From positions 82,618 through 146,617 of IMG/VR virus record IMGVR_UViG_3300033183_000212: DNA of 64,000 bases. One strand, 5' to 3'. A program made the position numbers and the translations under genes. This DNA is from a virus. Within the stretch, counting starts at the first letter, position 1; the number at the start of each line of letters is the position of its first letter. The notes beneath the pieces were generated by a model. The model did no database searches. It was not told where the DNA came from and saw only the letters and a list, made by a program, of their open reading frames with translations. Of this stretch, positions 1-64,000 are shown one piece after another.

Positions 1-1
1 C

Positions 2-1066
2 AGGCAGAACGCTAAGACAATAAAGAAGGTCTTCTATATTACACATATCTCTAACGCAATCAAAGTAAACGATGATAATGAAGTTATATCTCTACAGATC
101 ATTGAAGACATTGGTTACTTCTCAAACCTCATTAACCTAAGCAAGAGCTTTAAAGGTAAGTGTGAGGACATCATTTCACAGATCAGTAAGAGCTACTTGA
201 ACAAGGATATTGAGAAAGAAGGTGACGTCTATCAGAGTGCGATGAAGGTGATTACTCCTAACATTGGTCCATTAGAAGCTATGGCCTGGATAAAGAACAA
301 GGCTACTGACACTCAGGGTTACCCTTTCTTCTTATACAGCACGTTTGTTGAAGACACAATTAAGTTCAGAAGTCTATCTTCAATGTTAGACAAGGTTGCA
401 ATGAACCCGTTCGCACCGTTTACTCACTGGGGAACAGGCGCTTCAGCGAGCAGTGACGCCACACGAAGAATCATTCAGTCTTACAACTACTCTAACGTTG
501 AAAACATGTTTCAAATGATTAGTGACGGTGTGATTGGAAGTAAGAACTTATTCATCGACACCATTAACGGAACGCAGGAATCGTTTCAATTAGATGCCAC
601 AAACGATGTGTTGAAGAGCTATGAAACAACTTACAAAGTAAAGACTCTTCCATATGATAATCGGTTGAACTTAAACGGAACAGCATTAAATAAGTTAGAG
701 AGCAGAACAATATCTCAGATTGGCGGGTCACAGGCATTTCAAAACACTACATCTTACAGTGAAGAAGCAAATAAGGACGGATACAAGAAGAGAACTGTTG
801 CACGTGCATTCAATAAGTTTCTAACGAAAGCTCCGATTGATATTGTCGTTGACGGCTATGACTTTATAGACGGTGAATATAACACGACTATCGGTAACAA
901 GATAAATGTTCAGTTTATCGACACGATTGGACCGACAGAAAAGATTGAAGACAAGATAGATCAAAAGAGATCTGGTGACTATCTGATATTTGCTGCTCGT
1001 CACATCTTTAAGAAAGAGAAGCACGACTTAGTTATGAGTTGTGTTAAGATAGGAAACGAGAAATGA
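2..1066 (+). CDS. gp27: Baseplate hub protein, gp27-like (5' end cut by window)
   Basis: The reading frame is open to the left edge, so this is the C-terminal 354 residues of a longer protein. A TTG at 197 is inside the frame and need not be the start. The protein probably forms the torus of the baseplate hub that joins the tail tube to the gp5 spike. The call rests on its place directly before gp5 and on the end of the protein (GDYLIFAARHIF, then alternating hydrophobic residues), which resembles the last strands of gp27 and gpD-type hub proteins. It has no signal peptide or membrane segment. Its stop overlaps the next start (ATGA), indicating translational coupling with gp5. Sequence identity to T4 gp27 is low by eye, so the family call is inference. 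Confidence 0.6.
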   Translation, partial: RQNAKTIKKVFYITHISNAIKVNDDNEVISLQIIEDIGYFSNLINLSKSFKGKCEDIISQISKSYLNKDIEKEGDVYQSAMKVITPNIGPLEAMAWIKNKATDTQGYPFFLYSTFVEDTIKFRSLSSMLDKVAMNPFAPFTHWGTGASASSDATRRIIQSYNYSNVENMFQMISDGVIGSKNLFIDTINGTQESFQLDATNDVLKSYETTYKVKTLPYDNRLNLNGTALNKLESRTISQIGGSQAFQNTTSYSEEANKDGYKKRTVARAFNKFLTKAPIDIVVDGYDFIDGEYNTTIGNKINVQFIDTIGPTEKIEDKIDQKRSGDYLIFAARHIFKKEKHDLVMSCVKIGNEK

Positions 1067-1914
1067 TACCACAGAGTCATGTAGATTACTATGGAGATCA
1101 AACTCGATGGTTCATTGGCGTGGTTGTTGATATTAAAGACCCGCTTCAGATGGGTAGGGTTAGAGTTCGCATTCATGGCGTTCACTCAGATAACACAACC
1201 GATATTCCAGACGCAGATCTTCCTTGGGCTCAGACCGTAGTGCCTGTCACTGAAGGCGGCAGCTCTGGCACTGGTACAAACGTAGGTATTCAGATCAAGG
1301 CTCAAGTGTTTGGCATGTTTCTTGATGGAAAAGCTTCACAGCTTCCATTGGTGCTCGGTTCAATTCCTAAGCTTGAGACAGTTTCAAATCCTGAAAAGAA
1401 ACCTACTACGCTTGATGTTCAGCCTCCGTTGTCTCTAGAGACTAAAGACACGTTGTTAAAGGGTAACACTAACGTAGAGAAAGCATACAACTTCTTTATC
1501 AGTAAAGGGTTTACTCCTGTTCAAGCTGCAGGTATGATCGGTAACTTTATCGTTGAGTCTGGCCGTAGTTTAGATCCAACGATCATCAGCGGCGTAGAAG
1601 GTGAAGGCTCTCAGGGCATTGCGCAATGGAATCCTGCTGGAGGTAGACTGCAGGATCTAAAGAAGTTTGCTCAATCGATTGGTTATCCATACACTTCTCT
1701 GTATGCACAGCTTAACTTCGTAGTGTATGAACTTTATGGTAAAGAGCAGTCGGCAAGAAAAAGGCTTCAGTCTGCAACCAGTGTAGATGAGGCTGCATAC
1801 CTTTTTGCAAAGTACTATGAAAGGCCTGCATCTAAGGATGGATTGCCTTTACACTTAGATAGAAGACAGGCCTCGGCTAAACAAGTTTACAAAGACTTTG
1901 AGTACACAGCATGA
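1063..1914 (+). CDS. gp5: Baseplate hub gp5: OB fold plus tail lysozyme domain
   Basis: 283 residues with two domains. Residues about 12-105 form the gp5/VgrG OB fold (GVVVDIKDPLQMGRVRVRIHG, then a DLPWAQTVVP segment). Residues about 130-283 match the phage tail lysozyme family (AAGMIGNFIVESG, then GSQGIAQW), with Glu165 the likely catalytic acid. It should plug the hub and open the peptidoglycan during DNA injection. T4 gp5 (about 575 residues) carries a C-terminal beta-helix on the same chain; here the chain ends after the lysozyme and a beta-helix is encoded two genes downstream. The start overlaps the gp27-like stop, and the end overlaps the next gene by 4 nt. Confidence 0.85.
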   Translation: MIPQSHVDYYGDQTRWFIGVVVDIKDPLQMGRVRVRIHGVHSDNTTDIPDADLPWAQTVVPVTEGGSSGTGTNVGIQIKAQVFGMFLDGKASQLPLVLGSIPKLETVSNPEKKPTTLDVQPPLSLETKDTLLKGNTNVEKAYNFFISKGFTPVQAAGMIGNFIVESGRSLDPTIISGVEGEGSQGIAQWNPAGGRLQDLKKFAQSIGYPYTSLYAQLNFVVYELYGKEQSARKRLQSATSVDEAAYLFAKYYERPASKDGLPLHLDRRQASAKQVYKDFEYTA

Positions 1915-3869
1915 CAATTTCAATAGATAAGTTAAATCAAACGCTTGCTGAAATTAATCTTGAATCTAAACTTGCAAGTTTAGTTCAGGTCGGTGATACT
2001 GCAATCGCAAATAGAACTACGCTTGAAGGTTCAACTCTTGGATTAAAGATAAGTAAAATTGCCGGTGGATTTCAGTCATTGACCATAACGACAGATGAAG
2101 GTGAAACTGTTACTGTAGAACCTACAGTTGCATTAATGACCAATGCAATTGATGGCGGTGGGATTAAAGTCACCAGAACATCAGGAAACAAATCTGAAAT
2201 CACCACATTGACTGGTAAGACAACAGCCGATGGATTCTTGACAGTAGCTGTTACTCAAGGATCACCGAAAGGATTAGAGAAAACTATCGCTGCAACAGCT
2301 TCTTCTAATCCTGAAGCTATCAAGAAAAAGATGAAGCAAGTCTCTTCAAGTCCTGAAACTGTAGAGGTTCTAAAGATTAATACAGATACGGCAAGAGAAG
2401 TTACAAATGATCTTGAAAAAGTTATCAATAGAAATAGATATGAAGTAGGTAACCCATATGGATCGCTAAGTAATCCTTTCTCCGGCGCCGCTGGTCTTCC
2501 CTTTGCAAACATTTTAGGTAATGCGGCTGGACTGCTCAAGAGCGTGCTCAGAAAGACAAGTGCGTCTAACGCAACAACCAAGAACTTATCTCAACTTACA
2601 TATAATGTTCCAAGCAGTTCAACACCAGTTGAAATCATTAAGAGTGATGGTTCAACGAATCTAACAGAGATTCTTGATAATGTTCTATTTACGTTATCAG
2701 ACGTTCCCTTTGTAGTAGGTGAGAGTCCTGTTGCTTGGGCGGGTAGTAACACTTCTGAGTCTGAGTACAAGAACGTATTTACAAACGTGGATAAGGTTGA
2801 AGAGTTAGAGACTGAAATCAGAAAGGCGTTTAAGTTTAGACCCTTTACTGCTCTACTCGTTAGTTCATCAAACACTGGATTAAACCAAGATCTAGATGCA
2901 GCTACGATTCATAAAAAAGATACAGAGTATGTAAGAACCATATTGCCCGCTAGTCAACTATCTAGTTTTGGTGGAATACAAACACACTACGTCATTAGAA
3001 GAGACGGTACCATACAGAGAGGAAGACCTTTGCGTGTTCCTCTATATGCCGGCAGTGGTCTTCATGGCTGGGCAAAGAGAACAGTTTCTGTCATGTTCAT
3101 TGGTGGAGTAAACAGTCTTGCTCCGTTTGAGGACGGTGCAGCAACGGCATATTCATCTGACTCTTATACCACCAAGCAGTGGGAGTCTTTTGGAATCTTG
3201 TGTAAAGCCTTTAGAGCTGCAGTGCCGGGTGGTGAGGCTCTTACTATCGATGAGTACAGCGGAACTGAAAAACCAAACGCACACTTTAGTGCGCGCGACT
3301 GGACCAATACAAAATTTGGTTGGGAAACTCAGTATGTTGGTAACAACGACTTAAAGAACAGGTGGGATAGAAATCTAGGACCAATGCAGCTGGATGAAAT
3401 ATCCAAACACTTGCCAGAAAAAGTTGCAAAGGCCACCTCTTCACTCAATAAAACTAAACCAGCGGTTCCTAAACCAGCTGTACAAGAGAAGACTGACGCC
3501 GAGAAAGAAGCCGATCAGAGATCTATCATCAATACTCAGAAAAATATTGACAAGAACGAGAGTCGCATTCTTCAACTTGAAAATGAGCTGGCAACTTTAA
3601 GAGGTGATCCTATTGCTAATGCATCTAGAATCTTAGAGATATCTGCACAGATCGTTGATCTAAAGTTAGAGAACTTTAACGCAGAAAAAACACTTGAAAA
3701 TTTAAGAGTAAACAGACACGACAGTGTAACTTACAACCAGACACTGTTCAATCAGGCTCAGGCTGTTTATAGAGATGAAGGAACGGCCGCGGCTCGAGCC
3801 AGCTTGAAGCAAGCAGAGACTGCAGTAAGACAAGCTGTGAAGTCACAGCAAAAAGAGAATGAGAGATAA
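1911..3869 (+). CDS. Hub-associated protein with degenerate amidase-like domain
   Basis: 652 residues, translationally coupled to gp5. Residues about 310-470 look like the T7-lysozyme/PGRP amidase fold: the core THYVIRRDGTIQRGRPL, then VSVMFIGGVN and a YTTKQWESF helix. The expected zinc ligands are mostly absent: the first strand reads ALLVSSSNT where the family has a His, and the usual terminal Cys region reads NAHFSARDW. The domain may bind rather than cut peptidoglycan. The N-terminal 250 residues are beta-rich and unrecognised. Residues about 535-600 are charged and probably coiled coil. The position between gp5 and the beta-helix gene suggests a tail-tip or hub part. The fold is recognised by motif only. 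Confidence 0.55.
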   Translation: MTISIDKLNQTLAEINLESKLASLVQVGDTAIANRTTLEGSTLGLKISKIAGGFQSLTITTDEGETVTVEPTVALMTNAIDGGGIKVTRTSGNKSEITTLTGKTTADGFLTVAVTQGSPKGLEKTIAATASSNPEAIKKKMKQVSSSPETVEVLKINTDTAREVTNDLEKVINRNRYEVGNPYGSLSNPFSGAAGLPFANILGNAAGLLKSVLRKTSASNATTKNLSQLTYNVPSSSTPVEIIKSDGSTNLTEILDNVLFTLSDVPFVVGESPVAWAGSNTSESEYKNVFTNVDKVEELETEIRKAFKFRPFTALLVSSSNTGLNQDLDAATIHKKDTEYVRTILPASQLSSFGGIQTHYVIRRDGTIQRGRPLRVPLYAGSGLHGWAKRTVSVMFIGGVNSLAPFEDGAATAYSSDSYTTKQWESFGILCKAFRAAVPGGEALTIDEYSGTEKPNAHFSARDWTNTKFGWETQYVGNNDLKNRWDRNLGPMQLDEISKHLPEKVAKATSSLNKTKPAVPKPAVQEKTDAEKEADQRSIINTQKNIDKNESRILQLENELATLRGDPIANASRILEISAQIVDLKLENFNAEKTLENLRVNRHDSVTYNQTLFNQAQAVYRDEGTAAARASLKQAETAVRQAVKSQQKENER

Positions 3870-3871
3870 TT

Positions 3872-5152
3872 ATGGCTGACATCACCGAATTCATTCAACA
3901 AGACTATTCTAATGAAAAGCTTGATACAAAGGGATTTGAAGATCCGAGTAGAGAGTGGCCAAGACAGAGTTACTTAAACACGGCTTCAACTAATCAGGCT
4001 GCTCGTGGAATCAAGACAAATAAGGTATACACCGGTGGTGGATACAAGAACGTGTCTCTGGATCTAAAACCAGTTCAGCCTTCATCTTATCCTAATAACC
4101 AAGTTAGAGAAACTGTAAGCGGCCACATCACTGAGATCGATGATACGCCAGGTGCTGAGCGAATGTTGTTCAGACACCGTACTGGATCTGGTGTAGAGAT
4201 GCGAGCAGACGGCACTGTTATCATCAGCTCTACAAACAATACGGTGAGAGTTACATGTTGTGATGAAAAAGTAATCGTAGATGGTGATGCTGAGATGATC
4301 TATAACGGTAACTTGAGTCTACAGGTTGCTGGTGACTTTGATCTTGTTGTTGGTGGTAACTTCAACATCACTACAGGTGGAAACAAGAACGAAGAGATTC
4401 GTGGTTCACATAAACAACAGGTCCGTAAAACACAAAAGACAATTGTCACTGAACACCAGTCAAACTTTGTAGGTGGCGTACAAACCGAAACTGTCTTAGG
4501 TAACTCTAACAAGATCGTCAAAGGTATCGACAAGAGCATCGTAGAAGGTGGTGTTGAAGTCTTTAGTGGCAATGACATCTTGATGACAGCTGAAGACACA
4601 GTCGTGATCAGTGCCGACAACGCAAACGTCATGGCAGACAACTTAACTGTCATCGGTGCGACAGGAACATTCGGCGGTGCAGGAATTACACATTACGGTA
4701 ATACGTTTCATGGATCTTTAAACGGAGTTTCTACCGGAGCGCTAGTTGCTGGAGGTATTGGCCCTCCTGGAACACAAACAATTAGTTCAACTGTTCAGCC
4801 TACATCTGGTATCTTGAATGATATTCTACATAACAATAGCTTTGGGGTTCGTGAAGTGTCAGTCGATCCTGGTAATGTATTGAAGAGTTCTTTTGATAAG
4901 ACAGAGAACTACGGCGGCATTGCCAGTAGAGAACTCACTGTTGAAGAGGTTAGGTCTAAACTGAGAGATGCTAACGCTTTGAACAACAGGAAGTTTATTG
5001 GTGCAATGATATCTGAAGGAAAATTAAATCCAAAGTATGCGCAACAGTCTCCTTCTAAGATTGGCAGAACTGCGTCTTTGAAATCAAATCCGGGTAGAGG
5101 CGTTAGACCAATCGGTAACAACGCTGACCTTACAAAGAGATTTACAACATGA
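3872..5152 (+). CDS. Beta-helix spike protein, equivalent of gp5 C-terminal domain
   Basis: 426 residues. About residues 90-290 are short beta-strand repeats of alternating hydrophobic and polar residues with frequent Gly and Asn (LQVAGDFDLVVGGNFNITTG is typical). This is the pattern of the gp5C/VgrG triple-stranded beta-helix needle. Before it, GHITEIDDTPGAERMLFRH resembles the strand leading into such helices. It should trimerise and form the membrane-piercing needle under the hub. The gene starts 2 nt after the amidase-like gene stops and overlaps the next by 4 nt, so it is in the hub operon. In T4 this part belongs to gp5 itself; here it is a separate gene. Confidence 0.7.
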   Translation: MADITEFIQQDYSNEKLDTKGFEDPSREWPRQSYLNTASTNQAARGIKTNKVYTGGGYKNVSLDLKPVQPSSYPNNQVRETVSGHITEIDDTPGAERMLFRHRTGSGVEMRADGTVIISSTNNTVRVTCCDEKVIVDGDAEMIYNGNLSLQVAGDFDLVVGGNFNITTGGNKNEEIRGSHKQQVRKTQKTIVTEHQSNFVGGVQTETVLGNSNKIVKGIDKSIVEGGVEVFSGNDILMTAEDTVVISADNANVMADNLTVIGATGTFGGAGITHYGNTFHGSLNGVSTGALVAGGIGPPGTQTISSTVQPTSGILNDILHNNSFGVREVSVDPGNVLKSSFDKTENYGGIASRELTVEEVRSKLRDANALNNRKFIGAMISEGKLNPKYAQQSPSKIGRTASLKSNPGRGVRPIGNNADLTKRFTT

Positions 5153-5748
5153 TTTACACACCTGATCCAGTATATAATCCAGAAAACCAAAGCGAAATCA
5201 CCGCAAGGACAAAACTTGCACCGGGTATCGCTATGGCTAGGTTTCTTGGTGGTTACGGTGATAAGCAGACAATGAATCACATAACTGATACGACCGAAAG
5301 ATTGAACCTGGCCAAGCAGTATTATCTTCAAGCACAAGTTATTCGAGTTGTATCTGAAGACACCAGCGGTATGTTTGATGACTATCGTCTTGTCGTGGCT
5401 GAAGGACTATACAGACCCTCGGCTGGAGAAACTTTAGACATAAACGGAACAAACTATTTTATGGCAAACGGCCAAGCAGTTGTGTATGAGTTGATAGACA
5501 ACGATGGTGAAAATGCTTATGAAAAGACATTTGATCTTGCCGTTTTCTTAAAGGACAACATTGAATTTAAGAAGATGATTCTTGATTATGATTCATATGA
5601 TCCAAGTGGTGCACTCAACGCTCAGATCGTTATGATCATGCCAAAGATCAGACATCCTTGGGCTGTAACATACGAAAACAAAATCGAAACACAGTTCAAT
5701 AATTATGTACAGAGCACCAATGAACTCGTAGAAATTCTAGAAATTTAG
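5149..5748 (+). CDS. Baseplate-region protein, possibly gp53-like
   Basis: 199 residues, overlapping the spike gene by 4 nt and followed by gp25. I do not recognise a domain with certainty. The central part (residues about 50-120) has alternating strands around RLVVAEGLYRP and GTNYFMANGQAVVYEL, followed by an acidic middle and a C-terminal helix. The length is close to T4 gp53 (about 196) and the place, between the hub and gp25/gp6, would suit a wedge protein such as gp53. That assignment is positional inference only. No signal peptide or membrane segment is visible. Confidence 0.4.
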   Translation: MIYTPDPVYNPENQSEITARTKLAPGIAMARFLGGYGDKQTMNHITDTTERLNLAKQYYLQAQVIRVVSEDTSGMFDDYRLVVAEGLYRPSAGETLDINGTNYFMANGQAVVYELIDNDGENAYEKTFDLAVFLKDNIEFKKMILDYDSYDPSGALNAQIVMIMPKIRHPWAVTYENKIETQFNNYVQSTNELVEILEI

Positions 5749-5762
5749 AATAAATAGTAACT

Positions 5763-6206
5763 ATGCCAGCAAAAGCCTTTTCCATCGAAGACGGAGATCT
5801 TCAAACAAAGTCAATCATTACTGCTCGTCAGAGGCAGTACAGTGATATTGATCTTACGTTCACGAACAAGACAACTGGCGACATCTATAAGAAGACAGAT
5901 GCAGCCGCTGTTAAGCAGGCTGTAAAGAATCTCTTGTTGACAAACAGAACAGAGAGACCCTTTCAACCTTACTTTGGCGCAGACTTAAATAAGTTTCTGT
6001 TTTCTTTGTCATCTGAGTTTGATGAAGATGATGTGAAAGAAGAGATCGCGGCCGCGATTCAAAACTATGAGCCGAGAGCGCGCGTCAAAGATATAAAAGT
6101 TAATGTTACTCCAGATAGAAATGACGTTAGAGTGACTGTAGTTTTTCAAGTAATCAGTACGTCCGAGATCGTATCAATCGATGTATCGATAGCGAGGTTA
6201 AGATAA
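5763..6206 (+). CDS. gp25: Baseplate wedge protein gp25
   Basis: 147 residues, of the GPW/gp25 family (T4 gp25 about 132). The characteristic middle is visible: AVKQAVKNLLLTNRTERPF, followed by PYFGADLNKFLF and a C-terminal beta region (VRVTVVFQVISTSEIV). gp25 sits in the inner baseplate and helps nucleate sheath assembly around the tube. The gene ends 1 nt before gp6, the order seen across T4-type phages and in contractile injection systems. An AATAAATA sequence just upstream (5750-5757) is a weak match to the late promoter octamer and is not counted as a promoter. Confidence 0.92.
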   Translation: MPAKAFSIEDGDLQTKSIITARQRQYSDIDLTFTNKTTGDIYKKTDAAAVKQAVKNLLLTNRTERPFQPYFGADLNKFLFSLSSEFDEDDVKEEIAAAIQNYEPRARVKDIKVNVTPDRNDVRVTVVFQVISTSEIVSIDVSIARLR

Positions 6207-8048
6207 ATGGCAACAACAATCCAATCGACAAACTTAGACTTTGTTGACATCAAGAGTCGATTAAAGACGTATCTTCAGGCACGGACTGAGTTCGCTGACT
6301 ATGACTTTGACGCTTCAGGTTTGTCAAACATTCTAGACGTATTAGCTTACAATACTCACATTAATGGATTGATTGCAAACTTCGCACTCAACGAGTCTTT
6401 CTTAAACACTTCTCAACTTCGCTCTTCGGCTGTTTCACACGCTGAAGTGTTGGGTTACTTTCCGAGATCTAAGACTGCATCACAGGCTACAGTTAATCTT
6501 TCGATGACTGTGACTGACGCGAGTCGTCCAGCCACAATCACGCTTCCTGGATACACTACATCGTTCACTACATCGATTGAAGGCGTGACGTATACGTTTA
6601 GAACGATTGAAGACTATATCGCTACCGATGATGGATCTGGTGGATATGACTTCTTGAACAGTGATGGTGGAACTGGCATTCAGATATACGAAGGAACAAG
6701 AAAAACTAAGACGTTTATTGTCGGTGAATCAGAAGAGGATCAGGTCTATGTTATTCCTGATGATACGATTGACACAACGACAATGAAGGTTGAAGTGTAT
6801 GATACAGTGTCTTCAAGCACGTTTACAACATACACTAACATTAACAGAGCCGTTAGGATTGACTCAACATCTACGATCTATCAGATCAAAGAAGTGCCTA
6901 ACGGATATTATGAAGTCATCTTCGGTGATGGAAGTGTTCTAGGTCAGCAGCCTTCGGCTGGAAACAAGATCGTCATTACGTACATCTCTTCTTCTGCTGC
7001 AGATGCAAATGGAGGATCGACGTTCACTGCCACGTCTCAGGTTAATGTCTCTGATCTAGGTAACTATCCTCTCTCGGTGACAACCGTTGCCGCATCAGCC
7101 GGCGGTGATGACAAAGAGAGCATCTCTTCAATCAAGAGGAATGCAACCATCGCCTTTGCCTCTCAACAGAGAATGGTAACGGCTGAAGACTATAGAGCAC
7201 AGATTCTAGCAAACTACTCATCTTATGTCTCAGACGTATCTGCCTGGGGTGGAAATGAAAACGAACCACCAGAGTATGGAAAGGTGTTTGTGAGCCTGAA
7301 CTTTGTATCTGGTTTGACAGACGCTACAAAGCAGTCTGTTAAAGATCAGATCGTAACGAATCTAACAAACAACTTAGCTATCATGTCTATTGACACTAAG
7401 TTCTCGGATCCAGTTACTGCTTATCTTGAGGTAGTGACTACGTTTAACTTTGATCCAGATCTATCTTCTTTGTCAAAGAGAGCTATTGAAACGGAAGTTA
7501 CAAACACGATCAATACACACTTTATAAACAACCTCAAGCAGTTTAATAAAGTGTTCCGTAGATCTTTGATGTTAAAAGACGTCGATAACACTTCTGTTGC
7601 TATTCTAGATTCTAGAGCAGATGTGAAGGTTCAACTTAGATTCACTCCTACTCTTGGAACAGCTCTGAACTACAGCTTGTATTTTCCAGTGGCAATCGCT
7701 GCACCAGATGACGTGAATCATCGTGTAACTTCTTCTACGTTTACATATGATGGTAGAACGTGTCTAATTCGTAACCTATTAAATTCTAATGACTTGCAGA
7801 TTCAAACTTTGTCTGGAACAGTTGTTGAAACAAACGTTGGTTCTTATATCGCCTCAACTGGCACAATAACTCTTATTGCTTTTAACCCGACTGCTCTACC
7901 ATCGGGCACACAGATAAAGATGTCAGTTGTTCCTGCAGATGAATCGACAATCAGACCGTTGAGAAACTATATCATTGACATCGACACTGCAGCGTCTACA
8001 TCAATCGCATCGTTTGATTATCAGAACACTCGTACGACACTGGCATGA
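6207..8048 (+). CDS. gp6: Baseplate wedge protein gp6
   Basis: 613 residues (T4 gp6 about 660), the baseplate J-like inner wedge protein that forms the iris ring around the hub. The N-terminus (YLQARTEFADYDFDASGLSN, then ILDVLAYNTHINGLIANFAL) is the hallmark of T4-type gp6. A J-like segment lies around residues 310-400 (SIKRNATIAFASQQRMVTAE, then YRAQIL). It directly follows gp25 and overlaps the following wedge gene by 4 nt. It is expected to bind gp25 and the following proteins in the wedge. Nothing is missing or broken. Confidence 0.93.
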   Translation: MATTIQSTNLDFVDIKSRLKTYLQARTEFADYDFDASGLSNILDVLAYNTHINGLIANFALNESFLNTSQLRSSAVSHAEVLGYFPRSKTASQATVNLSMTVTDASRPATITLPGYTTSFTTSIEGVTYTFRTIEDYIATDDGSGGYDFLNSDGGTGIQIYEGTRKTKTFIVGESEEDQVYVIPDDTIDTTTMKVEVYDTVSSSTFTTYTNINRAVRIDSTSTIYQIKEVPNGYYEVIFGDGSVLGQQPSAGNKIVITYISSSAADANGGSTFTATSQVNVSDLGNYPLSVTTVAASAGGDDKESISSIKRNATIAFASQQRMVTAEDYRAQILANYSSYVSDVSAWGGNENEPPEYGKVFVSLNFVSGLTDATKQSVKDQIVTNLTNNLAIMSIDTKFSDPVTAYLEVVTTFNFDPDLSSLSKRAIETEVTNTINTHFINNLKQFNKVFRRSLMLKDVDNTSVAILDSRADVKVQLRFTPTLGTALNYSLYFPVAIAAPDDVNHRVTSSTFTYDGRTCLIRNLLNSNDLQIQTLSGTVVETNVGSYIASTGTITLIAFNPTALPSGTQIKMSVVPADESTIRPLRNYIIDIDTAASTSIASFDYQNTRTTLA

Positions 8049-9100
8049 CACATAAAGTACAAGACCTCAATCGACGTAACTTAAGCTTTTCAAAAAGCCG
8101 AGTACGCGAGCTCCTGCCTGAATACTTCGCCGAGAGTTATCCGAACATCATAACTTTCTTAGAGAAGTACTATGAGTATCTAGAAGACGAAAACATTGAT
8201 TCGTTTAAGACTGAGGTTAATCAGATCTTTGTTGCGAGAGATCCTTACCAGGTTGACCTTGATAAGCTTGATTATATTCTTCAAGAGATCGGTAACGGAT
8301 TAAAGACGGCTTCTTTCTTTGATAATCCTAGAATAATGACAGGTCTCCTGTCTAGGTTTTATCGAGTCAAGGGTTCTCTCAACTCAATTGAAGGATTCTT
8401 TCGTGGATTCTTTGGCCAAGAGGTCACAGTTGAATATCCTAAGAACAAGATGTTCATTGTCGGTCAATCTGAGATCGGTTATGAATCTCTTAAGTTCATT
8501 CAAAACAACGCGCTCTATCAGATCTTTTCGATCCTAATTAAGTCGCCTTTATCGACAACCGACTATAACGACTTGTACCTCAAGTTTGTACACCCAGCTG
8601 GATTTTATTATGCAGGTCAAGTTGAGATTGAAGGTGTCAAAGCGTTTGGCATAACTGTCGACAGCGGCGGTAGCGGTATAAGACCTGCAGCAGAAGGTGG
8701 GTTGATTCTTGCGTCTGAAGCTCCGTTTACAACGTTTCCAATCACGAACACTGCGTTTGATGTCGACAAAGCCTTTGCTACTCAAGCAGTTGAAGGAGAT
8801 TCCTTCTTCACAATATCTGATTTTACGCAACTTACGGGATTGATAGACTCTGCGTCAGTCACATATCGCATGCGTCTTGATGATCCTATAAGTAACTATC
8901 AGGCTCTTACACCAACGCAGCTAGAGACTTACTACTCGTCTCTCAGCGAAATTATTTCACCGAACTCGTTTACGTTTGATGACAGTGATAGACAAGACAG
9001 TGCACTTACATCTGCACCAGACTTTGCTATGACGATCGAGACGATGGACAATGATATGTTCACTGTCTTGAATGATTCAATCGGAGATTCATTCTATTGA
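8045..9100 (+). CDS. Baseplate wedge protein, possible gp7 counterpart
   Basis: 351 residues overlapping gp6 by 4 nt. The N-terminal 150 residues (LLPEYFAESYPNIITFLEKY, then YEYL) are helical and resemble the P2 gpI/gp7-core type wedge protein that pairs with gp6/gpJ. The sequence RFYRVKGSLNSIEGFFRGFF is also typical of such proteins in marine T4-like phages. T4 gp7 is about three times longer, so this would be only the conserved core plus a C-terminal arm (residues about 200-351, beta and low complexity). The position directly after gp6 supports the role; the name gp7 is inference. Confidence 0.55.
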   Translation: MTHKVQDLNRRNLSFSKSRVRELLPEYFAESYPNIITFLEKYYEYLEDENIDSFKTEVNQIFVARDPYQVDLDKLDYILQEIGNGLKTASFFDNPRIMTGLLSRFYRVKGSLNSIEGFFRGFFGQEVTVEYPKNKMFIVGQSEIGYESLKFIQNNALYQIFSILIKSPLSTTDYNDLYLKFVHPAGFYYAGQVEIEGVKAFGITVDSGGSGIRPAAEGGLILASEAPFTTFPITNTAFDVDKAFATQAVEGDSFFTISDFTQLTGLIDSASVTYRMRLDDPISNYQALTPTQLETYYSSLSEIISPNSFTFDDSDRQDSALTSAPDFAMTIETMDNDMFTVLNDSIGDSFY

Positions 9101-9108
9101 TATAAATA
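9101..9108 (+). promoter_or_regulatory. T4-type late promoter TATAAATA
   Basis: An exact TATAAATA octamer sits right after the wedge gene stop and 29 nt before the next start (9138). In T4 this octamer is the whole late promoter read by gp55, and gp55 is encoded at 54622 here. It would drive the small fibre protein, gp8 and the genes beyond. Confidence 0.7.
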
Positions 9109-9137
9109 GAATTTGATTTATCGTAACAGGTAACAAC

Positions 9138-9536
9138 ATGGCAAAACAATCAATCAGCACTGGAACAGCAGCGAACGACGGAACGGGAGATACGCTGCGT
9201 TCTGCTGGCACCAAGATCAACTCAAACTTCGATGAGGTGTATACCTACTTAGGTAAGCATCCATTTGAGACTATCACGGCAGATAGTGCAGCGTCTACAA
9301 CCACTCCATTTACGATCTGTAACAAAGCTACTGCGCTTGCTGTTAGCCTCGCCGATGCAGATTCCGGTGGTCAGTTTAAAGTGTTTACAAACAAAGGTGC
9401 TGGTGTTGCAACGATCACTCCGGCAAGTTTTGCCCAAGGAACCACTGTAGCTCTAGATCAGTATGACGCAGTGACTCTCGTTTGGGATGAGAACAATTGG
9501 TATATCACCGGTCACTACGGTGCTACAGTAGCATAA
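9138..9536 (+). CDS. Small baseplate or fibre-attachment protein
   Basis: 132 residues. The N-terminus (GTAANDGTGDTLRSAGTKIN followed by SNFDEVYTYLG) is a widespread N-terminal module of phage tail fibre and baseplate proteins. The rest (residues about 40-130) is a compact beta-rich domain ending WDENNWYITGHYGATVA. It probably attaches a fibre to, or decorates, the baseplate periphery, because it lies between the inner wedge genes and gp8. It has its own late promoter at 9101 and an AACAGG Shine-Dalgarno-like stretch upstream. The specific T4 counterpart is not clear. Confidence 0.55.
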   Translation: MAKQSISTGTAANDGTGDTLRSAGTKINSNFDEVYTYLGKHPFETITADSAASTTTPFTICNKATALAVSLADADSGGQFKVFTNKGAGVATITPASFAQGTTVALDQYDAVTLVWDENNWYITGHYGATVA

Positions 9537-9548
9537 CAGGAATAAAAA

Positions 9549-10928
9549 ATGGCAGCGATCATTACAGACAGTTTGAGAAAGTTAGTAGCAAACGCTCTGC
9601 TAACAGAGATTACCGACACCACAGACTCTGATCAATACTATATTGGTATTGGTAAGGCTGACGCCTATGATGACAGTGATATCACGGCAACTCCAATCAG
9701 AACTTTAAGAGAAGAGAGAATTGCTCGTGCAAACTTGCAGTCAGTTAAGAAAGTCACGGCGTCTGATGCAACCTTTGTTATTCCTCGCTACAACTGGACT
9801 TCTGGTACGATCTACAGCGGTTATAACGACAACGTTGCCGGACTTCCTTCAAACGCATACTACGTGCTGACTGAAGCAAATGAAGTTTATATCTGTATCC
9901 AACAAGGTAGAAACACAGCTGGTACTGCCGTTCAGTCAACAGTAGTTCCTAGCTATACAACAGCAGGTGTAGCTCAAACTGCAGTGTTTGAAACATCTGA
10001 CGGATACAGATGGAAACTGATGTATTCCTTATCTGCTGTAAATATCAACAACTTTCTATCGGCAAACTATATGCCGATTGAATACATTACAGATTCTCCT
10101 AACGCAGTTGGTATCACGTCTCAAGCATCTCAACAATCATCTATTCAAGATGCCGCTGTAGCTGGTCAGATCGTTGGTGTTAGAATCACAGCTCAGGGGT
10201 CAGGATATACATCTGCTCCTACTGTAACGATCAGAGGAAACGGTACCGCCGCGGCGGCAACAGCTACAGTATCTGGTGGTAAGGTTGTAAAGATTGAAAT
10301 GAACAACACTACTACCGCACTGGGTTCTGGCTACTCATATGCTAGTGTACACATTACTGGAGGTGGTGGTACAGGTGCTACGGCCGAACCTATCATCGGT
10401 CCGTTGAATGGAATCGGTTCTGATGCTAGAGATGAACTGAAGGCCACTTCACTTATGCTTACAGTGAAGCCTGACGGAGACGAAGGCGGCACGTTCCTGA
10501 TTGATGATCAAGACTTCCGACAAATCGTTCTGTTTAAGAACCTTGAACAAAAAGACAGTGCTTCGGCTGGTCCTATCTTCACTGCTAATACAGGTAAAGC
10601 TCTCAGAGCTGTTGAAGTCTTGTCTGGTGCTGACCTTAATGTAGATGCATTGATGACAAAAGATTCAGCGTCTGCATATATAGATCATATCGATGGAAAC
10701 ACTGTTTTCTATCACCAGAACGAAAACACAGGATTTGGCACGTTTAATAACGGTGCGGTGACAGACGATCAAACTGGTTCAACCACTATTGTTGCTGCTG
10801 AAGATAGCGGCGGTACCGGTGCTCTAGTAGACGCATTCACCGGTCAAGTTTTGTATATTGAAAATAGAGCTAAAGTTATTCGCAGCTCTAGTCAATCAGA
10901 AGATATTAAGATTGTACTTACATTCTAA
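9549..10928 (+). CDS. gp8: Baseplate wedge protein gp8
   Basis: 459 residues (T4 gp8 about 334). The conserved N-terminal part is visible: SDQYYIGIGKADAY near residue 30, NEVYICIQQGRNTAG in the middle, and the motif TSDGYRWKLMYSLS around residue 155, which is typical of gp8 in T4-like marine phages. gp8 joins wedge proteins gp6, gp7 and gp10 as a dimer. The extra length lies in a Gly-rich beta insert at residues about 205-290. An AACAGGAA ribosome-binding stretch lies 8 nt upstream. It is co-directional with, and 11 nt before, the giant structural gene. Confidence 0.8.
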   Translation: MAAIITDSLRKLVANALLTEITDTTDSDQYYIGIGKADAYDDSDITATPIRTLREERIARANLQSVKKVTASDATFVIPRYNWTSGTIYSGYNDNVAGLPSNAYYVLTEANEVYICIQQGRNTAGTAVQSTVVPSYTTAGVAQTAVFETSDGYRWKLMYSLSAVNINNFLSANYMPIEYITDSPNAVGITSQASQQSSIQDAAVAGQIVGVRITAQGSGYTSAPTVTIRGNGTAAAATATVSGGKVVKIEMNNTTTALGSGYSYASVHITGGGGTGATAEPIIGPLNGIGSDARDELKATSLMLTVKPDGDEGGTFLIDDQDFRQIVLFKNLEQKDSASAGPIFTANTGKALRAVEVLSGADLNVDALMTKDSASAYIDHIDGNTVFYHQNENTGFGTFNNGAVTDDQTGSTTIVAAEDSGGTGALVDAFTGQVLYIENRAKVIRSSSQSEDIKIVLTF

Positions 10929-10939
10929 GGTAAAGATAC

Positions 10940-13900
10940 ATGGCAACAAACCTCTCTTCAACGACCTTTGCAAACACTTATAAAGACGACTATAAGGACA
11001 GCGACAACTACTATAGAATCCTCTTTAACAGTGGAAAGGCTCTTCAAGCTCGTGAACTGACACAGCTTCAAACTATTATTCAAAGCGAGATTGGTAGATT
11101 TGCGCGCAACATCTTTAAAGAAGGTTCTGTTGTCAGCACAGGCGATCCTACTCTAAACAACAAGTATGCATATATTCGCTTAGTGTCGGGTGTTGCCGAT
11201 GGAGACCTTCCCGCGGTTGGTCAGACGTGGTACGATACGACAGATAACGTTAAGTTTAAGATTCTAAGAACTGCAACTCAGACAGATACTGGTGACAGAG
11301 CTACACTATATGTTCAATACATCTATACTAAAGACGCTACAGCTGGTGCAACTTCAATCGTTGTGGCAAACGGCCGTACGATCACAAACGGAACTGATTT
11401 ACTGACAGTTGCCAGTAGTTCAGCTACCGGGTATGGTACTCTATTTTCTGTTCCAAAAGGAGAGTTCTTCACTAAGGAACACTTTGTTTTTGTTGAATCG
11501 CAAAGTATTCTTTTAAGCTACTACAGCGATACTCCTACGGCTGACGTTGGATTTAAAATCACTGAAGACATTGTAACTGTCGCTGATACTGATGCGCTGT
11601 ATGATAATCAAGGCAGCACGCCAAACACTGCATCTCCAGGAGCTGATCGCTATAGAATTAGATTGACACTCATTGACAAGTCTGACGTTCAGTCAGATGA
11701 AAACTTCATCTTATTATGTAGAGTTGTTGATGGAAAGATCACCTGGAAAGCTGACGCTAAAAAGAGTTACAACACAATTAATGAAGTACTTGCTCAGAGA
11801 ACAAAGGAAGAGTCTGGTAACTATACAGTTAGAGCCTTTAGAGCAAACTTCAAAGAGAAAGATTCAGATGAGTTGACTCTTACCGTAGAACCCGGTGTCG
11901 CATATGTTGAGGGATATCGTCTAGAAACTGGTTTAACTAACATAGATGTCAACAGATCTCAGATCACTCAGCAGGTAACAGGTAAAAGCGTTGTTCCTCA
12001 ATACGGAAACTTTGTTGTTGCCGACAGCGCAAATGCTAGTTACGGTCTGCCTCCTATTCAGAACTTTGCACCAGTTAACCTTTATGATTCAATCAACGGC
12101 ACTGGTAACATCATTGGTTCTGCTAGAGTTCGTGCAGCTCAGCGATATGGCACCGATATAAGATACTACTTGTTTGACGTTCAGATGAACTCAGGCAAGA
12201 ACTTTACTGCGGTCGAGAGCTTTGGCGGTGGTCCAACAGATTTTGTAACCATTAAGCTAGAGAACGGTGTTGCAGTACTGCAAGAGACTGGAAACAACTC
12301 GCTGTTGTTCCCGCTTCCTGCACCTAGACCTACAAATACTGGTGTAACTGTTCTAACTAGCACAGGCCTGAAGGTACAAAGAAGATATACTTTTACTACA
12401 AGCAGCACTACGCATAGTCTTGACGCGCTTAAAGCCAGTGACGGCGCGAACTGGGGTGGATCGGCCTTAACATTTACCGATGCCGGTGATTGGATACTTT
12501 CGAAAGTAGACGGCACACCTACAGCACCTACCATTAACAGCGGTCTTGGAACAGGCACTGTTATCATTGGTGGATTGACAACTTCTACAGCATATGTGCT
12601 GTATGCATATGTTCATGTTTCAAATCCTGTTCAAAAGAACAAGACCCTCACTGCTGCATCTAAGTCTTTCTCTGCCTTTAACGGTGGGGCCGATTCAGAT
12701 GGAACGTTGAACTGGCTAGAGTTGAACCATTCGGACGTGTTTAAAGTGAACTGGGTTAAGCTTGATGACTCAAACGGAAGAGACATCACGACTAGCTTCA
12801 TCTTTGATAACGGACAACGAGATAACTTCTATAAGTTTGGTAGACTGATTCAAAAAGAAGGATTGAGCATTCCAACTAATAGAACTATTGTCACTAACTA
12901 TGAGTACTTTGAGCACGGCACTGGTCACTTCTTTAGTGCAAACTCATATGGTGGTATAAACTATACACTGATTCCTTCTCACACGAAGAACAACGGTGAA
13001 ACCATATCTTTGAGAGATGTGCTTGATTTTAGGCCTGCCTTTGATTCATCTGGTGGTTTTACTGAGACAAACGACGTTGTAACTCTTCTACCAGAAAACA
13101 CAGATAACATTGGCGTAACTACGACACACTACTTGTCTAGAAAAGATAAGCTTGTTGTTCGTAGAAACGAAACTGATCTAAAAGCACCGACGGCCGAAGT
13201 AACTTATATTGAAGGACAACCTTCATTTAATCCGGTTGAACCGTTGGCTCCTGTTGGATCTATGACTCTTTACAAGTATGAGTTGAATCCATATACGCTT
13301 AGCGAATCAGACCTGTCCGTAGAGTATATCAATAACAAAGGATATACCATGCGAGACATTGGTAAGCTTGAAAAGAGAATTGACATCCTTGAAGAGCTTA
13401 CAACATTGAACCTGCTTGAAGTAAACACAGCCAGTCTTTTGGTTGTCGACTCAGCTGGTAATCCTCGCACTAAGTCTGGCTTCTTAGCTGATAACTTTAC
13501 AAGTCAAGATTTCTCAGAGATCAATACTCCTAGATACAGAGCTTCTATTGATCAAGCCGAGAACACGCTGAATCCTCCTTTCGTTTCAAAAGAAATTAGG
13601 TTGACGTTTGACTCGTCAAACTCGAACTATAGTAACGCGAACGTTCAGCGCACTGGAGATGTAGTCACTTTACAATATACTAATAAAAATATTGTAAATC
13701 AGAATCTCGCCACAGAAACGATTAACGTTAATCCGTTTGCAGTCATTGGTAATGAAGGTTACTTGACGCTGTCTCCAACTTCTGATAACTGGGTTGAAAC
13801 CAGATATAGACAAGATAATATCATCGATGGCGGAGTCAGATCTAATCTAAACGCAGATCAGCTAAGACAAGCTTTGCGTAACGGTTGGACCGGCAGTAAC

Positions 13901-16042
13901 GGTCAATTCGTTATCACTGGTGATAGAGTAATTAGAGAGACTGTTGGTGATACGGTTGTTGACGTTCAAACTGTCCCTTGGATGCGGTCTAAGAAAATTG
14001 CCTTCAAGGCTGTGAACGTTCGTCCTGATACTCAGTACTTTCCATATTTCAATGGAGTTGCAGTAGATAACTGGGTCAACGACGATTCGTTTGAGTTAAA
14101 TCGTATTTCAGCTCAAACAACCACTTATGGTAACAGATACGCAAACGCAACTGCTCACCCTGATGGCAGCACGATCCTAACATCAAACTCTCAAGGTGTT
14201 GTTGAAGGAACGTTCTTTATTCCTTCAACCAACTCGTTGAAGTTTAGAACAGGTGCTGCAGAGTTTAAACTTCTTGATGTAACTGGTGGCAGTGATGATA
14301 ATGCAGCCTCAATTGCCAGAGCAACATTCACGTCTGCCGGCGTTATAAACACTCGTCAAAAAACTGTTCGCGCTACAAGACAAGTGACGGGCAGCCAAGT
14401 ATGGTTTGATCCTATTGCACAAAGCTTCTTAGTTGACGCTGGCGAATATCCAAGCGGAATGTTCCTGACACAAGCTGGTGTATTCTTTAGCAGCATCGAC
14501 TCAGATGTACCTGTGACTCTTCAGATCGTTGCGATGGAGAATGGAATTCCGACTCAAAACGTCTTGAACGAAGCATCTGTTACAAAGATTCCTACAAACT
14601 TTATTAACAGCACAGATCTTTCGACAATTCAATCGAATGAAGAAGTCTTTACTTTCCTAGAACCAGTTTATCTGGAACCCGGTAGAGAGTACGCTATGGT
14701 ACTTCTGGCCGAAAGTACAAAATACAACGTTTATGTCGCTAAGACATATGACTATGTGATTGGAACTACGTCTAAGAGAGTAAACAGACAGCCTACACTT
14801 GGTTCGTTCTTTGCATCTCAGAACTCTTCAACCTGGACACCAGACCAGACAAGAGACATGATGTTCAAGTTATACAGAGCTTCGTTTAATACAAACGCTC
14901 AAGCCGCATATCTTGAAAATGCAGACATGCCGTATGAGCTTCTCAGGCCGAATCCGCTAAGATTTGATAGCGGTGACTCTGACGTAACTTTCTCCTTTAA
15001 TGGTCATGGCTTTGCTTTGAACGATAAGGTAAGAGTTATTCTGCCTAGTGACTTTGATGACAGCATTGCTGGTATTGTAGATTCTGCCATCGGTGGCGAT
15101 TCAGACAACTCCTTGCACGGCATTAAAGTAATTACTGGTGTTGATTGGACTGGATTTAAGATTGGTGCCGGCTCTACAAAGGCAGGTAACGTAACAGCTT
15201 CTAGTTCATTGATCACGGGTGGTGAAGGCATTGTTGTTGAACAACAAGCACACTTTGATGAGTTTATACCTCTGATTGATACGCTTCAGCCAGATGGTAC
15301 ATCCATCATCTCTCAAGCTCAGTTCACTAGCACTTCATCGTATGGTGATGGAAGAAACACATCTCCAGTAAGAAGTAAAACTTCTACCTTTGTTTCACCA
15401 CAGAGCTCAAGCAATAGATCTCAGCACATCACTTTGAATGAAGTCAACTATCGCGATGAGCCAGCAGTTATTCTTACATCTACCAATGAAGCAGTTGAAC
15501 TTGGTGGCACTAAGAAGTCTGCTACTATTAGAATGACGTTATATTCTAACGACTCTGCAGTTTCTCCGGTGATCGATCTTCAAAGATCTTCGCTGATCGT
15601 GACTGAAAACGTCATTGATCAACAAGACTCAGCGACAGCTTCGAATGCGCCTCTGCACTATGTCGCTGAGACTCATCCATCAGCTGGTACAATTGCAGCG
15701 AGACACTTGACCAAGCAGATCACTCTGCAAGAACCTGCAGTTGGTTTGAAAGTGTTGCTCAGCGCCAATCGGCCGTCTGACGCAAACATCGAGGTATACT
15801 TCAAGACAGGTACCGGCGATGATGTTCTTGATGACAAGGCCTGGACTCAAGTCTCTGCAACGACAATTCTTCCTGCCGATGATGACAGAAAGACGTACAG
15901 AGAGTATGAGTATCTTGCTGGTGGAAACAATGGTACATTGGCATCATTTACAACCTATCAGATTAAGATTGTAATGACATCAACTAACAGCTCGCGGTCT
16001 CCGAAGATCAAGGATCTGAGGGTTATCGCTCTTGCAACCTAA
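10940..16042 (+). CDS. Giant virion structural protein (DUF4815-like N-terminus)
   Basis: 1700 residues, the largest protein in the window. The N-terminal 330 residues (YYRILFNSGKALQARELTQL followed by QTIIQSEIGRFARNIFKEGS) match the DUF4815-type domain found in T4-like marine phages. The remainder is mainly beta with repeated Ser/Thr/Asp-rich segments and a helical stretch at residues about 805-825 (MRDIGKLEKRIDILEELTTL). In those phages the protein is a particle component encoded after gp8, so a peripheral baseplate or fibre-network role (the place of T4 gp7/gp10) is likely. It ends on the start of the next gene (TAATG overlap). No frameshift is seen. Confidence 0.65.
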   Translation: MATNLSSTTFANTYKDDYKDSDNYYRILFNSGKALQARELTQLQTIIQSEIGRFARNIFKEGSVVSTGDPTLNNKYAYIRLVSGVADGDLPAVGQTWYDTTDNVKFKILRTATQTDTGDRATLYVQYIYTKDATAGATSIVVANGRTITNGTDLLTVASSSATGYGTLFSVPKGEFFTKEHFVFVESQSILLSYYSDTPTADVGFKITEDIVTVADTDALYDNQGSTPNTASPGADRYRIRLTLIDKSDVQSDENFILLCRVVDGKITWKADAKKSYNTINEVLAQRTKEESGNYTVRAFRANFKEKDSDELTLTVEPGVAYVEGYRLETGLTNIDVNRSQITQQVTGKSVVPQYGNFVVADSANASYGLPPIQNFAPVNLYDSINGTGNIIGSARVRAAQRYGTDIRYYLFDVQMNSGKNFTAVESFGGGPTDFVTIKLENGVAVLQETGNNSLLFPLPAPRPTNTGVTVLTSTGLKVQRRYTFTTSSTTHSLDALKASDGANWGGSALTFTDAGDWILSKVDGTPTAPTINSGLGTGTVIIGGLTTSTAYVLYAYVHVSNPVQKNKTLTAASKSFSAFNGGADSDGTLNWLELNHSDVFKVNWVKLDDSNGRDITTSFIFDNGQRDNFYKFGRLIQKEGLSIPTNRTIVTNYEYFEHGTGHFFSANSYGGINYTLIPSHTKNNGETISLRDVLDFRPAFDSSGGFTETNDVVTLLPENTDNIGVTTTHYLSRKDKLVVRRNETDLKAPTAEVTYIEGQPSFNPVEPLAPVGSMTLYKYELNPYTLSESDLSVEYINNKGYTMRDIGKLEKRIDILEELTTLNLLEVNTASLLVVDSAGNPRTKSGFLADNFTSQDFSEINTPRYRASIDQAENTLNPPFVSKEIRLTFDSSNSNYSNANVQRTGDVVTLQYTNKNIVNQNLATETINVNPFAVIGNEGYLTLSPTSDNWVETRYRQDNIIDGGVRSNLNADQLRQALRNGWTGSNGQFVITGDRVIRETVGDTVVDVQTVPWMRSKKIAFKAVNVRPDTQYFPYFNGVAVDNWVNDDSFELNRISAQTTTYGNRYANATAHPDGSTILTSNSQGVVEGTFFIPSTNSLKFRTGAAEFKLLDVTGGSDDNAASIARATFTSAGVINTRQKTVRATRQVTGSQVWFDPIAQSFLVDAGEYPSGMFLTQAGVFFSSIDSDVPVTLQIVAMENGIPTQNVLNEASVTKIPTNFINSTDLSTIQSNEEVFTFLEPVYLEPGREYAMVLLAESTKYNVYVAKTYDYVIGTTSKRVNRQPTLGSFFASQNSSTWTPDQTRDMMFKLYRASFNTNAQAAYLENADMPYELLRPNPLRFDSGDSDVTFSFNGHGFALNDKVRVILPSDFDDSIAGIVDSAIGGDSDNSLHGIKVITGVDWTGFKIGAGSTKAGNVTASSSLITGGEGIVVEQQAHFDEFIPLIDTLQPDGTSIISQAQFTSTSSYGDGRNTSPVRSKTSTFVSPQSSSNRSQHITLNEVNYRDEPAVILTSTNEAVELGGTKKSATIRMTLYSNDSAVSPVIDLQRSSLIVTENVIDQQDSATASNAPLHYVAETHPSAGTIAARHLTKQITLQEPAVGLKVLLSANRPSDANIEVYFKTGTGDDVLDDKAWTQVSATTILPADDDRKTYREYEYLAGGNNGTLASFTTYQIKIVMTSTNSSRSPKIKDLRVIALAT

Positions 16043-16266
16043 TGGCAAGTTTAATAAGAGTAGAAGGACATCCGGGTCTCGCAAGAGATCCGGTATCCGG
16101 CGCAATTATCAATATAAATAATGCAGAGATTGAAAGAGCTAAAAAGATAAAGAAGGCTTCTCAAAATAATCAAAAGAGGATTGACAAGCTTGAGCAAGAT
16201 ATTGGAGAGATCAAGAGTATCTTGTTGAAAATGCTAGAGGAAAAACATGGCAGTAACAACAATTAA
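16042..16266 (+). CDS. Small conserved coiled-coil phage protein
   Basis: 74 residues. The N-terminus LIRVEGHPGLARDPVSGAII followed by NINNAEIERAKK is a recognisable small protein of T4-like cyanophages and relatives. The second half (residues 30-68) is a charged amphipathic helix with Leu, Ile and Met at heptad spacing, so it probably forms a coiled coil. Function is unknown. Its place between two structural genes (start overlapping the giant gene stop, end overlapping the next gene by 20 nt) suggests a role in particle assembly. No signal peptide. Confidence 0.6.
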   Translation: MASLIRVEGHPGLARDPVSGAIININNAEIERAKKIKKASQNNQKRIDKLEQDIGEIKSILLKMLEEKHGSNNN

Positions 16267-16723
16267 TTTATCAGATCCAGTATCAACTCTGGTAACAAAG
16301 ACTAATACCATCTCTACTAACCTTGGAGACGCCGCTACGCTTGCGACAACAGCGACTAACCTTGTAGCAGCTATTAATGAAGTAAGAGCTCAGATCATTA
16401 ATGTTGATGACTCCTCTGAAATCGTAGCGATTTCAAGAGGTGGCTTATCTGTTAACAATGATTCGGCCGACGCAAGCTTTTCTCTTTCTTATAGTTCAAG
16501 CACCGGCGTTATTAAACTAACGGCTATTCTTTCCAGTGATAGTGCAAATGGTATTGAATATAATTCTGGTGAAGGAAAGTTTAGTATCATACCTTCTGGC
16601 GTAACAGCGAGTAAGATTGCAGCAGGATCGATCACTAGTGCTAAGTTTAACAGCGCAACTTCTCTAATCATATACGACTCAACAGGATCTGCAGTTAAAA
16701 CTCTGTATAGCCCAGGGAGCTAA
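16247..16723 (+). CDS. Small fibre-like structural protein
   Basis: 158 residues. Residues about 8-50 are helical with Thr/Ala/Asn repeats (LATTATNLVAAINEVRAQII is a common trimeric fibre-neck motif). The rest is short beta segments (FSLSYSSSTGVIKLTAILSS) and a linker GVTASKIAAGSITSAKF also seen in phage fibres. It probably forms a short trimeric fibre or fibre adaptor at the baseplate. The start codon lies inside the end of the preceding gene, with AGAGGAAAAAC as the ribosome-binding stretch. No enzymatic motif. Confidence 0.5.
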   Translation: MAVTTINLSDPVSTLVTKTNTISTNLGDAATLATTATNLVAAINEVRAQIINVDDSSEIVAISRGGLSVNNDSADASFSLSYSSSTGVIKLTAILSSDSANGIEYNSGEGKFSIIPSGVTASKIAAGSITSAKFNSATSLIIYDSTGSAVKTLYSPGS

Positions 16724-16726
16724 ACC

Positions 16727-17662
16727 ATGGCAGTGAGAAGGCCCGTTATATGGGATACTGGCACTGGTGGAATTAAAGAGATGACTGCTGCGCAGTTAAA
16801 CGCAGTCATTGCTCAGGTATCGTATCAATATAGTTTAAATCCATCAGTTACACTGTCTGTTGTTACGTCAGGTGGTAGTCTAGGTACTATCGATGATACA
16901 CGTACTCAGGCAGGATCTTACAGTACATCTACTACTGCATATCCAAGTGAAGCTACTACAGCTGAGCCATCGACGGTGACAGTTAACTACTCTAAGATCG
17001 ATGAGACCGTAGCTTCTGTTTCAGCACCAAGTCCAGCTTCAGGTAAAACCTTACCCATGTATTGGAGTGGCACTGGTTTGCAAGTAATGGCAGAAGAAGA
17101 TTTTTATAATACAATCATTGAACCTGCAATTGATAACTTAGTGTCAGGTTCTACCGGTACTGCTCAAGGTGGTACGTACCAAATACACACTTCTACATCT
17201 CTGGCCGGAAATACTTTAGTAAGTGGTACTGCTGTATTTTCAGATACAAGAGCAGATACTTCATTATATACTGCAGGATCTATTCCAGAAACTCTAGACC
17301 AACCCACAACTATTACTAATTTCTATTTGTTTAGTATCGATGGTGCAGCTTCTTCTTATGTCTCACCTTTGGGTTTAAGAACAGCAGATAATCATTTGCA
17401 AACATACACCGAATCAGATTTCAATACAATGTTGCAGAACTATGTAAGATATGCTGCAGCAAACAGGACAAACTATAAGATTCGATATAGCTATACTACT
17501 GGAAACAATAGAGGTTCTGGTATGACAGATACGAAGCTTGATGGTGCCGGTAACTATCAAACGCGGTTTGTCAATGCAAACGATTATCGTGCGCAAGAGT
17601 TTCCAAACGGAACGGCTCAAACAATTAATACATACTACTTGAAAATAGGAAAAACGGCCTAG
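16727..17662 (+). CDS. Structural protein with internal repeat, fibre-like
   Basis: 311 residues, 3 nt after the preceding gene. It starts VRRPVIWDTGTGGIKEMTAA and contains two related blocks. Each has a line such as LPMYWSGTGLQVMAEEDFYN or LGLRTADNHLQTYTESDFNT, followed by a helix and a beta segment. I recognise the general type from T4-like marine phages but know no function. The lack of a signal peptide and the surrounding structural genes suggest a virion component, perhaps a fibre adaptor. It ends NTYYLKIGKTA, a plain beta terminus. Confidence 0.45.
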   Translation: MAVRRPVIWDTGTGGIKEMTAAQLNAVIAQVSYQYSLNPSVTLSVVTSGGSLGTIDDTRTQAGSYSTSTTAYPSEATTAEPSTVTVNYSKIDETVASVSAPSPASGKTLPMYWSGTGLQVMAEEDFYNTIIEPAIDNLVSGSTGTAQGGTYQIHTSTSLAGNTLVSGTAVFSDTRADTSLYTAGSIPETLDQPTTITNFYLFSIDGAASSYVSPLGLRTADNHLQTYTESDFNTMLQNYVRYAAANRTNYKIRYSYTTGNNRGSGMTDTKLDGAGNYQTRFVNANDYRAQEFPNGTAQTINTYYLKIGKTA

Positions 17663-17671
17663 GAGAAAATA

Positions 17672-18160
17672 ATGTACGATGACTTAAATTTTGTCACAGC
17701 GAGATTTAGTAATAACGATAGAACTACAGTTGAAGTCACTTGGGAAAACAAAGAAGGTGCTTTAGTAGTGACGTATCATGAAGCTGTTGAAGGCGATGTT
17801 GCTTGGGAGGAGATTCAAAAACTTATTGGTATCGACACTCTTCATGAAAATACATACAAATATATTAAGAATACACAATTAGAAATTAGAAATTTAGCTC
17901 TTAAAATTGCCAAGGATCAAAACCTGGTGGGCAATCTTGCCGAAATGGCTAAGCATATATTTAAAGAATTTGATCCTGAAAAAGATAAAGAAGATCTTTT
18001 TACTTATAAACTTAATTTATTTGCTGTTGATCTAATTAAAAACTGTAAGGATAAAACTTTAAAAAGTAAATTAAGAAAAGCTAAGACTATTATTGAAGCT
18101 ACTTCTATTGCTTGTCAGATGGCAGAAAGTACTCTTGCCACCAACCAGAGCTCTGCATAA
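17672..18160 (+). CDS. Hypothetical helical protein at end of baseplate block
   Basis: 162 residues. The first 45 residues are beta (a TTVEVTWENKEGALVVTYHE strand pair) and the rest is helical and charged, ending in Lys-rich helices. It has a good ribosome-binding site (AGGAGA 8 nt upstream). Base use is more AT-rich than in the preceding genes. Its last 56 nt overlap, tail to tail, the minus-strand glycosyltransferase gene. Similar small proteins can follow fibre genes as chaperones, but I see no motif proving that. Confidence 0.4.
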   Translation: MYDDLNFVTARFSNNDRTTVEVTWENKEGALVVTYHEAVEGDVAWEEIQKLIGIDTLHENTYKYIKNTQLEIRNLALKIAKDQNLVGNLAEMAKHIFKEFDPEKDKEDLFTYKLNLFAVDLIKNCKDKTLKSKLRKAKTIIEATSIACQMAESTLATNQSSA

Positions 18161-18680
18161 TAGTGTGATTTTGATTGAATAAGTAAACTGAGTAATCCGT
18201 TTCATATCTTTCAGTTTTAAATGAGCAGTATCCATTATTAAACGTGTCTGGCTTATAAACCTCATATAAAAATTGATCCATACCTTTAGTATATCTTTTT
18301 AAAAATTCGGTAGAATCGTGATTAAAGAAATTAAAAATTCTAGATCTATCACCAGTCCAAGAAATAATTGATGAGTTTAATGGTGTGTGGAATGCTTTAC
18401 GCCACCAAGCTTTACAAACTTTTATCCTATTATCATAGTTTAAAAATTGATTGCAATCACCTTTTATTAAGACATCTAGATCAAAATATAGATTTGTTCC
18501 ATCGCGGTATCGGTCAAACATCAACAACTTATTAAACACTTGATGATTATAGACTGAATCTCTGATTACTACGAATTCATCGTACTTAACATTTGAGTAA
18601 ACATCAATCATGTGCTTAAGATTATCTTCGTACCACTGACTAAACTTATCTCCAGTTCTAACGCAGATAATCCTTATCAT
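18105..18680 (-). CDS. Small DXD glycosyltransferase-like protein
   Basis: 191 residues from the ATG at 18680, chosen because it forms an ATGA overlap with the stop of the upstream radical SAM gene. A longer frame would begin at 18707. The motif YFDLDVLI (Asp67 and Asp69) is the DXD metal/nucleotide-sugar site of GT-A fold transferases, preceded by VFNKLLMFDRY as in GT8-like enzymes. It likely transfers a sugar in the cytoplasm. It is the last gene of a four-gene minus-strand operon and overlaps the plus-strand gene 17672-18160 at its 3' end. Acceptor unknown. Confidence 0.55.
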   Translation of the reverse strand: MIRIICVRTGDKFSQWYEDNLKHMIDVYSNVKYDEFVVIRDSVYNHQVFNKLLMFDRYRDGTNLYFDLDVLIKGDCNQFLNYDNRIKVCKAWWRKAFHTPLNSSIISWTGDRSRIFNFFNHDSTEFLKRYTKGMDQFLYEVYKPDTFNNGYCSFKTERYETDYSVYLFNQNHTIMQSSGWWQEYFLPSDKQ

Positions 18681-19768
18681 ATTTTTTTCCTGCACTGAAA
18701 CAAACAAATTCTAGATAATTTATCCGGATCTGTAAATGATTCTAGGATATCATTATTGTATAGTTTCGTGTTGAGTATTTCACTTAAGGAAAAATTATGT
18801 AAGGAGTATTTTGATATATCGTCTATGAACTGCTTATAGACGTTATTTGCTCCTCCAGCTGCTTGCATGTTAGATGCCGAGTATTCCATTGGTATTGCTT
18901 TCCAGTAACAACACGGTTTTACAATTCCTTCTACGGTAATATGTAAAGATTTTGAATTGAAAAACGCACAAGATATTTCTGGTGGGTTGTCAAAATTTTT
19001 AACTAAATTAGAATATGATTTTAAAGTTCTGTGATCCCTTAATCTTCTAATTGTTGTTCTGTTAAAATCAATGAAATCTTGGTTTGAGTTACTTCCTGCT
19101 TGTTCTAGCATCTCTTCTTCCCCCTTCTCGTTTATGAAGTTTAAAACAGGACCATAAAAAAATCTTGTTGATTGAATGATTTCATGTTCTGTTGCACCAT
19201 GGTCTTTACATATTTTTTTTATTTCCTCAACATGATCTTCATTGTGTTTAAACAAGACAGTAAATGTTTTTATTCGTGCCTTTGTTAGCGACAGAGTTTC
19301 CATATTTCTTAATATTTTATTAAGGTTGGTACCTCTTCTATATTTTTCATGCATTTCCTGATTAATGCCGTCAATATCAAATGTAACCTTTAACTTTTCA
19401 CCGCATAAAATACCTAATTCCCACCAAAAATCTTCATCACGTATTGATCCATTTGTTGCAATTGATACTGTACCCCAACCATCTACCATATTTTCACAAC
19501 AATACTTTATTATCTCATAAATTTCCGGATTCATTAATGGGTCGCCGTATGTACCAGAAAAATGAATATTATATAAGTGTCTTAAATCGGCCGGAGTAAA
19601 AAACTTCTTAAAATTTTCTAAGGACATGTGACTTGGTCTAGGTGCTTGTGGGTGTAAGCCTAAACCTTCTATATTTGTCCTTGCGCATTGCATACACTTT
19701 GCGTTGCAGTGAGTAGATATCTCTATAATCAATTGTAATTTTAAATCTGTATATAGTTTATGCCACAT
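18677..19768 (-). CDS. Radical SAM protein with SPASM-like C-terminal cysteines
   Basis: 363 residues. Cys21, Cys25 and Cys28 (HCNAKCMQC) form the CX3CX2C motif that binds the 4Fe-4S cluster cleaving S-adenosylmethionine. FSGTYGDPLMNPEI is the GGEP-like SAM-binding region, and VSIATNGS and VTFDIDG are further barrel motifs. The C-terminal third holds extra cysteines (SCAFFNS, KPCCYW, CLFQC) as in SPASM/Twitch domains, which bind auxiliary clusters and often act on peptides. Neighbours on the same strand are glycosyltransferases (1-nt overlap upstream, ATGA downstream). It may modify a fibre protein or host glycan; the substrate is unknown. Confidence 0.8.
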   Translation of the reverse strand: MWHKLYTDLKLQLIIEISTHCNAKCMQCARTNIEGLGLHPQAPRPSHMSLENFKKFFTPADLRHLYNIHFSGTYGDPLMNPEIYEIIKYCCENMVDGWGTVSIATNGSIRDEDFWWELGILCGEKLKVTFDIDGINQEMHEKYRRGTNLNKILRNMETLSLTKARIKTFTVLFKHNEDHVEEIKKICKDHGATEHEIIQSTRFFYGPVLNFINEKGEEEMLEQAGSNSNQDFIDFNRTTIRRLRDHRTLKSYSNLVKNFDNPPEISCAFFNSKSLHITVEGIVKPCCYWKAIPMEYSASNMQAAGGANNVYKQFIDDISKYSLHNFSLSEILNTKLYNNDILESFTDPDKLSRICLFQCRKKI

Positions 19769-20544
19769 TATAAATCACCATATGATCTTTGAAATTCTTT
19801 GTTCACATGATGTAAAAAATGACCAGCAGCAGACACCTCTGGATGGTTTCTATCAATTAAAAAGTTCCAGGGTAAACCTATATTTTGATATGGCACTTGG
19901 TATCTTTCCACTAGATAACTGATATAAACTTCATTGTTTTGAAACCATAGCTTTGTTATATCGTCTGGATAAACATTGTCGTCTACCGCTTCATTAAACT
20001 TTTCATGTAATTCGTTCAATCTGTTTTTAAAATCTAGTTTTTGAATCGACTCTTTATTTCCAGCAACAACACCGGTGTTTGCAATGTCGTCATTACCATT
20101 AATGTCGTCTAAAAGCAACATAGCCTTTTTTGCACAGAGCTTTACGAACATATTCATCTTGTCGTAAGACTGATATTTTAACATCTTTGCAACTTTTAAT
20201 CTATCGTCAGACCTATTTACAGAATAGTAACATATATGATTTAAATCCCAAGCTTCAAAAAAATTTACTGGAGTGTTTGGAATAACATCAAAGTCTAAGT
20301 AAAGCACTTCATCATAATCCTTTGATAGATCATCTAGAAGAATTAATTTTTCAAATTGAATGTGATCGTAGTTAGTCGTACTTGTGGTAAAGAGATTATA
20401 TTCTGCGGCGCATGATTTGGCGTAGTTGCTCTGTGACTCCTCAAGTTTATTTTTAAACAACTTAAGTTGATTTTTCTTGAAGTCAGTAGCAGACTGATGT
20501 GGTTCAACCGTGTCAGTGTAAATGCTAAATACAATTCTTTTCAT
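19768..20544 (-). CDS. DXD glycosyltransferase (paralogue 1)
   Basis: 258 residues. The start MKRIVFSIYTD and the DXD site YLDFDVIP (Asp84, Asp86) are shared almost word for word with the next gene upstream, so the two are tandem paralogues. DIANTGVVAGNK is the second conserved GT-A region, and FLHHVNKEF supplies a C-terminal His as in GT8-like enzymes. It probably uses a nucleotide sugar. It overlaps its upstream neighbour by 20 nt, and its TAA overlaps the ATG of the radical SAM gene by one base. Base use is AT-rich compared with the structural genes. Confidence 0.65.
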   Translation of the reverse strand: MKRIVFSIYTDTVEPHQSATDFKKNQLKLFKNKLEESQSNYAKSCAAEYNLFTTSTTNYDHIQFEKLILLDDLSKDYDEVLYLDFDVIPNTPVNFFEAWDLNHICYYSVNRSDDRLKVAKMLKYQSYDKMNMFVKLCAKKAMLLLDDINGNDDIANTGVVAGNKESIQKLDFKNRLNELHEKFNEAVDDNVYPDDITKLWFQNNEVYISYLVERYQVPYQNIGLPWNFLIDRNHPEVSAAGHFLHHVNKEFQRSYGDL

Positions 20545-21424
20545 ACCAGCTTTTTATGAGTTCAACCTTTTTTGTTATCGCATGGATAAATTTACTATCG
20601 TTTGAAATATAGTCCCACTTGTCCATCACGTAGTGCCAACCATCAATTAAGTTTTGTGTTGGCACGTTATTGGTTTTTATGTTGTGGCTAAACATAATTT
20701 CATTATCAAAGCCAAAGTTCTGCTGTATATGTTTTGGCCACATACTATCTTCTTCGTGTAATAAAAAATTTATCTTCTCAAGCTGTTCGTCAAAACCATT
20801 CCAATAATCTAACTTATTAGCATATTCAGCTGAAATTCCAACAACACCAGTATTGTAAATATCGTTTTCACCAGAGTAACCATTTTCAATTAAAAGTGCT
20901 TTTGTAGTCCAGTATTTTGATGCAGGTGCTCTGTTCGTTATTGAGATACCTCTTTCATTATTCTCTGCATCTGACTTTAACTTTGAGATCGATGTGTCTA
21001 TTTCCTGGCGATTTGATAAGATTGCGATTCCGTTTTTAGTGATCTGCCATCTATCAAAAAAGTTTAGCTTTGTCACCGGAATTACATCTAAATCAATATA
21101 GAGTACTTCGTCATACGTTTCACATAACTTATACATCAAGTGTATCTTGTAATAATTTACAATGTTGTATGCTGTGATATACGGATAATTTTTGTTATAG
21201 TGAGCTTTAAACTTTAGCCAATCGTCATCATGTAAAAATATCTTATAATCAGCTTTTACAAGTTCTGCATATTTTTCATGCATTGACTTTAGCCAATCAT
21301 AGTATTCGATATATACTAACTTAGTTCTTTCTGTTTTAGATAGAGTATCATTTTCATACGGTTTTTGCCAATCTAGCTCATCATTAGGAATGTCAATATA
21401 TAGACTATAAACAACGCGTTTCAT
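20525..21424 (-). CDS. DXD glycosyltransferase (paralogue 2), first gene of minus operon
   Basis: 299 residues, starting MKRVVYSLYID, with DXD site YIDLDVIP (Asp111, Asp113), the DIYNTGVVGIS region and a C-terminal FIHAITKK. It is a longer paralogue of the following gene with about 40 extra residues before the DXD. It should be a cytoplasmic sugar transferase. Its ATG is separated by a single base from the ATG of the divergent methyltransferase gene, so its ribosome-binding region lies inside that gene. No strong Shine-Dalgarno sequence is visible there, and no TATAAATA lies upstream on this strand. Confidence 0.65.
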   Translation of the reverse strand: MKRVVYSLYIDIPNDELDWQKPYENDTLSKTERTKLVYIEYYDWLKSMHEKYAELVKADYKIFLHDDDWLKFKAHYNKNYPYITAYNIVNYYKIHLMYKLCETYDEVLYIDLDVIPVTKLNFFDRWQITKNGIAILSNRQEIDTSISKLKSDAENNERGISITNRAPASKYWTTKALLIENGYSGENDIYNTGVVGISAEYANKLDYWNGFDEQLEKINFLLHEEDSMWPKHIQQNFGFDNEIMFSHNIKTNNVPTQNLIDGWHYVMDKWDYISNDSKFIHAITKKVELIKSWYEKNCI

Positions 21425-21425
21425 T

Positions 21426-22007
21426 ATGGACTATCAAAAAATTCTTTCGGATATAGATTATATATGTAAAACTTATGAGGATGTGAGTTTGATTAGAGAA
21501 GTCATCAACTCAGTAAACTCAAACCAACTAAAGTGTAAGTCTTGGTTAGTAGATAAATGTGGAAAACACTTTGAGAAAAATCCAAGAATTCTTATTGCAG
21601 CAGGTTGGTTTGGGTTTGTCGGCCACTTAATTAAACAGCGATATCAAGCTGAGGTGACTTCATTTGATATGAATCCGTTATGTGCAAAGATCGGTAAGAT
21701 CATGTTCCCTGAAGTGAAGTTCAGATCTAATTTCATAGAGAATCAAAGTTGTGCCGGATATGATGTAGTGATATGCACATCGTGCGAACACTTCGAAGAC
21801 GAAGTCATTCATGACTTTCTTAAATCAAAAGATGAGGGCTCAGTTGTTATTTTACAGAGTAACAACTACTACTCAGTAGAAGATCACGTAAACTGTAAAG
21901 ACTCTCTAGAATCATTTGTAAAATCATATAGCGAGAGTGTAGATGTTCTTAAATCATATGAATTAGATATGGGGCATTATACTCGCTATATGTTAGTAGG
22001 TTTCTAA
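21426..22007 (+). CDS. Class I SAM-dependent methyltransferase-like protein
   Basis: 193 residues. Residues 55-66 (ILIAAGWFGFVG) fit the Gly-rich SAM-binding loop, VTSFDMNP (Asp81) fits the acidic end of strand 2, and YDVVICTSCEHFED fits motif IV. The end (HYTRYMLVGF) is the usual final beta pair. It likely methylates a small molecule, sugar or protein. It is divergent from the glycosyltransferase operon with one base between the start codons, and it is followed by a late promoter and fibre genes. Linkage to the sugar and radical SAM genes suggests one modification pathway; that is inference. Confidence 0.6.
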   Translation: MDYQKILSDIDYICKTYEDVSLIREVINSVNSNQLKCKSWLVDKCGKHFEKNPRILIAAGWFGFVGHLIKQRYQAEVTSFDMNPLCAKIGKIMFPEVKFRSNFIENQSCAGYDVVICTSCEHFEDEVIHDFLKSKDEGSVVILQSNNYYSVEDHVNCKDSLESFVKSYSESVDVLKSYELDMGHYTRYMLVGF

Positions 22008-22011
22008 TTAT

Positions 22012-22019
22012 TATAAATA
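22012..22019 (+). promoter_or_regulatory. T4-type late promoter TATAAATA
   Basis: An exact octamer 5 nt after the methyltransferase stop and 55 nt before the start of the small structural gene at 22075. The leader between them is GC-rich (22024-22053) and holds AGGGAG just before the ATG. It would drive the tail-fibre block. Confidence 0.7.
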
Positions 22020-22074
22020 AAGAGAGGCAGGGGCGTGATGGCGCGTCCGACAAAGAAATTACAGGGAGTATTTC

Positions 22075-22431
22075 ATGGCCACCTACGAAGAGATCACTAT
22101 TGATCAAGGTGCAGATGTCACTATTGAACTACACTTGGTTGACATCAACGGTGCAGCAAAAAACTTAACAGGCTATTCAGTCGCTGCAAAGATGAAGAAG
22201 AACTATAACAGCGATTCTTCTGACACAACGACGTTTACAACTGGAATCAATTCAGACGCCACTACTGGCATATGTACGCTGTCGCTCACAAATACTCAGA
22301 CAGACGCATTGAAAGCTCCCGGAAAATATGTTTATGATGTAGAGATCTCTTACGTAGATAGCGATGCAAACACTATCATTGAAAGAGTTCTTGAAGGAAG
22401 AATCCAAGTAACGCCGTCAGTCACTAAGTGA
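22075..22431 (+). CDS. Small beta-sandwich structural protein upstream of fibre
   Basis: 118 residues. The N-terminus ITIDQGADVTIELHLVDING, a middle NLTGYSVAAKMKK, and a C-terminal YDVEISYVDSDANTIIERVL form an Ig-like beta sandwich of the type found in N-terminal modules of phage receptor-binding proteins and baseplate upper proteins. It is a common small gene next to fibre genes in T4-like marine phages. It probably links or decorates a fibre. It has an excellent ribosome-binding site (AGGGAG) and a late promoter 55 nt upstream. Confidence 0.5.
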   Translation: MATYEEITIDQGADVTIELHLVDINGAAKNLTGYSVAAKMKKNYNSDSSDTTTFTTGINSDATTGICTLSLTNTQTDALKAPGKYVYDVEISYVDSDANTIIERVLEGRIQVTPSVTK

Positions 22432-22438
22432 GGTAGCA

Positions 22439-25400
22439 ATGTCAATTAAAGTTTCCTCACTAGGAACAACTGTACTCGTTAAGAAGGTTGGCACTGAAAG
22501 TTCAACTTTCGTAAAGACAGTAAGAGTTGGTGTACCACGGGCTGCATACATCGCTACCACGACAGAAACGTTTAGTGGCATGCAAGATGTCAACGTTGCT
22601 GGTGCTCAGAACGGCGATATCCTTATCTATGACTCTGCATCACAGAAGTGGATAAACTCAACGTTTACAATCAAGCTCGATGCAGCAAATTTAGGTGGCA
22701 CGGGTTTAACATACGACAGCGCAACAGATACTCTTCACATAGACAGCGCTGAGTTTAATACGTATTTCTTAAATCGAATCAGCACTAACCTGATTCCTAT
22801 CGCCGACAGTACATATGATCTTGGCGATTCAAACTACAAGTGGAAAGACCTGTATCTTTCTGGAAGCACGATCTATCTTGGTAACATTAAACTCAAGGAA
22901 GAAGGCAGCACGTTTGTAGTTAGAGACAGCGGAAACAACGTTGTCGCTGTCAACCTAGATGGAAACACTACAGACGATTTGTCTGAAGGCAGCAACTTAT
23001 ATTATACCGACGCTCGTGTCCAGAATGTAGTTACTAAAACTTATGTTGATGGGTTAAATGTTAATGCTGATACTCTTGATGGTGTAAGTTCAGGAGCCTT
23101 CTTGAGAGGAGACGCATCTGATACTAAGACTTCAGGCGACTTAAGTTTTCTTGATAACGTAAAGCTAAAGTTTGGTAATTCTAATGATCTGCAAATATAT
23201 CATAATGGAGTTTCGAACATTGTTGAAGATGTTGGAACTGGTGGATTAACTCTGCGTGGTAATAACGTATATCTTCAAGATGATGCGGCGGGCGGATATA
23301 ACTTATTTGCTCAAGGTTTACACAACGCTGCTTTTGAGATATACTATGATGGGTCTAAGAAATTTGAAACAACTAGCACTGGAGTTACTGTAACGGGTCA
23401 AGTTACGGGTGATTCTGCTACGTTTGCGAATATCACAAGATCTGGTGCTACAAGTTATTCTGGATCATGGGGCTCTGCGACAGAGATTCCAGTTGTTACT
23501 GTCGATGCATCTGGTTTCATTGATTCAATCGGAACAACTACAGTTGCTGGTGTAACGTCGACGACATATGATTCTGCTACAGGTGTCTTTACGATCAACA
23601 CTGCTGATGGTGGATCTTTTGCTACTACATTGCATGACTCTGATGATCGTATCGCAGAAATCAGAGGTGCATTGAGCGCTAGCGGAGATCTGACATATAA
23701 TTCGTCTACCGGTCAATTTAGCTTTGATGTTGAATCAGTTTATACGAAAGCTAACTTTGATAGTGACTTAAGTTTGGCTCTTTCTACTGATGCTGTCACT
23801 ACGACAGATCTGACTGAAGGCGATAATCTTTACTATACTACAGTAAGAGCCGATTCGGCTTTTGATGTAAGATTAGCTACAAAGACGACAACTGATCTAA
23901 CAGAAGGCGATAACTTATACTACACGACTGATCGAGCAGATAGCGATGCAAAAAACGCGTTCTCTGGTGGTACTGGTGTTGATATCACAGCTGGTGTTGT
24001 TTCGATTGGTCAGGCTGTAGAGACAACATCGGACGTTACGTTTGCTAAGATCGAAGGTGACTCAGTATCGATCTCACAGATCGACTTCAACACTCTATAC
24101 GCTGAGCACATCCCTTACAAAGAGGGTTCAGTCTGGTACGATCAGATTCACAAGACACTGAACTACTGGAGTGATGACTCAAACGTTGTTCACGAGATTG
24201 GTATCGAGGAACATCAGAGAGTCTACAACAACACTGGTTCTACGATCACAAAGGGTCAACCTCTTTACTTCAGCGGTAACTATAATCCAGGCGGTGGTGC
24301 CGTTGCTGTTCCTACAGTTGGTCTTGCAGACGCGACAGACGTCAACGCGTACAACGCTCAAGGTCTTGCTGCCGGTGACATTCAAAATAACTCGTATGGT
24401 TACTGTATAATCTCAGGTCAATTAGACAAAGTCAACACACAAGGTCTAAGTGCAGGTGCAAACTTCTTCGTTGGTTTAACACCTGGAGCGGTTCAAAACG
24501 CATCACCTGTATATCCTAATTACCCGATGTGTTTAGGTTGGGTTGTAAAGACCGGTGACTCAAATGGTGTGTTGCTTGTCAACCAACAGAACCACTCGGT
24601 AAACAGTTTCCGTGTACGCACATCTGCACACATTGGTTCGGATCTAATCGTTGGTGGTAACCTTACGGTTACCGGAACTCAGACTATCATATCAACCGAG
24701 AACGTTCAGATTGGTGGTAACATTCAATTCTTGAACGCTGGTAACACGATCGGTGAGGCTAACACAACTTTCGCTGGTAGTGGGCTGGACGACGCGTTCT
24801 TTGCTGGTCACTATAGCGGTGATAGCTCAACTAAGAGTTTTTATGTAAAGATCGATAGTGCAGGCGCTACCGATACGTTTGAGTGGGGCCATGACAGTAC
24901 GGTCGGTCCTGTTGCTACTGGTATTGCGATCACCGGTTCAGAGCAGACACTGACAGCCGGAATCAAGATTGATTTCGGAGCTACAACTGGTCATACTTTA
25001 GGAGACGTTTGGGCAGGAACAGCAGCTGCAACAGAAACCGATACTGGTATATTTAGTAATAGAAATACTGGTGATGGAGGTGACGGTTATACTCATGTTG
25101 GCTTCTTCTTTGACGTGTCAGAGAATAAGTGGCGACTGCTTGATGCGTATGACTCTGAGCCAGAAGCACCTATTAACATCACAGCACCAAGCCTTTCGTA
25201 TGGTACACTTGTACTTGATACTGTTGAAGGAAACTTGACAGGTAATGTAACAGGTAACGCTGATACAGCTACACAACTTGCAAATAATAGAGCTTTTTCT
25301 ATTACAGGAGATATTACTGCAACTGGTGTAAACTTTAATGGTACTGGCAATGTAGCACTAAACGCTGCTATCACATCAGGTTCTATTGTTAATGATGATA

Positions 25401-26644
25401 TCAATGACTCTGCCGCGATTGCTGATACTAAGCTCGCCACGATCAGTACGGCTGGTAAAGTTCTGAATAGCGCGACGTCTGCTACAGATGCAAATACTGC
25501 TTCAGCGATAGTCGCTCGCGATGCATCTGGCAACTTCAGCGCTGGTGTGATCACTGCTACGTTTAGCGGTAACTTAACTGGTAACGTCACTGGAAACGCG
25601 TCGACTGCAGACTCTGCGGCAGACGCTGGACAACTAAACGGCCAGACTGCAGCCTACTACTTGAACTATAATAACTTCACGAATACGCCTACTAACGTAA
25701 GCACTTTTGTGAATGATGCTAACTACTTAGACAGCACCACGGTTCAAGATGTAATCAACGCTTCTTACATTCAGTCTAATCAAACCACGTATAACACAAG
25801 TGACTTCTTAGATTCAACTACAGTATCTTTGGTGGTAGACGCTGCGTATGTACAAGCAAGACAGACAACATACTCGACGGCTGACTTTTTAGACTCTTAC
25901 TATGCAACAGCTCTTATCGATTCTGCGTACATTGCATCGAGAGTTAGCGCTGGTACAGACTCTTCGACAGTTGTTGCACTCATTACGAGTACAGTTGATA
26001 ATTCCTATGTTCAGTCTAGACAGATCACTTATAACACCAGTGATTTTCCGGATTCGGCTGGTGTTACAACCTTAGCTAACTCTGCAATATCTTCAGCAAC
26101 TGGATCTTCAATCCTTGCCTATGATGCAAACTTACAGGGATTTGTTACTGCGTTTACACTACCGACGTCTGACGGTACGACTGGGCAAGTGTTACAGACG
26201 AATGGTTCTGGTACACTATCTTTTGTCGATCAGTCTGGTGGCGGACTGTCTAATGCAGCAGACTCTGGTTCCGGTGTTACTGTTAGCGGTGATCTCACGG
26301 TTCAAGGTAACATCTTTGCTGATAGCGACGTAACCGCTTCGAACTTCAACACAACATCTGATGCTCGTATCAAGACGAACGTTCGTACGATCTACGATGC
26401 GCTTGATAAGACGATGCAGCTTCGTGGTGTATACTTCGACAAGAACGGTAAGCCTGATATCGGTTTGATCGCTCAAGAAGTTGAAGAAGTCATGCCGATG
26501 GTCGTCAATACACTGAACGATGAGATGCAGACTAAGACTGTAAACTATGGTGGATTGGTTGGTCTGTTAGTTCAAGCAATCAAGAGTCAACAAGAGCAGA
26601 TCGATGATCTGACAGACAAGGTCAATAAACTTTTAGATAAATAA
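22439..26644 (+). CDS. Long tail fibre with C-terminal S74 intramolecular chaperone
   Basis: 1401 residues. The C-terminal 95 residues (from Ser1307, SDARIKTNVRTIYDAL, through GLIAQEVEEVMP and YGGLVGLLVQAIKSQQEQ) are a peptidase S74 chaperone, which helps the fibre trimerise and cuts itself off at the Ser. The rest is made of repeated fibre modules: TEGDNLYYT three times, DSTYDLGDSNYKWKDLYLSG, a Gly/Asn-rich beta region, and a block of NTSDFLDSTTV/AAYVQARQTTY repeats around residues 1090-1230 shared with the gene at 43433. It should form the receptor-binding distal fibre. It starts 7 nt after the small sandwich gene. Confidence 0.85.
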   Translation: MSIKVSSLGTTVLVKKVGTESSTFVKTVRVGVPRAAYIATTTETFSGMQDVNVAGAQNGDILIYDSASQKWINSTFTIKLDAANLGGTGLTYDSATDTLHIDSAEFNTYFLNRISTNLIPIADSTYDLGDSNYKWKDLYLSGSTIYLGNIKLKEEGSTFVVRDSGNNVVAVNLDGNTTDDLSEGSNLYYTDARVQNVVTKTYVDGLNVNADTLDGVSSGAFLRGDASDTKTSGDLSFLDNVKLKFGNSNDLQIYHNGVSNIVEDVGTGGLTLRGNNVYLQDDAAGGYNLFAQGLHNAAFEIYYDGSKKFETTSTGVTVTGQVTGDSATFANITRSGATSYSGSWGSATEIPVVTVDASGFIDSIGTTTVAGVTSTTYDSATGVFTINTADGGSFATTLHDSDDRIAEIRGALSASGDLTYNSSTGQFSFDVESVYTKANFDSDLSLALSTDAVTTTDLTEGDNLYYTTVRADSAFDVRLATKTTTDLTEGDNLYYTTDRADSDAKNAFSGGTGVDITAGVVSIGQAVETTSDVTFAKIEGDSVSISQIDFNTLYAEHIPYKEGSVWYDQIHKTLNYWSDDSNVVHEIGIEEHQRVYNNTGSTITKGQPLYFSGNYNPGGGAVAVPTVGLADATDVNAYNAQGLAAGDIQNNSYGYCIISGQLDKVNTQGLSAGANFFVGLTPGAVQNASPVYPNYPMCLGWVVKTGDSNGVLLVNQQNHSVNSFRVRTSAHIGSDLIVGGNLTVTGTQTIISTENVQIGGNIQFLNAGNTIGEANTTFAGSGLDDAFFAGHYSGDSSTKSFYVKIDSAGATDTFEWGHDSTVGPVATGIAITGSEQTLTAGIKIDFGATTGHTLGDVWAGTAAATETDTGIFSNRNTGDGGDGYTHVGFFFDVSENKWRLLDAYDSEPEAPINITAPSLSYGTLVLDTVEGNLTGNVTGNADTATQLANNRAFSITGDITATGVNFNGTGNVALNAAITSGSIVNDDINDSAAIADTKLATISTAGKVLNSATSATDANTASAIVARDASGNFSAGVITATFSGNLTGNVTGNASTADSAADAGQLNGQTAAYYLNYNNFTNTPTNVSTFVNDANYLDSTTVQDVINASYIQSNQTTYNTSDFLDSTTVSLVVDAAYVQARQTTYSTADFLDSYYATALIDSAYIASRVSAGTDSSTVVALITSTVDNSYVQSRQITYNTSDFPDSAGVTTLANSAISSATGSSILAYDANLQGFVTAFTLPTSDGTTGQVLQTNGSGTLSFVDQSGGGLSNAADSGSGVTVSGDLTVQGNIFADSDVTASNFNTTSDARIKTNVRTIYDALDKTMQLRGVYFDKNGKPDIGLIAQEVEEVMPMVVNTLNDEMQTKTVNYGGLVGLLVQAIKSQQEQIDDLTDKVNKLLDK
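26048..26098 (+). repeat. 51-bp module shared with a second fibre gene (copy 1)
   Basis: These 51 bases in the S74 fibre match 44135-44185 in another fibre-like gene with three mismatches. The match includes a perfect 27-nt stretch (26072-26098 and 44159-44185) and a perfect 17-nt stretch at the left end. Conservation of synonymous positions points to recombination between the two genes rather than old divergence. Confidence 0.75.
26636..26643 (+). promoter_or_regulatory. Possible late promoter variant GATAAATA
   Basis: A one-mismatch version of the late octamer covers the stop region of the S74 fibre and lies 34 nt before the next fibre start. Spacing is like that of the exact copies, but one mismatch in an AT-rich setting makes this weak. 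Confidence 0.35.
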
Positions 26645-26677
26645 GAGTAGAAACTAGCCGAGTTCAAGGGAGCGAAG

Positions 26678-27928
26678 ATGGCAATCAAAGTATCAGGTAC
26701 GACTGTTATCGACGACAGTCGCAACCTCACTAACGTCGGAAACATTAACGGTAAGTCGCCTACTATCATCGACTCATCCGGCGTCGCATCTTTTATAGAG
26801 AAAGGTTACATGGAGCTGCTTGGCTCTACCGCACCTGTCGGGGCGCAGTATCTTAAAATCTTTGATCACACTTTTAGTGCGGGAGACACTTGGTCTGCTA
26901 AGATCGAGTTGAACATGCGTCAGCAAAACACCGGCGGATCGACAGCTCCAGACTATCTTGTTTTATACTTTGATGGATATTGGAGTGGTAGCGGTAACTT
27001 GCCTGTTTTTAATCTATCATGCAATCATGGAGATTATGAATATTCAACTTTTAACTATTCAGACATAACTTCTCGTTATACAACATCTGGTAGGCTTCAA
27101 ATCTTTGCTAGATCAAGTTCTACAGATTACTTGTGCTATGGAAGACTGATCAACTTAATTCAAGCGACAAACTCTGGTGGTACTTATGACCTAGTTCAAT
27201 TACCATCATTGCAAACAGGAAATACGTGGCAGTCAACCACTGATCCAGATGGAATTGGCGGGACAACCGCCACCGGGGATTTAAGAGATATTTTAATTGA
27301 CGGCATTACTGCAACGTCGGTTACTGCAACGACGGTTTCCTCAACTTATTTATACCCTACTTATTATTCTCGTCATAACGATCACATAGAAGCATATTTT
27401 GGAACAGGCAACGACACGTATTTCTATCACAATGGATCTAATTTAATTTTAGAACTGACAAGTTCAGCCACGAACGACTTTTATGTTACTACTGGTGGGT
27501 ATGCTCGAATTCAATTTGATCGAAGTAATAATAGACTTTTAGCTGTTGGCTCTGGTTCAATTCGAGCTAATGAACTTGATACTACGAACGATACTACAAG
27601 TTCTGATTTTATAGTTCCTTTTGTAGGTACGACATCTTCTGGTGGCTCTGGTGACGTGTTGTCAAACTCTTCCTTGACGTTTAAACCATCAGACGGAACA
27701 TTAAGTACAGACAGATTAGTAGTAGCAGACTCGGCGTATGGACCTGGTGGTATCGCACTCGGTGCTACAGGCGGTGGTACAGATCAGGTGTTCTTCATGA
27801 ATCAAACACATATCACGACAGACTTCACGCTCGGAGACTCGAACAACGCAGGCACGTTCGGTCCTGTCACAGTTGACAGCGGTGTCACCGTCACGATTAA
27901 CTCTGGGTCCAGATGGACTGTCGTTTAA
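26678..27928 (+). CDS. Tail fibre protein with SG-VTV-WTVV type C-terminal tip
   Basis: 416 residues. The N-terminus MAIKVSGTTVIDDSRNLTNV is a standard attachment module. Residues about 45-200 form a beta domain with aromatic and Asn/Ser-rich strands that may bind sugar, and IEAYFGTGNDTYFYHNGSNL is a fibre motif. The end VTVDSGVTVTINSGSRWTVV is a recurrent C-terminal tip also present, diverged, in the 77-residue gene at 29482. It is likely a receptor-binding fibre or side fibre. A possible GATAAATA promoter precedes it. Confidence 0.6.
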   Translation: MAIKVSGTTVIDDSRNLTNVGNINGKSPTIIDSSGVASFIEKGYMELLGSTAPVGAQYLKIFDHTFSAGDTWSAKIELNMRQQNTGGSTAPDYLVLYFDGYWSGSGNLPVFNLSCNHGDYEYSTFNYSDITSRYTTSGRLQIFARSSSTDYLCYGRLINLIQATNSGGTYDLVQLPSLQTGNTWQSTTDPDGIGGTTATGDLRDILIDGITATSVTATTVSSTYLYPTYYSRHNDHIEAYFGTGNDTYFYHNGSNLILELTSSATNDFYVTTGGYARIQFDRSNNRLLAVGSGSIRANELDTTNDTTSSDFIVPFVGTTSSGGSGDVLSNSSLTFKPSDGTLSTDRLVVADSAYGPGGIALGATGGGTDQVFFMNQTHITTDFTLGDSNNAGTFGPVTVDSGVTVTINSGSRWTVV

Positions 27929-27939
27929 AGGAATAGAAT

Positions 27940-28458
27940 ATGGGAGCTTCAATAGACGGCGGCACAGGTATCGTATCTCCAGGTACACTGAAGATTCAGT
28001 CTACAGCTGGTGGTACTTTTACGCTGTCAGCTAACTCAGCGAATAACGTCGCGTTATCTTTACCAGATTCAGATGGTACATTCATTACTTCATCTAGTTA
28101 TGATTTTACAGATTTTTTAACTGATACAACACATGGAAGCAGACTTGTTGCTGGATACGTCACATTTAATTCAAGTGCGACAATTTCTCAATCATATAAT
28201 GTATCTTCGGTGACTAAAGGTACCACAGGTGCATTTGCAATCACTTGGAGCACGGCAATGGCTGACGCTGATTATGGAGTTATTGTTACTACAGGTAAAA
28301 CTGCAGGGTCATATACGGACACATCAGGTTGGTTGCTTTATGCTGGATGTGTCACTAGATCTACTACGGTTGCTTACATTTCACAATGGAAACCATCGTC
28401 TACTTGGTTAGAGGATACTAACGCGCTGACAACTGTTATAGCGTTTACTACTACATAG
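27940..28458 (+). CDS. Short tail fibre tip protein
   Basis: 172 residues. Residues 1-55 (SPGTLKIQSTAGGTFTLSAN, then NVALSLPDSDGTFITSS) are the attachment and neck module seen in short fibres of marine phages. The rest is one compact beta domain with several Trp and Tyr (ITWSTAMADADYGVIVTTGK, SGWLLYAGCVTRS) and an end VIAFTTT. It is probably a small receptor-binding tip. It has a GGAATAGAAT ribosome-binding stretch and is followed directly by a likely fibre chaperone gene. Confidence 0.5.
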   Translation: MGASIDGGTGIVSPGTLKIQSTAGGTFTLSANSANNVALSLPDSDGTFITSSSYDFTDFLTDTTHGSRLVAGYVTFNSSATISQSYNVSSVTKGTTGAFAITWSTAMADADYGVIVTTGKTAGSYTDTSGWLLYAGCVTRSTTVAYISQWKPSSTWLEDTNALTTVIAFTTT

Positions 28459-28467
28459 GAGAGATAG

Positions 28468-28884
28468 GTGGCACAGGTAATTGTTTTTACAAATGAGAAC
28501 GGCGGTACTTCACTTGTCAGTGTTGCTAGTGGTGTTGATATCGCGTCTTATAAAGAATCACTAAATGAACCTACTGCTATAATAGTTGATCGTTCGTCTC
28601 TTCCTACTGATGAGGAGTTTTTTAATTCGTGGGAAATAAATGATTCTAATTTAGTATCTGTTAATATGGTTAAAGCAAAGAGTATTGCACATAACATAAG
28701 AAAAATGAAGAGAGAAGAAGAGTTTAAGCCTTATGATGATTTGATTTCGAAACGAATTCCTGGAACTGATTTTGATAATGTTGAAGCAGAAAGAATTAAA
28801 ATACGAGCTAAATATGAAATCATGCAAAATGATATAGACAACGCGCTAAATACAGCCGAACTTAAATCTATTCTGGATCAATGA
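28468..28884 (+). CDS. Putative tail fibre assembly protein (GTG start)
   Basis: 138 residues from a GTG preceded by AGGAGAG at 6 nt. The first 70 residues are alpha/beta. The second half is helical and charged with the lay-out of tail fibre assembly chaperones: a helix of R and K (AKSIAHNIRKMKREEEFKPY), an acidic step, then RIKIRAKYEIMQNDIDNALN and ELKSILDQ. Such proteins bind fibre tips during folding and leave before particle completion. Its placement between two short fibre genes fits. It is more AT-rich than its neighbours. The family call is pattern-based. Confidence 0.45.
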   Translation: MAQVIVFTNENGGTSLVSVASGVDIASYKESLNEPTAIIVDRSSLPTDEEFFNSWEINDSNLVSVNMVKAKSIAHNIRKMKREEEFKPYDDLISKRIPGTDFDNVEAERIKIRAKYEIMQNDIDNALNTAELKSILDQ

Positions 28885-28885
28885 T

Positions 28886-29485
28886 ATGACAAAGATTGCA
28901 CTCTCAACAAACCAAGCCGGACAAGGTAGTATCACCCTTGCGGCTCCTAACACGAACAGTGATAACACGTTCACGTTTCCTGACGCAACCGGCACTGCAA
29001 TGTTGACAGACACCGGTGTGACTACGAGTCAGTTGCCGGCTGGTACTGTGTTGCAGGTTGTGAATAATGAACCATACACTACTACGACGTCTGGAACTTC
29101 GATTAGTGGAACTACCTATGCTGAGGTAACTGAATTATCAACAAGCATTACTAAAAAAGCGACTTCATCTAAAATCATTTGCATCTCTTCCGTTATGTAC
29201 GGCGGTAATTACGGTCCTGCATGGTATAAGGCAAAGGCCGAGAGAAACGGTACGTTTGTATATGAAACAATGTTTTATGAGCATGTTACGTACGGCTCGG
29301 GCATTGAAAATAAACCGATATTTAATTTTAGTGATGACACAACTTCTATCAGTGCTGGCACAAATTTAACTTATAGATTTTATTTTGCATCTGAAAGTGC
29401 TAGCGGTGACATACGCATTAATTGGAGTGGAAATAGTTCAAATCGCACAACATCTAGTATCATGTTAATGGAGATCGCAGCATGA
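28886..29485 (+). CDS. Short fibre tip protein, MEIAA family (member 1)
   Basis: 199 residues. The N-terminal 60 residues (ITLAAPNTNSDNTFTFPDAT followed by GTAMLTDTG) are a very common phage fibre neck. The following domain begins AGTVLQVVNNEPYTTTTSGT and ends SSIMLMEIAA. The PG/AG-x-V-LQVV start and MEIAA end are shared with the genes at 30302 and 31214. The domain is a small beta sandwich with Tyr and Trp in its loops, so it is likely receptor-binding. It starts 1 nt after the chaperone-like gene stop and overlaps the next start by 4 nt. Confidence 0.6.
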   Translation: MTKIALSTNQAGQGSITLAAPNTNSDNTFTFPDATGTAMLTDTGVTTSQLPAGTVLQVVNNEPYTTTTSGTSISGTTYAEVTELSTSITKKATSSKIICISSVMYGGNYGPAWYKAKAERNGTFVYETMFYEHVTYGSGIENKPIFNFSDDTTSISAGTNLTYRFYFASESASGDIRINWSGNSSNRTTSSIMLMEIAA

Positions 29486-29715
29486 GTAAGATAGCAGTAA
29501 CGAGTATCAAGCACGATGGATCTGCGGTAGATAACTTGACTTTGAGATCAGACGGTAACGTCGTGAACGGTGGAAACATCTACTACAACAGTAGGCACAT
29601 CACGTCGGACGTCACGATCGTCGCTGACGCTAACGGTCTGTCGGCTGGAACGATATACATAGATTCAGGCGTCACGGTCACTATCGACTCTGACGCTGAG
29701 TGGAGTATCGTATGA
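29482..29715 (+). CDS. Mini fibre protein, attachment plus tip only
   Basis: 77 residues. It has a fibre-type N-terminus (KIAVTSIKHDGSAVDNLTLR) and a C-terminus (TIYIDSGVTVTIDSDAEWSI) matching the tip of the 416-residue fibre at 26678, with nothing in between. It may be a reduced fibre, or a tip that trimerises by itself. Both ends overlap neighbours by 4 nt (ATGA), so it is translated within a coupled series. Function is not shown by the sequence. Confidence 0.5.
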   Translation: MSKIAVTSIKHDGSAVDNLTLRSDGNVVNGGNIYYNSRHITSDVTIVADANGLSAGTIYIDSGVTVTIDSDAEWSIV

Positions 29716-30302
29716 GCGTATTAAAAGTTGGAGAAGTTCAGAATCAGACAGGCACGACGATCGTGTCGTCAGATGGGTATACGCGTTTGCCTGGTCAGAT
29801 CATCGAGGTTTTAACTGGTGTATGCGATGGCAGTACCGCTACTGTTGGATCCGGAACGTACACGTTTGAAAATTCAGGGTCAGGAATGGCTCTTTCTACA
29901 ACCTATCAAGACATCACTGGTTCTAGTATGACTTATACGCCGCCAACAGGAACTAGTAGAGTAGTGTACGAATTCTCACATCAATTGTCTTGGTCACAAG
30001 ACCATGCTATCAGCCATTGGAGACTGTACATCGACGGAACAGAAGTAACTGATGCAAGACACTCTTTATCGGGTCGCTACCCTGAGCGTGTTGAGCATCA
30101 CATGTGGGTGTTCTCTATTGGTTCTGCTAATTCAGCTACAGGAGCTCAATCATCTTGGACAACAGGCAAATTAATTAAATTGCAAGCGAGAGAATACGGT
30201 ACTGGCAATGGAAATGACAAGGTTCACTACACAACATACTGGGATGGCACTTCTGGTGGTCAAATATCTAAACCAGTTTTAAGAATTACGGCGATAGCAT
30301 AA
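29712..30302 (+). CDS. Short fibre tip protein (member 2)
   Basis: 196 residues from the ATG at 29712, chosen over an upstream GTG (29700) because it has GGAG at a good distance and an ATGA overlap with the previous stop. The N-terminus VLKVGEVQNQTGTTIVSSDG followed by a PGQIIEVLTG boundary marks the fibre neck. The beta domain holds several His, Trp and Tyr (SHQLSWSQDHAISHWRLYID) and ends KPVLRITAIA, a diverged form of the MEIAA end. It is probably a receptor-binding tip with a different specificity from its neighbours. Confidence 0.55.
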   Translation: MSVLKVGEVQNQTGTTIVSSDGYTRLPGQIIEVLTGVCDGSTATVGSGTYTFENSGSGMALSTTYQDITGSSMTYTPPTGTSRVVYEFSHQLSWSQDHAISHWRLYIDGTEVTDARHSLSGRYPERVEHHMWVFSIGSANSATGAQSSWTTGKLIKLQAREYGTGNGNDKVHYTTYWDGTSGGQISKPVLRITAIA

Positions 30303-30805
30303 TGAGTACACTACAAGTCAGAAACATTCAGGGCGACGCAGCCTCAAGTAACACGATCACTGTCGTGAGTGGTCATACGCTGTATGCTCCAGGCCACGTG
30401 CTTCAGGTTGTGCAAAGCGAACAAACAATTGCTAGGTTTACCACAACATCAACGTCTTTTCAAGACAGTGGATTTTTTATAAACATTACACCATCATCAT
30501 CGACAAGTAAGGTTTTGGTGCATGCAAATGTAACTACATTTGCTTCGGGCACTTATTCTCAATTAACGATTTATAGAGACTCTACTGATTTGTCAGACTG
30601 GACTAATGAAGGTTTTGTTATTGGAGGAAATACATACTGGACCGAAAACTCTTTAAAATATCTTGATTCACCAGCTACTACGTCACAGATTACCTATAAA
30701 ATATATGCAAAATGTAATGCCGCTGGAACGATGTATGTTGGACGGAATGCATCTAGTGGTACAAACTGCCAAGTAACAATGCAAGCGATGGAGATCGCAG
30801 CATGA
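30302..30805 (+). CDS. Short fibre tip protein, MEIAA family (member 3)
   Basis: 167 residues. It starts STLQVRNIQGDAASSNTITV; the tip domain begins APGHVLQVVQSEQT, carries the motif ITPSSSTSKVLVHA, has LDSPATTSQITYKIY near its end, and ends MQAMEIAA. All of these are shared with the gene at 31214, so the two are paralogues. It is a likely trimeric receptor-binding tip. It starts on the stop of the preceding gene (TAATG). Confidence 0.6.
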   Translation: MSTLQVRNIQGDAASSNTITVVSGHTLYAPGHVLQVVQSEQTIARFTTTSTSFQDSGFFINITPSSSTSKVLVHANVTTFASGTYSQLTIYRDSTDLSDWTNEGFVIGGNTYWTENSLKYLDSPATTSQITYKIYAKCNAAGTMYVGRNASSGTNCQVTMQAMEIAA

Positions 30806-30835
30806 CTTTAAAAAACAATTTAGGAGAAAAATCAA

Positions 30836-31204
30836 ATGAAATATGATATCCCATCAGCCCTGCAGAGCTTAGCGCCAGGAGCTCAGTGGGTTCTTCGCGG
30901 TAACAAGTACGCAGGCCTAGAGTGGACGGACACCGAGCATCGCTGTCCGACAGAACAAGAGGTCACCGACAAGATCGCTGAGCTAGACGCAGCAGAACCG
31001 ATGCGATTACTTAAGGTTGAGAGAGACAAGAGACTTACCGCTGTCGACTGGGAAGTCACCAGAGCTTACTCTAAAGGTGAGACTGTATCGGCAGACTTAG
31101 CGACCTATATGCAGGCTCTGAGAGATCTGCCAGAGACAGCTGAACCCACTGTGGATGAAGCTGGTGAACTCAACATGGATTCGGTTACTTGGCCGACCCG
31201 ATAA
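30836..31204 (+). CDS. Tail fibre assembly chaperone-like protein
   Basis: 122 residues. The C-terminal half (MRLLKVERDKRLTAVDWEVT, then YMQALRDLPETAEP) is the recognisable phage tail assembly chaperone pattern, in which a short helix pair with RD, DW and ALRDLP is conserved. The N-terminal half is small and contains WVLRGNKYAGLEW. Such proteins fold or attach fibre tips. It has a strong AGGAGA site and lies between two MEIAA-family tip genes, which suits a chaperone for one or both. Confidence 0.65.
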   Translation: MKYDIPSALQSLAPGAQWVLRGNKYAGLEWTDTEHRCPTEQEVTDKIAELDAAEPMRLLKVERDKRLTAVDWEVTRAYSKGETVSADLATYMQALRDLPETAEPTVDEAGELNMDSVTWPTR

Positions 31205-31213
31205 GGAATCATT

Positions 31214-31693
31214 ATGGTATCGACTCTTAAGGTTGATAAGATCGAAGGTAGAAGCGTTGCTGATACTATCGCTATTCCTGGACACGTGATTCAGGTTGTG
31301 CAATCAACTAGTGATACTGAAGTTTTGGTTAATGTTGCAGCAACATGGACATCGTTAATGACAGCTAATATTACTCCGAGTTCTAGTACCAGTAAAGTTT
31401 TGATTATGTGCAGTGCTGCATCTTTGCAAAGGAATTCGCAAACAATTGGGTACAGGATAAGCCGCGGTGCGAGTGTGCTCCAACTACAAGCTATGTATTC
31501 CGTCGATCCAACTTATCTTGCTGGAAATTCTTTGTCATTAAATTATTTAGATTCTCCTGCAACTTCTTCACTAGTGACTTATACATGGGAGGCATATAAT
31601 CACACAGCAACAACTCCTTTGTATTGGAATTATGACAATTCCGATTTAGAAAGTACTAATGCTACTATGATTCTAATGGAGATCGCAGCGTAA
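31214..31693 (+). CDS. Short fibre tip protein, MEIAA family (member 4)
   Basis: 159 residues: STLKVDKIEGRSVADTIAIP neck, then PGHVIQVVQSTSDTEVLVNV, NITPSSSTSKVLIM, LDSPATSSLVTYTWE and the end MILMEIAA, which is the same plan as the gene at 30302. The strands keep the order of that paralogue while the loops differ, as expected for receptor-binding tips under selection. It is the last gene of the fibre block and is followed by a late promoter and the neck genes. Confidence 0.6.
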   Translation: MVSTLKVDKIEGRSVADTIAIPGHVIQVVQSTSDTEVLVNVAATWTSLMTANITPSSSTSKVLIMCSAASLQRNSQTIGYRISRGASVLQLQAMYSVDPTYLAGNSLSLNYLDSPATSSLVTYTWEAYNHTATTPLYWNYDNSDLESTNATMILMEIAA

Positions 31694-31705
31694 CATTCAA
31701 ACTAT

Positions 31706-31713
31706 TATAAATA
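31706..31713 (+). promoter_or_regulatory. T4-type late promoter TATAAATA
   Basis: An exact octamer between the last fibre tip gene and gp13, 31 nt before the gp13 start. It would drive the neck and terminase genes. The leader contains an ACCGGAGA ribosome-binding stretch. Confidence 0.75.
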
Positions 31714-31744
31714 GCCATAGAGGATTTATAAACCGGAGAACTCT

Positions 31745-32497
31745 ATGGCTGTTACAAGCAGAGCGACTCTGATTGACTATTGCAAACGTAAGCTCGGTGA
31801 TCCAGTCATTGAGATTAACGTCGATGAGGATCAAGTTGAAGATCGAATCGATGAAGCATTAGAATACTATCAAGAGTATCATTCAGACGCTACATTAAAG
31901 ACGTATCTAAAGCATCAGATCACATCGACCGATGTGAGTAATGAGTACATCACTCTTTCTTCTGATATCATTCAAGTTGCGAAGATGTTTCCTCTGACAT
32001 CTACGTTTGCAAACTCTCGCAACTTCTTTGACATTAAGTATCAGATGATGCTCAACGACATGCAGAACCTCGCGTCTTTCGTAGGTGATCTCTATTACTA
32101 CGAGCAGATGCAGCAGTACTTGTCTCTACTCGAGATGAAGCTGAACGGTATGCCGCAAGTCCAGTTTTCACGTAGACAGAATCGTCTCTATATCTTCGGT
32201 GACTTTGCAGATGAAGATATTAAGGAAGGCGACTACATCATCGCAGAAGTTTATCAGACAATCAATCCTGAAACTCACACTTCTGTCTACAACGACAAGT
32301 GGTTAAAAGAATACGCAACCGCACTAATCAAGCAGCAGTGGGGCCAGAACCTAATCAAGTTTGAAGGCATGCAGATGCCTGGAGGAGTGACGCTGAACGG
32401 CAGACAGATCTACGACGACGCTGTTAACGAGATCGAGAAGCTCAGAGAGACGATTCGTCTTGAGCATGAAATGCCACCAGACTTCTTCGTAGGTTAA
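31745..32497 (+). CDS. gp13: Neck protein gp13
   Basis: 250 residues (T4 gp13 about 309). The N-terminus TLIDYCKRKLGDPVIEINVD followed by EDQVEDRIDEALEYYQEYH is diagnostic of gp13 in T4-type phages, and the C-terminal EMPPDFFVG is also typical. gp13 and gp14 form the neck that closes the filled head and accepts the tail. It is the first gene of an ordered run gp13-gp14-gp15-gp16-gp17-gp18-gp19-gp20. It starts 31 nt after a late promoter and stops 1 nt before gp14. Confidence 0.93.
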   Translation: MAVTSRATLIDYCKRKLGDPVIEINVDEDQVEDRIDEALEYYQEYHSDATLKTYLKHQITSTDVSNEYITLSSDIIQVAKMFPLTSTFANSRNFFDIKYQMMLNDMQNLASFVGDLYYYEQMQQYLSLLEMKLNGMPQVQFSRRQNRLYIFGDFADEDIKEGDYIIAEVYQTINPETHTSVYNDKWLKEYATALIKQQWGQNLIKFEGMQMPGGVTLNGRQIYDDAVNEIEKLRETIRLEHEMPPDFFVG

Positions 32498-32498
32498 G

Positions 32499-33395
32499 AT
32501 GAGAAATCAATACTTCTCCCAGAGCGTTCGAACAGAGCAAAAGCTGTACGAAGACATCATCATAGAGTCGTTAAAGATCTATGGTCAGGATGTCTACTAT
32601 CTGCCACGTGACTTAGTTGGCGAAGACAAGATCTTTGGTGACGACGTTCCTTCACGTTTCAACTCTTCTTATAAGATTGAGATGTATGTTGAAAACACAG
32701 AAGGCTTTGACGGAGAAGGCGATCTCTTTACACGCTTTGGTGTAGAGATTCGTGACGAAGCTACGTTTGTCGTTTCACGAAGACGTTGGTCCGATGCAGT
32801 TGGCGCTTACGACAACGATATCACTGGTGACAGACCAAGAGAAGGTGACTTGATCTATCTTCCCCTCTCTAGATCCCTGTTTCAGATCAACCACGTGGAA
32901 CACGAGCAACCGTTCTACCAACTCAGCAACCTGCCGACATACAAGATGCGTTGTCAGTTGTTTGAGTACAACGATGAAGATCTCGACACTGGTGTCAAGG
33001 AGATCGACGCAATCGAGCGAGATCACGCCTACACTTATATCCTTACACTTGGCGGCACAAGCCAATACATTACAATCGGTGAGACAGTCAGTCAGAATCT
33101 CGGCGGTGGCGTCACGATGTCCGGTGAGATCTCTAAGTGGTCAGACTCGGATCAGAAGCTTCATGTCATTCACGCGGGTGCAGACGATGGATTGTACCAC
33201 GAGTTTGTATCAGGAACTAACGTCACGATTACAGGTGAGCCAGATAGACTTGCAGACTCTAGCTTCTCTGTCAGTGCTGTGACTGAGCTAAATAAGATAT
33301 CTGAGAACGAACAGAACAGCGACTTCAGCACGATCTCTACAGACTTCTTAGACTTCACTGAAGAGAATCCGTTCGGTGATCCGGAGAACAACTAA
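32499..33395 (+). CDS. gp14: Neck protein gp14
   Basis: 298 residues (T4 gp14 about 256). The N-terminal segment (TEQKLYEDIIIESLKIYGQD followed by VYYLPRDLV) and the following DDVPSRFNSSYKIEMYVEN region are the conserved gp14 core. The C-terminal 90 residues are acidic and Ser-rich, ending ENPFGDPENN. It joins gp13 in the head-tail connector. Its stop shares a base with the gp15 start (TAATG). Confidence 0.92.
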   Translation: MRNQYFSQSVRTEQKLYEDIIIESLKIYGQDVYYLPRDLVGEDKIFGDDVPSRFNSSYKIEMYVENTEGFDGEGDLFTRFGVEIRDEATFVVSRRRWSDAVGAYDNDITGDRPREGDLIYLPLSRSLFQINHVEHEQPFYQLSNLPTYKMRCQLFEYNDEDLDTGVKEIDAIERDHAYTYILTLGGTSQYITIGETVSQNLGGGVTMSGEISKWSDSDQKLHVIHAGADDGLYHEFVSGTNVTITGEPDRLADSSFSVSAVTELNKISENEQNSDFSTISTDFLDFTEENPFGDPENN

Positions 33396-34189
33396 TGTTT
33401 GGAACGTACTTTTACCATGAGAAGATTCGTAAATGTGTGGCTATCTTTGGCCGCATGTTTAACAATCTCTATGTTCTTCGTAAGAACTCGTCTGGTGCAG
33501 TTATCAGTCAAGTCAAGGTGCCGTTGTCGTATGCACCAAAGTCTAAGTATCTAGATCGAATTCGTGAGAATCCAGATTTAGATAATGATACGAAGGTTGC
33601 AGTCAAGTTACCTCGTATGTCGTTTGAGATCACTGGTTTTGCCTATGATGCAACTCGGCAGCTTGCAAAGACAAGTAACTTTAACACGATCGGATCTTCG
33701 ACTTCTATTCGTCAGAAGTTCTTTACGCCAGTTCCTTATACGATCAACTTTCAGCTCAACATCTATGCTAAGACACAGGACGATGCGTTGCAAGTCGTTG
33801 AACAGATCCTACCTTACTTTAATCCTCAATACTCGTTGACGATCAAGCCGTTTGCTACAGATTATCCTGACTTTAAAGAAGATATTCCTATTGCTATTCA
33901 GGGACTGACTTTTTCTGATGACTTCGACGGACAGCTTGAGACGCGAAGAACGATCATATATACATTAGACTTTGAAATGAAGATCAGCTTTCATGGCCCA
34001 ATATCTAACTCTGGTATTGTTCGCAGCTCTATCACTAAGCTGTTCCAGATGGATAAAGGACTCTCTGACTCTGACCTTCAACTTGAAACTATCACAACTG
34101 TTCCGGATCCATTGACAACGTATGGTATGCCAGACAGTGACTTTGGTTTTAGTACAACAATTGACCTAAGCTTTGACGATAGCGCATAA
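33395..34189 (+). CDS. gp15: Tail terminator / sheath stabiliser gp15
   Basis: 264 residues (T4 gp15 about 272). The N-terminal FYHEKIRKCVAIFGRMFNNL and the core VKLPRMSFEITGFAYDATRQ are typical of gp15, as is PVPYTINFQLNIYAKTQDDA. It caps the finished tail tube and sheath as a hexameric ring and binds the neck. It overlaps gp14 by one base and is followed 2 nt later by the small terminase gene. Nothing unusual. Confidence 0.93.
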   Translation: MFGTYFYHEKIRKCVAIFGRMFNNLYVLRKNSSGAVISQVKVPLSYAPKSKYLDRIRENPDLDNDTKVAVKLPRMSFEITGFAYDATRQLAKTSNFNTIGSSTSIRQKFFTPVPYTINFQLNIYAKTQDDALQVVEQILPYFNPQYSLTIKPFATDYPDFKEDIPIAIQGLTFSDDFDGQLETRRTIIYTLDFEMKISFHGPISNSGIVRSSITKLFQMDKGLSDSDLQLETITTVPDPLTTYGMPDSDFGFSTTIDLSFDDSA

Positions 34190-34191
34190 CG

Positions 34192-34530
34192 ATGGACTCC
34201 GACAACGTAAAGACAGATTATGATTACTCGCGTGAAACATATTACGAGTTGATCGAAAAAGGCAAACAATCATTAGACCTCATGGTAGAAGTAGCTCGTG
34301 AATCTGAGCATCCACGAGCCTTTGAAGTCCTTGCTACTATGATCAAGAACATTAGTGATGTAAACGATCGGTTGATGGATCTGAACAAGAAAAACAAAGA
34401 CATCAACAAGAAAGACGAAGACAAACCGAGACAGATTGAGAATCAACAGAACAATATATTCCTAGGATCCACAACCGACCTACAGAAACTACTACAGCAG
34501 CAACCGATCGATGTGACACCAAAAGAATAG
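34192..34530 (+). CDS. gp16: Terminase small subunit gp16
   Basis: 112 residues, shorter than T4 gp16 (about 164) as in other marine T4-like phages. The central helices YYELIEKGKQSLDLMVEVAR and RAFEVLATMIKNISDVNDRL form the oligomerising helical pair, followed by a Lys/Asp-rich linker and Gln-rich tail. It recognises DNA and regulates the ATPase and nuclease of gp17. It lies between gp15 and gp17, as in T4, with one small gene before gp17. Confidence 0.85.
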   Translation: MDSDNVKTDYDYSRETYYELIEKGKQSLDLMVEVARESEHPRAFEVLATMIKNISDVNDRLMDLNKKNKDINKKDEDKPRQIENQQNNIFLGSTTDLQKLLQQQPIDVTPKE

Positions 34531-34539
34531 GAGGTGTGT

Positions 34540-34827
34540 ATGAAAGAAGCAGAAGAAGCTTTGACCCGTGTGATGAACCTTGACACATTCTTGGTACCGT
34601 TTGAGTTCCCAGAAGATTGGTGTTTTCATGGGCCGATTCCATTTGATCTTAAGATTGAAGACGGTCTTGCGATCGCAAAGGTGATTGCTCTCACCCAAGA
34701 AGAAGCTGAAGAGAAAGTGCTCAACTACTTTGATGAGGCTGCAGAATACTGGGAAGAGACCTGGGAATTCACTCCTGAAGATGAAGAAGATGATGAAGAT
34801 GAGGATGACGACGTAGAAGATGCATAG
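34540..34827 (+). CDS. Small acidic protein between terminase subunits
   Basis: 95 residues from the ATG at 34540. A GTG at 34534 is in frame but lies within the AGGAGG ribosome-binding site, so the ATG is preferred. The N-terminal 65 residues mix helix and strand (FEFPEDWCFHGPIPFDLKIE). The last 20 residues are almost all Asp and Glu, which could mimic DNA or bind a basic partner. It overlaps the terminase start by 8 nt, so it may act on packaging. I recognise no family. Confidence 0.55.
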   Translation: MKEAEEALTRVMNLDTFLVPFEFPEDWCFHGPIPFDLKIEDGLAIAKVIALTQEEAEEKVLNYFDEAAEYWEETWEFTPEDEEDDEDEDDDVEDA

Positions 34828-35770
34828 TGAAACCTATCTCGGTAACGTCAGCGTTAAGAGAGATGGTGTAGTACAGCAGTGGACACAGGATCTAGTTCAG
34901 GAGTATGCCAAGTGCATGACAGATCCTGTCTACTTTGCCGAGCACTACATTAAAGTTATCTCACTCGACAAAGGCTTAGTACCGTTTAATCTCTACGAGT
35001 ATCAGAAGAACATGTTCGGGCAGTTCAACTCGAACAGGTTTAATATCGTGCTTGCTTGTCGACAGTCTGGTAAGTCCATCTCAGCTTGTGCGTATCTCCT
35101 CTGGTTTGCCTTATTCCACTCAGAAAAACTCATCGTAGTACTCGCTAACAAAGGTGAGACAGCTCGAGAGATGCTTGGTCGCATCACACTTATGCTTGAG
35201 AACATCCCTTTCTTCTTGCAGCCTGGATGCAGGGCCTTAAACAAGGGATCGATCGAGTTCTCAAATAACTCTCGTATTCTCGCCAGAGCCACGTCTGGCT
35301 CATCGATTCGTGGTCTGTCAGTTAACCTATTGTATCTAGACGAGTTTGCGTTTGTGGAGCGCGCCACAGAGTTCTACACGTCGACCTATCCTGTAATTGC
35401 AGCAGGTAAAGACACAAAGGTGATTGTCACATCCACAGCCAATGGAATAGGAAACACTTTTCACAAGATATGGGAAGGTGCAGTTCAAGGGGTCAATGAG
35501 TACAAGCCGTTCCGAGTCGATTGGTGGGATGTACCAGGAAGAGATGAGGAGTGGAAGAAGCAGACGATCGCCAACACGTCTCAGCTTCAGTTTGATCAAG
35601 AATTCGGTAACTGCCTAAAAAACTATTCTCAAATCACTATTTGTATAAATAACATTATATACGAGATACAAATAGGGGATTTATATGACTCAATCAACAC
35701 AAGAGGAGAGTGTGGTTTATCTGTTGAAGAGGAAATCAGACTCAGAGCCATACGTTGGTATCACGCTTAA
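34820..35770 (+). CDS. gp17: Terminase large subunit gp17, ATPase half fused to N-intein
   Basis: 316 residues. Residues 1-264 are the packaging ATPase: Walker A in CRQSGKS (81-86), Walker B LLYLDE (Asp174, Glu175) and coupling motif TSTANG near 204. At DQEFGN the sequence switches to an intein start, Cys265 followed by LKNYSQITICINN and then YEIQIGDLYDSI, which is intein block A only. The known AceL-TerL split intein has an N-part of about 25 residues of the same form. The last roughly 24 residues are run-on overlapping the endonuclease gene. The nuclease half is encoded at 36513. The product must be joined by protein trans-splicing to rebuild gp17. Confidence 0.9.
   Translation: MHSETYLGNVSVKRDGVVQQWTQDLVQEYAKCMTDPVYFAEHYIKVISLDKGLVPFNLYEYQKNMFGQFNSNRFNIVLACRQSGKSISACAYLLWFALFHSEKLIVVLANKGETAREMLGRITLMLENIPFFLQPGCRALNKGSIEFSNNSRILARATSGSSIRGLSVNLLYLDEFAFVERATEFYTSTYPVIAAGKDTKVIVTSTANGIGNTFHKIWEGAVQGVNEYKPFRVDWWDVPGRDEEWKKQTIANTSQLQFDQEFGNCLKNYSQITICINNIIYEIQIGDLYDSINTRGECGLSVEEEIRLRAIRWYHA
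35644..35651 (+). promoter_or_regulatory. Late promoter TATAAATA inside the N-intein coding stretch
   Basis: An exact octamer 33 nt before the endonuclease ATG and within the N-intein codons. With a start site about 10 nt downstream, the leader would contain the AGGGGA ribosome-binding site (35674-35679). It would give the endonuclease, and probably the C-terminal terminase half, their own late transcript. Confidence 0.7.
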
Positions 35771-36410
35771 GAGAAGATTCAAACAGAGGATGGGAGATCA
35801 TAAAAGATCTAAAAAATTTAGGGGTATCGGATTTGATTACGAGATACTTGAAGAATCTACTGATAGATCTTATATTGAAAAACAAGAAGAGTATTGGATT
35901 CAGAAACTAGATACTTATAACAATGGATTGAATGAAAGTCCTAGTGGAAAAGGTTGGGGTCATAACTCATCGAACTTTACTACATTAGGATTTGTTTTCT
36001 CAGATGAATCTCGTAAAAGAATGAGTGAATCTGCTAAGAAAAGAGCAGATAAAGAAGGATTCGAAGTAAGATCTCAAAGAAGCAAGGATAACTATAAGAA
36101 TCCTGAATATCTTGCAAAGCAGAAGAATGCTAAGAATGGTAAGAGACTTAGACCTCCTAAAATAAGTGATGAGCAAGTTGATAATATAAGAACCCATTAT
36201 AAAAAAGAATATGATTCTTTGGTTGAACATTGTAAGAAAATAAACGAAGAAAGACATAAAAAGAATCCAAGTTGGAGAAAGACAAATCCTGGCATTGAGT
36301 TTGGTAAACTCTATCAAAATCAATATAATTGTTCAGGTAAAATGTTGGAGCTTATAGTATTATGGAAAACAAGAACCAAGATTCTACCAGCACTTTATGG
36401 GAAGAACTAA
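35685..36410 (+). CDS. GIY-YIG homing endonuclease with NUMOD3-like repeats
   Basis: 241 residues. The N-terminal domain has VVYLLKR and YVGIT in place of GIY and YIG, the catalytic Arg in LKRRFKQRMGDH, and the conserved Glu in IEKQEEYWIQKL (about 68). Residues about 102-125 (GFVFSDESRKRMSESAKKR) are a NUMOD3 DNA-binding motif, and the Lys/Arg-rich C-terminus probably binds the target. It should cut intein-free gp17 alleles and so spread the element. It is AT-rich compared with the terminase exons. It has its own AGGGGA site and late promoter. It overlaps the terminase N half (86 nt) and the next ORF (49 nt). Confidence 0.88.
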   Translation: MTQSTQEESVVYLLKRKSDSEPYVGITLKRRFKQRMGDHKRSKKFRGIGFDYEILEESTDRSYIEKQEEYWIQKLDTYNNGLNESPSGKGWGHNSSNFTTLGFVFSDESRKRMSESAKKRADKEGFEVRSQRSKDNYKNPEYLAKQKNAKNGKRLRPPKISDEQVDNIRTHYKKEYDSLVEHCKKINEERHKKNPSWRKTNPGIEFGKLYQNQYNCSGKMLELIVLWKTRTKILPALYGKN

Positions 36411-36538
36411 CTGATTATCAGCAAAAATCCTATTTGAATAGAGTACATTATGCTATTGATATTGGGGAAATACCTCACGACACAAATATAGAACTAAAGG
36501 CGAAACAAATTTATGAAAATGAAAATCCTAACACCTAG
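36362..36538 (+). CDS. 58-residue ORF between endonuclease and C-intein
   Basis: ATG at 36362, stop at 36536-36538. The product is short and mostly helical (SLWEELTDYQQ-type start: LWEELTDYQQKSYLNRVHYA, then IDIGEIPHDTN), with a Lys/Glu-rich end. It overlaps the endonuclease end by 49 nt and the C-intein start by 26 nt, so most of it has its own sequence. It may help couple translation across the gap, or may be a passenger gene like the small proteins of this type seen in phage genomes. A weak Shine-Dalgarno context and small size leave doubt. Confidence 0.45.
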   Translation: MENKNQDSTSTLWEELTDYQQKSYLNRVHYAIDIGEIPHDTNIELKAKQIYENENPNT

Positions 36539-37610
36539 TGGATTTCAGCCATTTGATGGTGTCGCAAGATATTGGCATGATAAATCTCTCAAATTTGTAT
36601 TTGAAGACGGAGTAGTTGAATCTGCATACGATCATAGATTCATTGTCGACGATAAAGAAGTATTTGCTCGTGATGTTAGGATTGGTGACAATATTGGAAA
36701 GATTGTAAAAGATATTATTGAAATATCTGAAGGTGATTATTTTTATGATCCAGTAAATGTTTCGAATGGTAAGATCTATAATCACGATAATGGATTTGTT
36801 TCACATAACACGTTCTTTGGAACAGGAGATACTCTGATCAATACAGAGACGCTCATGGCTTTCAGAGCAAAGCCATACAAGAGACTACTTGAGAATAACA
36901 GTCTCTATGTTTACGAAGATACGACCAAAGGTCACGACTACATCATGACTGTAGACGTAAGTAAAGGGAGAGGTCAGGATTATTCTACGTTTACCGTGAT
37001 CGATATTAGCTGTCGCCCTTTCGAGCAGGTTGCTGTTTATCGCAACAATACTATCTCTCCGATACTCTTCCCTAACATTATCTATAAGTATGCGAAACTC
37101 TACAATAATGCTTATGTTGTAATCGAGTCAAACGATCAAGGTGGTGTTGTGTGTAACGGGTTATACCATGAACTCGAGTATGAGAATGTTCACGTAGAGT
37201 CTGCAGTCAAAGCAAATGCGATCGGTGTCGAGATGACGCGTAAAGTTAAAAGACTTGGGTGTTCAGCGATTAAAGATATACTTGAGAACAACAAGTTAAA
37301 CATCGTCGATGAGAACACCATTCTTGAGATCTCCACGTTTGAAGCCAGAGGCCAATCGTACGAGGCGAGTGACGGTAACCATGATGATCTGATGATGAAC
37401 CTAGTGATGTTTGGTTACTTTGTGTCTACTCAATACTTTGCAGACATGACAGACATCAACCTGAAACAGATGTTATTTGATCAGAAAATGAGAGAGATTG
37501 AAGACGATATCGTTCCATTTGGTTTTATTGACGACGGTAGCCAACATATAGCTACGATAGAAAGACCTGGAGCCGGTGATTGGGCCATTGAGTATGACCC
37601 AAATCTATGA
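36513..37610 (+). CDS. gp17: C-intein fused to terminase large subunit gp17, nuclease half
   Basis: 365 residues. Residues 1-99 are the C-intein: KILTPSGFQPFDGV, a block B-like His in YDHRF (about 41), FARDVRIGD, the F block FYDPVNV, and the G block GFVSHN ending in His-Asn. The AceL-TerL C-intein (about 104 residues) has the same order of motifs. Residues 100-365 start with Thr (the +1 nucleophile) in TFFGTGDTLINTE and form the RNase H-like nuclease: YIMTVDVSKGRG (Asp148), VVIESNDQGG (Glu205) and NHDDLMMNL. After trans-splicing with the 34820 product it completes gp17. An AAGG lies 12 nt upstream. Confidence 0.9.
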   Translation: MKMKILTPSGFQPFDGVARYWHDKSLKFVFEDGVVESAYDHRFIVDDKEVFARDVRIGDNIGKIVKDIIEISEGDYFYDPVNVSNGKIYNHDNGFVSHNTFFGTGDTLINTETLMAFRAKPYKRLLENNSLYVYEDTTKGHDYIMTVDVSKGRGQDYSTFTVIDISCRPFEQVAVYRNNTISPILFPNIIYKYAKLYNNAYVVIESNDQGGVVCNGLYHELEYENVHVESAVKANAIGVEMTRKVKRLGCSAIKDILENNKLNIVDENTILEISTFEARGQSYEASDGNHDDLMMNLVMFGYFVSTQYFADMTDINLKQMLFDQKMREIEDDIVPFGFIDDGSQHIATIERPGAGDWAIEYDPNL

Positions 37611-37613
37611 AAT

Positions 37614-37621
37614 TATAAATA
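37614..37621 (+). promoter_or_regulatory. T4-type late promoter TATAAATA
   Basis: An exact octamer 4 nt after the terminase stop and 62 nt before the sheath gene. The leader includes an imperfect inverted repeat around GACGTC (37649-37654) and a good AAGGAAAA ribosome-binding stretch. Confidence 0.75.
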
Positions 37622-37683
37622 ATAGAGAATTGAAAAACCACCGCATCATGACGTCATATCATTAACCAAAAAGGAAAAAAAGA

Positions 37684-39546
37684 ATGGCACTTTCAACACC
37701 TTCTGAATCTCCTGCGGTTGTAGTTAAAGAGATCGACCTGACCGGTGGTGTTCCCAACGTTCAGTCGACGACTGGAGCAATCGTAGGCAATTTTAGATGG
37801 GGTCCGTTATCAGAGAGATCTCTCATTTCGAATGAAGCAGAGCTCGCTGAAACATTCGGTACACCATCAGACAGCGGAGCAGTCGACTTTATCACTGCAG
37901 CACAGTTTCTGTCCTATTCTAGCGCGCTTCAAGTCGTTAGAATGTCGCCTGAACTAGACAGCGCCAAGCAAGGTTTGCATGGCACTCTAGACGCAGCAAC
38001 AAACTCGTGGTCGGCTCGCAATTCTACATCTGACTCAGCTGTAACAGTGTACACTGGAGACTCTGCATACAGCATTCAGATTGATAATGCAGAAACCTTT
38101 AGAGCTAACGAATCGACTCTCAGCGCAGCTATCACGGGTGGAGACTCTGGTCTATCAGATACTACAGCTAAGCTGATGTTCTCGGCTAGATATCCTGGCG
38201 CATTAGGTAACAGTCTTAAAGTTTCGGTTTGTCCTGCGCAGTCGGCCGACAGCTCCTCGGCTTGGACTAATTGGACATACGCATCTAGCTTTAACGCAGC
38301 TCCTATCACTTCTAACTTTGCTTCTGGTAAAAGCTCTAGCGGTGACTTGATGCAGGTTGCAGTTATCGACGAAGACGGTTTGATCACCGGAACAGCTGGT
38401 ACAGTGCTTGAAACTTTTGAAGACATATCTGTCTTGAAGGACGCTAAAAACGACGAAGGTACAAGCATCTACGCTAAGGAAGTTATTAACAACCAGTCGC
38501 AATACATCTGGATGCATAACTTTACTCAAGAACAAGTAGATGGCGGTGCAGGTGCTGCTTCAGCTCTAAGCACTGCGTATGCCCCGATTGGAAATTCTAG
38601 AGCCGTCACTAACTACTCTTTGGTTAATGGTACAAACTCAGCTGCTTTGACTACATCTGAATACACAGCAGGCTTTGATCTGTTTGCAGATAAAGATCAA
38701 GTTGAGATTGACTTCTTGATTGCGCCTGGTATGACTTCTAGATCAGACCAGACAACTGTCACTAACGACGCTGTTGCTACAGTTGCCGCTCGTAAAGACG
38801 CTGTGGTTGTTAGCTCTGTTGCTAGAAACGACTTGTTGAACACGTCAAGCGATGCTACTCGTGTTACTAACATCACGACTACAGCTGCTACCTTTACTAA
38901 ATCTTCGTATCTGGTTGTTGATGGTAACTACCTGAAAGTCTATGACAAGTACAATGATAAGTACATCTATGTTCCCTCTGCCTCTTCGGTTGCTGGTCTC
39001 ATGGCTGCTACAGATTATAATCTGGCTCCGTGGTACTCGCCGGCTGGTTCGAGAAGAGGTAACTTGCTCGGCGTGACTTCTCTTGTCTTTAACCCGACCA
39101 AGGCTCAGCGTGATACGTTGTACAAGGCCGGTGTCAACCCGATCGCTAACATTCCTGGACAAGGTGTGTTGCTCTTCGGTGATAAGACCTTCTTGGGTCG
39201 TGTATCTGCATTCGATCGGATCAACGTCCGTCGTCTGTTCTTGGTACTCGAGAGAGCGATTGGTAGAGCCGCTGAACAAGTTCTGTTTGAGTTCAACGAC
39301 GAATTTACTCGCGCTGAGTTCGTAAACATTGTAGAACCTGTTCTTCGTGAAGTTCAAGGTAGACGTGGTATTACAGACTTCCGTGTTGTCTGTGATGAGA
39401 CTAACAACACCGCTGCTGTCGTCGACCGCAACGAGTTCATTGCTAGTATCTTCATCAAGCCTGCTCGGTCGATCAACTACGTGACCATTAACTTCGTGGC
39501 CGTCAGAACTGGCGTTGACTTCGAAGAAGTCGTCGGCACAGTTTAA
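37684..39546 (+). CDS. gp18: Tail sheath protein gp18
   Basis: 620 residues (T4 gp18 about 659). The N-terminus SPAVVVKEIDLTGGVPNVQS followed by GAIVGNFRWGP is typical of phage sheath proteins, and the C-terminal 200 residues (YSPAGSRRGNLLGV, FGDKTFLGRVSAFDRINVRR, FVNIVEPVLREVQGRRGI) form the conserved inner core that carries the contraction. It polymerises around the gp19 tube and contracts on infection. It has its own late promoter. The middle, about residues 90-330, is the variable protruding domain. Confidence 0.95.
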   Translation: MALSTPSESPAVVVKEIDLTGGVPNVQSTTGAIVGNFRWGPLSERSLISNEAELAETFGTPSDSGAVDFITAAQFLSYSSALQVVRMSPELDSAKQGLHGTLDAATNSWSARNSTSDSAVTVYTGDSAYSIQIDNAETFRANESTLSAAITGGDSGLSDTTAKLMFSARYPGALGNSLKVSVCPAQSADSSSAWTNWTYASSFNAAPITSNFASGKSSSGDLMQVAVIDEDGLITGTAGTVLETFEDISVLKDAKNDEGTSIYAKEVINNQSQYIWMHNFTQEQVDGGAGAASALSTAYAPIGNSRAVTNYSLVNGTNSAALTTSEYTAGFDLFADKDQVEIDFLIAPGMTSRSDQTTVTNDAVATVAARKDAVVVSSVARNDLLNTSSDATRVTNITTTAATFTKSSYLVVDGNYLKVYDKYNDKYIYVPSASSVAGLMAATDYNLAPWYSPAGSRRGNLLGVTSLVFNPTKAQRDTLYKAGVNPIANIPGQGVLLFGDKTFLGRVSAFDRINVRRLFLVLERAIGRAAEQVLFEFNDEFTRAEFVNIVEPVLREVQGRRGITDFRVVCDETNNTAAVVDRNEFIASIFIKPARSINYVTINFVAVRTGVDFEEVVGTV

Positions 39547-39568
39547 CTAGCGTCATAGGAGAAATAAA

Positions 39569-40105
39569 ATGGCAATTTTAGGCGTTGACGATTTTAAGTC
39601 AAAACTCAGAGGTGGTGGCGCTAGACCTAATCTATTTTCGGTCACGATCAACTACCCTGGGTATGCAGGCGGCGACGCTGAGCTGACTTCGTTCTTGTGC
39701 GAAGGTGCTCAGCTTCCTGGTTCAACATTTGGTATCATCAGCGTTCCCTTTCGTGGACGTGTATTGAAGATGGCTGGTGACCGCACTTTCCCTGAGTGGA
39801 CAATTACGGTTATCAACGACACCGACTTCAACGTACGTAACTCTATGGAGCGTTGGATGAATGGTATCAACAACCATGCTCAAAACACTGGTCTGGCAAG
39901 TCCTATCTCTTATGAGTCGGACCTGTTTGTTGACCAATTGGATCGCGAAGGTAACACTGTCAAGAGATACACCTTTAGAGGTGCTTTCCCTCAAGACATC
40001 AGTGCTATCGATCTCAGCTATGCTTCGACAGATGAGATTGAAAGGTTCCAGGTAACCTTTGCGTATCAGTATTTTGAGAGCCAACAGCCTCAGACTACTA
40101 CTTAA
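39569..40105 (+). CDS. gp19: Tail tube protein gp19
   Basis: 178 residues (T4 gp19 about 163). FLCEGAQLPGSTFGIISVPF, RGRVLKMAGDRTFPEWTITV and IERFQVTFAYQYFES are the conserved strands of the tube fold shared with Hcp-like proteins. Hexamers stack to form the tube through which DNA leaves. It follows gp18 directly, with AGGAGAA 7 nt before the start. A stem-loop follows 12 nt after the stop. Confidence 0.95.
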   Translation: MAILGVDDFKSKLRGGGARPNLFSVTINYPGYAGGDAELTSFLCEGAQLPGSTFGIISVPFRGRVLKMAGDRTFPEWTITVINDTDFNVRNSMERWMNGINNHAQNTGLASPISYESDLFVDQLDREGNTVKRYTFRGAFPQDISAIDLSYASTDEIERFQVTFAYQYFESQQPQTTT

Positions 40106-40117
40106 TATATAAGAGGA

Positions 40118-40138
40118 GGGGTGGATTAATTCCACCCC
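40118..40138 (+). other. Stem-loop between gp19 and gp20
   Basis: GGGGTGGA at 40118-40125 pairs perfectly with TCCACCCC at 40131-40138 around a 5-nt loop. There is no following T-run, so it is not a standard terminator. It could protect the 3' end of abundant tube transcripts or set the ratio of gp19 to portal protein by processing. Confidence 0.55.
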
Positions 40139-40159
40139 AATTCTAACAGGACAACTATA

Positions 40160-41794
40160 ATGGCGGATAGATCGATTAAATTATTCGGCTGGGAAATTAA
40201 GAAGTCTGCGGATGAAGATCCGAAGAAGAAGCCTTCTATTGTTCCTGCACGAGACGACGACGGCGCAGGTTACGTCACAGCCGGTGGTGCGTATTTCGGC
40301 CAGTACTTGAACATGGATGGTGCCGATGCAAAGGACAACCATCAGTTGATCATGCAGTATCGCGGTGTTGCAACTCATCCAGAAGTTGACATGGCGATCG
40401 AAGACATTGTAAACGAATCAATATCTGCTTCGGAGCTTCAACAGAACATTGACATCAATCTAGATGCAGTTGAAGTATCAGACGCTATTAAGAAGCAGAT
40501 CAAAGAAGAGTTTGATAACATCTATTCCATGCTTGACTTTAGTGAGTATGGGCACGACATCTTCAAGAGATGGTACATCGACGGTAGACTGTATCACCAT
40601 CTCGTAGTTAACGAGTCAGCTTTGAAAGCTGGTATTCAAGAGATTCGTCCTATCGACGCGTCTAAGATTCGTAAAGTCAAACAGGTTAAGAAGAAGAAAG
40701 ATCCTCAGACTGGTGTTGAACTCATTGAGAACGTTGAAGAGTTCTATGTGTTTCAAGACAAGCCAGGTGCACAGAACGGCGGTGTTAAGCTCACGAACGA
40801 CTCAGTGAGTTATGTCACGTCTGGTTTGCTGGACGAGAGTCGTAAGAAGATCATCTCTTACATACACAAGGCGCTGAAGCCTATTAACCAATTAAGGATG
40901 ATGGAAGACTCATTGGTCATCTATCGTCTTGCTCGTGCTCCTGAGCGTCGTATCTTCTATATCGACGTAGGTAACTTACCGCGTGGCAAGGCCGAGCAGT
41001 ACATGAAAGACATCATGACGAAGTATAGAAATAAACTCGTCTATGATGCACAAACTGGCGAGATCAGAGATGATCGTAAACACATGTCAATGTTGGAAGA
41101 CTTCTGGCTACCACGTAGAGAAGGCGGCAGAGGTACAGAGATCACTACGTTGCCCGGTGGTGAGAACCTTGGCCAGATCGATGACATCATCTATTTCCAG
41201 AAGAAACTCTATCGTTCATTGAACGTACCTATCAATCGTCTTGAGCAAGAGGCACAGTTCTCTCTTGGTAGATCGACTGAGATCAATCGTGACGAGTTGA
41301 AGTTTCAGAAGTTCATCGATCGTCTACGTAGAAGGTTTGCTCATCTGTTCTATGGTATCTTGAAGAAGCAGTTGATTCTCAAGGGCATCATCACTGAAGA
41401 AGACTGGAACGAGTGGAAGAACGATATCGCTATCGACTATGTTCGTGACAATCACTTCACTGAGTTACGTGACGCTGAACTGTTACGTGAACGTGTTCAG
41501 ATGCTTGATCAGATGCAGAACTATGTTGGTGAATTCTTCTCGAAAGAGTACATATATAAGAACGTTCTGATGATGACTCAAGACGAGATCGATGATCTCA
41601 AGCAACAGATTCAAGATGAGAAGAGTTCTGGTGAAATCAGTGGCGACGAAGAAGAGCAATCTCAACAGCAGCCTGAGCCAGAGGATCAACAAGACTCTGC
41701 ACCAGAGCCTACACAGCAAGAAGCTATTGACTACGAGTTAAAAGAACAAGAGCTTAAAGTCTTAGAAGGTATCGCACAAGTACTGAAGGGTTAA
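40160..41794 (+). CDS. gp20: Portal vertex protein gp20
   Basis: 544 residues (T4 gp20 about 524). The N-terminal GGAYFGQYLNMDGADAKDNH, the middle AIEDIVNESISASELQQNID and APERRIFYIDVGNLPRGKAE, and NVPINRLEQEAQFSLGRSTE near residue 350 are strongly conserved portal motifs in T4-type phages. A dodecamer forms the vertex through which DNA is packaged and to which the neck binds. The C-terminal 60 residues are Gln/Glu-rich. The stop is 2 nt before the following GTG-started collagen-like gene. Confidence 0.95.
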   Translation: MADRSIKLFGWEIKKSADEDPKKKPSIVPARDDDGAGYVTAGGAYFGQYLNMDGADAKDNHQLIMQYRGVATHPEVDMAIEDIVNESISASELQQNIDINLDAVEVSDAIKKQIKEEFDNIYSMLDFSEYGHDIFKRWYIDGRLYHHLVVNESALKAGIQEIRPIDASKIRKVKQVKKKKDPQTGVELIENVEEFYVFQDKPGAQNGGVKLTNDSVSYVTSGLLDESRKKIISYIHKALKPINQLRMMEDSLVIYRLARAPERRIFYIDVGNLPRGKAEQYMKDIMTKYRNKLVYDAQTGEIRDDRKHMSMLEDFWLPRREGGRGTEITTLPGGENLGQIDDIIYFQKKLYRSLNVPINRLEQEAQFSLGRSTEINRDELKFQKFIDRLRRRFAHLFYGILKKQLILKGIITEEDWNEWKNDIAIDYVRDNHFTELRDAELLRERVQMLDQMQNYVGEFFSKEYIYKNVLMMTQDEIDDLKQQIQDEKSSGEISGDEEEQSQQQPEPEDQQDSAPEPTQQEAIDYELKEQELKVLEGIAQVLKG

Positions 41795-41796
41795 CC

Positions 41797-43398
41797 GTGA
41801 AGCCCATTATCAATGAGGCCCTCATTGCGATAGCGATCAAGCAACTCAAAGAAGAGTTAGCTGATCTCAAGCAAAATCCACGTAGAGGTAGACCAGGTCC
41901 ACAAGGTGAGCGGGGTATTCCCGGTCTCATCGGAGAAGAAGGACCGGCTGGACCTCGCGGTGTTCAAGGCCTAAAGGGTGATACTGGACCTGTTGGACCT
42001 GCAGGTCCTCAAGGCGAGCCAGGACTTATCGGTGAGCAAGGTCCTCAGGGTATTCAAGGCGAAGTCGGTCCACAAGGCATCCAAGGTGAAAGAGGATTAG
42101 ATGGAAAAGATGGTCTGGACGGAAGAGATGGAAAAGATGGCGCAGTGGGTCCCGCTGGGCCACAAGGCGAACAAGGTATTCAAGGCGAACGTGGACCTCA
42201 AGGAGAAAGAGGACCAATCGGACTTCAAGGCGAAAGAGGAGCCCAAGGAGAACGAGGTGAGCAGGGAATTCAAGGTCTTCCAGGTAAGGACGGTTTAGAC
42301 GGAAAGCCTGGTGAAAAGGGTGAGAGAGGTGAGCGCGGACCACAAGGTCTGCAAGGGCCAAAGGGTGATAAAGGTGACAAGGGTGATCGTGGTGATGTAG
42401 GTCCCCAAGGTCCTGCAGGTAAAGACGGTGTTGTGCCTGACATCGAACCTATCATCAAGAAGACTCAGGACGATTTCAATCGTTGGCGTGAGAACGTTAA
42501 TAAATCACTTGCATCTCTAGGCGGTGGCGGTCTTGGTGAAAGAGACGTCATTGCAATTGCGCAACAGTATGGTGGTGGTGGAGCTCTTGATGAGCTGACA
42601 GATGTCACCATCAACACAAATAATCTTGCCAATGGCAATATTCTTCTTTGGGATTCTGCAAATCAATACTGGAAGAATGCCATTAATACAGGCGGATCAT
42701 TCAGTGGAAGCTATAATGATCTCACAGATAAACCCTTAATATTAGATTCAAATGATGTAATCACTCTTATCGACTCTGATTACATCGCAGCACGTACTAC
42801 AGCTGGCACAGACTCATCGGCTGTAAATGCTTTAATCGATTCTGCAATCGCTGCTTTAAGTATTCCTTCTAGCACAAGTGACATTTCTGAAGGTGATAAA
42901 TTATTCTATACAAAAGCTAGAGTTGATTCTGATATCGCAGCATTGGTCGATTCTGATTATATCCAGGCAAGGCAATCGGCTGGTGGTGGTTCAGGCACTG
43001 TTGATTCAGCATACTTAAGTGCATTACAACAGGCGCTTGTTCCAGCAGAAGATAGCACATATAGTCTAGGTTCACCAACGAAGAAATGGAAAGACTTATA
43101 TCTATCTGGTAACACCTTAAATCTTGGCACTGTTTCAATGTCAGTGAGTGCTGGCGGTGGTGTTCAATTTACATCGTCCGATGGCTCAGTCTCAAAAGCA
43201 GCGATATCGAATACAACTGTAGTACCTGGAACAACCGATTTAGACATGAGAGCTCCTGTTGGTGATACTGCTGCAGCCTTTGCTGAAACAGTTTTTGGTG
43301 ATAAGAATACAGGTCCTTTTGGAGAAGATCTACAAACAAGATACGATAACCTAGAGCCGATTGGATCTATTGCATCTTTAGATTTAGGTGTACTTTGA
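41797..43398 (+). CDS. Collagen-repeat fibre protein (GTG start)
   Basis: 533 residues. A short N-terminal coiled coil (EALIAIAIKQLKEELADLKQ) is followed by about 60 uninterrupted Gly-X-Y triplets at residues 31-213, then a second helix (DFNRWRENVNKSLASL) and a beta fibre region with DSTYSLGSPTKKWKDLYLSG, also found in the S74 fibre at 22439. It should form a triple-helical stalk. The start is GTG with GAAGGG 6 nt upstream, 2 nt after the portal gene stop. T4 has no such gene here; between gp20 and gp21 lie only small core genes. It may be a head decoration or a fibre; its place on the particle is unknown. Confidence 0.75.
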   Translation: MKPIINEALIAIAIKQLKEELADLKQNPRRGRPGPQGERGIPGLIGEEGPAGPRGVQGLKGDTGPVGPAGPQGEPGLIGEQGPQGIQGEVGPQGIQGERGLDGKDGLDGRDGKDGAVGPAGPQGEQGIQGERGPQGERGPIGLQGERGAQGERGEQGIQGLPGKDGLDGKPGEKGERGERGPQGLQGPKGDKGDKGDRGDVGPQGPAGKDGVVPDIEPIIKKTQDDFNRWRENVNKSLASLGGGGLGERDVIAIAQQYGGGGALDELTDVTINTNNLANGNILLWDSANQYWKNAINTGGSFSGSYNDLTDKPLILDSNDVITLIDSDYIAARTTAGTDSSAVNALIDSAIAALSIPSSTSDISEGDKLFYTKARVDSDIAALVDSDYIQARQSAGGGSGTVDSAYLSALQQALVPAEDSTYSLGSPTKKWKDLYLSGNTLNLGTVSMSVSAGGGVQFTSSDGSVSKAAISNTTVVPGTTDLDMRAPVGDTAAAFAETVFGDKNTGPFGEDLQTRYDNLEPIGSIASLDLGVL

Positions 43399-43399
43399 T

Positions 43400-43407
43400 T
43401 ATAAATA
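43400..43407 (+). promoter_or_regulatory. T4-type late promoter TATAAATA
   Basis: An exact octamer just after the collagen-like gene stop and 25 nt before the next start. It gives the adhesin island its own late promoter. Confidence 0.7.
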
Positions 43408-43432
43408 GAGTATAAAGTTTTGGATAATAAAC

Positions 43433-44494
43433 ATGCCAACTAGTTTACAATTTAGACGCGGAACCGCAGTACAGAACGACTCATTTACCGGAGCGGCTGG
43501 TGAGTTGTCTATTGATCTTACAAATAAGACTATTCGCGTCCATGATGGTTCAACAGCTGGCGGTACGCGATTAGCTAAGTATTCAGAGATTGGCTCCGGC
43601 GGTGGAGGTGGTTCTGGTACTCTAGACTCTACCACAGTTCTAGGCGTTATCGATGGTGCATACATTCAATCAAATCAGATCACGTATAGCACTGCAGACT
43701 TTCCAGATTCTGCTGGTGTAATTTCTCTAATTGGTGCTAATGAGACGACTTATACAAATGTTTCTGAATTTGTAAACGACGCTAACTATCTTGACAGCAC
43801 TACAGTTCAAGGTGTTATTAATAGCTCATACGTTCAATCAAATCAAACAACATATAATACGTCCGATTTCTTGGATTCTAGCAGTGTAACCAAAGTTGTT
43901 GATGCTGCATATGTTCAAGCAAGACAGACAACATATACAAATGTTAGTGAGTTCGTAAACGATGCAAACTATTTAGACTCTACAACTGTTCAAGGAGTAA
44001 TCGATGCATCATATGTACAATCTAATCAGACGACATACAACACATCTGACTTCTTAGACTCTACCAGCGTTACAAACGTCGTAGACGCTGCATATGTTCA
44101 AGCAAGACAGACAACATATAATACCGCAGATTTCCCGGATTCGGCTGGTGTAACTACATTAGCTAACTCTGCAATATCTTCAGCAGTTGGTTCAACCGTT
44201 CAAGCTCAACTGGTATCTGGCACAAACATTAAGACTATTAATAGCCAATCACTACTTGGAAGTGGTGATATAACTATTACTAGTGGCAGCAACGCATTCT
44301 CTGTCATTGCAGTATCTGGTCAAGATAGCGTAGTGGCTGACTCGACAGGAGATACACTGACACTCGTTGCGGGTTCAGGTATCACAATCACAACAACGGC
44401 TGCTTCAGATCAAGTCACTATTGCTGCTACGGGCGGTGGCGGTGGTGCAAGTAATGCCCGTGCATTCACATACTCATTACTCTTTGGAGGTTAA
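43433..44494 (+). CDS. Fibre-like protein with Mtd-N-like head and tandem repeats
   Basis: 353 residues. The N-terminal 45 residues (LQFRRGTAVQNDSFTGAAGE, then LSIDLTNKTIRVHDGSTAGG) match the short N-terminal domain found on phage tropism determinant and fibre proteins. Residues about 65-240 hold near-identical repeats built from FVNDANYLDSTTVQGVI, SYVQSNQTTYNTSDFLDS and AAYVQARQTTY, shared with the S74 fibre at 22439. The end is Gly/Ser/Ala-rich with SNARAFTYSLLFGG. It likely forms a fibre shaft. A late promoter lies 25 nt upstream. Confidence 0.6.
   Translation: MPTSLQFRRGTAVQNDSFTGAAGELSIDLTNKTIRVHDGSTAGGTRLAKYSEIGSGGGGGSGTLDSTTVLGVIDGAYIQSNQITYSTADFPDSAGVISLIGANETTYTNVSEFVNDANYLDSTTVQGVINSSYVQSNQTTYNTSDFLDSSSVTKVVDAAYVQARQTTYTNVSEFVNDANYLDSTTVQGVIDASYVQSNQTTYNTSDFLDSTSVTNVVDAAYVQARQTTYNTADFPDSAGVTTLANSAISSAVGSTVQAQLVSGTNIKTINSQSLLGSGDITITSGSNAFSVIAVSGQDSVVADSTGDTLTLVAGSGITITTTAASDQVTIAATGGGGGASNARAFTYSLLFGG
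43904..43937 (+). repeat. 34-bp direct repeat, copy 1
   Basis: These 34 bases are repeated exactly at 44087-44120 in the same gene and, with a few mismatches, at about 25839-25872 in the S74 fibre gene. They encode AAYVQARQTTY. The perfect match at third codon positions suggests recent duplication or gene conversion. Confidence 0.85.
44087..44120 (+). repeat. 34-bp direct repeat, copy 2
   Basis: Exact copy of 43904-43937, 183 bases (61 codons) further on, so a recombination between the copies would remove a whole number of codons and keep the frame open. Confidence 0.85.
44135..44185 (+). repeat. 51-bp module shared with the S74 fibre gene (copy 2)
   Basis: Matches 26048-26098 with three mismatches. 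The two host genes lie 18 kb apart and both are fibre-like, so the segment is a possible recombination point between them. Confidence 0.75.
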
Positions 44495-44497
44495 ATA

Positions 44498-44851
44498 ATG
44501 ACTGCCCCTAATCTATTAAGCATCGCTACAGCAAAGGGAGACACCGACGTCTTAGCTGTCACTACAACTCCGACAGACATTGTGTCTACTGTTGCGACTG
44601 GTTTGGTATATAAAGTTAACTTGTTAATGATTTCTAATGTCGATGGATCAAATGCTGCTGACATTACAGTTTCGTTGTACAGATCATCGACTGAGTACCG
44701 ATTAATCAGGTCAGTTTCTGTCGCTGCTGGAACGTCATTTACGGCTTTAGATAGACCTTTGTATTTAAGAGAAGGTGACTCATTGAGGCTTACAGCTAGT
44801 GCAAATAATGATCTCGAAGCAGTCTGCTCTTATGAATACATGAATGAGTAA
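44498..44851 (+). CDS. Small beta-sandwich virion protein
   Basis: 117 residues. It is a single beta domain: VYKVNLLMISNVDGSNAADI, SLYRSSTEYRLIRSVSVAAG, and LYLREGDSLRLTASANNDLE, ending CSYEYMNE. This type is frequent in marine phage particles next to fibre or capsid genes and may decorate the head or tail. The first methionine follows the preceding gene by 3 nt with GGAGG upstream. It has no enzyme motif or signal peptide. Confidence 0.5.
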   Translation: MTAPNLLSIATAKGDTDVLAVTTTPTDIVSTVATGLVYKVNLLMISNVDGSNAADITVSLYRSSTEYRLIRSVSVAAGTSFTALDRPLYLREGDSLRLTASANNDLEAVCSYEYMNE

Positions 44852-44856
44852 TACTA

Positions 44857-47151
44857 ATGGCGTTTATAAACTCTGGTAAAAAAGGTAAAAGAGCTAGTGA
44901 CGTAAAAGGCGTCCTATCTACTGGTGAGCAATTTAACCAGCAAAATTATCTTATTCCTACTATTACCGGTTACTCTGTTACTGGAGATTCTGATTATGAA
45001 GCAGATGATCTAGCAGTAGACACCGCCGGTGGCCAGACTATTATACTCGCCGGAAGTGGTTTTAAATCCGGAGCTCAAGTTGTACTTGATGGTTCAACAA
45101 TTGGGTCTGTAACTGTAACTGATAGCAGCATATCTTTTGAAGCGCCAGCTAAAACAGGTGGAACTTATACTGTATACGTAACCAATCCTAGTGGTGGCAC
45201 CGCTGCTCTTACTCCTGGAATTTTATATTCTGGTACACCTACATGGTCTACCCCAGCAGCTGGCGCAGAGTTAGGACCTTATTATGAAACTACAAGCTAT
45301 TTAGATTCGTTTGTAGCAACCAATTCTGATGATGGTTCTTCGCCTATTGTCTATAGTTTGTATGATGGAGCTTTTCCGACCGGTGCTACTTTAGATAGTA
45401 ACGCTGGAACTTTATCTGGTACCGCACCTGTTGATGCTGGTAGTACCACATATTCATTTACAATCAAAGCGACCGATAGTGATCAGCAAGACACATTAAG
45501 ATCATTTACTCTTACAGTGAATGCTGATGTAGTGACATGGTCTTCACCATCTCAAACTCAAAATTTAGCATTAAATAGTCAAATCTCACCGTTAACTCTA
45601 CTTGCTACTAGCGCCGCTGGTTATGTTGTTTCTTATGCCGCAGATTCACTGCCAACTGGGTTGTCGTTGGCCGACGACAGTATCAGCGGAACACCAACTG
45701 TAGCAGGTTCTTCATATACAACACTAACAGCGACAGCTGCAACTACCGGTAGAACTGCAGACAGACTTATTACTTGGACGATCTCTGTAAGTGGAGATAC
45801 AAATTTTGGTAATGTAAATTTCTTAATTCAAGCTGACACTAGTGGAGCCAGCACAAGCAATAGTAATATCACTGATGCTTCATCTAATGCGATTAGCTTT
45901 ACCACACATGGTGATCCTAACTTAGGATCGTTATCTCCTTATGTTGATTCAGCCGGAGATATTCCATCCGGATATGACCCGGATAGTCATGCTGGATCTG
46001 TATATTTAGATGGAACTGGTGATACTTATAGTTCAACTGCTAGTAATACGCATAGACCTTCTGGCGATTTTACTATCGAATGCTGGATAAAACTTTATAC
46101 GATTATAGATACGTCCGGTATTTTTACTATTGGCAATACTTCAAACAATAACGCCAATATTGCTGTGAGACCTAAATCTAGTGGAGGATTAGGTTTTTGG
46201 GTAAACGGGTTTAGTAGCGAAACTACAACAGCAGGAAGTCTTCTTTCAACAGATACATGGTATCACGTCGCTCTTGTTAGAAATGGTAGTACAAACACGC
46301 TATATCTAGATGGAACTTCTGTCGCCAGCAACTCAAACACTCCGTCATTCTCTGGAACAACTTATATTGCTATAGGTAGAAAATATGGAGATAATACTAG
46401 CATTGAATTGATGAAAGGCTACATGTCTGATTTCAGATATACTAAGAGTGCTGTATACACTAGTAGCTTTACACCTCCGACGACTGGTCTTTCAAGCGGT
46501 TCAGCTTATGTGCATCTTCCTTTAAACGATGCTCGATTGTATGACGGCTCAACAAAACATAACATCCTATTATTTGGAAGTCCTACAGTAGACACATCAA
46601 TTAAGAAGTTCGGGACTGGATCAATAGATTTTGGTTCTTCCAGTTCAAATTACATTCATCTATATAATGGTGAACTTTCTAAAACTGGTACTACACTTCA
46701 AACAGGTACAGGAGATTTTACTCTAGAGTGGTGGATGTACTGTAATTCTGGGACTGGAAGATCTCTAAGAGTTGCACATAAAACTGGATACATAATTATA
46801 GCAGACACAACTAACACATATGGAGTGATGAACACGGTCGGTGCTGGTGATATTACAGTTGGTTACACTAACATCATCGATGCATCTAGTTCAATCACAG
46901 CACAAACATGGACATACTGCGCGCTTGTAAGAAGCAGTGGTACATACACATTATATCAAGGAACATCTGGTTCGGTAACTAATGTAGGAAGCAGTTCTAC
47001 AGGCGGAACTGATAACTTTACTATTTCAGAGTGGGGTAGAACAGATCAAGGCCTTGCAATGAACGGATATCTAGACGATATTAGATTCACAAAGGGTGTT
47101 GCAAGGACTATTACATCTGTTCCTTCATCAGCCTTTATCGGTAATGAATAA
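44857..47151 (+). CDS. Large adhesin-like protein: IPT, Ig-like and two LamG domains
   Basis: 764 residues. Residues about 30-130 are an IPT/TIG-type Ig domain (QTIILAGSGFKSGAQVVLDG). About 130-310 are two bacterial Ig-like repeats with LPTGLSLADDSISGTPTVAG and TGATLDSNAGTLSGTAPVDA. About 320-545 and 555-760 are two concanavalin/LamG-type sugar-binding domains (FTIECWIKLYT with WYHVALVRNGSTNTLYLDGT, and FTLEWWMYCNSG with WTYCALVRSSGTYTLYQG). It probably sticks to host or surface glycans. It lies between the portal and prohead genes, the spot where a Hoc-like capsid adhesin would make sense. That location on the particle is inference. Confidence 0.75.
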   Translation: MAFINSGKKGKRASDVKGVLSTGEQFNQQNYLIPTITGYSVTGDSDYEADDLAVDTAGGQTIILAGSGFKSGAQVVLDGSTIGSVTVTDSSISFEAPAKTGGTYTVYVTNPSGGTAALTPGILYSGTPTWSTPAAGAELGPYYETTSYLDSFVATNSDDGSSPIVYSLYDGAFPTGATLDSNAGTLSGTAPVDAGSTTYSFTIKATDSDQQDTLRSFTLTVNADVVTWSSPSQTQNLALNSQISPLTLLATSAAGYVVSYAADSLPTGLSLADDSISGTPTVAGSSYTTLTATAATTGRTADRLITWTISVSGDTNFGNVNFLIQADTSGASTSNSNITDASSNAISFTTHGDPNLGSLSPYVDSAGDIPSGYDPDSHAGSVYLDGTGDTYSSTASNTHRPSGDFTIECWIKLYTIIDTSGIFTIGNTSNNNANIAVRPKSSGGLGFWVNGFSSETTTAGSLLSTDTWYHVALVRNGSTNTLYLDGTSVASNSNTPSFSGTTYIAIGRKYGDNTSIELMKGYMSDFRYTKSAVYTSSFTPPTTGLSSGSAYVHLPLNDARLYDGSTKHNILLFGSPTVDTSIKKFGTGSIDFGSSSSNYIHLYNGELSKTGTTLQTGTGDFTLEWWMYCNSGTGRSLRVAHKTGYIIIADTTNTYGVMNTVGAGDITVGYTNIIDASSSITAQTWTYCALVRSSGTYTLYQGTSGSVTNVGSSSTGGTDNFTISEWGRTDQGLAMNGYLDDIRFTKGVARTITSVPSSAFIGNE

Positions 47152-47181
47152 TTGAAACGCACTCAAACTAAGGAGTAAATA

Positions 47182-47481
47182 ATGAGTGATATCAAAGACC
47201 TTATCCAACATGCTTTGGATCAAGATTATAATAAGGCAAGTGAAGTCTTTGGCCAAGTGATGAGTATCAAAACTCAAGAAGTTCTTGACCAAGCCAAGAT
47301 TAAACTTGCAGGTCAGATCTACAACGGCGAAGAAGCCGACCAAGAAGAAGACGAAGAGCTCGCTGCCATGAGTGACGAGGAGCTTGACGCTGCGCTTGAA
47401 GGAGAAGACGATGAGTCTGAGGAAGATGAGGTATCTGAAGAGGAAGAAGATGAAGCCTCAGATGATGACGAAGAACAGTAA
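47182..47481 (+). CDS. Acidic prohead core protein, gp67-like
   Basis: 99 residues. The N-terminal half (MSDIKDLIQHALDQDYNKAS followed by EVFGQVMSIKTQEVLDQAKI) resembles gp67 of T4, and the C-terminal 45 residues are almost entirely Asp and Glu. gp67 is an internal prohead core protein cut by gp21 during maturation. The position two genes before gp21 fits the T4 order gp67-gp68-gp21. AAGGAG lies 9 nt upstream of the start. Confidence 0.65.
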   Translation: MSDIKDLIQHALDQDYNKASEVFGQVMSIKTQEVLDQAKIKLAGQIYNGEEADQEEDEELAAMSDEELDAALEGEDDESEEDEVSEEEEDEASDDDEEQ

Positions 47482-47501
47482 GTAGTCAAAAAATTACTTT
47501 T

Positions 47502-47509
47502 TATAAATA
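47502..47509 (+). promoter_or_regulatory. T4-type late promoter TATAAATA
   Basis: An exact octamer 20 nt before the small gene at 47530, and so before gp21, gp22 and gp23. Confidence 0.75.
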
Positions 47510-47529
47510 ATTAGCAGAAATGTCAAGAT

Positions 47530-47727
47530 ATGAAAACTTTTCGTGACGTTCGAACAAAGAAAGAGAAACCTGTTTATTCTAAAAAAGTGGATGGGTTTCA
47601 AGTTGAGGTCCGTAAGAACTCTGGTAGATTTGAAGCGTATGTTGATGGCGACATGCTAGATGACTTCAAATCACAGAACGATGCAGTGAAGGCTGCTACG
47701 GAATTCATTAAACAGTACAGGGATTAA
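47530..47727 (+). CDS. Small prohead-region protein, gp68 position
   Basis: 65 residues, KTFRDVRTKKEKPVYSKKVD then DGFQVEVRKNSGRFEAYVDG, with a C-terminal helix NDAVKAATEFIKQY. It occupies the place of the small prohead core protein gp68 (T4 about 141 residues) but shows no clear similarity to it, so the role is inferred from order. It starts 20 nt after a late promoter and stops 2 nt before gp21. Basic and small, it might bind core or DNA. Confidence 0.5.
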   Translation: MKTFRDVRTKKEKPVYSKKVDGFQVEVRKNSGRFEAYVDGDMLDDFKSQNDAVKAATEFIKQYRD

Positions 47728-47729
47728 AG

Positions 47730-48389
47730 ATGAAGCTTATTGCGGAATTTACTGATCAGCACCTTGAAGTGCTAACTGAAGCCAAAGAGGATGGTGGTAA
47801 GAAGTACTCCATCGAAGGTATCTTTGCTCAGGCTGAACAGCAAAACCGTAACGGTAGAATCTATCCCCGTGGAATTATGGAATCTGCTGTACAGAAGTAT
47901 AATATAGAGCAGGTTGCAAAAGGTAGAGCTGTCGGAGAGCTGAACCATCCGGAAGGCCCAACAGTCAACCTTGATAAAGTTTCTCACAAGATCGAATCCT
48001 TGGATTGGCAAGGAAACGATGTTGTAGGAAAAGCCACTATCTTGGATACTCCAATGGGTAAGATCGTTCAAGGTCTACTCGAAGGCGGTGTACAACTAGG
48101 GGTTTCAACTCGTGGTATGGGTAGTCTTGAGCGGCGTGGTAACGTGAATGTAGTCAAAGACGACTTCCTTCTCAACGCGGTAGACATCGTGCAAGATCCA
48201 TCAGCACCTGGAGCTTTCGTTAATGGAATTATGGAAGGTGTAGAGTGGGTCTGGAATAACGGTATCATCGAAGCCAGGACAATTGAAAAGATGGAGACTG
48301 AAATTAAGAAAGCTCCGCGGAAGGGTCTCTACGAGGCTCAGGTTCGTGAGTTCAAGAATTTCCTCTCGTTGCTCAAAATTAGAAAATAA
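47730..48389 (+). CDS. gp21: Prohead core protease gp21
   Basis: 219 residues (T4 gp21 about 212). Catalytic features of the herpesvirus-assemblin-like fold are visible: His73 in GELNHPEG, Ser126 in LGVSTRGMGS, and NAVDIVQDPSAPGAF. The protein cleaves core proteins and capsid precursors at L/I-x-E sites during head maturation and then itself. Cleavage sites of this form are visible in gp23. It overlaps nothing and is followed 10 nt later by gp22. Confidence 0.95.
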   Translation: MKLIAEFTDQHLEVLTEAKEDGGKKYSIEGIFAQAEQQNRNGRIYPRGIMESAVQKYNIEQVAKGRAVGELNHPEGPTVNLDKVSHKIESLDWQGNDVVGKATILDTPMGKIVQGLLEGGVQLGVSTRGMGSLERRGNVNVVKDDFLLNAVDIVQDPSAPGAFVNGIMEGVEWVWNNGIIEARTIEKMETEIKKAPRKGLYEAQVREFKNFLSLLKIRK

Positions 48390-48399
48390 GGAGTCTGAT

Positions 48400-49461
48400 A
48401 TGTCTGAGAAAGACTTGGATCAATCCGAGCTCCATGACGACAACGAAGTTATGGAAGCCGTACACGATCCTAAAAACGCTGAAGCTCAGTCAGTCGCTTC
48501 TGTCGATAAAGCAGGTGACGCCACCGGTGCAGCCAAAAAGCGCAAGGGTGACCAAACCAAACAGGATCCGATGCCTAAACTTCCTGGCACAAAAGCTGGC
48601 ATGATCAATGCTGCTTACACCAAGATGTCTAGCATGAAGAAGGAAGACCTGGCTGCTTTGCTATCTAAAGTCATGGCCGAAGAGACCGAAGCCGAAGAAC
48701 AAGAAGCCGTTGCTGAAAAAGCCGACTTTGAGTACCAAGCTGATTTCTCTGAAGACCTCAAGGCTTTGATAGAAGACGAAGCTACTCTGTCTGAAGAATT
48801 CAAAACAAAAGCTGAAATCATCTTTGAAGCCGCTATCAAGTCGAAGCTGGCAGAAGAGATCGACAGACTCGAAGAGAAGTACAACGAAGAGTTGGCTGAA
48901 GAAGTCAAAGCTACGAAGGAAGACCTCGTCGAGAAAGTTGACAGCTACCTAAACTACGTGGTTGAAAAGTGGATGGAAGACAACCAAGTCGCTATCCAAT
49001 CTGGCCTCCGCGCTGAAATTGCTGAGAAGTTCATGAACGGTTTGAAAGACCTGTTCACCGAGTCTTACATCGAAGTGCCGGAAGCTAAGGTCGACCTAGT
49101 TGACGAACTCGCCGAAACTGTTGATGACCTTGAGCAGAAGCTCAATGCCACAACGGCTGACGCCATCAAGATGGCCGAGGAACTTGAGACCTACAAGCGT
49201 GATGCTATCATCCGCGAAGCCTCTCGTGATCTCGCCGAAACTCAAGTCGAGAAACTTAAGTCTTTGGTTGAAGACGTTGATTTTGAAGACGATGAAACTT
49301 TTGCTAAGAAAGTTCAAACTGTCAAGGAATCGTACTTCACGAAGAAGGCTGCTGAGTCTACACAAGAGATTCAAGAAGACGAAGACGGCGAAACACCTGT
49401 CGTTTCTTCTGGCTCGATGGCTCAATACCTCTCGGCACTCAAGAAAACCTCTGCCAAATAA
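48400..49461 (+). CDS. gp22: Prohead core scaffold protein gp22
   Basis: 353 residues starting at the ATG at 48400 (MSEKDLDQSELHDDNEVMEA), chosen because AAGGAG lies 6 nt upstream. The frame is open further upstream into gp21 but without good signals. The protein is acidic and nearly all helical, with long coiled coils (residues about 150-330, such as AEEIDRLEEKYNEELAEEVK). It is longer than T4 gp22 (about 269). It forms the internal core on which gp23 assembles and is then degraded by gp21. It is 12 nt before gp23. Confidence 0.92.
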   Translation: MSEKDLDQSELHDDNEVMEAVHDPKNAEAQSVASVDKAGDATGAAKKRKGDQTKQDPMPKLPGTKAGMINAAYTKMSSMKKEDLAALLSKVMAEETEAEEQEAVAEKADFEYQADFSEDLKALIEDEATLSEEFKTKAEIIFEAAIKSKLAEEIDRLEEKYNEELAEEVKATKEDLVEKVDSYLNYVVEKWMEDNQVAIQSGLRAEIAEKFMNGLKDLFTESYIEVPEAKVDLVDELAETVDDLEQKLNATTADAIKMAEELETYKRDAIIREASRDLAETQVEKLKSLVEDVDFEDDETFAKKVQTVKESYFTKKAAESTQEIQEDEDGETPVVSSGSMAQYLSALKKTSAK

Positions 49462-49473
49462 GGGAGAATCCAA

Positions 49474-50829
49474 ATGCAATCGTACGATAAACTCGTAGAA
49501 AAGTGGGCTCCGGTTCTGAACGAAGAGTCAGCCGGCGTCATTAAGGATGCACACCGTAGAGCTGTTACGGCTGCCATCCTTGAAAACCAAGAGAAAGCCT
49601 TCCGTGAGCAACGTGCTCAGTGGGGCATGTTGAGCGAAGCTCCGACAAACAGCGCCGTTGACGGCACAGTTTCCGGTGGTGGTGCTGCTGATAACTGGGA
49701 TCCGGTCCTGATCGCCCTGGTTCGTCGCGCTATGCCTAACCTGATGGCCTATGACATCTGTGGCGTTCAGCCTATGTCTGGTCCTACCGGCTTGATCTTC
49801 GCCATGAAGAGCGTCTACAAGAGAACCAAAGCTGGTGTTTCGGTTGGCGATGAAGCTCTGTTTAACGAGCCTGCTGTTGGCTTCTCTGGTGACTCGAACG
49901 CTACTGCCAATGGCGGTACTTCTGGTCTCGAGAGCGTCAGTGACACCGACACTGACAGCTCGATCGTTGACTCTGGTGCCTCGTATATTCCCACCTTGGG
50001 CGACGCTTACACCACGACCGAAGCTGAAAACCTCGGCACGGCTTCTGAAGCCTTTGCTGAAATGGGTTTCACAATCGAGAAAGCCACTGTTACAGCTAAG
50101 AGCCGTGCTCTGAAAGCTGAGTACAGCTTGGAATTGGCTCAGGACTTGAAAGCAATTCATGGCCTGGACGCTGAAACCGAGTTGGCCAACATCCTGTCGA
50201 CAGAGATTCTGGCTGAAATCAACCGTGAAGTTGTTCGCACGATCAACTCACAAGCCAAGATCGGTGCTCGTCAAGACGGCCTGCAAGTTAAGGGTATCTT
50301 TAACCTCTCGACCGACGCCGATGGCCGTTGGAGCGTTGAGAGGTTCAAGGGTCTGATCATGCAGATCGAGCGTGAAGCCAACACAATCGCTAAAGAGACC
50401 AGACGTGGTAAGGGCAACTTTATCATGTGCTCGAGCGATGTTGCTTCGGCCCTGGCAGCTTCGGGTATGTTGGACTATGCTCCGGCTATGGCTACCAACC
50501 TGCAAGTTGACGACACAGGCAACACCTTTGCTGGTGTCCTGAACGGTCGCACCCGTGTCTACATCGATCCGTATGCAACCGGTGATTACGTCACTGTTGG
50601 CTACAAGGGTACCAACCCCTACGACGCTGGTTTGTTCTACTGCCCGTACGTTCCTCTGACGATGGTTCGTGCTGTTGGTGAGGACACTTTCCAGCCGAAG
50701 ATTGGCTTCAAGACCCGTTATGGCATGGCTTCGAACCCCTTCGTTGGTTCTTCGCCCGCCGACGGTCTGGCCACGGTTCGTACGAACCAATACTATCGTG
50801 TATTCCGCGTGGACAACATCCTCGCCTAA
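49474..50829 (+). CDS. gp23: Major capsid protein gp23
   Basis: 451 residues (T4 gp23 about 521). Typical T4-type sequence: LVEKWAPVLNEESAGVIKDA at the start, NLMAYDICGVQPMSGPTGLI in the body, then RFKGLIMQIEREANTIAKET and NPFVGSSPADGLAT near the end. The expected gp21 cut lies after Glu55 in GMLSE-APTNS, which fits the L-x-E rule and would release a 55-residue propeptide. Codon use is strongly biased to C-ending codons, as in highly expressed genes. A perfect terminator follows 38 nt after the stop. No separate gp24 vertex gene is seen next to it. Confidence 0.97.
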   Translation: MQSYDKLVEKWAPVLNEESAGVIKDAHRRAVTAAILENQEKAFREQRAQWGMLSEAPTNSAVDGTVSGGGAADNWDPVLIALVRRAMPNLMAYDICGVQPMSGPTGLIFAMKSVYKRTKAGVSVGDEALFNEPAVGFSGDSNATANGGTSGLESVSDTDTDSSIVDSGASYIPTLGDAYTTTEAENLGTASEAFAEMGFTIEKATVTAKSRALKAEYSLELAQDLKAIHGLDAETELANILSTEILAEINREVVRTINSQAKIGARQDGLQVKGIFNLSTDADGRWSVERFKGLIMQIEREANTIAKETRRGKGNFIMCSSDVASALAASGMLDYAPAMATNLQVDDTGNTFAGVLNGRTRVYIDPYATGDYVTVGYKGTNPYDAGLFYCPYVPLTMVRAVGEDTFQPKIGFKTRYGMASNPFVGSSPADGLATVRTNQYYRVFRVDNILA

Positions 50830-50867
50830 TAAATGCGATAATAAAAGCCGGGACCACTCGGCCTTTC

Positions 50868-50895
50868 AAAGGACCCTTCGGGGTCCTTTTTTTTT
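50868..50895 (+). terminator. Strong intrinsic terminator after gp23
   Basis: AAAGGACCC at 50868-50876 pairs perfectly with GGGTCCTTT at 50881-50889 around a TTCG loop, followed by a run of T to 50895. A 9-bp stem with a UUCG tetraloop and U-tract is a classic rho-independent terminator. It separates the very highly expressed capsid gene from the next block. Confidence 0.95.
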
Positions 50896-50916
50896 GTGGT
50901 ATAATCTGTATAAATA
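50894..50916 (+). promoter_or_regulatory. Stacked promoters: extended -10 plus late octamer
   Basis: TTGTGGTATAAT (50894-50905) is an extended -10 element also present before gp55 and gp45. It is followed after 3 nt by an exact late octamer TATAAATA (50909-50916). Together they would transcribe the next genes in two phases. The gene start at 50923 is only 6 nt further, so a late transcript would be leaderless. Confidence 0.6.
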
Positions 50917-50922
50917 AGATCT

Positions 50923-51489
50923 ATGGCACTCACTACAAACTTCAACTATCTACAACCTACTTCCTTCAAGCTTGTTCTTGACAGGAAGAATTATCCTAAC
51001 CTCGAATTTTTCTGCCAGACCGTAACTCATCCTGGCATGATAATGAACGCAACTGAGTTGCCATACAAAAAAATCACGGGCATCCCCTTTCCTGGTGACA
51101 AGTTAACTTTCAACGAGTTATCTGCGAACATCATCCTCGACGAAGACATGAACGCCTACGCCGAGATGTATAACTGGATCCGCAGACTGTTGGATAACAA
51201 CCTAAGATCACCGTTAAACAGAACCGCAACGGCGCCGCCTCACTACGCAGACATTACTTTACACATGTTGAGCAGTGCAAACGAGACCACAAAGCAGATT
51301 CGTTACAGAGACTGTGTACCAACAGCTCTAGGTGACATTCAGCTTGAATCAACAGACACTGGTACTACGTTCATCACCTTTAATGCGTCGTTCAGGTTCT
51401 CATATTTTGAACTGCTAAATATAAGCAAGACAACTGGAGCAATCTCAGAATCGTTTACTGTGACAACGACTACTGGACGAGTATCTTAA
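50923..51489 (+). CDS. Tail tube-like protein (gp19/gp54 superfamily)
   Basis: 188 residues. The start FKLVLDRKNYPNLEFFCQTV followed by THPG resembles the first strands of tube-fold proteins (gp19, gp48, gp54). FNELSANIILDEDMNAYAEM and YNWIRRL correspond to the middle helix region, and FNASFRFSYFELL is near the end. It is likely a tube initiator or other tube-fold part of the baseplate, or the tail completion protein. It lacks a Shine-Dalgarno sequence: the ATG is 6 nt after a late promoter octamer. The exact T4 partner is unsure. Confidence 0.55.
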   Translation: MALTTNFNYLQPTSFKLVLDRKNYPNLEFFCQTVTHPGMIMNATELPYKKITGIPFPGDKLTFNELSANIILDEDMNAYAEMYNWIRRLLDNNLRSPLNRTATAPPHYADITLHMLSSANETTKQIRYRDCVPTALGDIQLESTDTGTTFITFNASFRFSYFELLNISKTTGAISESFTVTTTTGRVS

Positions 51490-51511
51490 TTTTTTATAAT
51501 GGAGTTATATT

Positions 51512-51958
51512 ATGATGGATCTTCAAACCATTCTAAGTGAGTGGGAGCAAGATTGTGTGATTAACGATATGAAGCTCGACGAAGCTTCTCGTGAATCTCC
51601 TAAACTACATGCCAAATACCTAGCACTTCTTTCAAACTATAAACTGATGCTCAAGCGAGCAGAGTTTAAACAAAAAGACCTGCTCAAAGACAAGTGGTTA
51701 TACTATAACGGAAAGATGGACCAGGACACTTTAAAAGAAAAAGGCTGGAATCCTGATCCGTTTGATGGCCTAAAGATTCTCAAAGGCGAGATGGAATACT
51801 ACTACGAGTCTGATCCTGAGATTCAAAAGTCTGAAGAGAAGATTCAGTACTATAAGACTGTGATAGATACTTTACAAGAGATCATAGATAATGTAAAGTG
51901 GCGCCATCAAAATATAAAGAACATCATCGAGTGGAAGAAGTTCCAATCAGGATCATGA
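51512..51958 (+). CDS. uvsY: Recombination mediator UvsY
   Basis: 148 residues (T4 UvsY about 137). LQTILSEWEQDCVINDMKLD at the start, SPKLHAKYLALLSNYKLMLK, a Lys-rich helix with DKWLYYNGKM, and KWRHQNIKNIIEWKKFQSG at the end are conserved UvsY motifs. It loads UvsX on single-stranded DNA covered by gp32 during recombination and repair. The next gene is UvsW, as in T4. Two adjacent ATG codons (51512 and 51515) could start it; GGAG is 7 nt before the first. Confidence 0.93.
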   Translation: MMDLQTILSEWEQDCVINDMKLDEASRESPKLHAKYLALLSNYKLMLKRAEFKQKDLLKDKWLYYNGKMDQDTLKEKGWNPDPFDGLKILKGEMEYYYESDPEIQKSEEKIQYYKTVIDTLQEIIDNVKWRHQNIKNIIEWKKFQSGS

Positions 51959-51966
51959 TTATATAA

Positions 51967-53460
51967 ATGGAAAAAATCGCGGTTTATAAAATTAACCATG
52001 CAACCATGCTGGTTAGATGCGATAGCGGTGTAGCAGCTGAATTAAATGAATTCTTTTCATTTTTTGTTCCAGGTTATCGCTTCATGCCAGCGTATCGCAA
52101 TAAAGTATGGGATGGAAAGATTCGTCTATTCAATGCAAGAAACAATTCTCTTCCAGTTGGTCTGTTTGATCACCTACTTAAGTTTTGTGAGCACAGAGAT
52201 TACGACCTAGATCAGCTAGAGTCAGACTATGGTGTTCCGGACTCAGCTAATAAGGTTCATCCACAGGAGATCATGTCTTATGTTCAAAGTCTTAATCTGC
52301 CTTGGGCTATTCACGATTATCAGTTCGATGCAGTCTGTTCAGCAATCCACAGAAAACGAGGGATTCTCGTATCTCCAACTGGATCCGGCAAATCCCTCAT
52401 TATATACACGTTGATTCGCTGGTACTTAGATAACTTTGATAAGAAAGTATTGGTGATTGTTCCTACCACATCATTGGTAGAGCAGATGTACGGTGACTTT
52501 AAAGAGTACGCAAGTAATGACGTATTTGATGCAGAAGGCGAGTGCCATAGGATCTATTCAGGTAAAGATAAGTTCTCAGAGTCTCGCGTTTATATCTCTA
52601 CCTGGCAATCGATCTATAAGTTTCCGCATGATTGGTTTTCAGAGTTTGGTGCTGTGTTTGGTGACGAGTGCCACGGCTTCAAGTCTAAGTCTCTCACTAC
52701 GATCATGGACAAGTGCAGTGAGGCTGAGTATCGGTTTGGTACAACAGGTACGTTAGACGGATCACAGACACATGAACTTGTATTGAATGGTTTGTTTGGT
52801 AGAACGTTTAAGGTTACCACCACTCGGTCATTGCAAGATAACGATACACTCGCTAAGTTAAACATCACTCGTTTAGTGTTGAATTATGATGAAAAGACTC
52901 GTAAGAATAACGTGGGCTTGACTTATCAAGATGAGATTGATTATATTGTAAGAAACGATAAGCGTAATAAACTTATTCGTAACCTAGCGTTAGACCAAAA
53001 AGGTAATACACTCGTCTTGTTTCAATATGTAGACAAACACGGTAAACCTCTGTTTGATCTTATCAGAGATAAGGCTGCTGAAGGCCGTAAGGTTTTCTTT
53101 GTTTCTGGCCAGACAGAGACGACAGATAGAGAGGCCATTCGTAAATTAACAGAGTCTCAGAAAGACGCGATCATTGTAGCTTCTCTAGGTACATTCTCGA
53201 CAGGGATAAATATTAGAAACCTACATAATATTATATTTGCTTCTCCATCTAAGTCGCAGATACGAGTGTTACAAAGTATCGGCCGAGGATTGAGAAAGAG
53301 TGACGATGGACGTCCTACTCAACTATTCGATATCTCAGATGATATGTCTCATAAAGGAAGAAAAAACTTTTCTCTGCTTCATTCCTTTGAAAGGCTAAAG
53401 ATGTATCAGAGCGAGAAGTTCGATTATAAAACTTACGGAATAGACATCGATGGAACTTAA
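51967..53460 (+). CDS. uvsW: DNA helicase UvsW
   Basis: 497 residues (T4 UvsW about 503). An N-terminal small domain (residues 1-110, ending HPQEIMSYVQSLNLPWAIHD) is followed by an SF2 helicase: Walker A PTGSGKS (137-143), DECH (233-236), STWQSIYK, and motif VI LQSIGRGLRKSD near residue 443. It unwinds branched DNA and R-loops, promoting the switch from origin-dependent to recombination-dependent replication. It overlaps the following small gene by 11 nt. Confidence 0.95.
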   Translation: MEKIAVYKINHATMLVRCDSGVAAELNEFFSFFVPGYRFMPAYRNKVWDGKIRLFNARNNSLPVGLFDHLLKFCEHRDYDLDQLESDYGVPDSANKVHPQEIMSYVQSLNLPWAIHDYQFDAVCSAIHRKRGILVSPTGSGKSLIIYTLIRWYLDNFDKKVLVIVPTTSLVEQMYGDFKEYASNDVFDAEGECHRIYSGKDKFSESRVYISTWQSIYKFPHDWFSEFGAVFGDECHGFKSKSLTTIMDKCSEAEYRFGTTGTLDGSQTHELVLNGLFGRTFKVTTTRSLQDNDTLAKLNITRLVLNYDEKTRKNNVGLTYQDEIDYIVRNDKRNKLIRNLALDQKGNTLVLFQYVDKHGKPLFDLIRDKAAEGRKVFFVSGQTETTDREAIRKLTESQKDAIIVASLGTFSTGINIRNLHNIIFASPSKSQIRVLQSIGRGLRKSDDGRPTQLFDISDDMSHKGRKNFSLLHSFERLKMYQSEKFDYKTYGIDIDGT

Positions 53461-53842
53461 ACAGTTTAAACTTACAAATGATGATGAGATTATTTGTGAA
53501 GTCGTAAAATGGACAGACGATGGAGATATTATAGTGCAAAGTGCTCTGCGCATCGTACAAGGCGAAGATCCTATGCGAGGAGTTCGCTTTTATTTCTTTA
53601 GACCCTTTATGGTATTTCAAAGTAATATGCCTCAAAGGATTAACGCGTCTCATGTTATCGCAGAAGCTGATCCTACAGAAGAGATGATGGAGCACTATGC
53701 CGGTGCAATCAACGATGAGATAGATCGAGTAAAAGACAGGAAAACAGTTACAGAAGATGACATTGCAGAATACAGACAAAAGATCTTAGACTTGTTTAAT
53801 CAAGATGATGAACCTATAACTGGAAAAAAACTAATTCACTAA
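53450..53842 (+). CDS. Conserved small phage protein between UvsW and gp55
   Basis: 130 residues. The first 60 residues (FKLTNDDEIICEVVKWTDDG, then DIIVQSALRIVQ) form a small beta barrel-like unit as in Sm-like proteins. The rest is helical and acidic. I have seen such proteins near uvsW in T4-like marine phages but know no function. It overlaps UvsW at the start and shares a base with the next gene, so it is part of the same transcript. Confidence 0.5.
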   Translation: MELKQFKLTNDDEIICEVVKWTDDGDIIVQSALRIVQGEDPMRGVRFYFFRPFMVFQSNMPQRINASHVIAEADPTEEMMEHYAGAINDEIDRVKDRKTVTEDDIAEYRQKILDLFNQDDEPITGKKLIH

Positions 53843-54480
53843 TGGCTTACCTCGTACATCCGCTTCCTGCCGTATCAGTTTACGTTCGTAAAGAATACTT
53901 GTATGACTTAGAAAAAGGTCACGGCGAGTACACGCCAGGAATCTGGATCTCAGTCAAGTCGACACAACACAAAGCTCTCTATTTTGAAACACTTCTTACT
54001 GATTACGGCGCTCTATATGACAAGCTTCCTATCTCTGCATTTGTTTGGAAGACTGATGTAGATCACTTTCTACCTCTTGATCACTTACAGATATGGGACT
54101 GTTTCGACTATCACCTCACCGTTATAGATAAACCTATATTGAATCGATGCGAGTTTTTCGGTAAAGATAAGAAGATGCATCCTGGATCATATCTGTTTAC
54201 GATCGACAACGCTCACTCAGACAAGAGTATCTTGGACACAAACTTTTCTGAACATGATCCAGAGCACAAGTCTTTTAACATCATTCAGTTAGACAACGGC
54301 CAGTTTGCTGCGCAGCCAAATAATCGAGTTGTTTGGCGAGACAGCAGTCTAACAATTCCAAACTTAAAGCAACCTGACTTTAAAGTTTGTACACAAAACT
54401 ATCAGGTAGAAGATACACCTAAGTGGTCATTAGGTGATACAGATGAATGGCAATACAAAACTGCTGAAGAAAAAATCTAG
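53842..54480 (+). CDS. Conserved hypothetical protein before gp55
   Basis: 212 residues, starting on the stop of the preceding gene. The sequence is rich in Asp, His and aromatic residues (WKTDVDHFLPLDHLQIWDCF, then GKDKKMHPGSYLFTIDNAHS, NNRVVWRDSSLTIPNLKQPD) and looks like a mixed beta protein. I do not recognise a family with known function; similar proteins appear near gp55 in T4-like marine phages. It is followed by a 141-nt gap holding a promoter. Confidence 0.5.
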   Translation: MAYLVHPLPAVSVYVRKEYLYDLEKGHGEYTPGIWISVKSTQHKALYFETLLTDYGALYDKLPISAFVWKTDVDHFLPLDHLQIWDCFDYHLTVIDKPILNRCEFFGKDKKMHPGSYLFTIDNAHSDKSILDTNFSEHDPEHKSFNIIQLDNGQFAAQPNNRVVWRDSSLTIPNLKQPDFKVCTQNYQVEDTPKWSLGDTDEWQYKTAEEKI

Positions 54481-54587
54481 TATATCCCTGCCCCGGCCTG
54501 ACAATAGGATTATACCATTTTTTTACGTAGTTGTAAACAACTATATGCACTGATGATTTGAGTTATAGCGAGTATACTTTTTGTTAT

Positions 54588-54604
54588 ACTTGTGGTATAA
54601 TATA
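54588..54604 (+). promoter_or_regulatory. Extended -10 promoter before gp55
   Basis: ACTTGTGGTATAATATA is identical over 17 bases to 57979-57995 before gp45. It contains TGG-TATAAT, an extended -10 for host sigma-70. No TTGACA -35 box is visible at the right distance. AAAGGAG follows just before the gp55 ATG. The 54481-54587 stretch shows no gene. Confidence 0.7.
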
Positions 54605-54621
54605 CAATAAAAGGAGCGAAC

Positions 54622-55200
54622 ATGAATAAAAAAGAAAATGTTCATTACGTGAATAACGCAGATTTTTCCAATGCCGTTGTGGAATATGTAAAATCTGCCA
54701 ATGAAGCTAAAGCCGAAAATAAAACAGTACCTATTGTACCTAACTATATTGCAGAGTGCTTTCTAAGAATCTCTGAAGGCTTGTCACACAAGTCTAATTT
54801 TATTCGCTACACCTATCGCGAAGAGATGGTAATGGATGCTGTTGAAAACTGTTTGAAAGCGATTCACAACTATGATCTATCGACTACTACTCGGACTGGC
54901 CGCCCTAATGCTTTTGCATACTTTACTCAGATCGCATGGTATGCCTTTTTGAGACGAATTGCAAAAGAGAAGAAGCAACAAGATATCAAGCTATCGTATC
55001 TTTCACGTGTAAATGTAGAAGAGATCTTAGGCTCAATTGATGAAGTGGATTTACAACAGACACAATATGTGGTAGAATCTTTGAGACAGCGGATCGATCG
55101 AGTCAAAGAGACTGATAAAGCTGTTAAGGAATATGGTAAGGTACAAAAGAAGAAACGCGTTAGAAGTGTTGATTCTGACTTAAGTGAATTTTTAGAATGA
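54622..55200 (+). CDS. gp55: Late transcription sigma factor gp55
   Basis: 192 residues (T4 gp55 about 185). VPNYIAECFLRISEGLSHKS, then YREEMVMDAVENCLKAIHNY, NAFAYFTQIAWYAFLRRIAK and EKKQQ form the region 2-like segment that binds core RNA polymerase and reads the -10 of late promoters. It recruits polymerase to TATAAATA with gp45 as coactivator. Several exact octamers in this window are its expected targets. An AAAGGAG site lies 9 nt before the start. It overlaps gp47 by 4 nt. Confidence 0.93.
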   Translation: MNKKENVHYVNNADFSNAVVEYVKSANEAKAENKTVPIVPNYIAECFLRISEGLSHKSNFIRYTYREEMVMDAVENCLKAIHNYDLSTTTRTGRPNAFAYFTQIAWYAFLRRIAKEKKQQDIKLSYLSRVNVEEILGSIDEVDLQQTQYVVESLRQRIDRVKETDKAVKEYGKVQKKKRVRSVDSDLSEFLE

Positions 55201-56258
55201 AGATTGCTTTTCTCAACGATACACACTGCGGCATCCGTAATTCGTCTGAAGTTTTTCTAGACAATCACGCAAACTTTTACGATAAGGTTTTCTTTCCCTA
55301 TTTGTTAGAAAACAACATCACGCAGATCATTCACTTAGGTGACTACTACGATCACCGCAAGTTCGTGAACTTTAAGGCGATGAACCACAACAGGAAACAC
55401 TTCCTTGAGCCTCTGCGCAAGCACGGCATCAAGATGGATATCATTCCTGGTAATCACGATACGTACTACAAGAACACTAATGACCTCAACTCGCTGAAAG
55501 AGTTGTTAGGTCACTATATGAATGAAGTACATATTGTGATGGAACCGTCTGAGCTAGAGTACGGTGGGTTAAAGATTGGTCTCATTCCCTGGATTAATCC
55601 TGAGAACTACGATAAGACGATGGAGTTTATTCGATCATGTAAGGCAGACATCATTGGTGCACACTTAGAGCTCAACGGCTTTGACCTGATGCGTGGTGTA
55701 AAGGCCACTGATGGCATGGATCATAAGTTGTTCTCTCGATTTGAGATGGTAATCTCTGGCCACTATCACGCTAAGTCTCAGAAAGATAACGTCTACTATC
55801 TTGGTAGCCAGATGGAGTTCTTCTGGTCAGACGCAGGCGATCCTAAGTACTTTCACGTCTTTGACACCGAGACTCGTGAATTCACTGCAATACGTAATCA
55901 CTACACTTTATTTGAAAAAGTGGTGTACGACGATGAGAAAATGGATTATAATACTTTTGACGTATCGGTGTTCAACAACAAGTTTGTGAAGGTTATAGTC
56001 GCAAACAAGTCTGATGCCTTTGTGTTTGATAGGTTCATTGATAGGATTCAAAACCAAGACATTTATGAGCTCAAGATTGCCGAGGACTTCAGTGAGTTTG
56101 TCGGTGAAAAAGTAGATGATGAAAATATCTCGTTTGAAGATACTAGTGAATTGCTGAGTAGTTATGTAGACGCAGTTGACACTGAGCTTGATAAGGCTCG
56201 CATCAAGACTCAGATGCGTGAACTCATGACTGAAGCACAAACTTTAGAAGTTGCATGA
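55197..56258 (+). CDS. gp47: Recombination endonuclease subunit gp47 (Mre11-like)
   Basis: 353 residues (T4 gp47 about 339). The metallophosphoesterase motifs are visible in order: LNDTHCGIRN, IHLGDYYDHR, IPGNHDTYYK, and SGHYHAKSQK. It works with gp46 as the phage Mre11-Rad50 pair that resects double-strand ends for recombination-dependent replication. It overlaps both gp55 and gp46 by 4 nt, so the three are coupled in translation. The C-terminal 100 residues form the capping and linking region. Confidence 0.95.
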   Translation: MKIAFLNDTHCGIRNSSEVFLDNHANFYDKVFFPYLLENNITQIIHLGDYYDHRKFVNFKAMNHNRKHFLEPLRKHGIKMDIIPGNHDTYYKNTNDLNSLKELLGHYMNEVHIVMEPSELEYGGLKIGLIPWINPENYDKTMEFIRSCKADIIGAHLELNGFDLMRGVKATDGMDHKLFSRFEMVISGHYHAKSQKDNVYYLGSQMEFFWSDAGDPKYFHVFDTETREFTAIRNHYTLFEKVVYDDEKMDYNTFDVSVFNNKFVKVIVANKSDAFVFDRFIDRIQNQDIYELKIAEDFSEFVGEKVDDENISFEDTSELLSSYVDAVDTELDKARIKTQMRELMTEAQTLEVA

Positions 56259-57991
56259 TAATTTTTAAAAAAGTACGTTATAAGAACTTTCTCTCTGCTG
56301 GAAACTCTTTTACAGAAATCAATCTAAACTCGACTCGATCTACTCTAGTGGTAGGTCAAAACGGCGCGGGTAAATCTACGATGCTTGACGCAATCTCGTT
56401 TGGATTGTTTGGTAAACCACACCGCAACATTAATAAACCACAACTGGTAAACTCAGTGAATGGTAAGCACTGTGTGGTTGAGATCGAGTTTACGATCGGC
56501 AAGAACGAGTTCAAAGTTCTACGTGGAATCAGTCCTGGTAAGTTTGAGATCTGGAAGAACGATCAGATGCTTAACCAGTCGTCTCATTCCAAAGAATATC
56601 AGAGGATCCTTGAGCAGAACATCCTCAAGCTAAATCACAAGTCCTTCCATCAGGTTGTCGTTCTTGGATCCTCTTCCTTTATTCCCTTTATGCAGCTTCC
56701 GGCTCACCATCGTAGAGAGGTGATCGAGGATCTGCTAGACATCAACATCTTCTCTAAGATGAACACGCTGCTGAAGGAGCAGACAAATTCATTAAAAGAA
56801 ACTATTAGGCAGGTATCTTATGAAATTGACATCAACAGAACAAGGATGGAAAGTCAAGAGAAGTACATACGTGAAGTACAATCGCTTACCAAAGCTAATG
56901 TCGAGAGTAGAGAGCTCAAGATTCTTGCGAACACTGATTCGATCGAACAGCTTCAGTCACAAAACGAAACACTTGCAGAAAAGATCGAGTGGAACCAAGG
57001 ATATGTGGATGAGCGACTACAAAAGCTTACCGACAAGCAGACGACGCTTGTCCAATATCAAGCTCAGTTTAAACAGCAGATGGCCAGTGTTGCCAAAGAG
57101 GCGAAGTTCTATGAAGAGCATGAGGATTGCCCGACGTGCTCCCAAGCTATCACTGATGATCTCAGGCAGCAAAAGCTTCATGACGCAAGGACAAAGGCAA
57201 AAGAACTCAAAGAGGCTATGGACCGCGCCGTTGCAGAGTCGAGTTCTGTTTCGGAAAGTCTTGCGCGAGTTAACGAGACCGTCGCCGAAGTCCAACGATA
57301 CCAGAGTACACTACTATCTAACACTAAAGAGATCGGTAGGCTACAGGACGAGATTAACAGTCTCAGAGATGAGATTAGTGGCACAGCTGTAGCAGACTTA
57401 AAAGATGCAAAGGAAGAGCTAGAAGGTTATAAGTCAAATCAGCGTGATCTACAAGAACGTAAGCTTACGCTGAACGAGCAGCAGCAGTACAACACTGTGA
57501 TCTCTGAGATGCTTAAGGACACGGGTATTAAGACAAAGATCATCAAGCAATACCTACCGGTTATAAACAAGCTGGTAAACCAGTACCTACAGGTTCTAGA
57601 CTTCTTTGTTCACTTTGATCTTGATGAGTCTTTTCAAGAGACTATTCGTTCTCGTCATCGTGATGACTTTACGTATGATTCTTTCTCTGAAGGCGAGAAG
57701 CAACGTATCGACCTATCACTTCTCTTCACCTGGCGCCACGTAGCGAAGATGAAGAACTCAATTGCAACTAACTTATTGATACTAGATGAAACCTTTGATT
57801 CGAGTCTTGATGCTGACGGTGTTGAGAATCTACTTAAGATTCTATATACTTTACCTGACGACACGAATGTATTTGTCATCTCTCACAAGGGAGAGATTCT
57901 AGACGGTAAGTTTGAAAACAAGCTTGAGTTCTATAAGGACAAGAACTTTAGCAAATTAAAAGGTGTACAAGATCCTGAACTTGTGGTATAA
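56255..57991 (+). CDS. gp46: Recombination endonuclease subunit gp46 (Rad50-like)
   Basis: 578 residues (T4 gp46 about 560). Walker A is GQNGAGKST (34-42), the zinc hook is CPTC (292-295) between two coiled coils (about 175-285 and 300-400), the ABC signature is FSEGEKQRIDLSLLF, and Walker B is LLILDETFDSSLD. It binds ATP and controls the gp47 nuclease. Its stop codon lies inside the extended -10 promoter of gp45. Confidence 0.95.
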   Translation: MIIFKKVRYKNFLSAGNSFTEINLNSTRSTLVVGQNGAGKSTMLDAISFGLFGKPHRNINKPQLVNSVNGKHCVVEIEFTIGKNEFKVLRGISPGKFEIWKNDQMLNQSSHSKEYQRILEQNILKLNHKSFHQVVVLGSSSFIPFMQLPAHHRREVIEDLLDINIFSKMNTLLKEQTNSLKETIRQVSYEIDINRTRMESQEKYIREVQSLTKANVESRELKILANTDSIEQLQSQNETLAEKIEWNQGYVDERLQKLTDKQTTLVQYQAQFKQQMASVAKEAKFYEEHEDCPTCSQAITDDLRQQKLHDARTKAKELKEAMDRAVAESSSVSESLARVNETVAEVQRYQSTLLSNTKEIGRLQDEINSLRDEISGTAVADLKDAKEELEGYKSNQRDLQERKLTLNEQQQYNTVISEMLKDTGIKTKIIKQYLPVINKLVNQYLQVLDFFVHFDLDESFQETIRSRHRDDFTYDSFSEGEKQRIDLSLLFTWRHVAKMKNSIATNLLILDETFDSSLDADGVENLLKILYTLPDDTNVFVISHKGEILDGKFENKLEFYKDKNFSKLKGVQDPELVV

Positions 57992-57995
57992 TATA
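57979..57995 (+). promoter_or_regulatory. Extended -10 promoter before gp45
   Basis: Same 17 bases as at 54588-54604, overlapping the last codons of gp46 (TAA at 57989-57991). It is 23 nt before the gp45 start, with CGGAG between. Use of a host-type -10 rather than the late octamer suits early or middle expression of the clamp. Confidence 0.7.
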
Positions 57996-58018
57996 GTTAC
58001 ATTCACACGGAGAATATT

Positions 58019-58696
58019 ATGGAACTCAGTGACAACACTCTCACAGTCCTAAAGAACTTTTCATCAATCAATCAGAACCTTATGGTTCGCGAAGGTAAGA
58101 CGATCAAGACGATCTCTGAAGCTCGTAACGTGCTGGCTACGGCCAACGTCACCGAAGAGTTTCCTAAAGACTTTGGCGTCTATGACCTGAGCGAGTTCAT
58201 CAATGTTCTTGGTTTGGTAGACACTCCTCGTCTTACTTTTCAAGATGAGTGTGTGATCATCGGTGACTCGACCGGTCGATCGAAAGTCAAGTACTTCTTC
58301 TCTCCAGAAGAAACCTTGACCACGCCAAGTAAAGACATCAAGATGCCTGATGCAGACCTGAAGTTTGAGCTCACATCTGATACACTCAGCAAGCTCAAGC
58401 GAGCAGCATCTGCATTAGGACACAGCGAAGTCTCTATAACGGCACAGAACGGTGTTCTAAGCCTGGCTGTTGTTGATAGTCAGAACTCAACTTCGAACGC
58501 GTTCAGCATTGATGTACCAGCTACGTCTGTCCCAGAAGTTAACTTTAACTTCGTGATGAGCATTGTAAATCTTAAGATCATCGCAGGTGACTATGACGTT
58601 GGTATCTCATCTAAACTCATCTCTGAGTTTAAACACAAAGAACTAGATGTAACCTACTGGATTGCACTAGAAAAATCCTCAACATTTGGAGCATAA
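58019..58696 (+). CDS. gp45: Sliding clamp gp45
   Basis: 225 residues (T4 gp45 about 228). The start LSDNTLTVLKNFSSINQNLM and the later VNFNFVMSIVNLKIIAGDYD, VGISSKLISEF are typical of T4-type clamps. A trimer encircles DNA, holds the polymerase, and after loading also tracks to gp55-bound polymerase to activate late genes. It is followed by small genes and the clamp loader gp44, close to the T4 order. Confidence 0.95.
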   Translation: MELSDNTLTVLKNFSSINQNLMVREGKTIKTISEARNVLATANVTEEFPKDFGVYDLSEFINVLGLVDTPRLTFQDECVIIGDSTGRSKVKYFFSPEETLTTPSKDIKMPDADLKFELTSDTLSKLKRAASALGHSEVSITAQNGVLSLAVVDSQNSTSNAFSIDVPATSVPEVNFNFVMSIVNLKIIAGDYDVGISSKLISEFKHKELDVTYWIALEKSSTFGA

Positions 58697-58700
58697 CGTT

Positions 58701-58907
58701 ATGGCAGAAGAGAAGACGGCACAGGATCAGGTAAATGAGCTGGCCAATCGAATTGGTCGCAGCACCGTCGCTGTGATCGATGCCATCACTCAGCGTGGTG
58801 GTTTTAAAGGTGAAGAGCTCACGACTATCGGTAACTTGCGTGATCAATGCACGCAGATCATTCAGTTGGTTGAGCAAGTTCAACAAGAAAAGGCTATGAA
58901 TAGCTAA
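58701..58907 (+). CDS. Small hypothetical protein between clamp and MazG-like gene
   Basis: 68 residues from the ATG at 58701, chosen because it follows the clamp stop by 4 nt and has GGAG 9 nt upstream; an in-frame ATG at 58686 would lie inside the clamp gene. The product is helical (DQVNELANRIGRSTVAVIDA, then EELTTIGNLRDQCTQIIQLV) and may be a helical hairpin. Function unknown. The last base is shared with the next start (TAATG). Confidence 0.55.
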   Translation: MAEEKTAQDQVNELANRIGRSTVAVIDAITQRGGFKGEELTTIGNLRDQCTQIIQLVEQVQQEKAMNS

Positions 58908-59176
58908 TGAACCGTTACCAGCAGTTGATGATAATCACCGCCGAAGAGTGTGGTGAGTTAGTTCAACGCTGTAGTAAGATGGTTCGTCATGCAGAACGTG
59001 CAGCCGATGTCGACGAGAAACAAAGAATAAAGTTTGTTGAAGAGGTCGGCGACGTTCTCGGCATGATCATGTTAATCGTGGAACATGGTTATGCGACGAT
59101 GCAAGAGTTGGAAGATAGAATTAAAGTGAAACACGATAAACTTAGAACATGGAGCGATCTATTCGATGGCGAATGA
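58907..59176 (+). CDS. MazG-like nucleotide pyrophosphohydrolase
   Basis: 89 residues. The metal-binding helices ITAEECGELVQRCSKM (EExxE) and FVEEVGDVLGMIMLIVE (EExxD) mark the all-alpha NTP pyrophosphatase (MazG-like) fold. Such proteins hydrolyse nucleoside triphosphates or alarmone-related nucleotides. Phage versions have been linked to dNTP supply or sanitising. It is a short single-domain form. It overlaps the clamp loader gene by 11 nt, so it is expressed with replication genes. Confidence 0.75.
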   Translation: MNRYQQLMIITAEECGELVQRCSKMVRHAERAADVDEKQRIKFVEEVGDVLGMIMLIVEHGYATMQELEDRIKVKHDKLRTWSDLFDGE

Positions 59177-60104
59177 TTTTTTATGGGTAGAAAAATACAG
59201 GCCACGCAAGGTGGCAGACACGATACTTCCACAAAATTTAAAAGACGTATTTCAGAAAGTAGTCGATGAAGGTACTGTACCTAATATGCTCTTTACTGGT
59301 ACTAGTGGTCTTGGTAAAACTACTATTGCCCGCGCTATTTGTAATGAGCTTGATGTCGACTATATCATCATCAACGGATCAGAAGAAGGAAACATTGATA
59401 CTCTGCGAGGAAAGATCAAGCAGTTCGCCTCGACAGTATCATTGTCAGGAGGTTATAAGGTAGTCATCCTTGATGAGGCAGACTATCTCAATCCACAATC
59501 AACACAACCGGCTCTTCGTGGTTTTATCGAAGAGTTCAGTAACAACTGCAGGTTCATTCTCACCTGTAACTTTAAGAACCGAATCATTGAACCTCTGCAC
59601 TCTCGGTGTGGCGTGTATGAGTTCAATACGAGTAAAAAAGATCTTGCAGGTCTAGCCGCTCAGTTCATGAAGCGTATGAAACACATCCTCGAAGAGGAAG
59701 GTGTGTCGTATGAAGAGATGGCGGTCGCAGACCTGATCATGAAGTTTGCGCCTGACTGGCGTCGTGTTATCAATGAGTGCCAGCGTTATTCTCTCACTGG
59801 CTTTATTGATTCAGGCGTCACGAAGAATTTAACAAATGATAACTATGACGAGTTGTTCAAGCTTCTGAAAGAGAAAGACTTTAAGAAGATGAGGTCTTGG
59901 GTTGCTAACAATATAGATACAGATGCATCTGCAATTTTTAGAGCTATGTATGATAGAGCTCTTGTAAAAGTTAAGCCGGAATCGATTCCTCAGTTGATCT
60001 TGATTCTTGCTGACTATCAATATAAGAATGCTTTTGTTGCAGATCATGAATTAAATGTTGTTGCATGTTTAACGGAAGTCATGGCGAATGTTGAGTTTCT
60101 ATAG
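59166..60104 (+). CDS. gp44: Clamp loader large subunit gp44
   Basis: 312 residues (T4 gp44 about 319). WVEKYRPRKVADTILPQ, then Walker A GTSGLGKT (45-52), Walker B VVILDEADYL near 105, and LHSRCGVYEF with the sensor/SRC arginine finger are present. This is the RFC-type AAA+ subunit that opens and loads gp45. In T4 it acts with gp62; no clear gp62 follows here (a tRNA and an unknown protein do). Confidence 0.95.
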   Translation: MANDFLWVEKYRPRKVADTILPQNLKDVFQKVVDEGTVPNMLFTGTSGLGKTTIARAICNELDVDYIIINGSEEGNIDTLRGKIKQFASTVSLSGGYKVVILDEADYLNPQSTQPALRGFIEEFSNNCRFILTCNFKNRIIEPLHSRCGVYEFNTSKKDLAGLAAQFMKRMKHILEEEGVSYEEMAVADLIMKFAPDWRRVINECQRYSLTGFIDSGVTKNLTNDNYDELFKLLKEKDFKKMRSWVANNIDTDASAIFRAMYDRALVKVKPESIPQLILILADYQYKNAFVADHELNVVACLTEVMANVEFL

Positions 60105-60115
60105 ATAATATAAAG

Positions 60116-60190
60116 GCCGGTTTAGCTCAGTGGTAGAGCAACCGCCTTGTAAGCGGTAGGTCGTCAGTTCAAATCCGACAACCGGCACCA
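60116..60190 (+). tRNA. tRNA-Thr (anticodon TGT), CCA encoded
   Basis: A full cloverleaf: acceptor GCCGGTT (60116-60122) with AACCGGC (60180-60186), D-stem GCTC/GAGC, anticodon stem ACCGC/GCGGT with loop CTTGTAA (anticodon 60148-60150), T-loop TTCAAAT, discriminator A and CCA at 60188-60190. The T-stem has one A-C mismatch (60166 with 60176). It reads ACA codons. It sits between gp44 and the next gene, on the same strand, without its own promoter. Confidence 0.95.
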
Positions 60191-60205
60191 AATAAAGAGA
60201 GTAAA

Positions 60206-60646
60206 ATGTTTAAACAGACAGAAGTTGATACACTACTAAAAGAATATCATGTTAATTTAGCAGAGATTGTAGCATGTGATAGATTCTCTAAGTCTACACG
60301 ATTGCTTGCTGCTAACTTAATGAAGAATCCTTATCACAGCGTGGGTGTGTATCTGCAAAACCTAAGTCCAGAAGAACTGAGTCACTTAGAATACTTGTCA
60401 GAGATTAAAGACAACCATCCGCATGTTGATGAGCTCATCATTCTTACTCTCATGCTACTGCAAGCCGAAGGTACTGCTTGTTCTAGCGAAGACGAATTCA
60501 TTAATTACATTTCATCTTTTAAGATGATGATTGCGGGAACTACTCTTGCTCGTAAAGGAATGATTAAAGTAAATTACGAGAACCTGTCATTCAACGATGA
60601 CATGGGTGATAAGATTGTGTTTGAACCAATAGAGGAGGACGAATAA
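60206..60646 (+). CDS. Conserved hypothetical protein after clamp loader
   Basis: 146 residues, helical. NLSPEELSHLEYLSEIKDNH, then DELIILTLMLLQAEG and NLSFNDDMGDKIVFEP form a pattern I have seen in T4-like marine phages without known function. It takes the place where T4 has gp62 but does not look like it. Its stop shares a base with the endolysin start. AAAGAGAG lies upstream of its start, after the tRNA. Confidence 0.55.
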   Translation: MFKQTEVDTLLKEYHVNLAEIVACDRFSKSTRLLAANLMKNPYHSVGVYLQNLSPEELSHLEYLSEIKDNHPHVDELIILTLMLLQAEGTACSSEDEFINYISSFKMMIAGTTLARKGMIKVNYENLSFNDDMGDKIVFEPIEEDE

Positions 60647-61101
60647 TGGGATATAACCTGTCACAAAGATCCATCGACAGAATGGACGGCGTAGATGAGA
60701 GATTGGTTGCATGTGTCAAGCGTGCAATTGAATTGTCTGAGATCGACTTCGGCGTTACACAAGGCCTGCGCACCATCGAAGAGCAAGAAGCTCTGGTTGC
60801 AAAGGGTGCCAGTAAGACCATGAAGTCCAAGCACATTGACGGCTTGGCTGTGGACTTGATGGCATATGTGAACGGCCGTGGTTGCTGGGAACTGAATGTT
60901 TATGATGAGATTGCCGACGCGATGAAAGCCGCAGCTCAAGAACTGGATGTTCCAATTCGCTGGGGTGCCGCGTGGCACATTTCTGATATCCGTGACTGGG
61001 AAGGCACTATGGAAGAAGCTATGAATGACTATGTCGACACTCGTCGTGGTCAAGGCAAAAGACCTTTCATTGATGCTCCTCACTTTGAGATCATGGAGTA
61101 A
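60646..61101 (+). CDS. Endolysin, M15 L-alanyl-D-glutamate peptidase-like
   Basis: 151 residues. FGVTQGLRTIEEQEALVAKG and the zinc ligands His63 and Asp70 (SKHIDGLAVDL) with His146 (APHFEI) are the VanY/M15 peptidase pattern found in T5-type endolysins. It should cut peptide cross-links in the cell wall at the end of infection. It has no signal peptide, so a holin is needed, and none is obvious in this window. AGGAGG lies 9 nt upstream; it starts on the stop of the preceding gene. Confidence 0.9.
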   Translation: MGYNLSQRSIDRMDGVDERLVACVKRAIELSEIDFGVTQGLRTIEEQEALVAKGASKTMKSKHIDGLAVDLMAYVNGRGCWELNVYDEIADAMKAAAQELDVPIRWGAAWHISDIRDWEGTMEEAMNDYVDTRRGQGKRPFIDAPHFEIME

Positions 61102-61115
61102 CATAGGAGATCGTT

Positions 61116-61424
61116 ATGATCGTAAAAGCATTGAAAGCTATGGCTAACGCTCTAGTTGGCAAGAAAGAAGAGAATGGTCCTCATCCTCTCGATGGTCCTA
61201 CAAAGAGGGCCCTCTTTCCAAAGAGGGCTCAAGTTGAGGAACAAAAAGAACTACCGACGTTGAACGAAGCGTCTTGGCCTTTTCCAAAAGCTCGCCCTCA
61301 AGAACCGGCAAAACCTGCGGCTGAGCCTAAGCCAGCAAAGAAAACGCCTAAGCAAATCGCTGCTGAGAAGCGTAAGGCCGCTGCTAACGCAGACAAAGCT
61401 AGAGCAAAGAAGACTAAAAAGTAA
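61116..61424 (+). CDS. Small basic, Lys/Ala/Pro-rich hypothetical protein
   Basis: 102 residues. After a short helical start (IVKALKAMANALVGKKEENG) the protein is unstructured and Pro-rich, with a C-terminal run of KKTPKQIAAEKRKAAANADK, like histone H1-type tails. It may bind nucleic acid or an acidic surface. It follows the endolysin by 14 nt and has TAGGAG upstream. A 16-bp perfect palindrome (61202-61217) lies in its coding sequence. No family recognised. Confidence 0.45.
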   Translation: MIVKALKAMANALVGKKEENGPHPLDGPTKRALFPKRAQVEEQKELPTLNEASWPFPKARPQEPAKPAAEPKPAKKTPKQIAAEKRKAAANADKARAKKTKK

Positions 61425-61434
61425 AGGAAAATAA

Positions 61435-61758
61435 ATGAAAAAAACAGTATTGGCCGTAGCCACAACACTCATCACGGCAACTGCTATGGCAGATGTAACT
61501 CCATTCGTCGCAGTGGAGCGTGAAGTAAACGCTGCTACCAACCGTGCCATTCTTGGTGTTGGTACCGACCTCGGTCCTGTTGGCGTTGAAGCCAAATACA
61601 GCCTAACCGCCCCGAACAACATGAAGTTCGAAGCTGAGAAGGTTGACGTTGACTTGGTTCTGCCTGTTGGTGACAACGTTGACGTATACATGAAGAACGA
61701 ACTGACCAAGTCGTTCAAGCACCAAGCCACTGTGATTGGTGTACAACTAACATTCTAA
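61435..61758 (+). CDS. Small exported protein, outer-membrane barrel-like
   Basis: 107 residues. Residues 1-20 are a signal peptide (MKKTVLAVATTLITATAMA then DV). The mature part is short alternating strands (VTPFVAVEREV, VGVEAKYSLTA, VDVDLVLPVGDNVDVYMKNE) and ends VIGVQLTF, with the terminal Phe that the outer-membrane Bam system recognises. Six strands or so could make half a barrel or oligomerise. A role in host surface change, such as excluding other phages, is possible but unproven. AAAGGAAAATAAATG is the start region. Confidence 0.6.
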   Translation: MKKTVLAVATTLITATAMADVTPFVAVEREVNAATNRAILGVGTDLGPVGVEAKYSLTAPNNMKFEAEKVDVDLVLPVGDNVDVYMKNELTKSFKHQATVIGVQLTF

Positions 61759-61771
61759 CTAGGAGTATTTT

Positions 61772-62203
61772 ATGGATTTAAAAGGTAGCAAGACCGAGCT
61801 GTGTTTGAAAGAAGCCTTTGCAGGCGAATCGCAAGCCAACCGTCGTTATTTGTATTTTGCAAACCAAGCTGACGTGATGGGAGCACCTGACATCGCTGCT
61901 CTGTTCCGCAGTACCGCTGAGGGTGAAACTGGTCACGCTCATGGTCACATGGAATATCTCATTGAGATGAACTCCGGCGATCCCGCAACAGGTATGTCTG
62001 CCAAGACCGTAGAGGAAGCCCTAGAGTCTGCCATTCATGGTGAGACGCATGAGTATACCGACATGTATCCTGGCATGGCACGACAGGCTCGTGACGAAGG
62101 CTTCGACGAGATTGCTGATTGGTTTGAGACTTTGGCTAAGGCCGAACGTTCTCATGCCAACCGGTTTCGTAAAGCTTTGGATGCAGCAAAAGCCGAAGAA
62201 TAA
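61772..62203 (+). CDS. Rubrerythrin-type diiron protein
   Basis: 143 residues. The ferritin-like four-helix bundle is clear: Glu19 in [10 protein letters not shown], Glu52 and His55 in [10 protein letters not shown], Glu in [11 protein letters not shown] and Glu/His in [11 protein letters not shown]. These bind two irons and reduce peroxide. It lacks the C-terminal rubredoxin domain of full-length rubrerythrin, so an outside electron donor is needed. AGGAG lies 10 nt upstream. It has a terminator after it. As a phage gene it would protect the host cell during infection; that is inference. Confidence 0.85.
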
Positions 62204-62228
62204 ATAAACATGGACACCGTGTGAAGGT

Positions 62229-62262
62229 AAGAGAGGCGTCCAAATAAGTCCTCTCTTTTTTA
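62229..62262 (+). terminator. Intrinsic terminator after rubrerythrin gene
   Basis: AAGAGAGG (62229-62236) pairs with CCTCTCTT (62250-62257) around a 13-nt loop, followed by T residues. It ends the lysis and rubrerythrin transcript before the next small gene. Confidence 0.85.
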
Positions 62263-62281
62263 GTCTCTTTTAGGAAGTGTT

Positions 62282-62527
62282 ATGTCAAATGAACAAAGTA
62301 AATTCATCCATTCCAAGCGCCGCCACGACAATGAGACTCACGCCAACAAGCAAAGGCATATTGCAGAGGCTTATGGCTTTAAAGTCGACGAACCTCACCG
62401 ATATAACAAACACCATTTTATGGACTGTGGCAATCCAGGATGCCCAATATGCAGCAACCCTAGGCGACTATATAAAGAACGGACCTACCAAGAAAAAAGG
62501 GATTTTCAAGAGAAACTCATAGAATGA
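62282..62527 (+). CDS. Small Cys/His-rich phage protein
   Basis: 81 residues, preferred over an overlapping frame at 62277 because TAGGAAG lies 7 nt upstream and because the product has a sensible composition. It is rich in His, Arg and Lys, with [14 protein letters not shown] giving three Cys that could bind a metal with nearby His. Small proteins of this type occur in T4-like phages, with no known role. It overlaps the isocitrate lyase gene by 4 nt (ATGA). Confidence 0.55.
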
Positions 62528-63729
62528 AAAAACGTAACTACACACAAGACACAGTACACAAGTTAAGAGGCAGTATGCCGATTGAGCATACGATGGCCAA
62601 GCTTGGTGCTCAGAAGCTATGGGCGCTCCTTGAGAACGAACCGTACGTTAATACACTCGGTGCTTATACAGGACAACAGGCTGTACAACACGCAAAGGCT
62701 GGATTGAAGGCGATCTATCTTTCGGGTTGGCAAGTTGCTGCAGCAAACAACAGTGCAAACACTACATACCCAGACCAGAGTCTCTATCCAGTTGACTCTG
62801 TGCCTAAGGTAGTGAAAGGCATCAACAACGCTCTTCGTCGTGCAGATCAGATCGAATGGGCAGAAGGTAAGCTAGTCACTGATTACCTACTTCCAATCGT
62901 TGCAGACGCAGAGGCAGGATTTGGCGGCGCTCTCAACGCCTACGAGTTGATGTATCATATGATTGAGGCTGGCGCGGCTGGAGTTCACTTCGAGGATCAA
63001 CTTGCAAGTGAAAAGAAATGTGGCCACTTGGGTGGCAAGGTTTTGGTACCGACTAGTCAGATGATTCGGACTCTGACTGCAGCACGGCTTGCAGCTGATG
63101 TTGCCGGTGTCAATACAGTTATTATGGCGAGAACAGATGCAGAAGCAGCAACACTTATCACATCAGATCACGACCTATTGGACAGGGAATTTATTATCAA
63201 TGAACGTACTGAAGAAGGTTTTTACAAGTTTAAAAATGGCATTGATGCTTGTATTAGCAGAGGTCTTGCTTATGCCGATTACGCTGATCTCTTATGGTTC
63301 GAAACTAGTACGCCTGATCTGGCACAGGCTAGAAAATTCGCCGATGCTATACACGCTAAGTTTCCGGACCAAATGCTTGCTTATAACTGCAGTCCTAGTT
63401 TTAATTGGCGTAAGCATTTAACGAGAGAAGAGTGCGCAGGGTATCAGGTTGAACTTGGTAAGCTAGGTTATAAGTTTCAATTCATTACATTGGCCGGTTT
63501 CCACTTGGCTAACCTGGCCACGTTTAATCTTGCCGAAGCGTATGCTAAGGAAGGAATGGCGGCGTATAGTGATATGCAACAAGAAGAGTTTGCAGCACAG
63601 GAACGTGGCTTCACGACAGTCAGGCATCAGCGTGAGGTTGGTGTAGATTACTTTGACTTGATCAGCGAAGCCGTTGGTGCCACAAGCACGGTGGCTAACA
63701 AATCCTCTACGGAGGCTCATCAATTCTAA
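62524..63729 (+). CDS. aceA: Isocitrate lyase
   Basis: 401 residues. The catalytic signature KKCGH (164-168, Cys166), [11 protein letters not shown] with metal-binding Asp128, [18 protein letters not shown] and YNCSPSFNW are all intact, and the C-terminal Phe-ending tail is present. E. coli AceA is about 434 residues; the missing part is only the N-terminal arm. The enzyme splits isocitrate to glyoxylate and succinate, the first step of the glyoxylate shunt. It is translationally coupled to a phage-type small gene and lies 4 nt before iscU, an order unlike a bacterial operon. An auxiliary metabolic gene is the simplest reading. Confidence 0.93.
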
Positions 63730-63733
63730 TCAT

Positions 63734-64000
63734 ATGGCTTATTCAGAAAAAGTATTAGATCACTATGAGAACCCAAGAAATGTTGGGAATCTAGATAAGA
63801 CTCGTAATGATGTCGGTACTGGCATGGTAGGTGCACCTGCATGTGGCGATGTGATGAAGCTTCAGATACAAGTAGCAGATGGTGTTATCACTGATGCCAA
63901 GTTCAAGACCTATGGCTGTGGTAGTGCAATTGCTTCTAGCTCACTTGTGACTGAATGGATAAAAGGCAGAACATTGGATCAAGCAACAGAGATCACTAAC
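63734..64000 (+). CDS. iscU: Iron-sulfur cluster scaffold IscU (3' end cut by window)
   Basis: The first 89 residues are visible; the full protein is about 128. MAYSEKVLDHYENPRNVGNL, GAPACGDVMKLQI (first cluster Cys) and FKTYGCGSAIASSSLVTEW (second Cys) are very close to proteobacterial IscU. It builds 2Fe-2S clusters with a cysteine desulfurase. In bacteria it follows iscS; here it follows isocitrate lyase after 4 nt with no iscS in view. The gene runs off the right edge. Confidence 0.93.
   Translation, partial: MAYSEKVLDHYENPRNVGNLDKTRNDVGTGMVGAPACGDVMKLQIQVADGVITDAKFKTYGCGSAIASSSLVTEWIKGRTLDQATEITN

Follow-up and report, generated by a model that had tools for sequence, protein, structure and literature searches.

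Genes and promoter-like elements around the shared motif

An exact search of the window (the whole 64,000-nt stretch of DNA that was analysed) recovered the motif TTGTGGTATAAT exactly three times, always on the plus strand, at 50894-50905, 54590-54601 and 57981-57992. These are the copies that the first-pass annotation had placed before the genes at 50923, 54622 (gp55) and 58019 (gp45). The 17 identical bases that it had noticed in the gp55 and gp45 copies were also recovered, as the block ACTTGTGGTATAATATA occurs only at 54588-54604 and 57979-57995. The region comprises the following features.

50868..50889, plus strand: intrinsic terminator after the ORF ending at 50829; its U tract extends into the motif
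50894..50905, plus strand: TGn/-10 element without a -35 box, between the terminator and the late promoter
50909..50916, plus strand: predicted late promoter box TATAAATA of the tail-tube gene
50923..51489, plus strand: tail tube (PHROG 45, E 5.1e-31)
54480..54494, no strand assigned: GTATA and a C-rich pyrimidine run (plus-strand letters), starting 29 bases left of the minus-strand -10 box; conserved in relatives
54509..54538, minus strand: predicted back-to-back promoter, GTTTACA..TGGTATAAT; its -35 hexamer is separated from the gp55 one by 35 bases
54572..54601, plus strand: predicted early-type promoter of gp55, GTATAC (-35), 17-bp spacer, TGGTATAAT; an exact GTnTAC-N15-TGGTATAAT with a matrix score of 26.1
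54622..55200, plus strand: gp55 late sigma factor (PHROG 234, E 1.8e-50)
57963..57992, plus strand: predicted early-type promoter of gp45, GTGTAC, 17-bp spacer, TGGTATAAT
58019..58696, plus strand: gp45 sliding clamp (PHROG 223, E 5.7e-73)

No exact copy of TTGTGGTATAAT arose in 100 dinucleotide shuffles of the window, and with up to two mismatches allowed the 9 matches against 6.2 expected show no enrichment. The whole record (146,617 bases) holds four exact copies and 10 with at most one mismatch, all of them forward. With at most two mismatches there are 24 forward and 6 reverse matches, and the reversed pattern gives 8 and 12.

The motif had been described as preceding replication and recombination genes. 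This description fits gp55 and gp45, but the gene at 50923 is a structural gene encoding the tail tube. The genes that come after it are uvsY and a helicase gene. The supposed contrast with the box found before structural genes breaks down at the 50894 copy because the gene is that of the tail tube and TATAAATA adjoins the motif, only 3 bases past it. Moreover, a -35 box at 17 bp is absent from this copy; the stretch in question is the stem-loop of the terminator, and the fold of 50840-50905 has an energy of -24 kcal/mol (z -3.17). In the regions upstream of the tail-tube gene from 36 distinct relatives, TATAAATA was found in 29 and TGnTATAAT in four. Judged by its sequence, the 50894 copy does not belong with those of gp55 and gp45: it lacks a -35 box, precedes a structural gene and has a conserved late promoter alongside. 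It is a lineage-limited, -10-like element next to this predicted late promoter. Sigma-70 and gp55 sites have been described together upstream of cyanophage psbA (PMC5931967), and the region 50894-50916 resembles that arrangement in joining an early -10 to a late box. It differs from the psbA region, as described there, in that the early element lacks a -35 box and is rare among the relatives (4/36).

Predicted early-type promoters upstream of gp55 and gp45

At gp55 and gp45 the motif turned out to be the -10 end of complete promoters, whose -35 boxes the first-pass annotation had overlooked. Both copies have a correctly placed GTTTAC-like -35 box (GTATAC and GTGTAC, respectively) together with TGn and TATAAT at 17-bp spacing. 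The gp45 copy overlaps the gp46 ORF, whose final 11 bases, up to its end at 57991, lie within the motif. Of 40 distinct relatives, 35 have a plus-strand score of at least 18 in the region before gp45. Exact GTnTAC-N15-TGGTATAAT occurs three times in the window (two plus, one minus), at gp55 and gp45. The pattern TACN15TGGTATAAT has 15 exact matches in the whole record, 14 forward and one reverse, the latter being the minus-strand partner of the gp55 promoter.

A scoring matrix built from 16 sites outside the window found four matches of at least 16 in the window, where 60 shuffles gave 0.07 on average. These 16 training sites, which do not include those of gp55 and gp45, have a weak A/T preference at -37 to -45, where an A-rich UP region would lie. 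The promoter sites are not scattered inside genes: 17 of 19 lie outside long same-strand ORFs and two inside long ORFs. In the rest of the record the same promoter module stands before further genes; seven of the ten genes scanned after the outside sites have PHROG matches, including DNA polymerase, SSB, a MazG-like enzyme and Hsp20. The DNA polymerase site ends just 7 bases ahead of the first ATG of the ORF.

T4 early promoters are described as having the order UP/-35/TGn/-10 (PMC2988021, PMC1524935). The sites studied here resemble them in the GTTTAC-like -35 box, the TGn extension with a GT-rich stretch and TATAAT; they differ from the described T4 form in that the third base of GTnTAC varies (T, A or G) and that some relatives have TTGACA. 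The matrix from this phage also finds sites of the same form ahead of T4 genes. In the first 50 kb of T4 it detected nine sites of at least 14 (mononucleotide shuffles: mean 0.35, maximum 2), and seven of these nine predicted sites lie 26-45 bases ahead of a T4 gene on the same strand. The gp55 and gp45 copies thus look like T4-type early promoters for the host sigma-70 polymerase.

Alternatively, the two copies could be middle promoters of the MotA/AsiA type that need a phage activator. In favour of this reading, T4 expresses its gp45 as a middle gene. In the same phage, gene 46 is reported to be preceded by a middle promoter and about half of the middle promoters to have TGn before the -10 box (PMC2988021). 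However, no match to the MotA or AsiA families was found in the one record searched, which may be incomplete, while the T4 control was positive, and middle promoters were rejected on this ground. A T4 middle promoter has a MotA box centred near -30 where a -35 box would otherwise be; GCTT is absent from both 30-base sites, which have a sigma-70 -35 box at 17 bp instead; recognition of the MotA box is reported to tolerate deviations (PMC2988021). A marine T4-like phage, like phages of streamlined cyanobacteria, has also been described as having no identifiable middle promoters (PMC9004378). Taken together, we consider the middle-promoter reading very improbable. The annotation had left the choice between early and middle transcription, and between host polymerase and a phage activator. 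The form of the promoters upholds the early-type sigma-70 option at gp55 and gp45, but not the activator, MotA and AsiA being undetected, and it does not extend to the 50894 copy.

The predicted minus-strand partner of the gp55 promoter

The predicted gp55 promoter is half of a back-to-back pair in many related phages, which was unexpected; the partner at 54509-54538 had escaped the first-pass annotation. It is the only exact reverse TACN15TGGTATAAT in the record, where one further reverse match has one mismatch and four have two. Among 146 distinct gp55 regions, a minus-strand site of at least 18 is present in 106 (4.8% of shuffles) and a plus-strand site in 119 (3.6% of shuffles); the sigma-70 weights were assigned manually, and the thresholds and spacing range were picked after the pattern had first been seen. 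A generic threshold of 11 was useless, as 146/146 regions pass it on both strands among the matches listed. Queries added to the search were two relatives with the pair (L111 and L061) and one without it (L082). At control genes, minus-strand sites of at least 18 were found in 10/40 distinct relatives for gp45, 5/49 for uvsY and 4/36 for the tail tube, rates which exceed the 4.8% shuffle rate of the gp55 regions, and in 3/162 for gp47 and 1/130 for gp46. The ten gp45 sites have spacings of 5, 14, 15, 15 and 17 in five cases and -53 in the other five. Both arms reach at least 18 in only three of eight named phages, Synechococcus phages ACG-2014j and S-RIM2 being among those that have them, and no clear pair is present in T4, P-TIM40 and a Vibrio phage.

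Bacterial bidirectional promoters are described with starts 18 bp apart and a common -10 (PMC10268837). The gp55 pair would share with them the divergent transcription, with one side often non-coding. It differs from that description in its back-to-back layout, in which each promoter has its own -10 and -35 boxes, and in its nearly whole-turn -35 spacing.

Beyond the minus promoter, usually on its 3′ side, lies the pyrimidine-rich element at 54480-54494, which reads as purine-rich in the putative minus transcript. Its GTAY anchor is present in 80 of 98 relatives, and in these the distance to the minus -10 box has a standard deviation of 1.4. The distance to the upstream stop codon is 2-10, three mis-called cases aside. 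As both distances are fairly tight, the element may belong to the minus promoter or to the upstream gene end. A small protein on the minus transcript was considered and rejected: in 45 of the 98 relatives no start codon follows a Shine-Dalgarno-like stretch, and the ORF in the other 53 has a median of 13 aa, with four of 76-97 aa. No conserved ORF after the minus promoter was found in the 98 relatives. A search for known RNA families in 50000-59000 gave five matches, none at its own gathering score. RNAalifold predicted no pairs on either strand of the minus-promoter region (48 aligned sequences), a result that is uninformative because the column-shuffled nulls were empty too. A short dyad around the minus start exceeds chance (n = 56; the mean stem is 3.4, and 2000 re-pairings average 2.5); we leave it without interpretation because its left arm precedes the likely start.

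The minus transcript might stay paired to its template and prime leading-strand synthesis, in which case the pair would be an R-loop replication origin. T4 oriF and oriG are described as needing about 100 bp that hold a promoter and as being primed from R-loops (PMC3016281), and the gp55 locus is similar in having, near recombination genes, a predicted promoter with no known coding function at the start of its putative transcript. The minus unit consists of a promoter and then a conserved element with no conserved ORF, no other exact reverse TACN15TGGTATAAT is present in the record, and its transcript would be purine-rich at about 10-21 nt if the start lies ~7 nt after the -10 box. The T4 origins, as described, work with a middle promoter that is followed by an A+T-rich unwinding element. 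The gp55 pair has a predicted early-type promoter, and its minus transcript would begin with a C/G-rich stretch. GC skew in 4-kb steps, too coarse to decide on an origin, shows no turn near 54.5 kb. We regard an origin at this site as rather unlikely.

Helical phasing and possible coupling of the pair

The two -35 boxes tend to be separated by nearly whole helical turns: for n = 96, R is 0.82 at 10.3 bp, a value reached by 0/5000 jittered sets. The test left out 50 of the 146 representatives, 49 with one or both sites below 18 and one with a spacing outside 0-70. The phase persists with the median per 75% cluster (n = 54, R 0.75) and with the commonest spacings removed (n = 32, R 0.62), no jittered set out of 5000 being as high in either case; at the strictest threshold with the commonest class removed (n = 16), 2/5000 sets are as high as the real one. 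The 96 include off-phase spacings of 19, 31 and 40, and a lower threshold adds 8. The phase between the -10 boxes is nearly as strong (R 0.80 against 0.82), so the part being read cannot be distinguished.

In 24 disjoint sister pairs with changed spacing, the mean cosine was 0.61 at 10.3 bp (0/20000). The change is within 2.5 bp of whole turns in 21 pairs; the three off-phase pairs differ by 6, 24 and 26. These pairs bear on another explanation, in which the minus promoter is an antisense shield that keeps read-through of the upstream operon out of gp55, with a phase that is inherited and not selected. Minus transcription would indeed enter the end of the upstream plus-strand gene. However, inheritance alone leaves the phase unexplained, since the spacings of close relatives differ mostly by nearly whole turns and not by arbitrary lengths, and we find this explanation quite improbable. 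A nearly whole-turn rule that is kept while the intervening sequence changes, and that the spacing differences between sister phages also follow, points to physical coupling between the divergent promoters. As the best explanation of the whole, it seems very likely to us that gp55 and gp45 have T4-type early promoters and that the gp55 promoter sits in a back-to-back pair whose spacing tends toward whole DNA turns in many relatives, the phase being kept by selection.

Host sigma-70 RNA polymerase would read the gp55 and gp45 promoters (-35 GTnTAC, 17-bp spacer, TGGTATAAT) with no need of a phage-encoded activator. In this way the late sigma factor, the gp47/gp46 recombination nuclease and the sliding clamp would be made ahead of late transcription. 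Transcription from the minus arm would leave the intergenic region, enter the upstream gene at its 3′ end and yield an RNA without a conserved ORF. Both -35 boxes would occupy the same helix face, about a whole number of turns apart, with selection keeping the phase. Most likely, something bound on one face of the shared upstream DNA would link both promoters; candidates are the alpha C-terminal domains of two polymerases over common A-tracts, or a dimeric regulator. In a rival reading, a dimeric DNA-binding regulator would read the two -35 boxes as a one-face inverted repeat and control both promoters. The gp55 regions do contain inverted TGTCAA..TTGACA or TGTAAAC..GTTTACA boxes at nearly whole-turn spacing, but spacings of 1 to 6 turns would demand looping or a flexible protein, and the same -35 box is found singly at other early promoters; such a regulator is possible, though we doubt it.

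Taken singly, the promoters are ordinary. This T4-like phage probably borrows the host RNA polymerase through ordinary early promoters, which would bring into the T4 early promoter class a phage in which no MotA/AsiA middle mode is detectable. With somewhat less assurance than for the promoters and their phasing, we favour the view, again from sequence comparison, that a helically phased control unit drives the late sigma gene in the cyanophage-related T4-like phages, named Synechococcus phages among them. Its -35 boxes would have to share one DNA face at a separation of 1 to 6 whole turns. Across the upstream DNA, one polymerase would act on the other, or a shared factor would do so, and a conserved non-coding minus transcript would be made. 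The phased pair would matter more than the single promoters; it is located at the gene responsible for the phage's switch to late transcription.

Promoter form of the motif

The first-pass annotation had described TTGTGGTATAAT as an extended -10 element before the genes at 50923, 54622 (gp55) and 58019 (gp45); the gene at 50923 encodes the tail tube. The window covers positions 82,618-146,617 of a virus record that is 146,617 bases long. Exact copies are present at these three places in the window, with none in 100 shuffles, and the 17 bases said to be common to the gp55 and gp45 copies were confirmed. Eleven bases of the copy before gp45 lie within the 3' end of gp46. When two mismatches were allowed, no enrichment was seen within the window (9 vs 6.2). 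In the whole record, the 10 occurrences with at most one mismatch all lie on one strand, and reading of the flanks revealed a GTnTAC -35 box at 17-bp spacing in most sites. The exact pattern TACN15TGGTATAAT occurs at 15 places in the record (14 forward, 1 reverse). Tolerating as many as two mismatches gives 29 forward and 6 reverse occurrences, whereas the reversed pattern then yields 13 in each direction. The signal of the motif consists of the exact copies, their orientation and the upstream box. Scatter inside genes, which would have spoken against a promoter, was not observed, as 17 of the 19 sites examined for ORF overlap (16 outside the window and 3 inside) fell outside long same-strand ORFs by our script's test, the exceptions being 9864 and 61944. 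The promoters named here are predictions from sequence.

T4-like early promoters carry GTTTAC at -36 to -31 (PMC1524935), T4 early promoters are described as UP/-35/TGn/-10 (PMC2988021), and one marine T4-like phage, like phages of streamlined cyanobacteria, is reported to be without identifiable middle promoters (PMC9004378). The 10 proteins scanned around the finding belong to a T4-like phage and include tail tube, UvsY, DNA helicase (UvsW in annotated relatives), gp55, gp47, gp46 and gp45. Of the named phage records, Phage C48C1 (Kyanoviridae) matched best, at 66% DNA identity across 51% of the query; Synechococcus phages came next. A tRNA-Thr (TGT) lies at 60116-60190, directly after the ORF 59166-60104, and C48C1 likewise has a tRNA-Thr in the corresponding region.

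Matrix search and genes after the sites

Features of the window
50909-50916, plus strand: late promoter box TATAAATA, before the tail-tube gene
53842-54480: gene of a 212-aa protein, assigned to PHROG 3704 under the label ferredoxin (E 7.6e-102) and without a Pfam hit at E 0.001; the minus promoter would read into the 3' end of this gene
54509-54538, minus strand: promoter back to back with the gp55 promoter
54572-54601, plus strand: gp55 promoter
55049-55078: early-like promoter ATTTAC..TGTGGTAGAAT, inside gp55, 118 bases before gp47, matrix score 21.1

A matrix trained on the 16 sites outside the window recovered four window sites scoring at least 16 (shuffle mean 0.07): gp55, its minus partner, gp45 and the site within gp55 before gp47. 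It missed the copy at 50894, where the -35 box is absent. This copy is preceded by a strong terminator, and TATAAATA starts 3 bases after it. In the tail-tube region of 36 distinct relatives, TATAAATA was found in 29 and TGnTATAAT in 4; judged by sequence, the conserved promoter at this locus is the late one. Upstream of gp45, 35 of 40 distinct relatives have a plus-strand promoter scoring at least 18, and upstream of gp47 a score of at least 18 was reached in 39 of 162. In five relatives (L057, L065, L076, L091 and L111) the region before gp45 also contains a promoter-like site on the minus strand, at spacings of 5-17.

In the first 50 kb of T4, the matrix gives nine sites scoring at least 14, seven of them directly before T4 genes. 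For 10 of the 16 outside sites, we scanned the gene that follows. Seven of these genes matched a PHROG, including those for DNA polymerase, single-strand binding protein, MazG-like enzyme and Hsp20, and three had no match. The polymerase ORF has its first ATG only 7 bases past the -10 of its site, so this promoter may have another target or act on a shorter start. At site L031 (2757-2800 in record coordinates), the early promoter -10 merges directly into a late box, TGGTATAATATAAATA, and a small heat-shock protein gene comes next. The promoter cassettes at record positions 36196, 64262, 65442 and 71068 (L016, L020, L021 and L010) have shared flanks, as if copied round the genome: cttttgatatatttactttt-like sequence is common upstream of 36196, 64262 and 71068, and ctatctaacg downstream of 36196, 65442 and 71068.

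Conservation of the gp55 promoter pair

The minus promoter at gp55 fits the consensus exactly. Among the 80 first-search loci (the window counted in, one locus dropped for too little upstream sequence), the window-phage matrix scored at least 12 for the plus arm in 48 and for the minus arm in 22, compared to 4/253 and 0/253 in control windows inside downstream genes. After three further searches there were 281 gp55 sequences, counting those of the window and C48C1, and a contig was frequently represented more than once; the 268 with 330 bases upstream formed 146 groups at 90% identity. A generic sigma-70 model, which contains no knowledge of spacing, scored at least 18 for the plus arm in 119 groups and for the minus arm in 106 (shuffles 3.6% and 4.8%). 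Both arms reached this threshold in 97 groups, 96 of them with 0-70 bases between the -35 hexamers.

On the minus side, most relatives carry GTATA and, next to it, a C-rich stretch of pyrimidines to the left of the -10, with the GTAY anchor in 80 of 98. No conserved ORF was found there among relatives, and no RNA family attained its threshold. A short dyad at 54500-54525, around the predicted start of the minus transcript, exceeds chance across relatives (mean stem 3.4 vs 2.5, n=56).

Helical phase of the pair

The spacings between -35 hexamers cluster at 2-5, 13-16, 23-27, 33-36, 43-45 and 53-56. The strength of the phase was R = 0.82 at 10.3 bp (n=96), in a test constructed after the pair had been spotted by eye, and the phase persists when each 75% cluster is represented by its median (n=54) and when the commonest class is left out (n=32). 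Measured between their centres, the two -35 boxes are separated by about 1 to 6 turns of 10.2 bp, with 85 of the 96 cases within 1.6 bp. In a limited literature search, which did not extend to the main cyanophage transcriptome study (Doron and others 2016), a divergent pair with such phasing before gp55 did not come up.

Besides T4, we inspected eight named phages, hand-chosen from a list. The minus promoter scored at least 18 in six, with spacings of 3 (ACG-2014j), 12 (S-RIM8), 3 (ACG-2014f), -16 (S-RIM2), 1 (Sf-CH5) and 5 (C48C1); 12 and 1 fit the phase more poorly. Both arms reached 18 in ACG-2014j, S-RIM2 and C48C1, and a clear pair was absent upstream of gp55 in P-TIM40, a Vibrio phage and T4. 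In S-RIM2 (L320) the order of the -35 boxes upstream of gp55 is reversed, TTGACAgaacTGTCAA, with centres about minus one helical turn apart.

The phase is also seen where spacing changed between relatives. On a gp55 tree of 101 proteins (these 101 were also placed on a fuller tree), the spacing differences of 24 disjoint pairs lay within 2.5 bp of whole turns in 21 cases and within 2 bp in 20, with a mean cosine of 0.61 that none of 20000 jittered sets reached.
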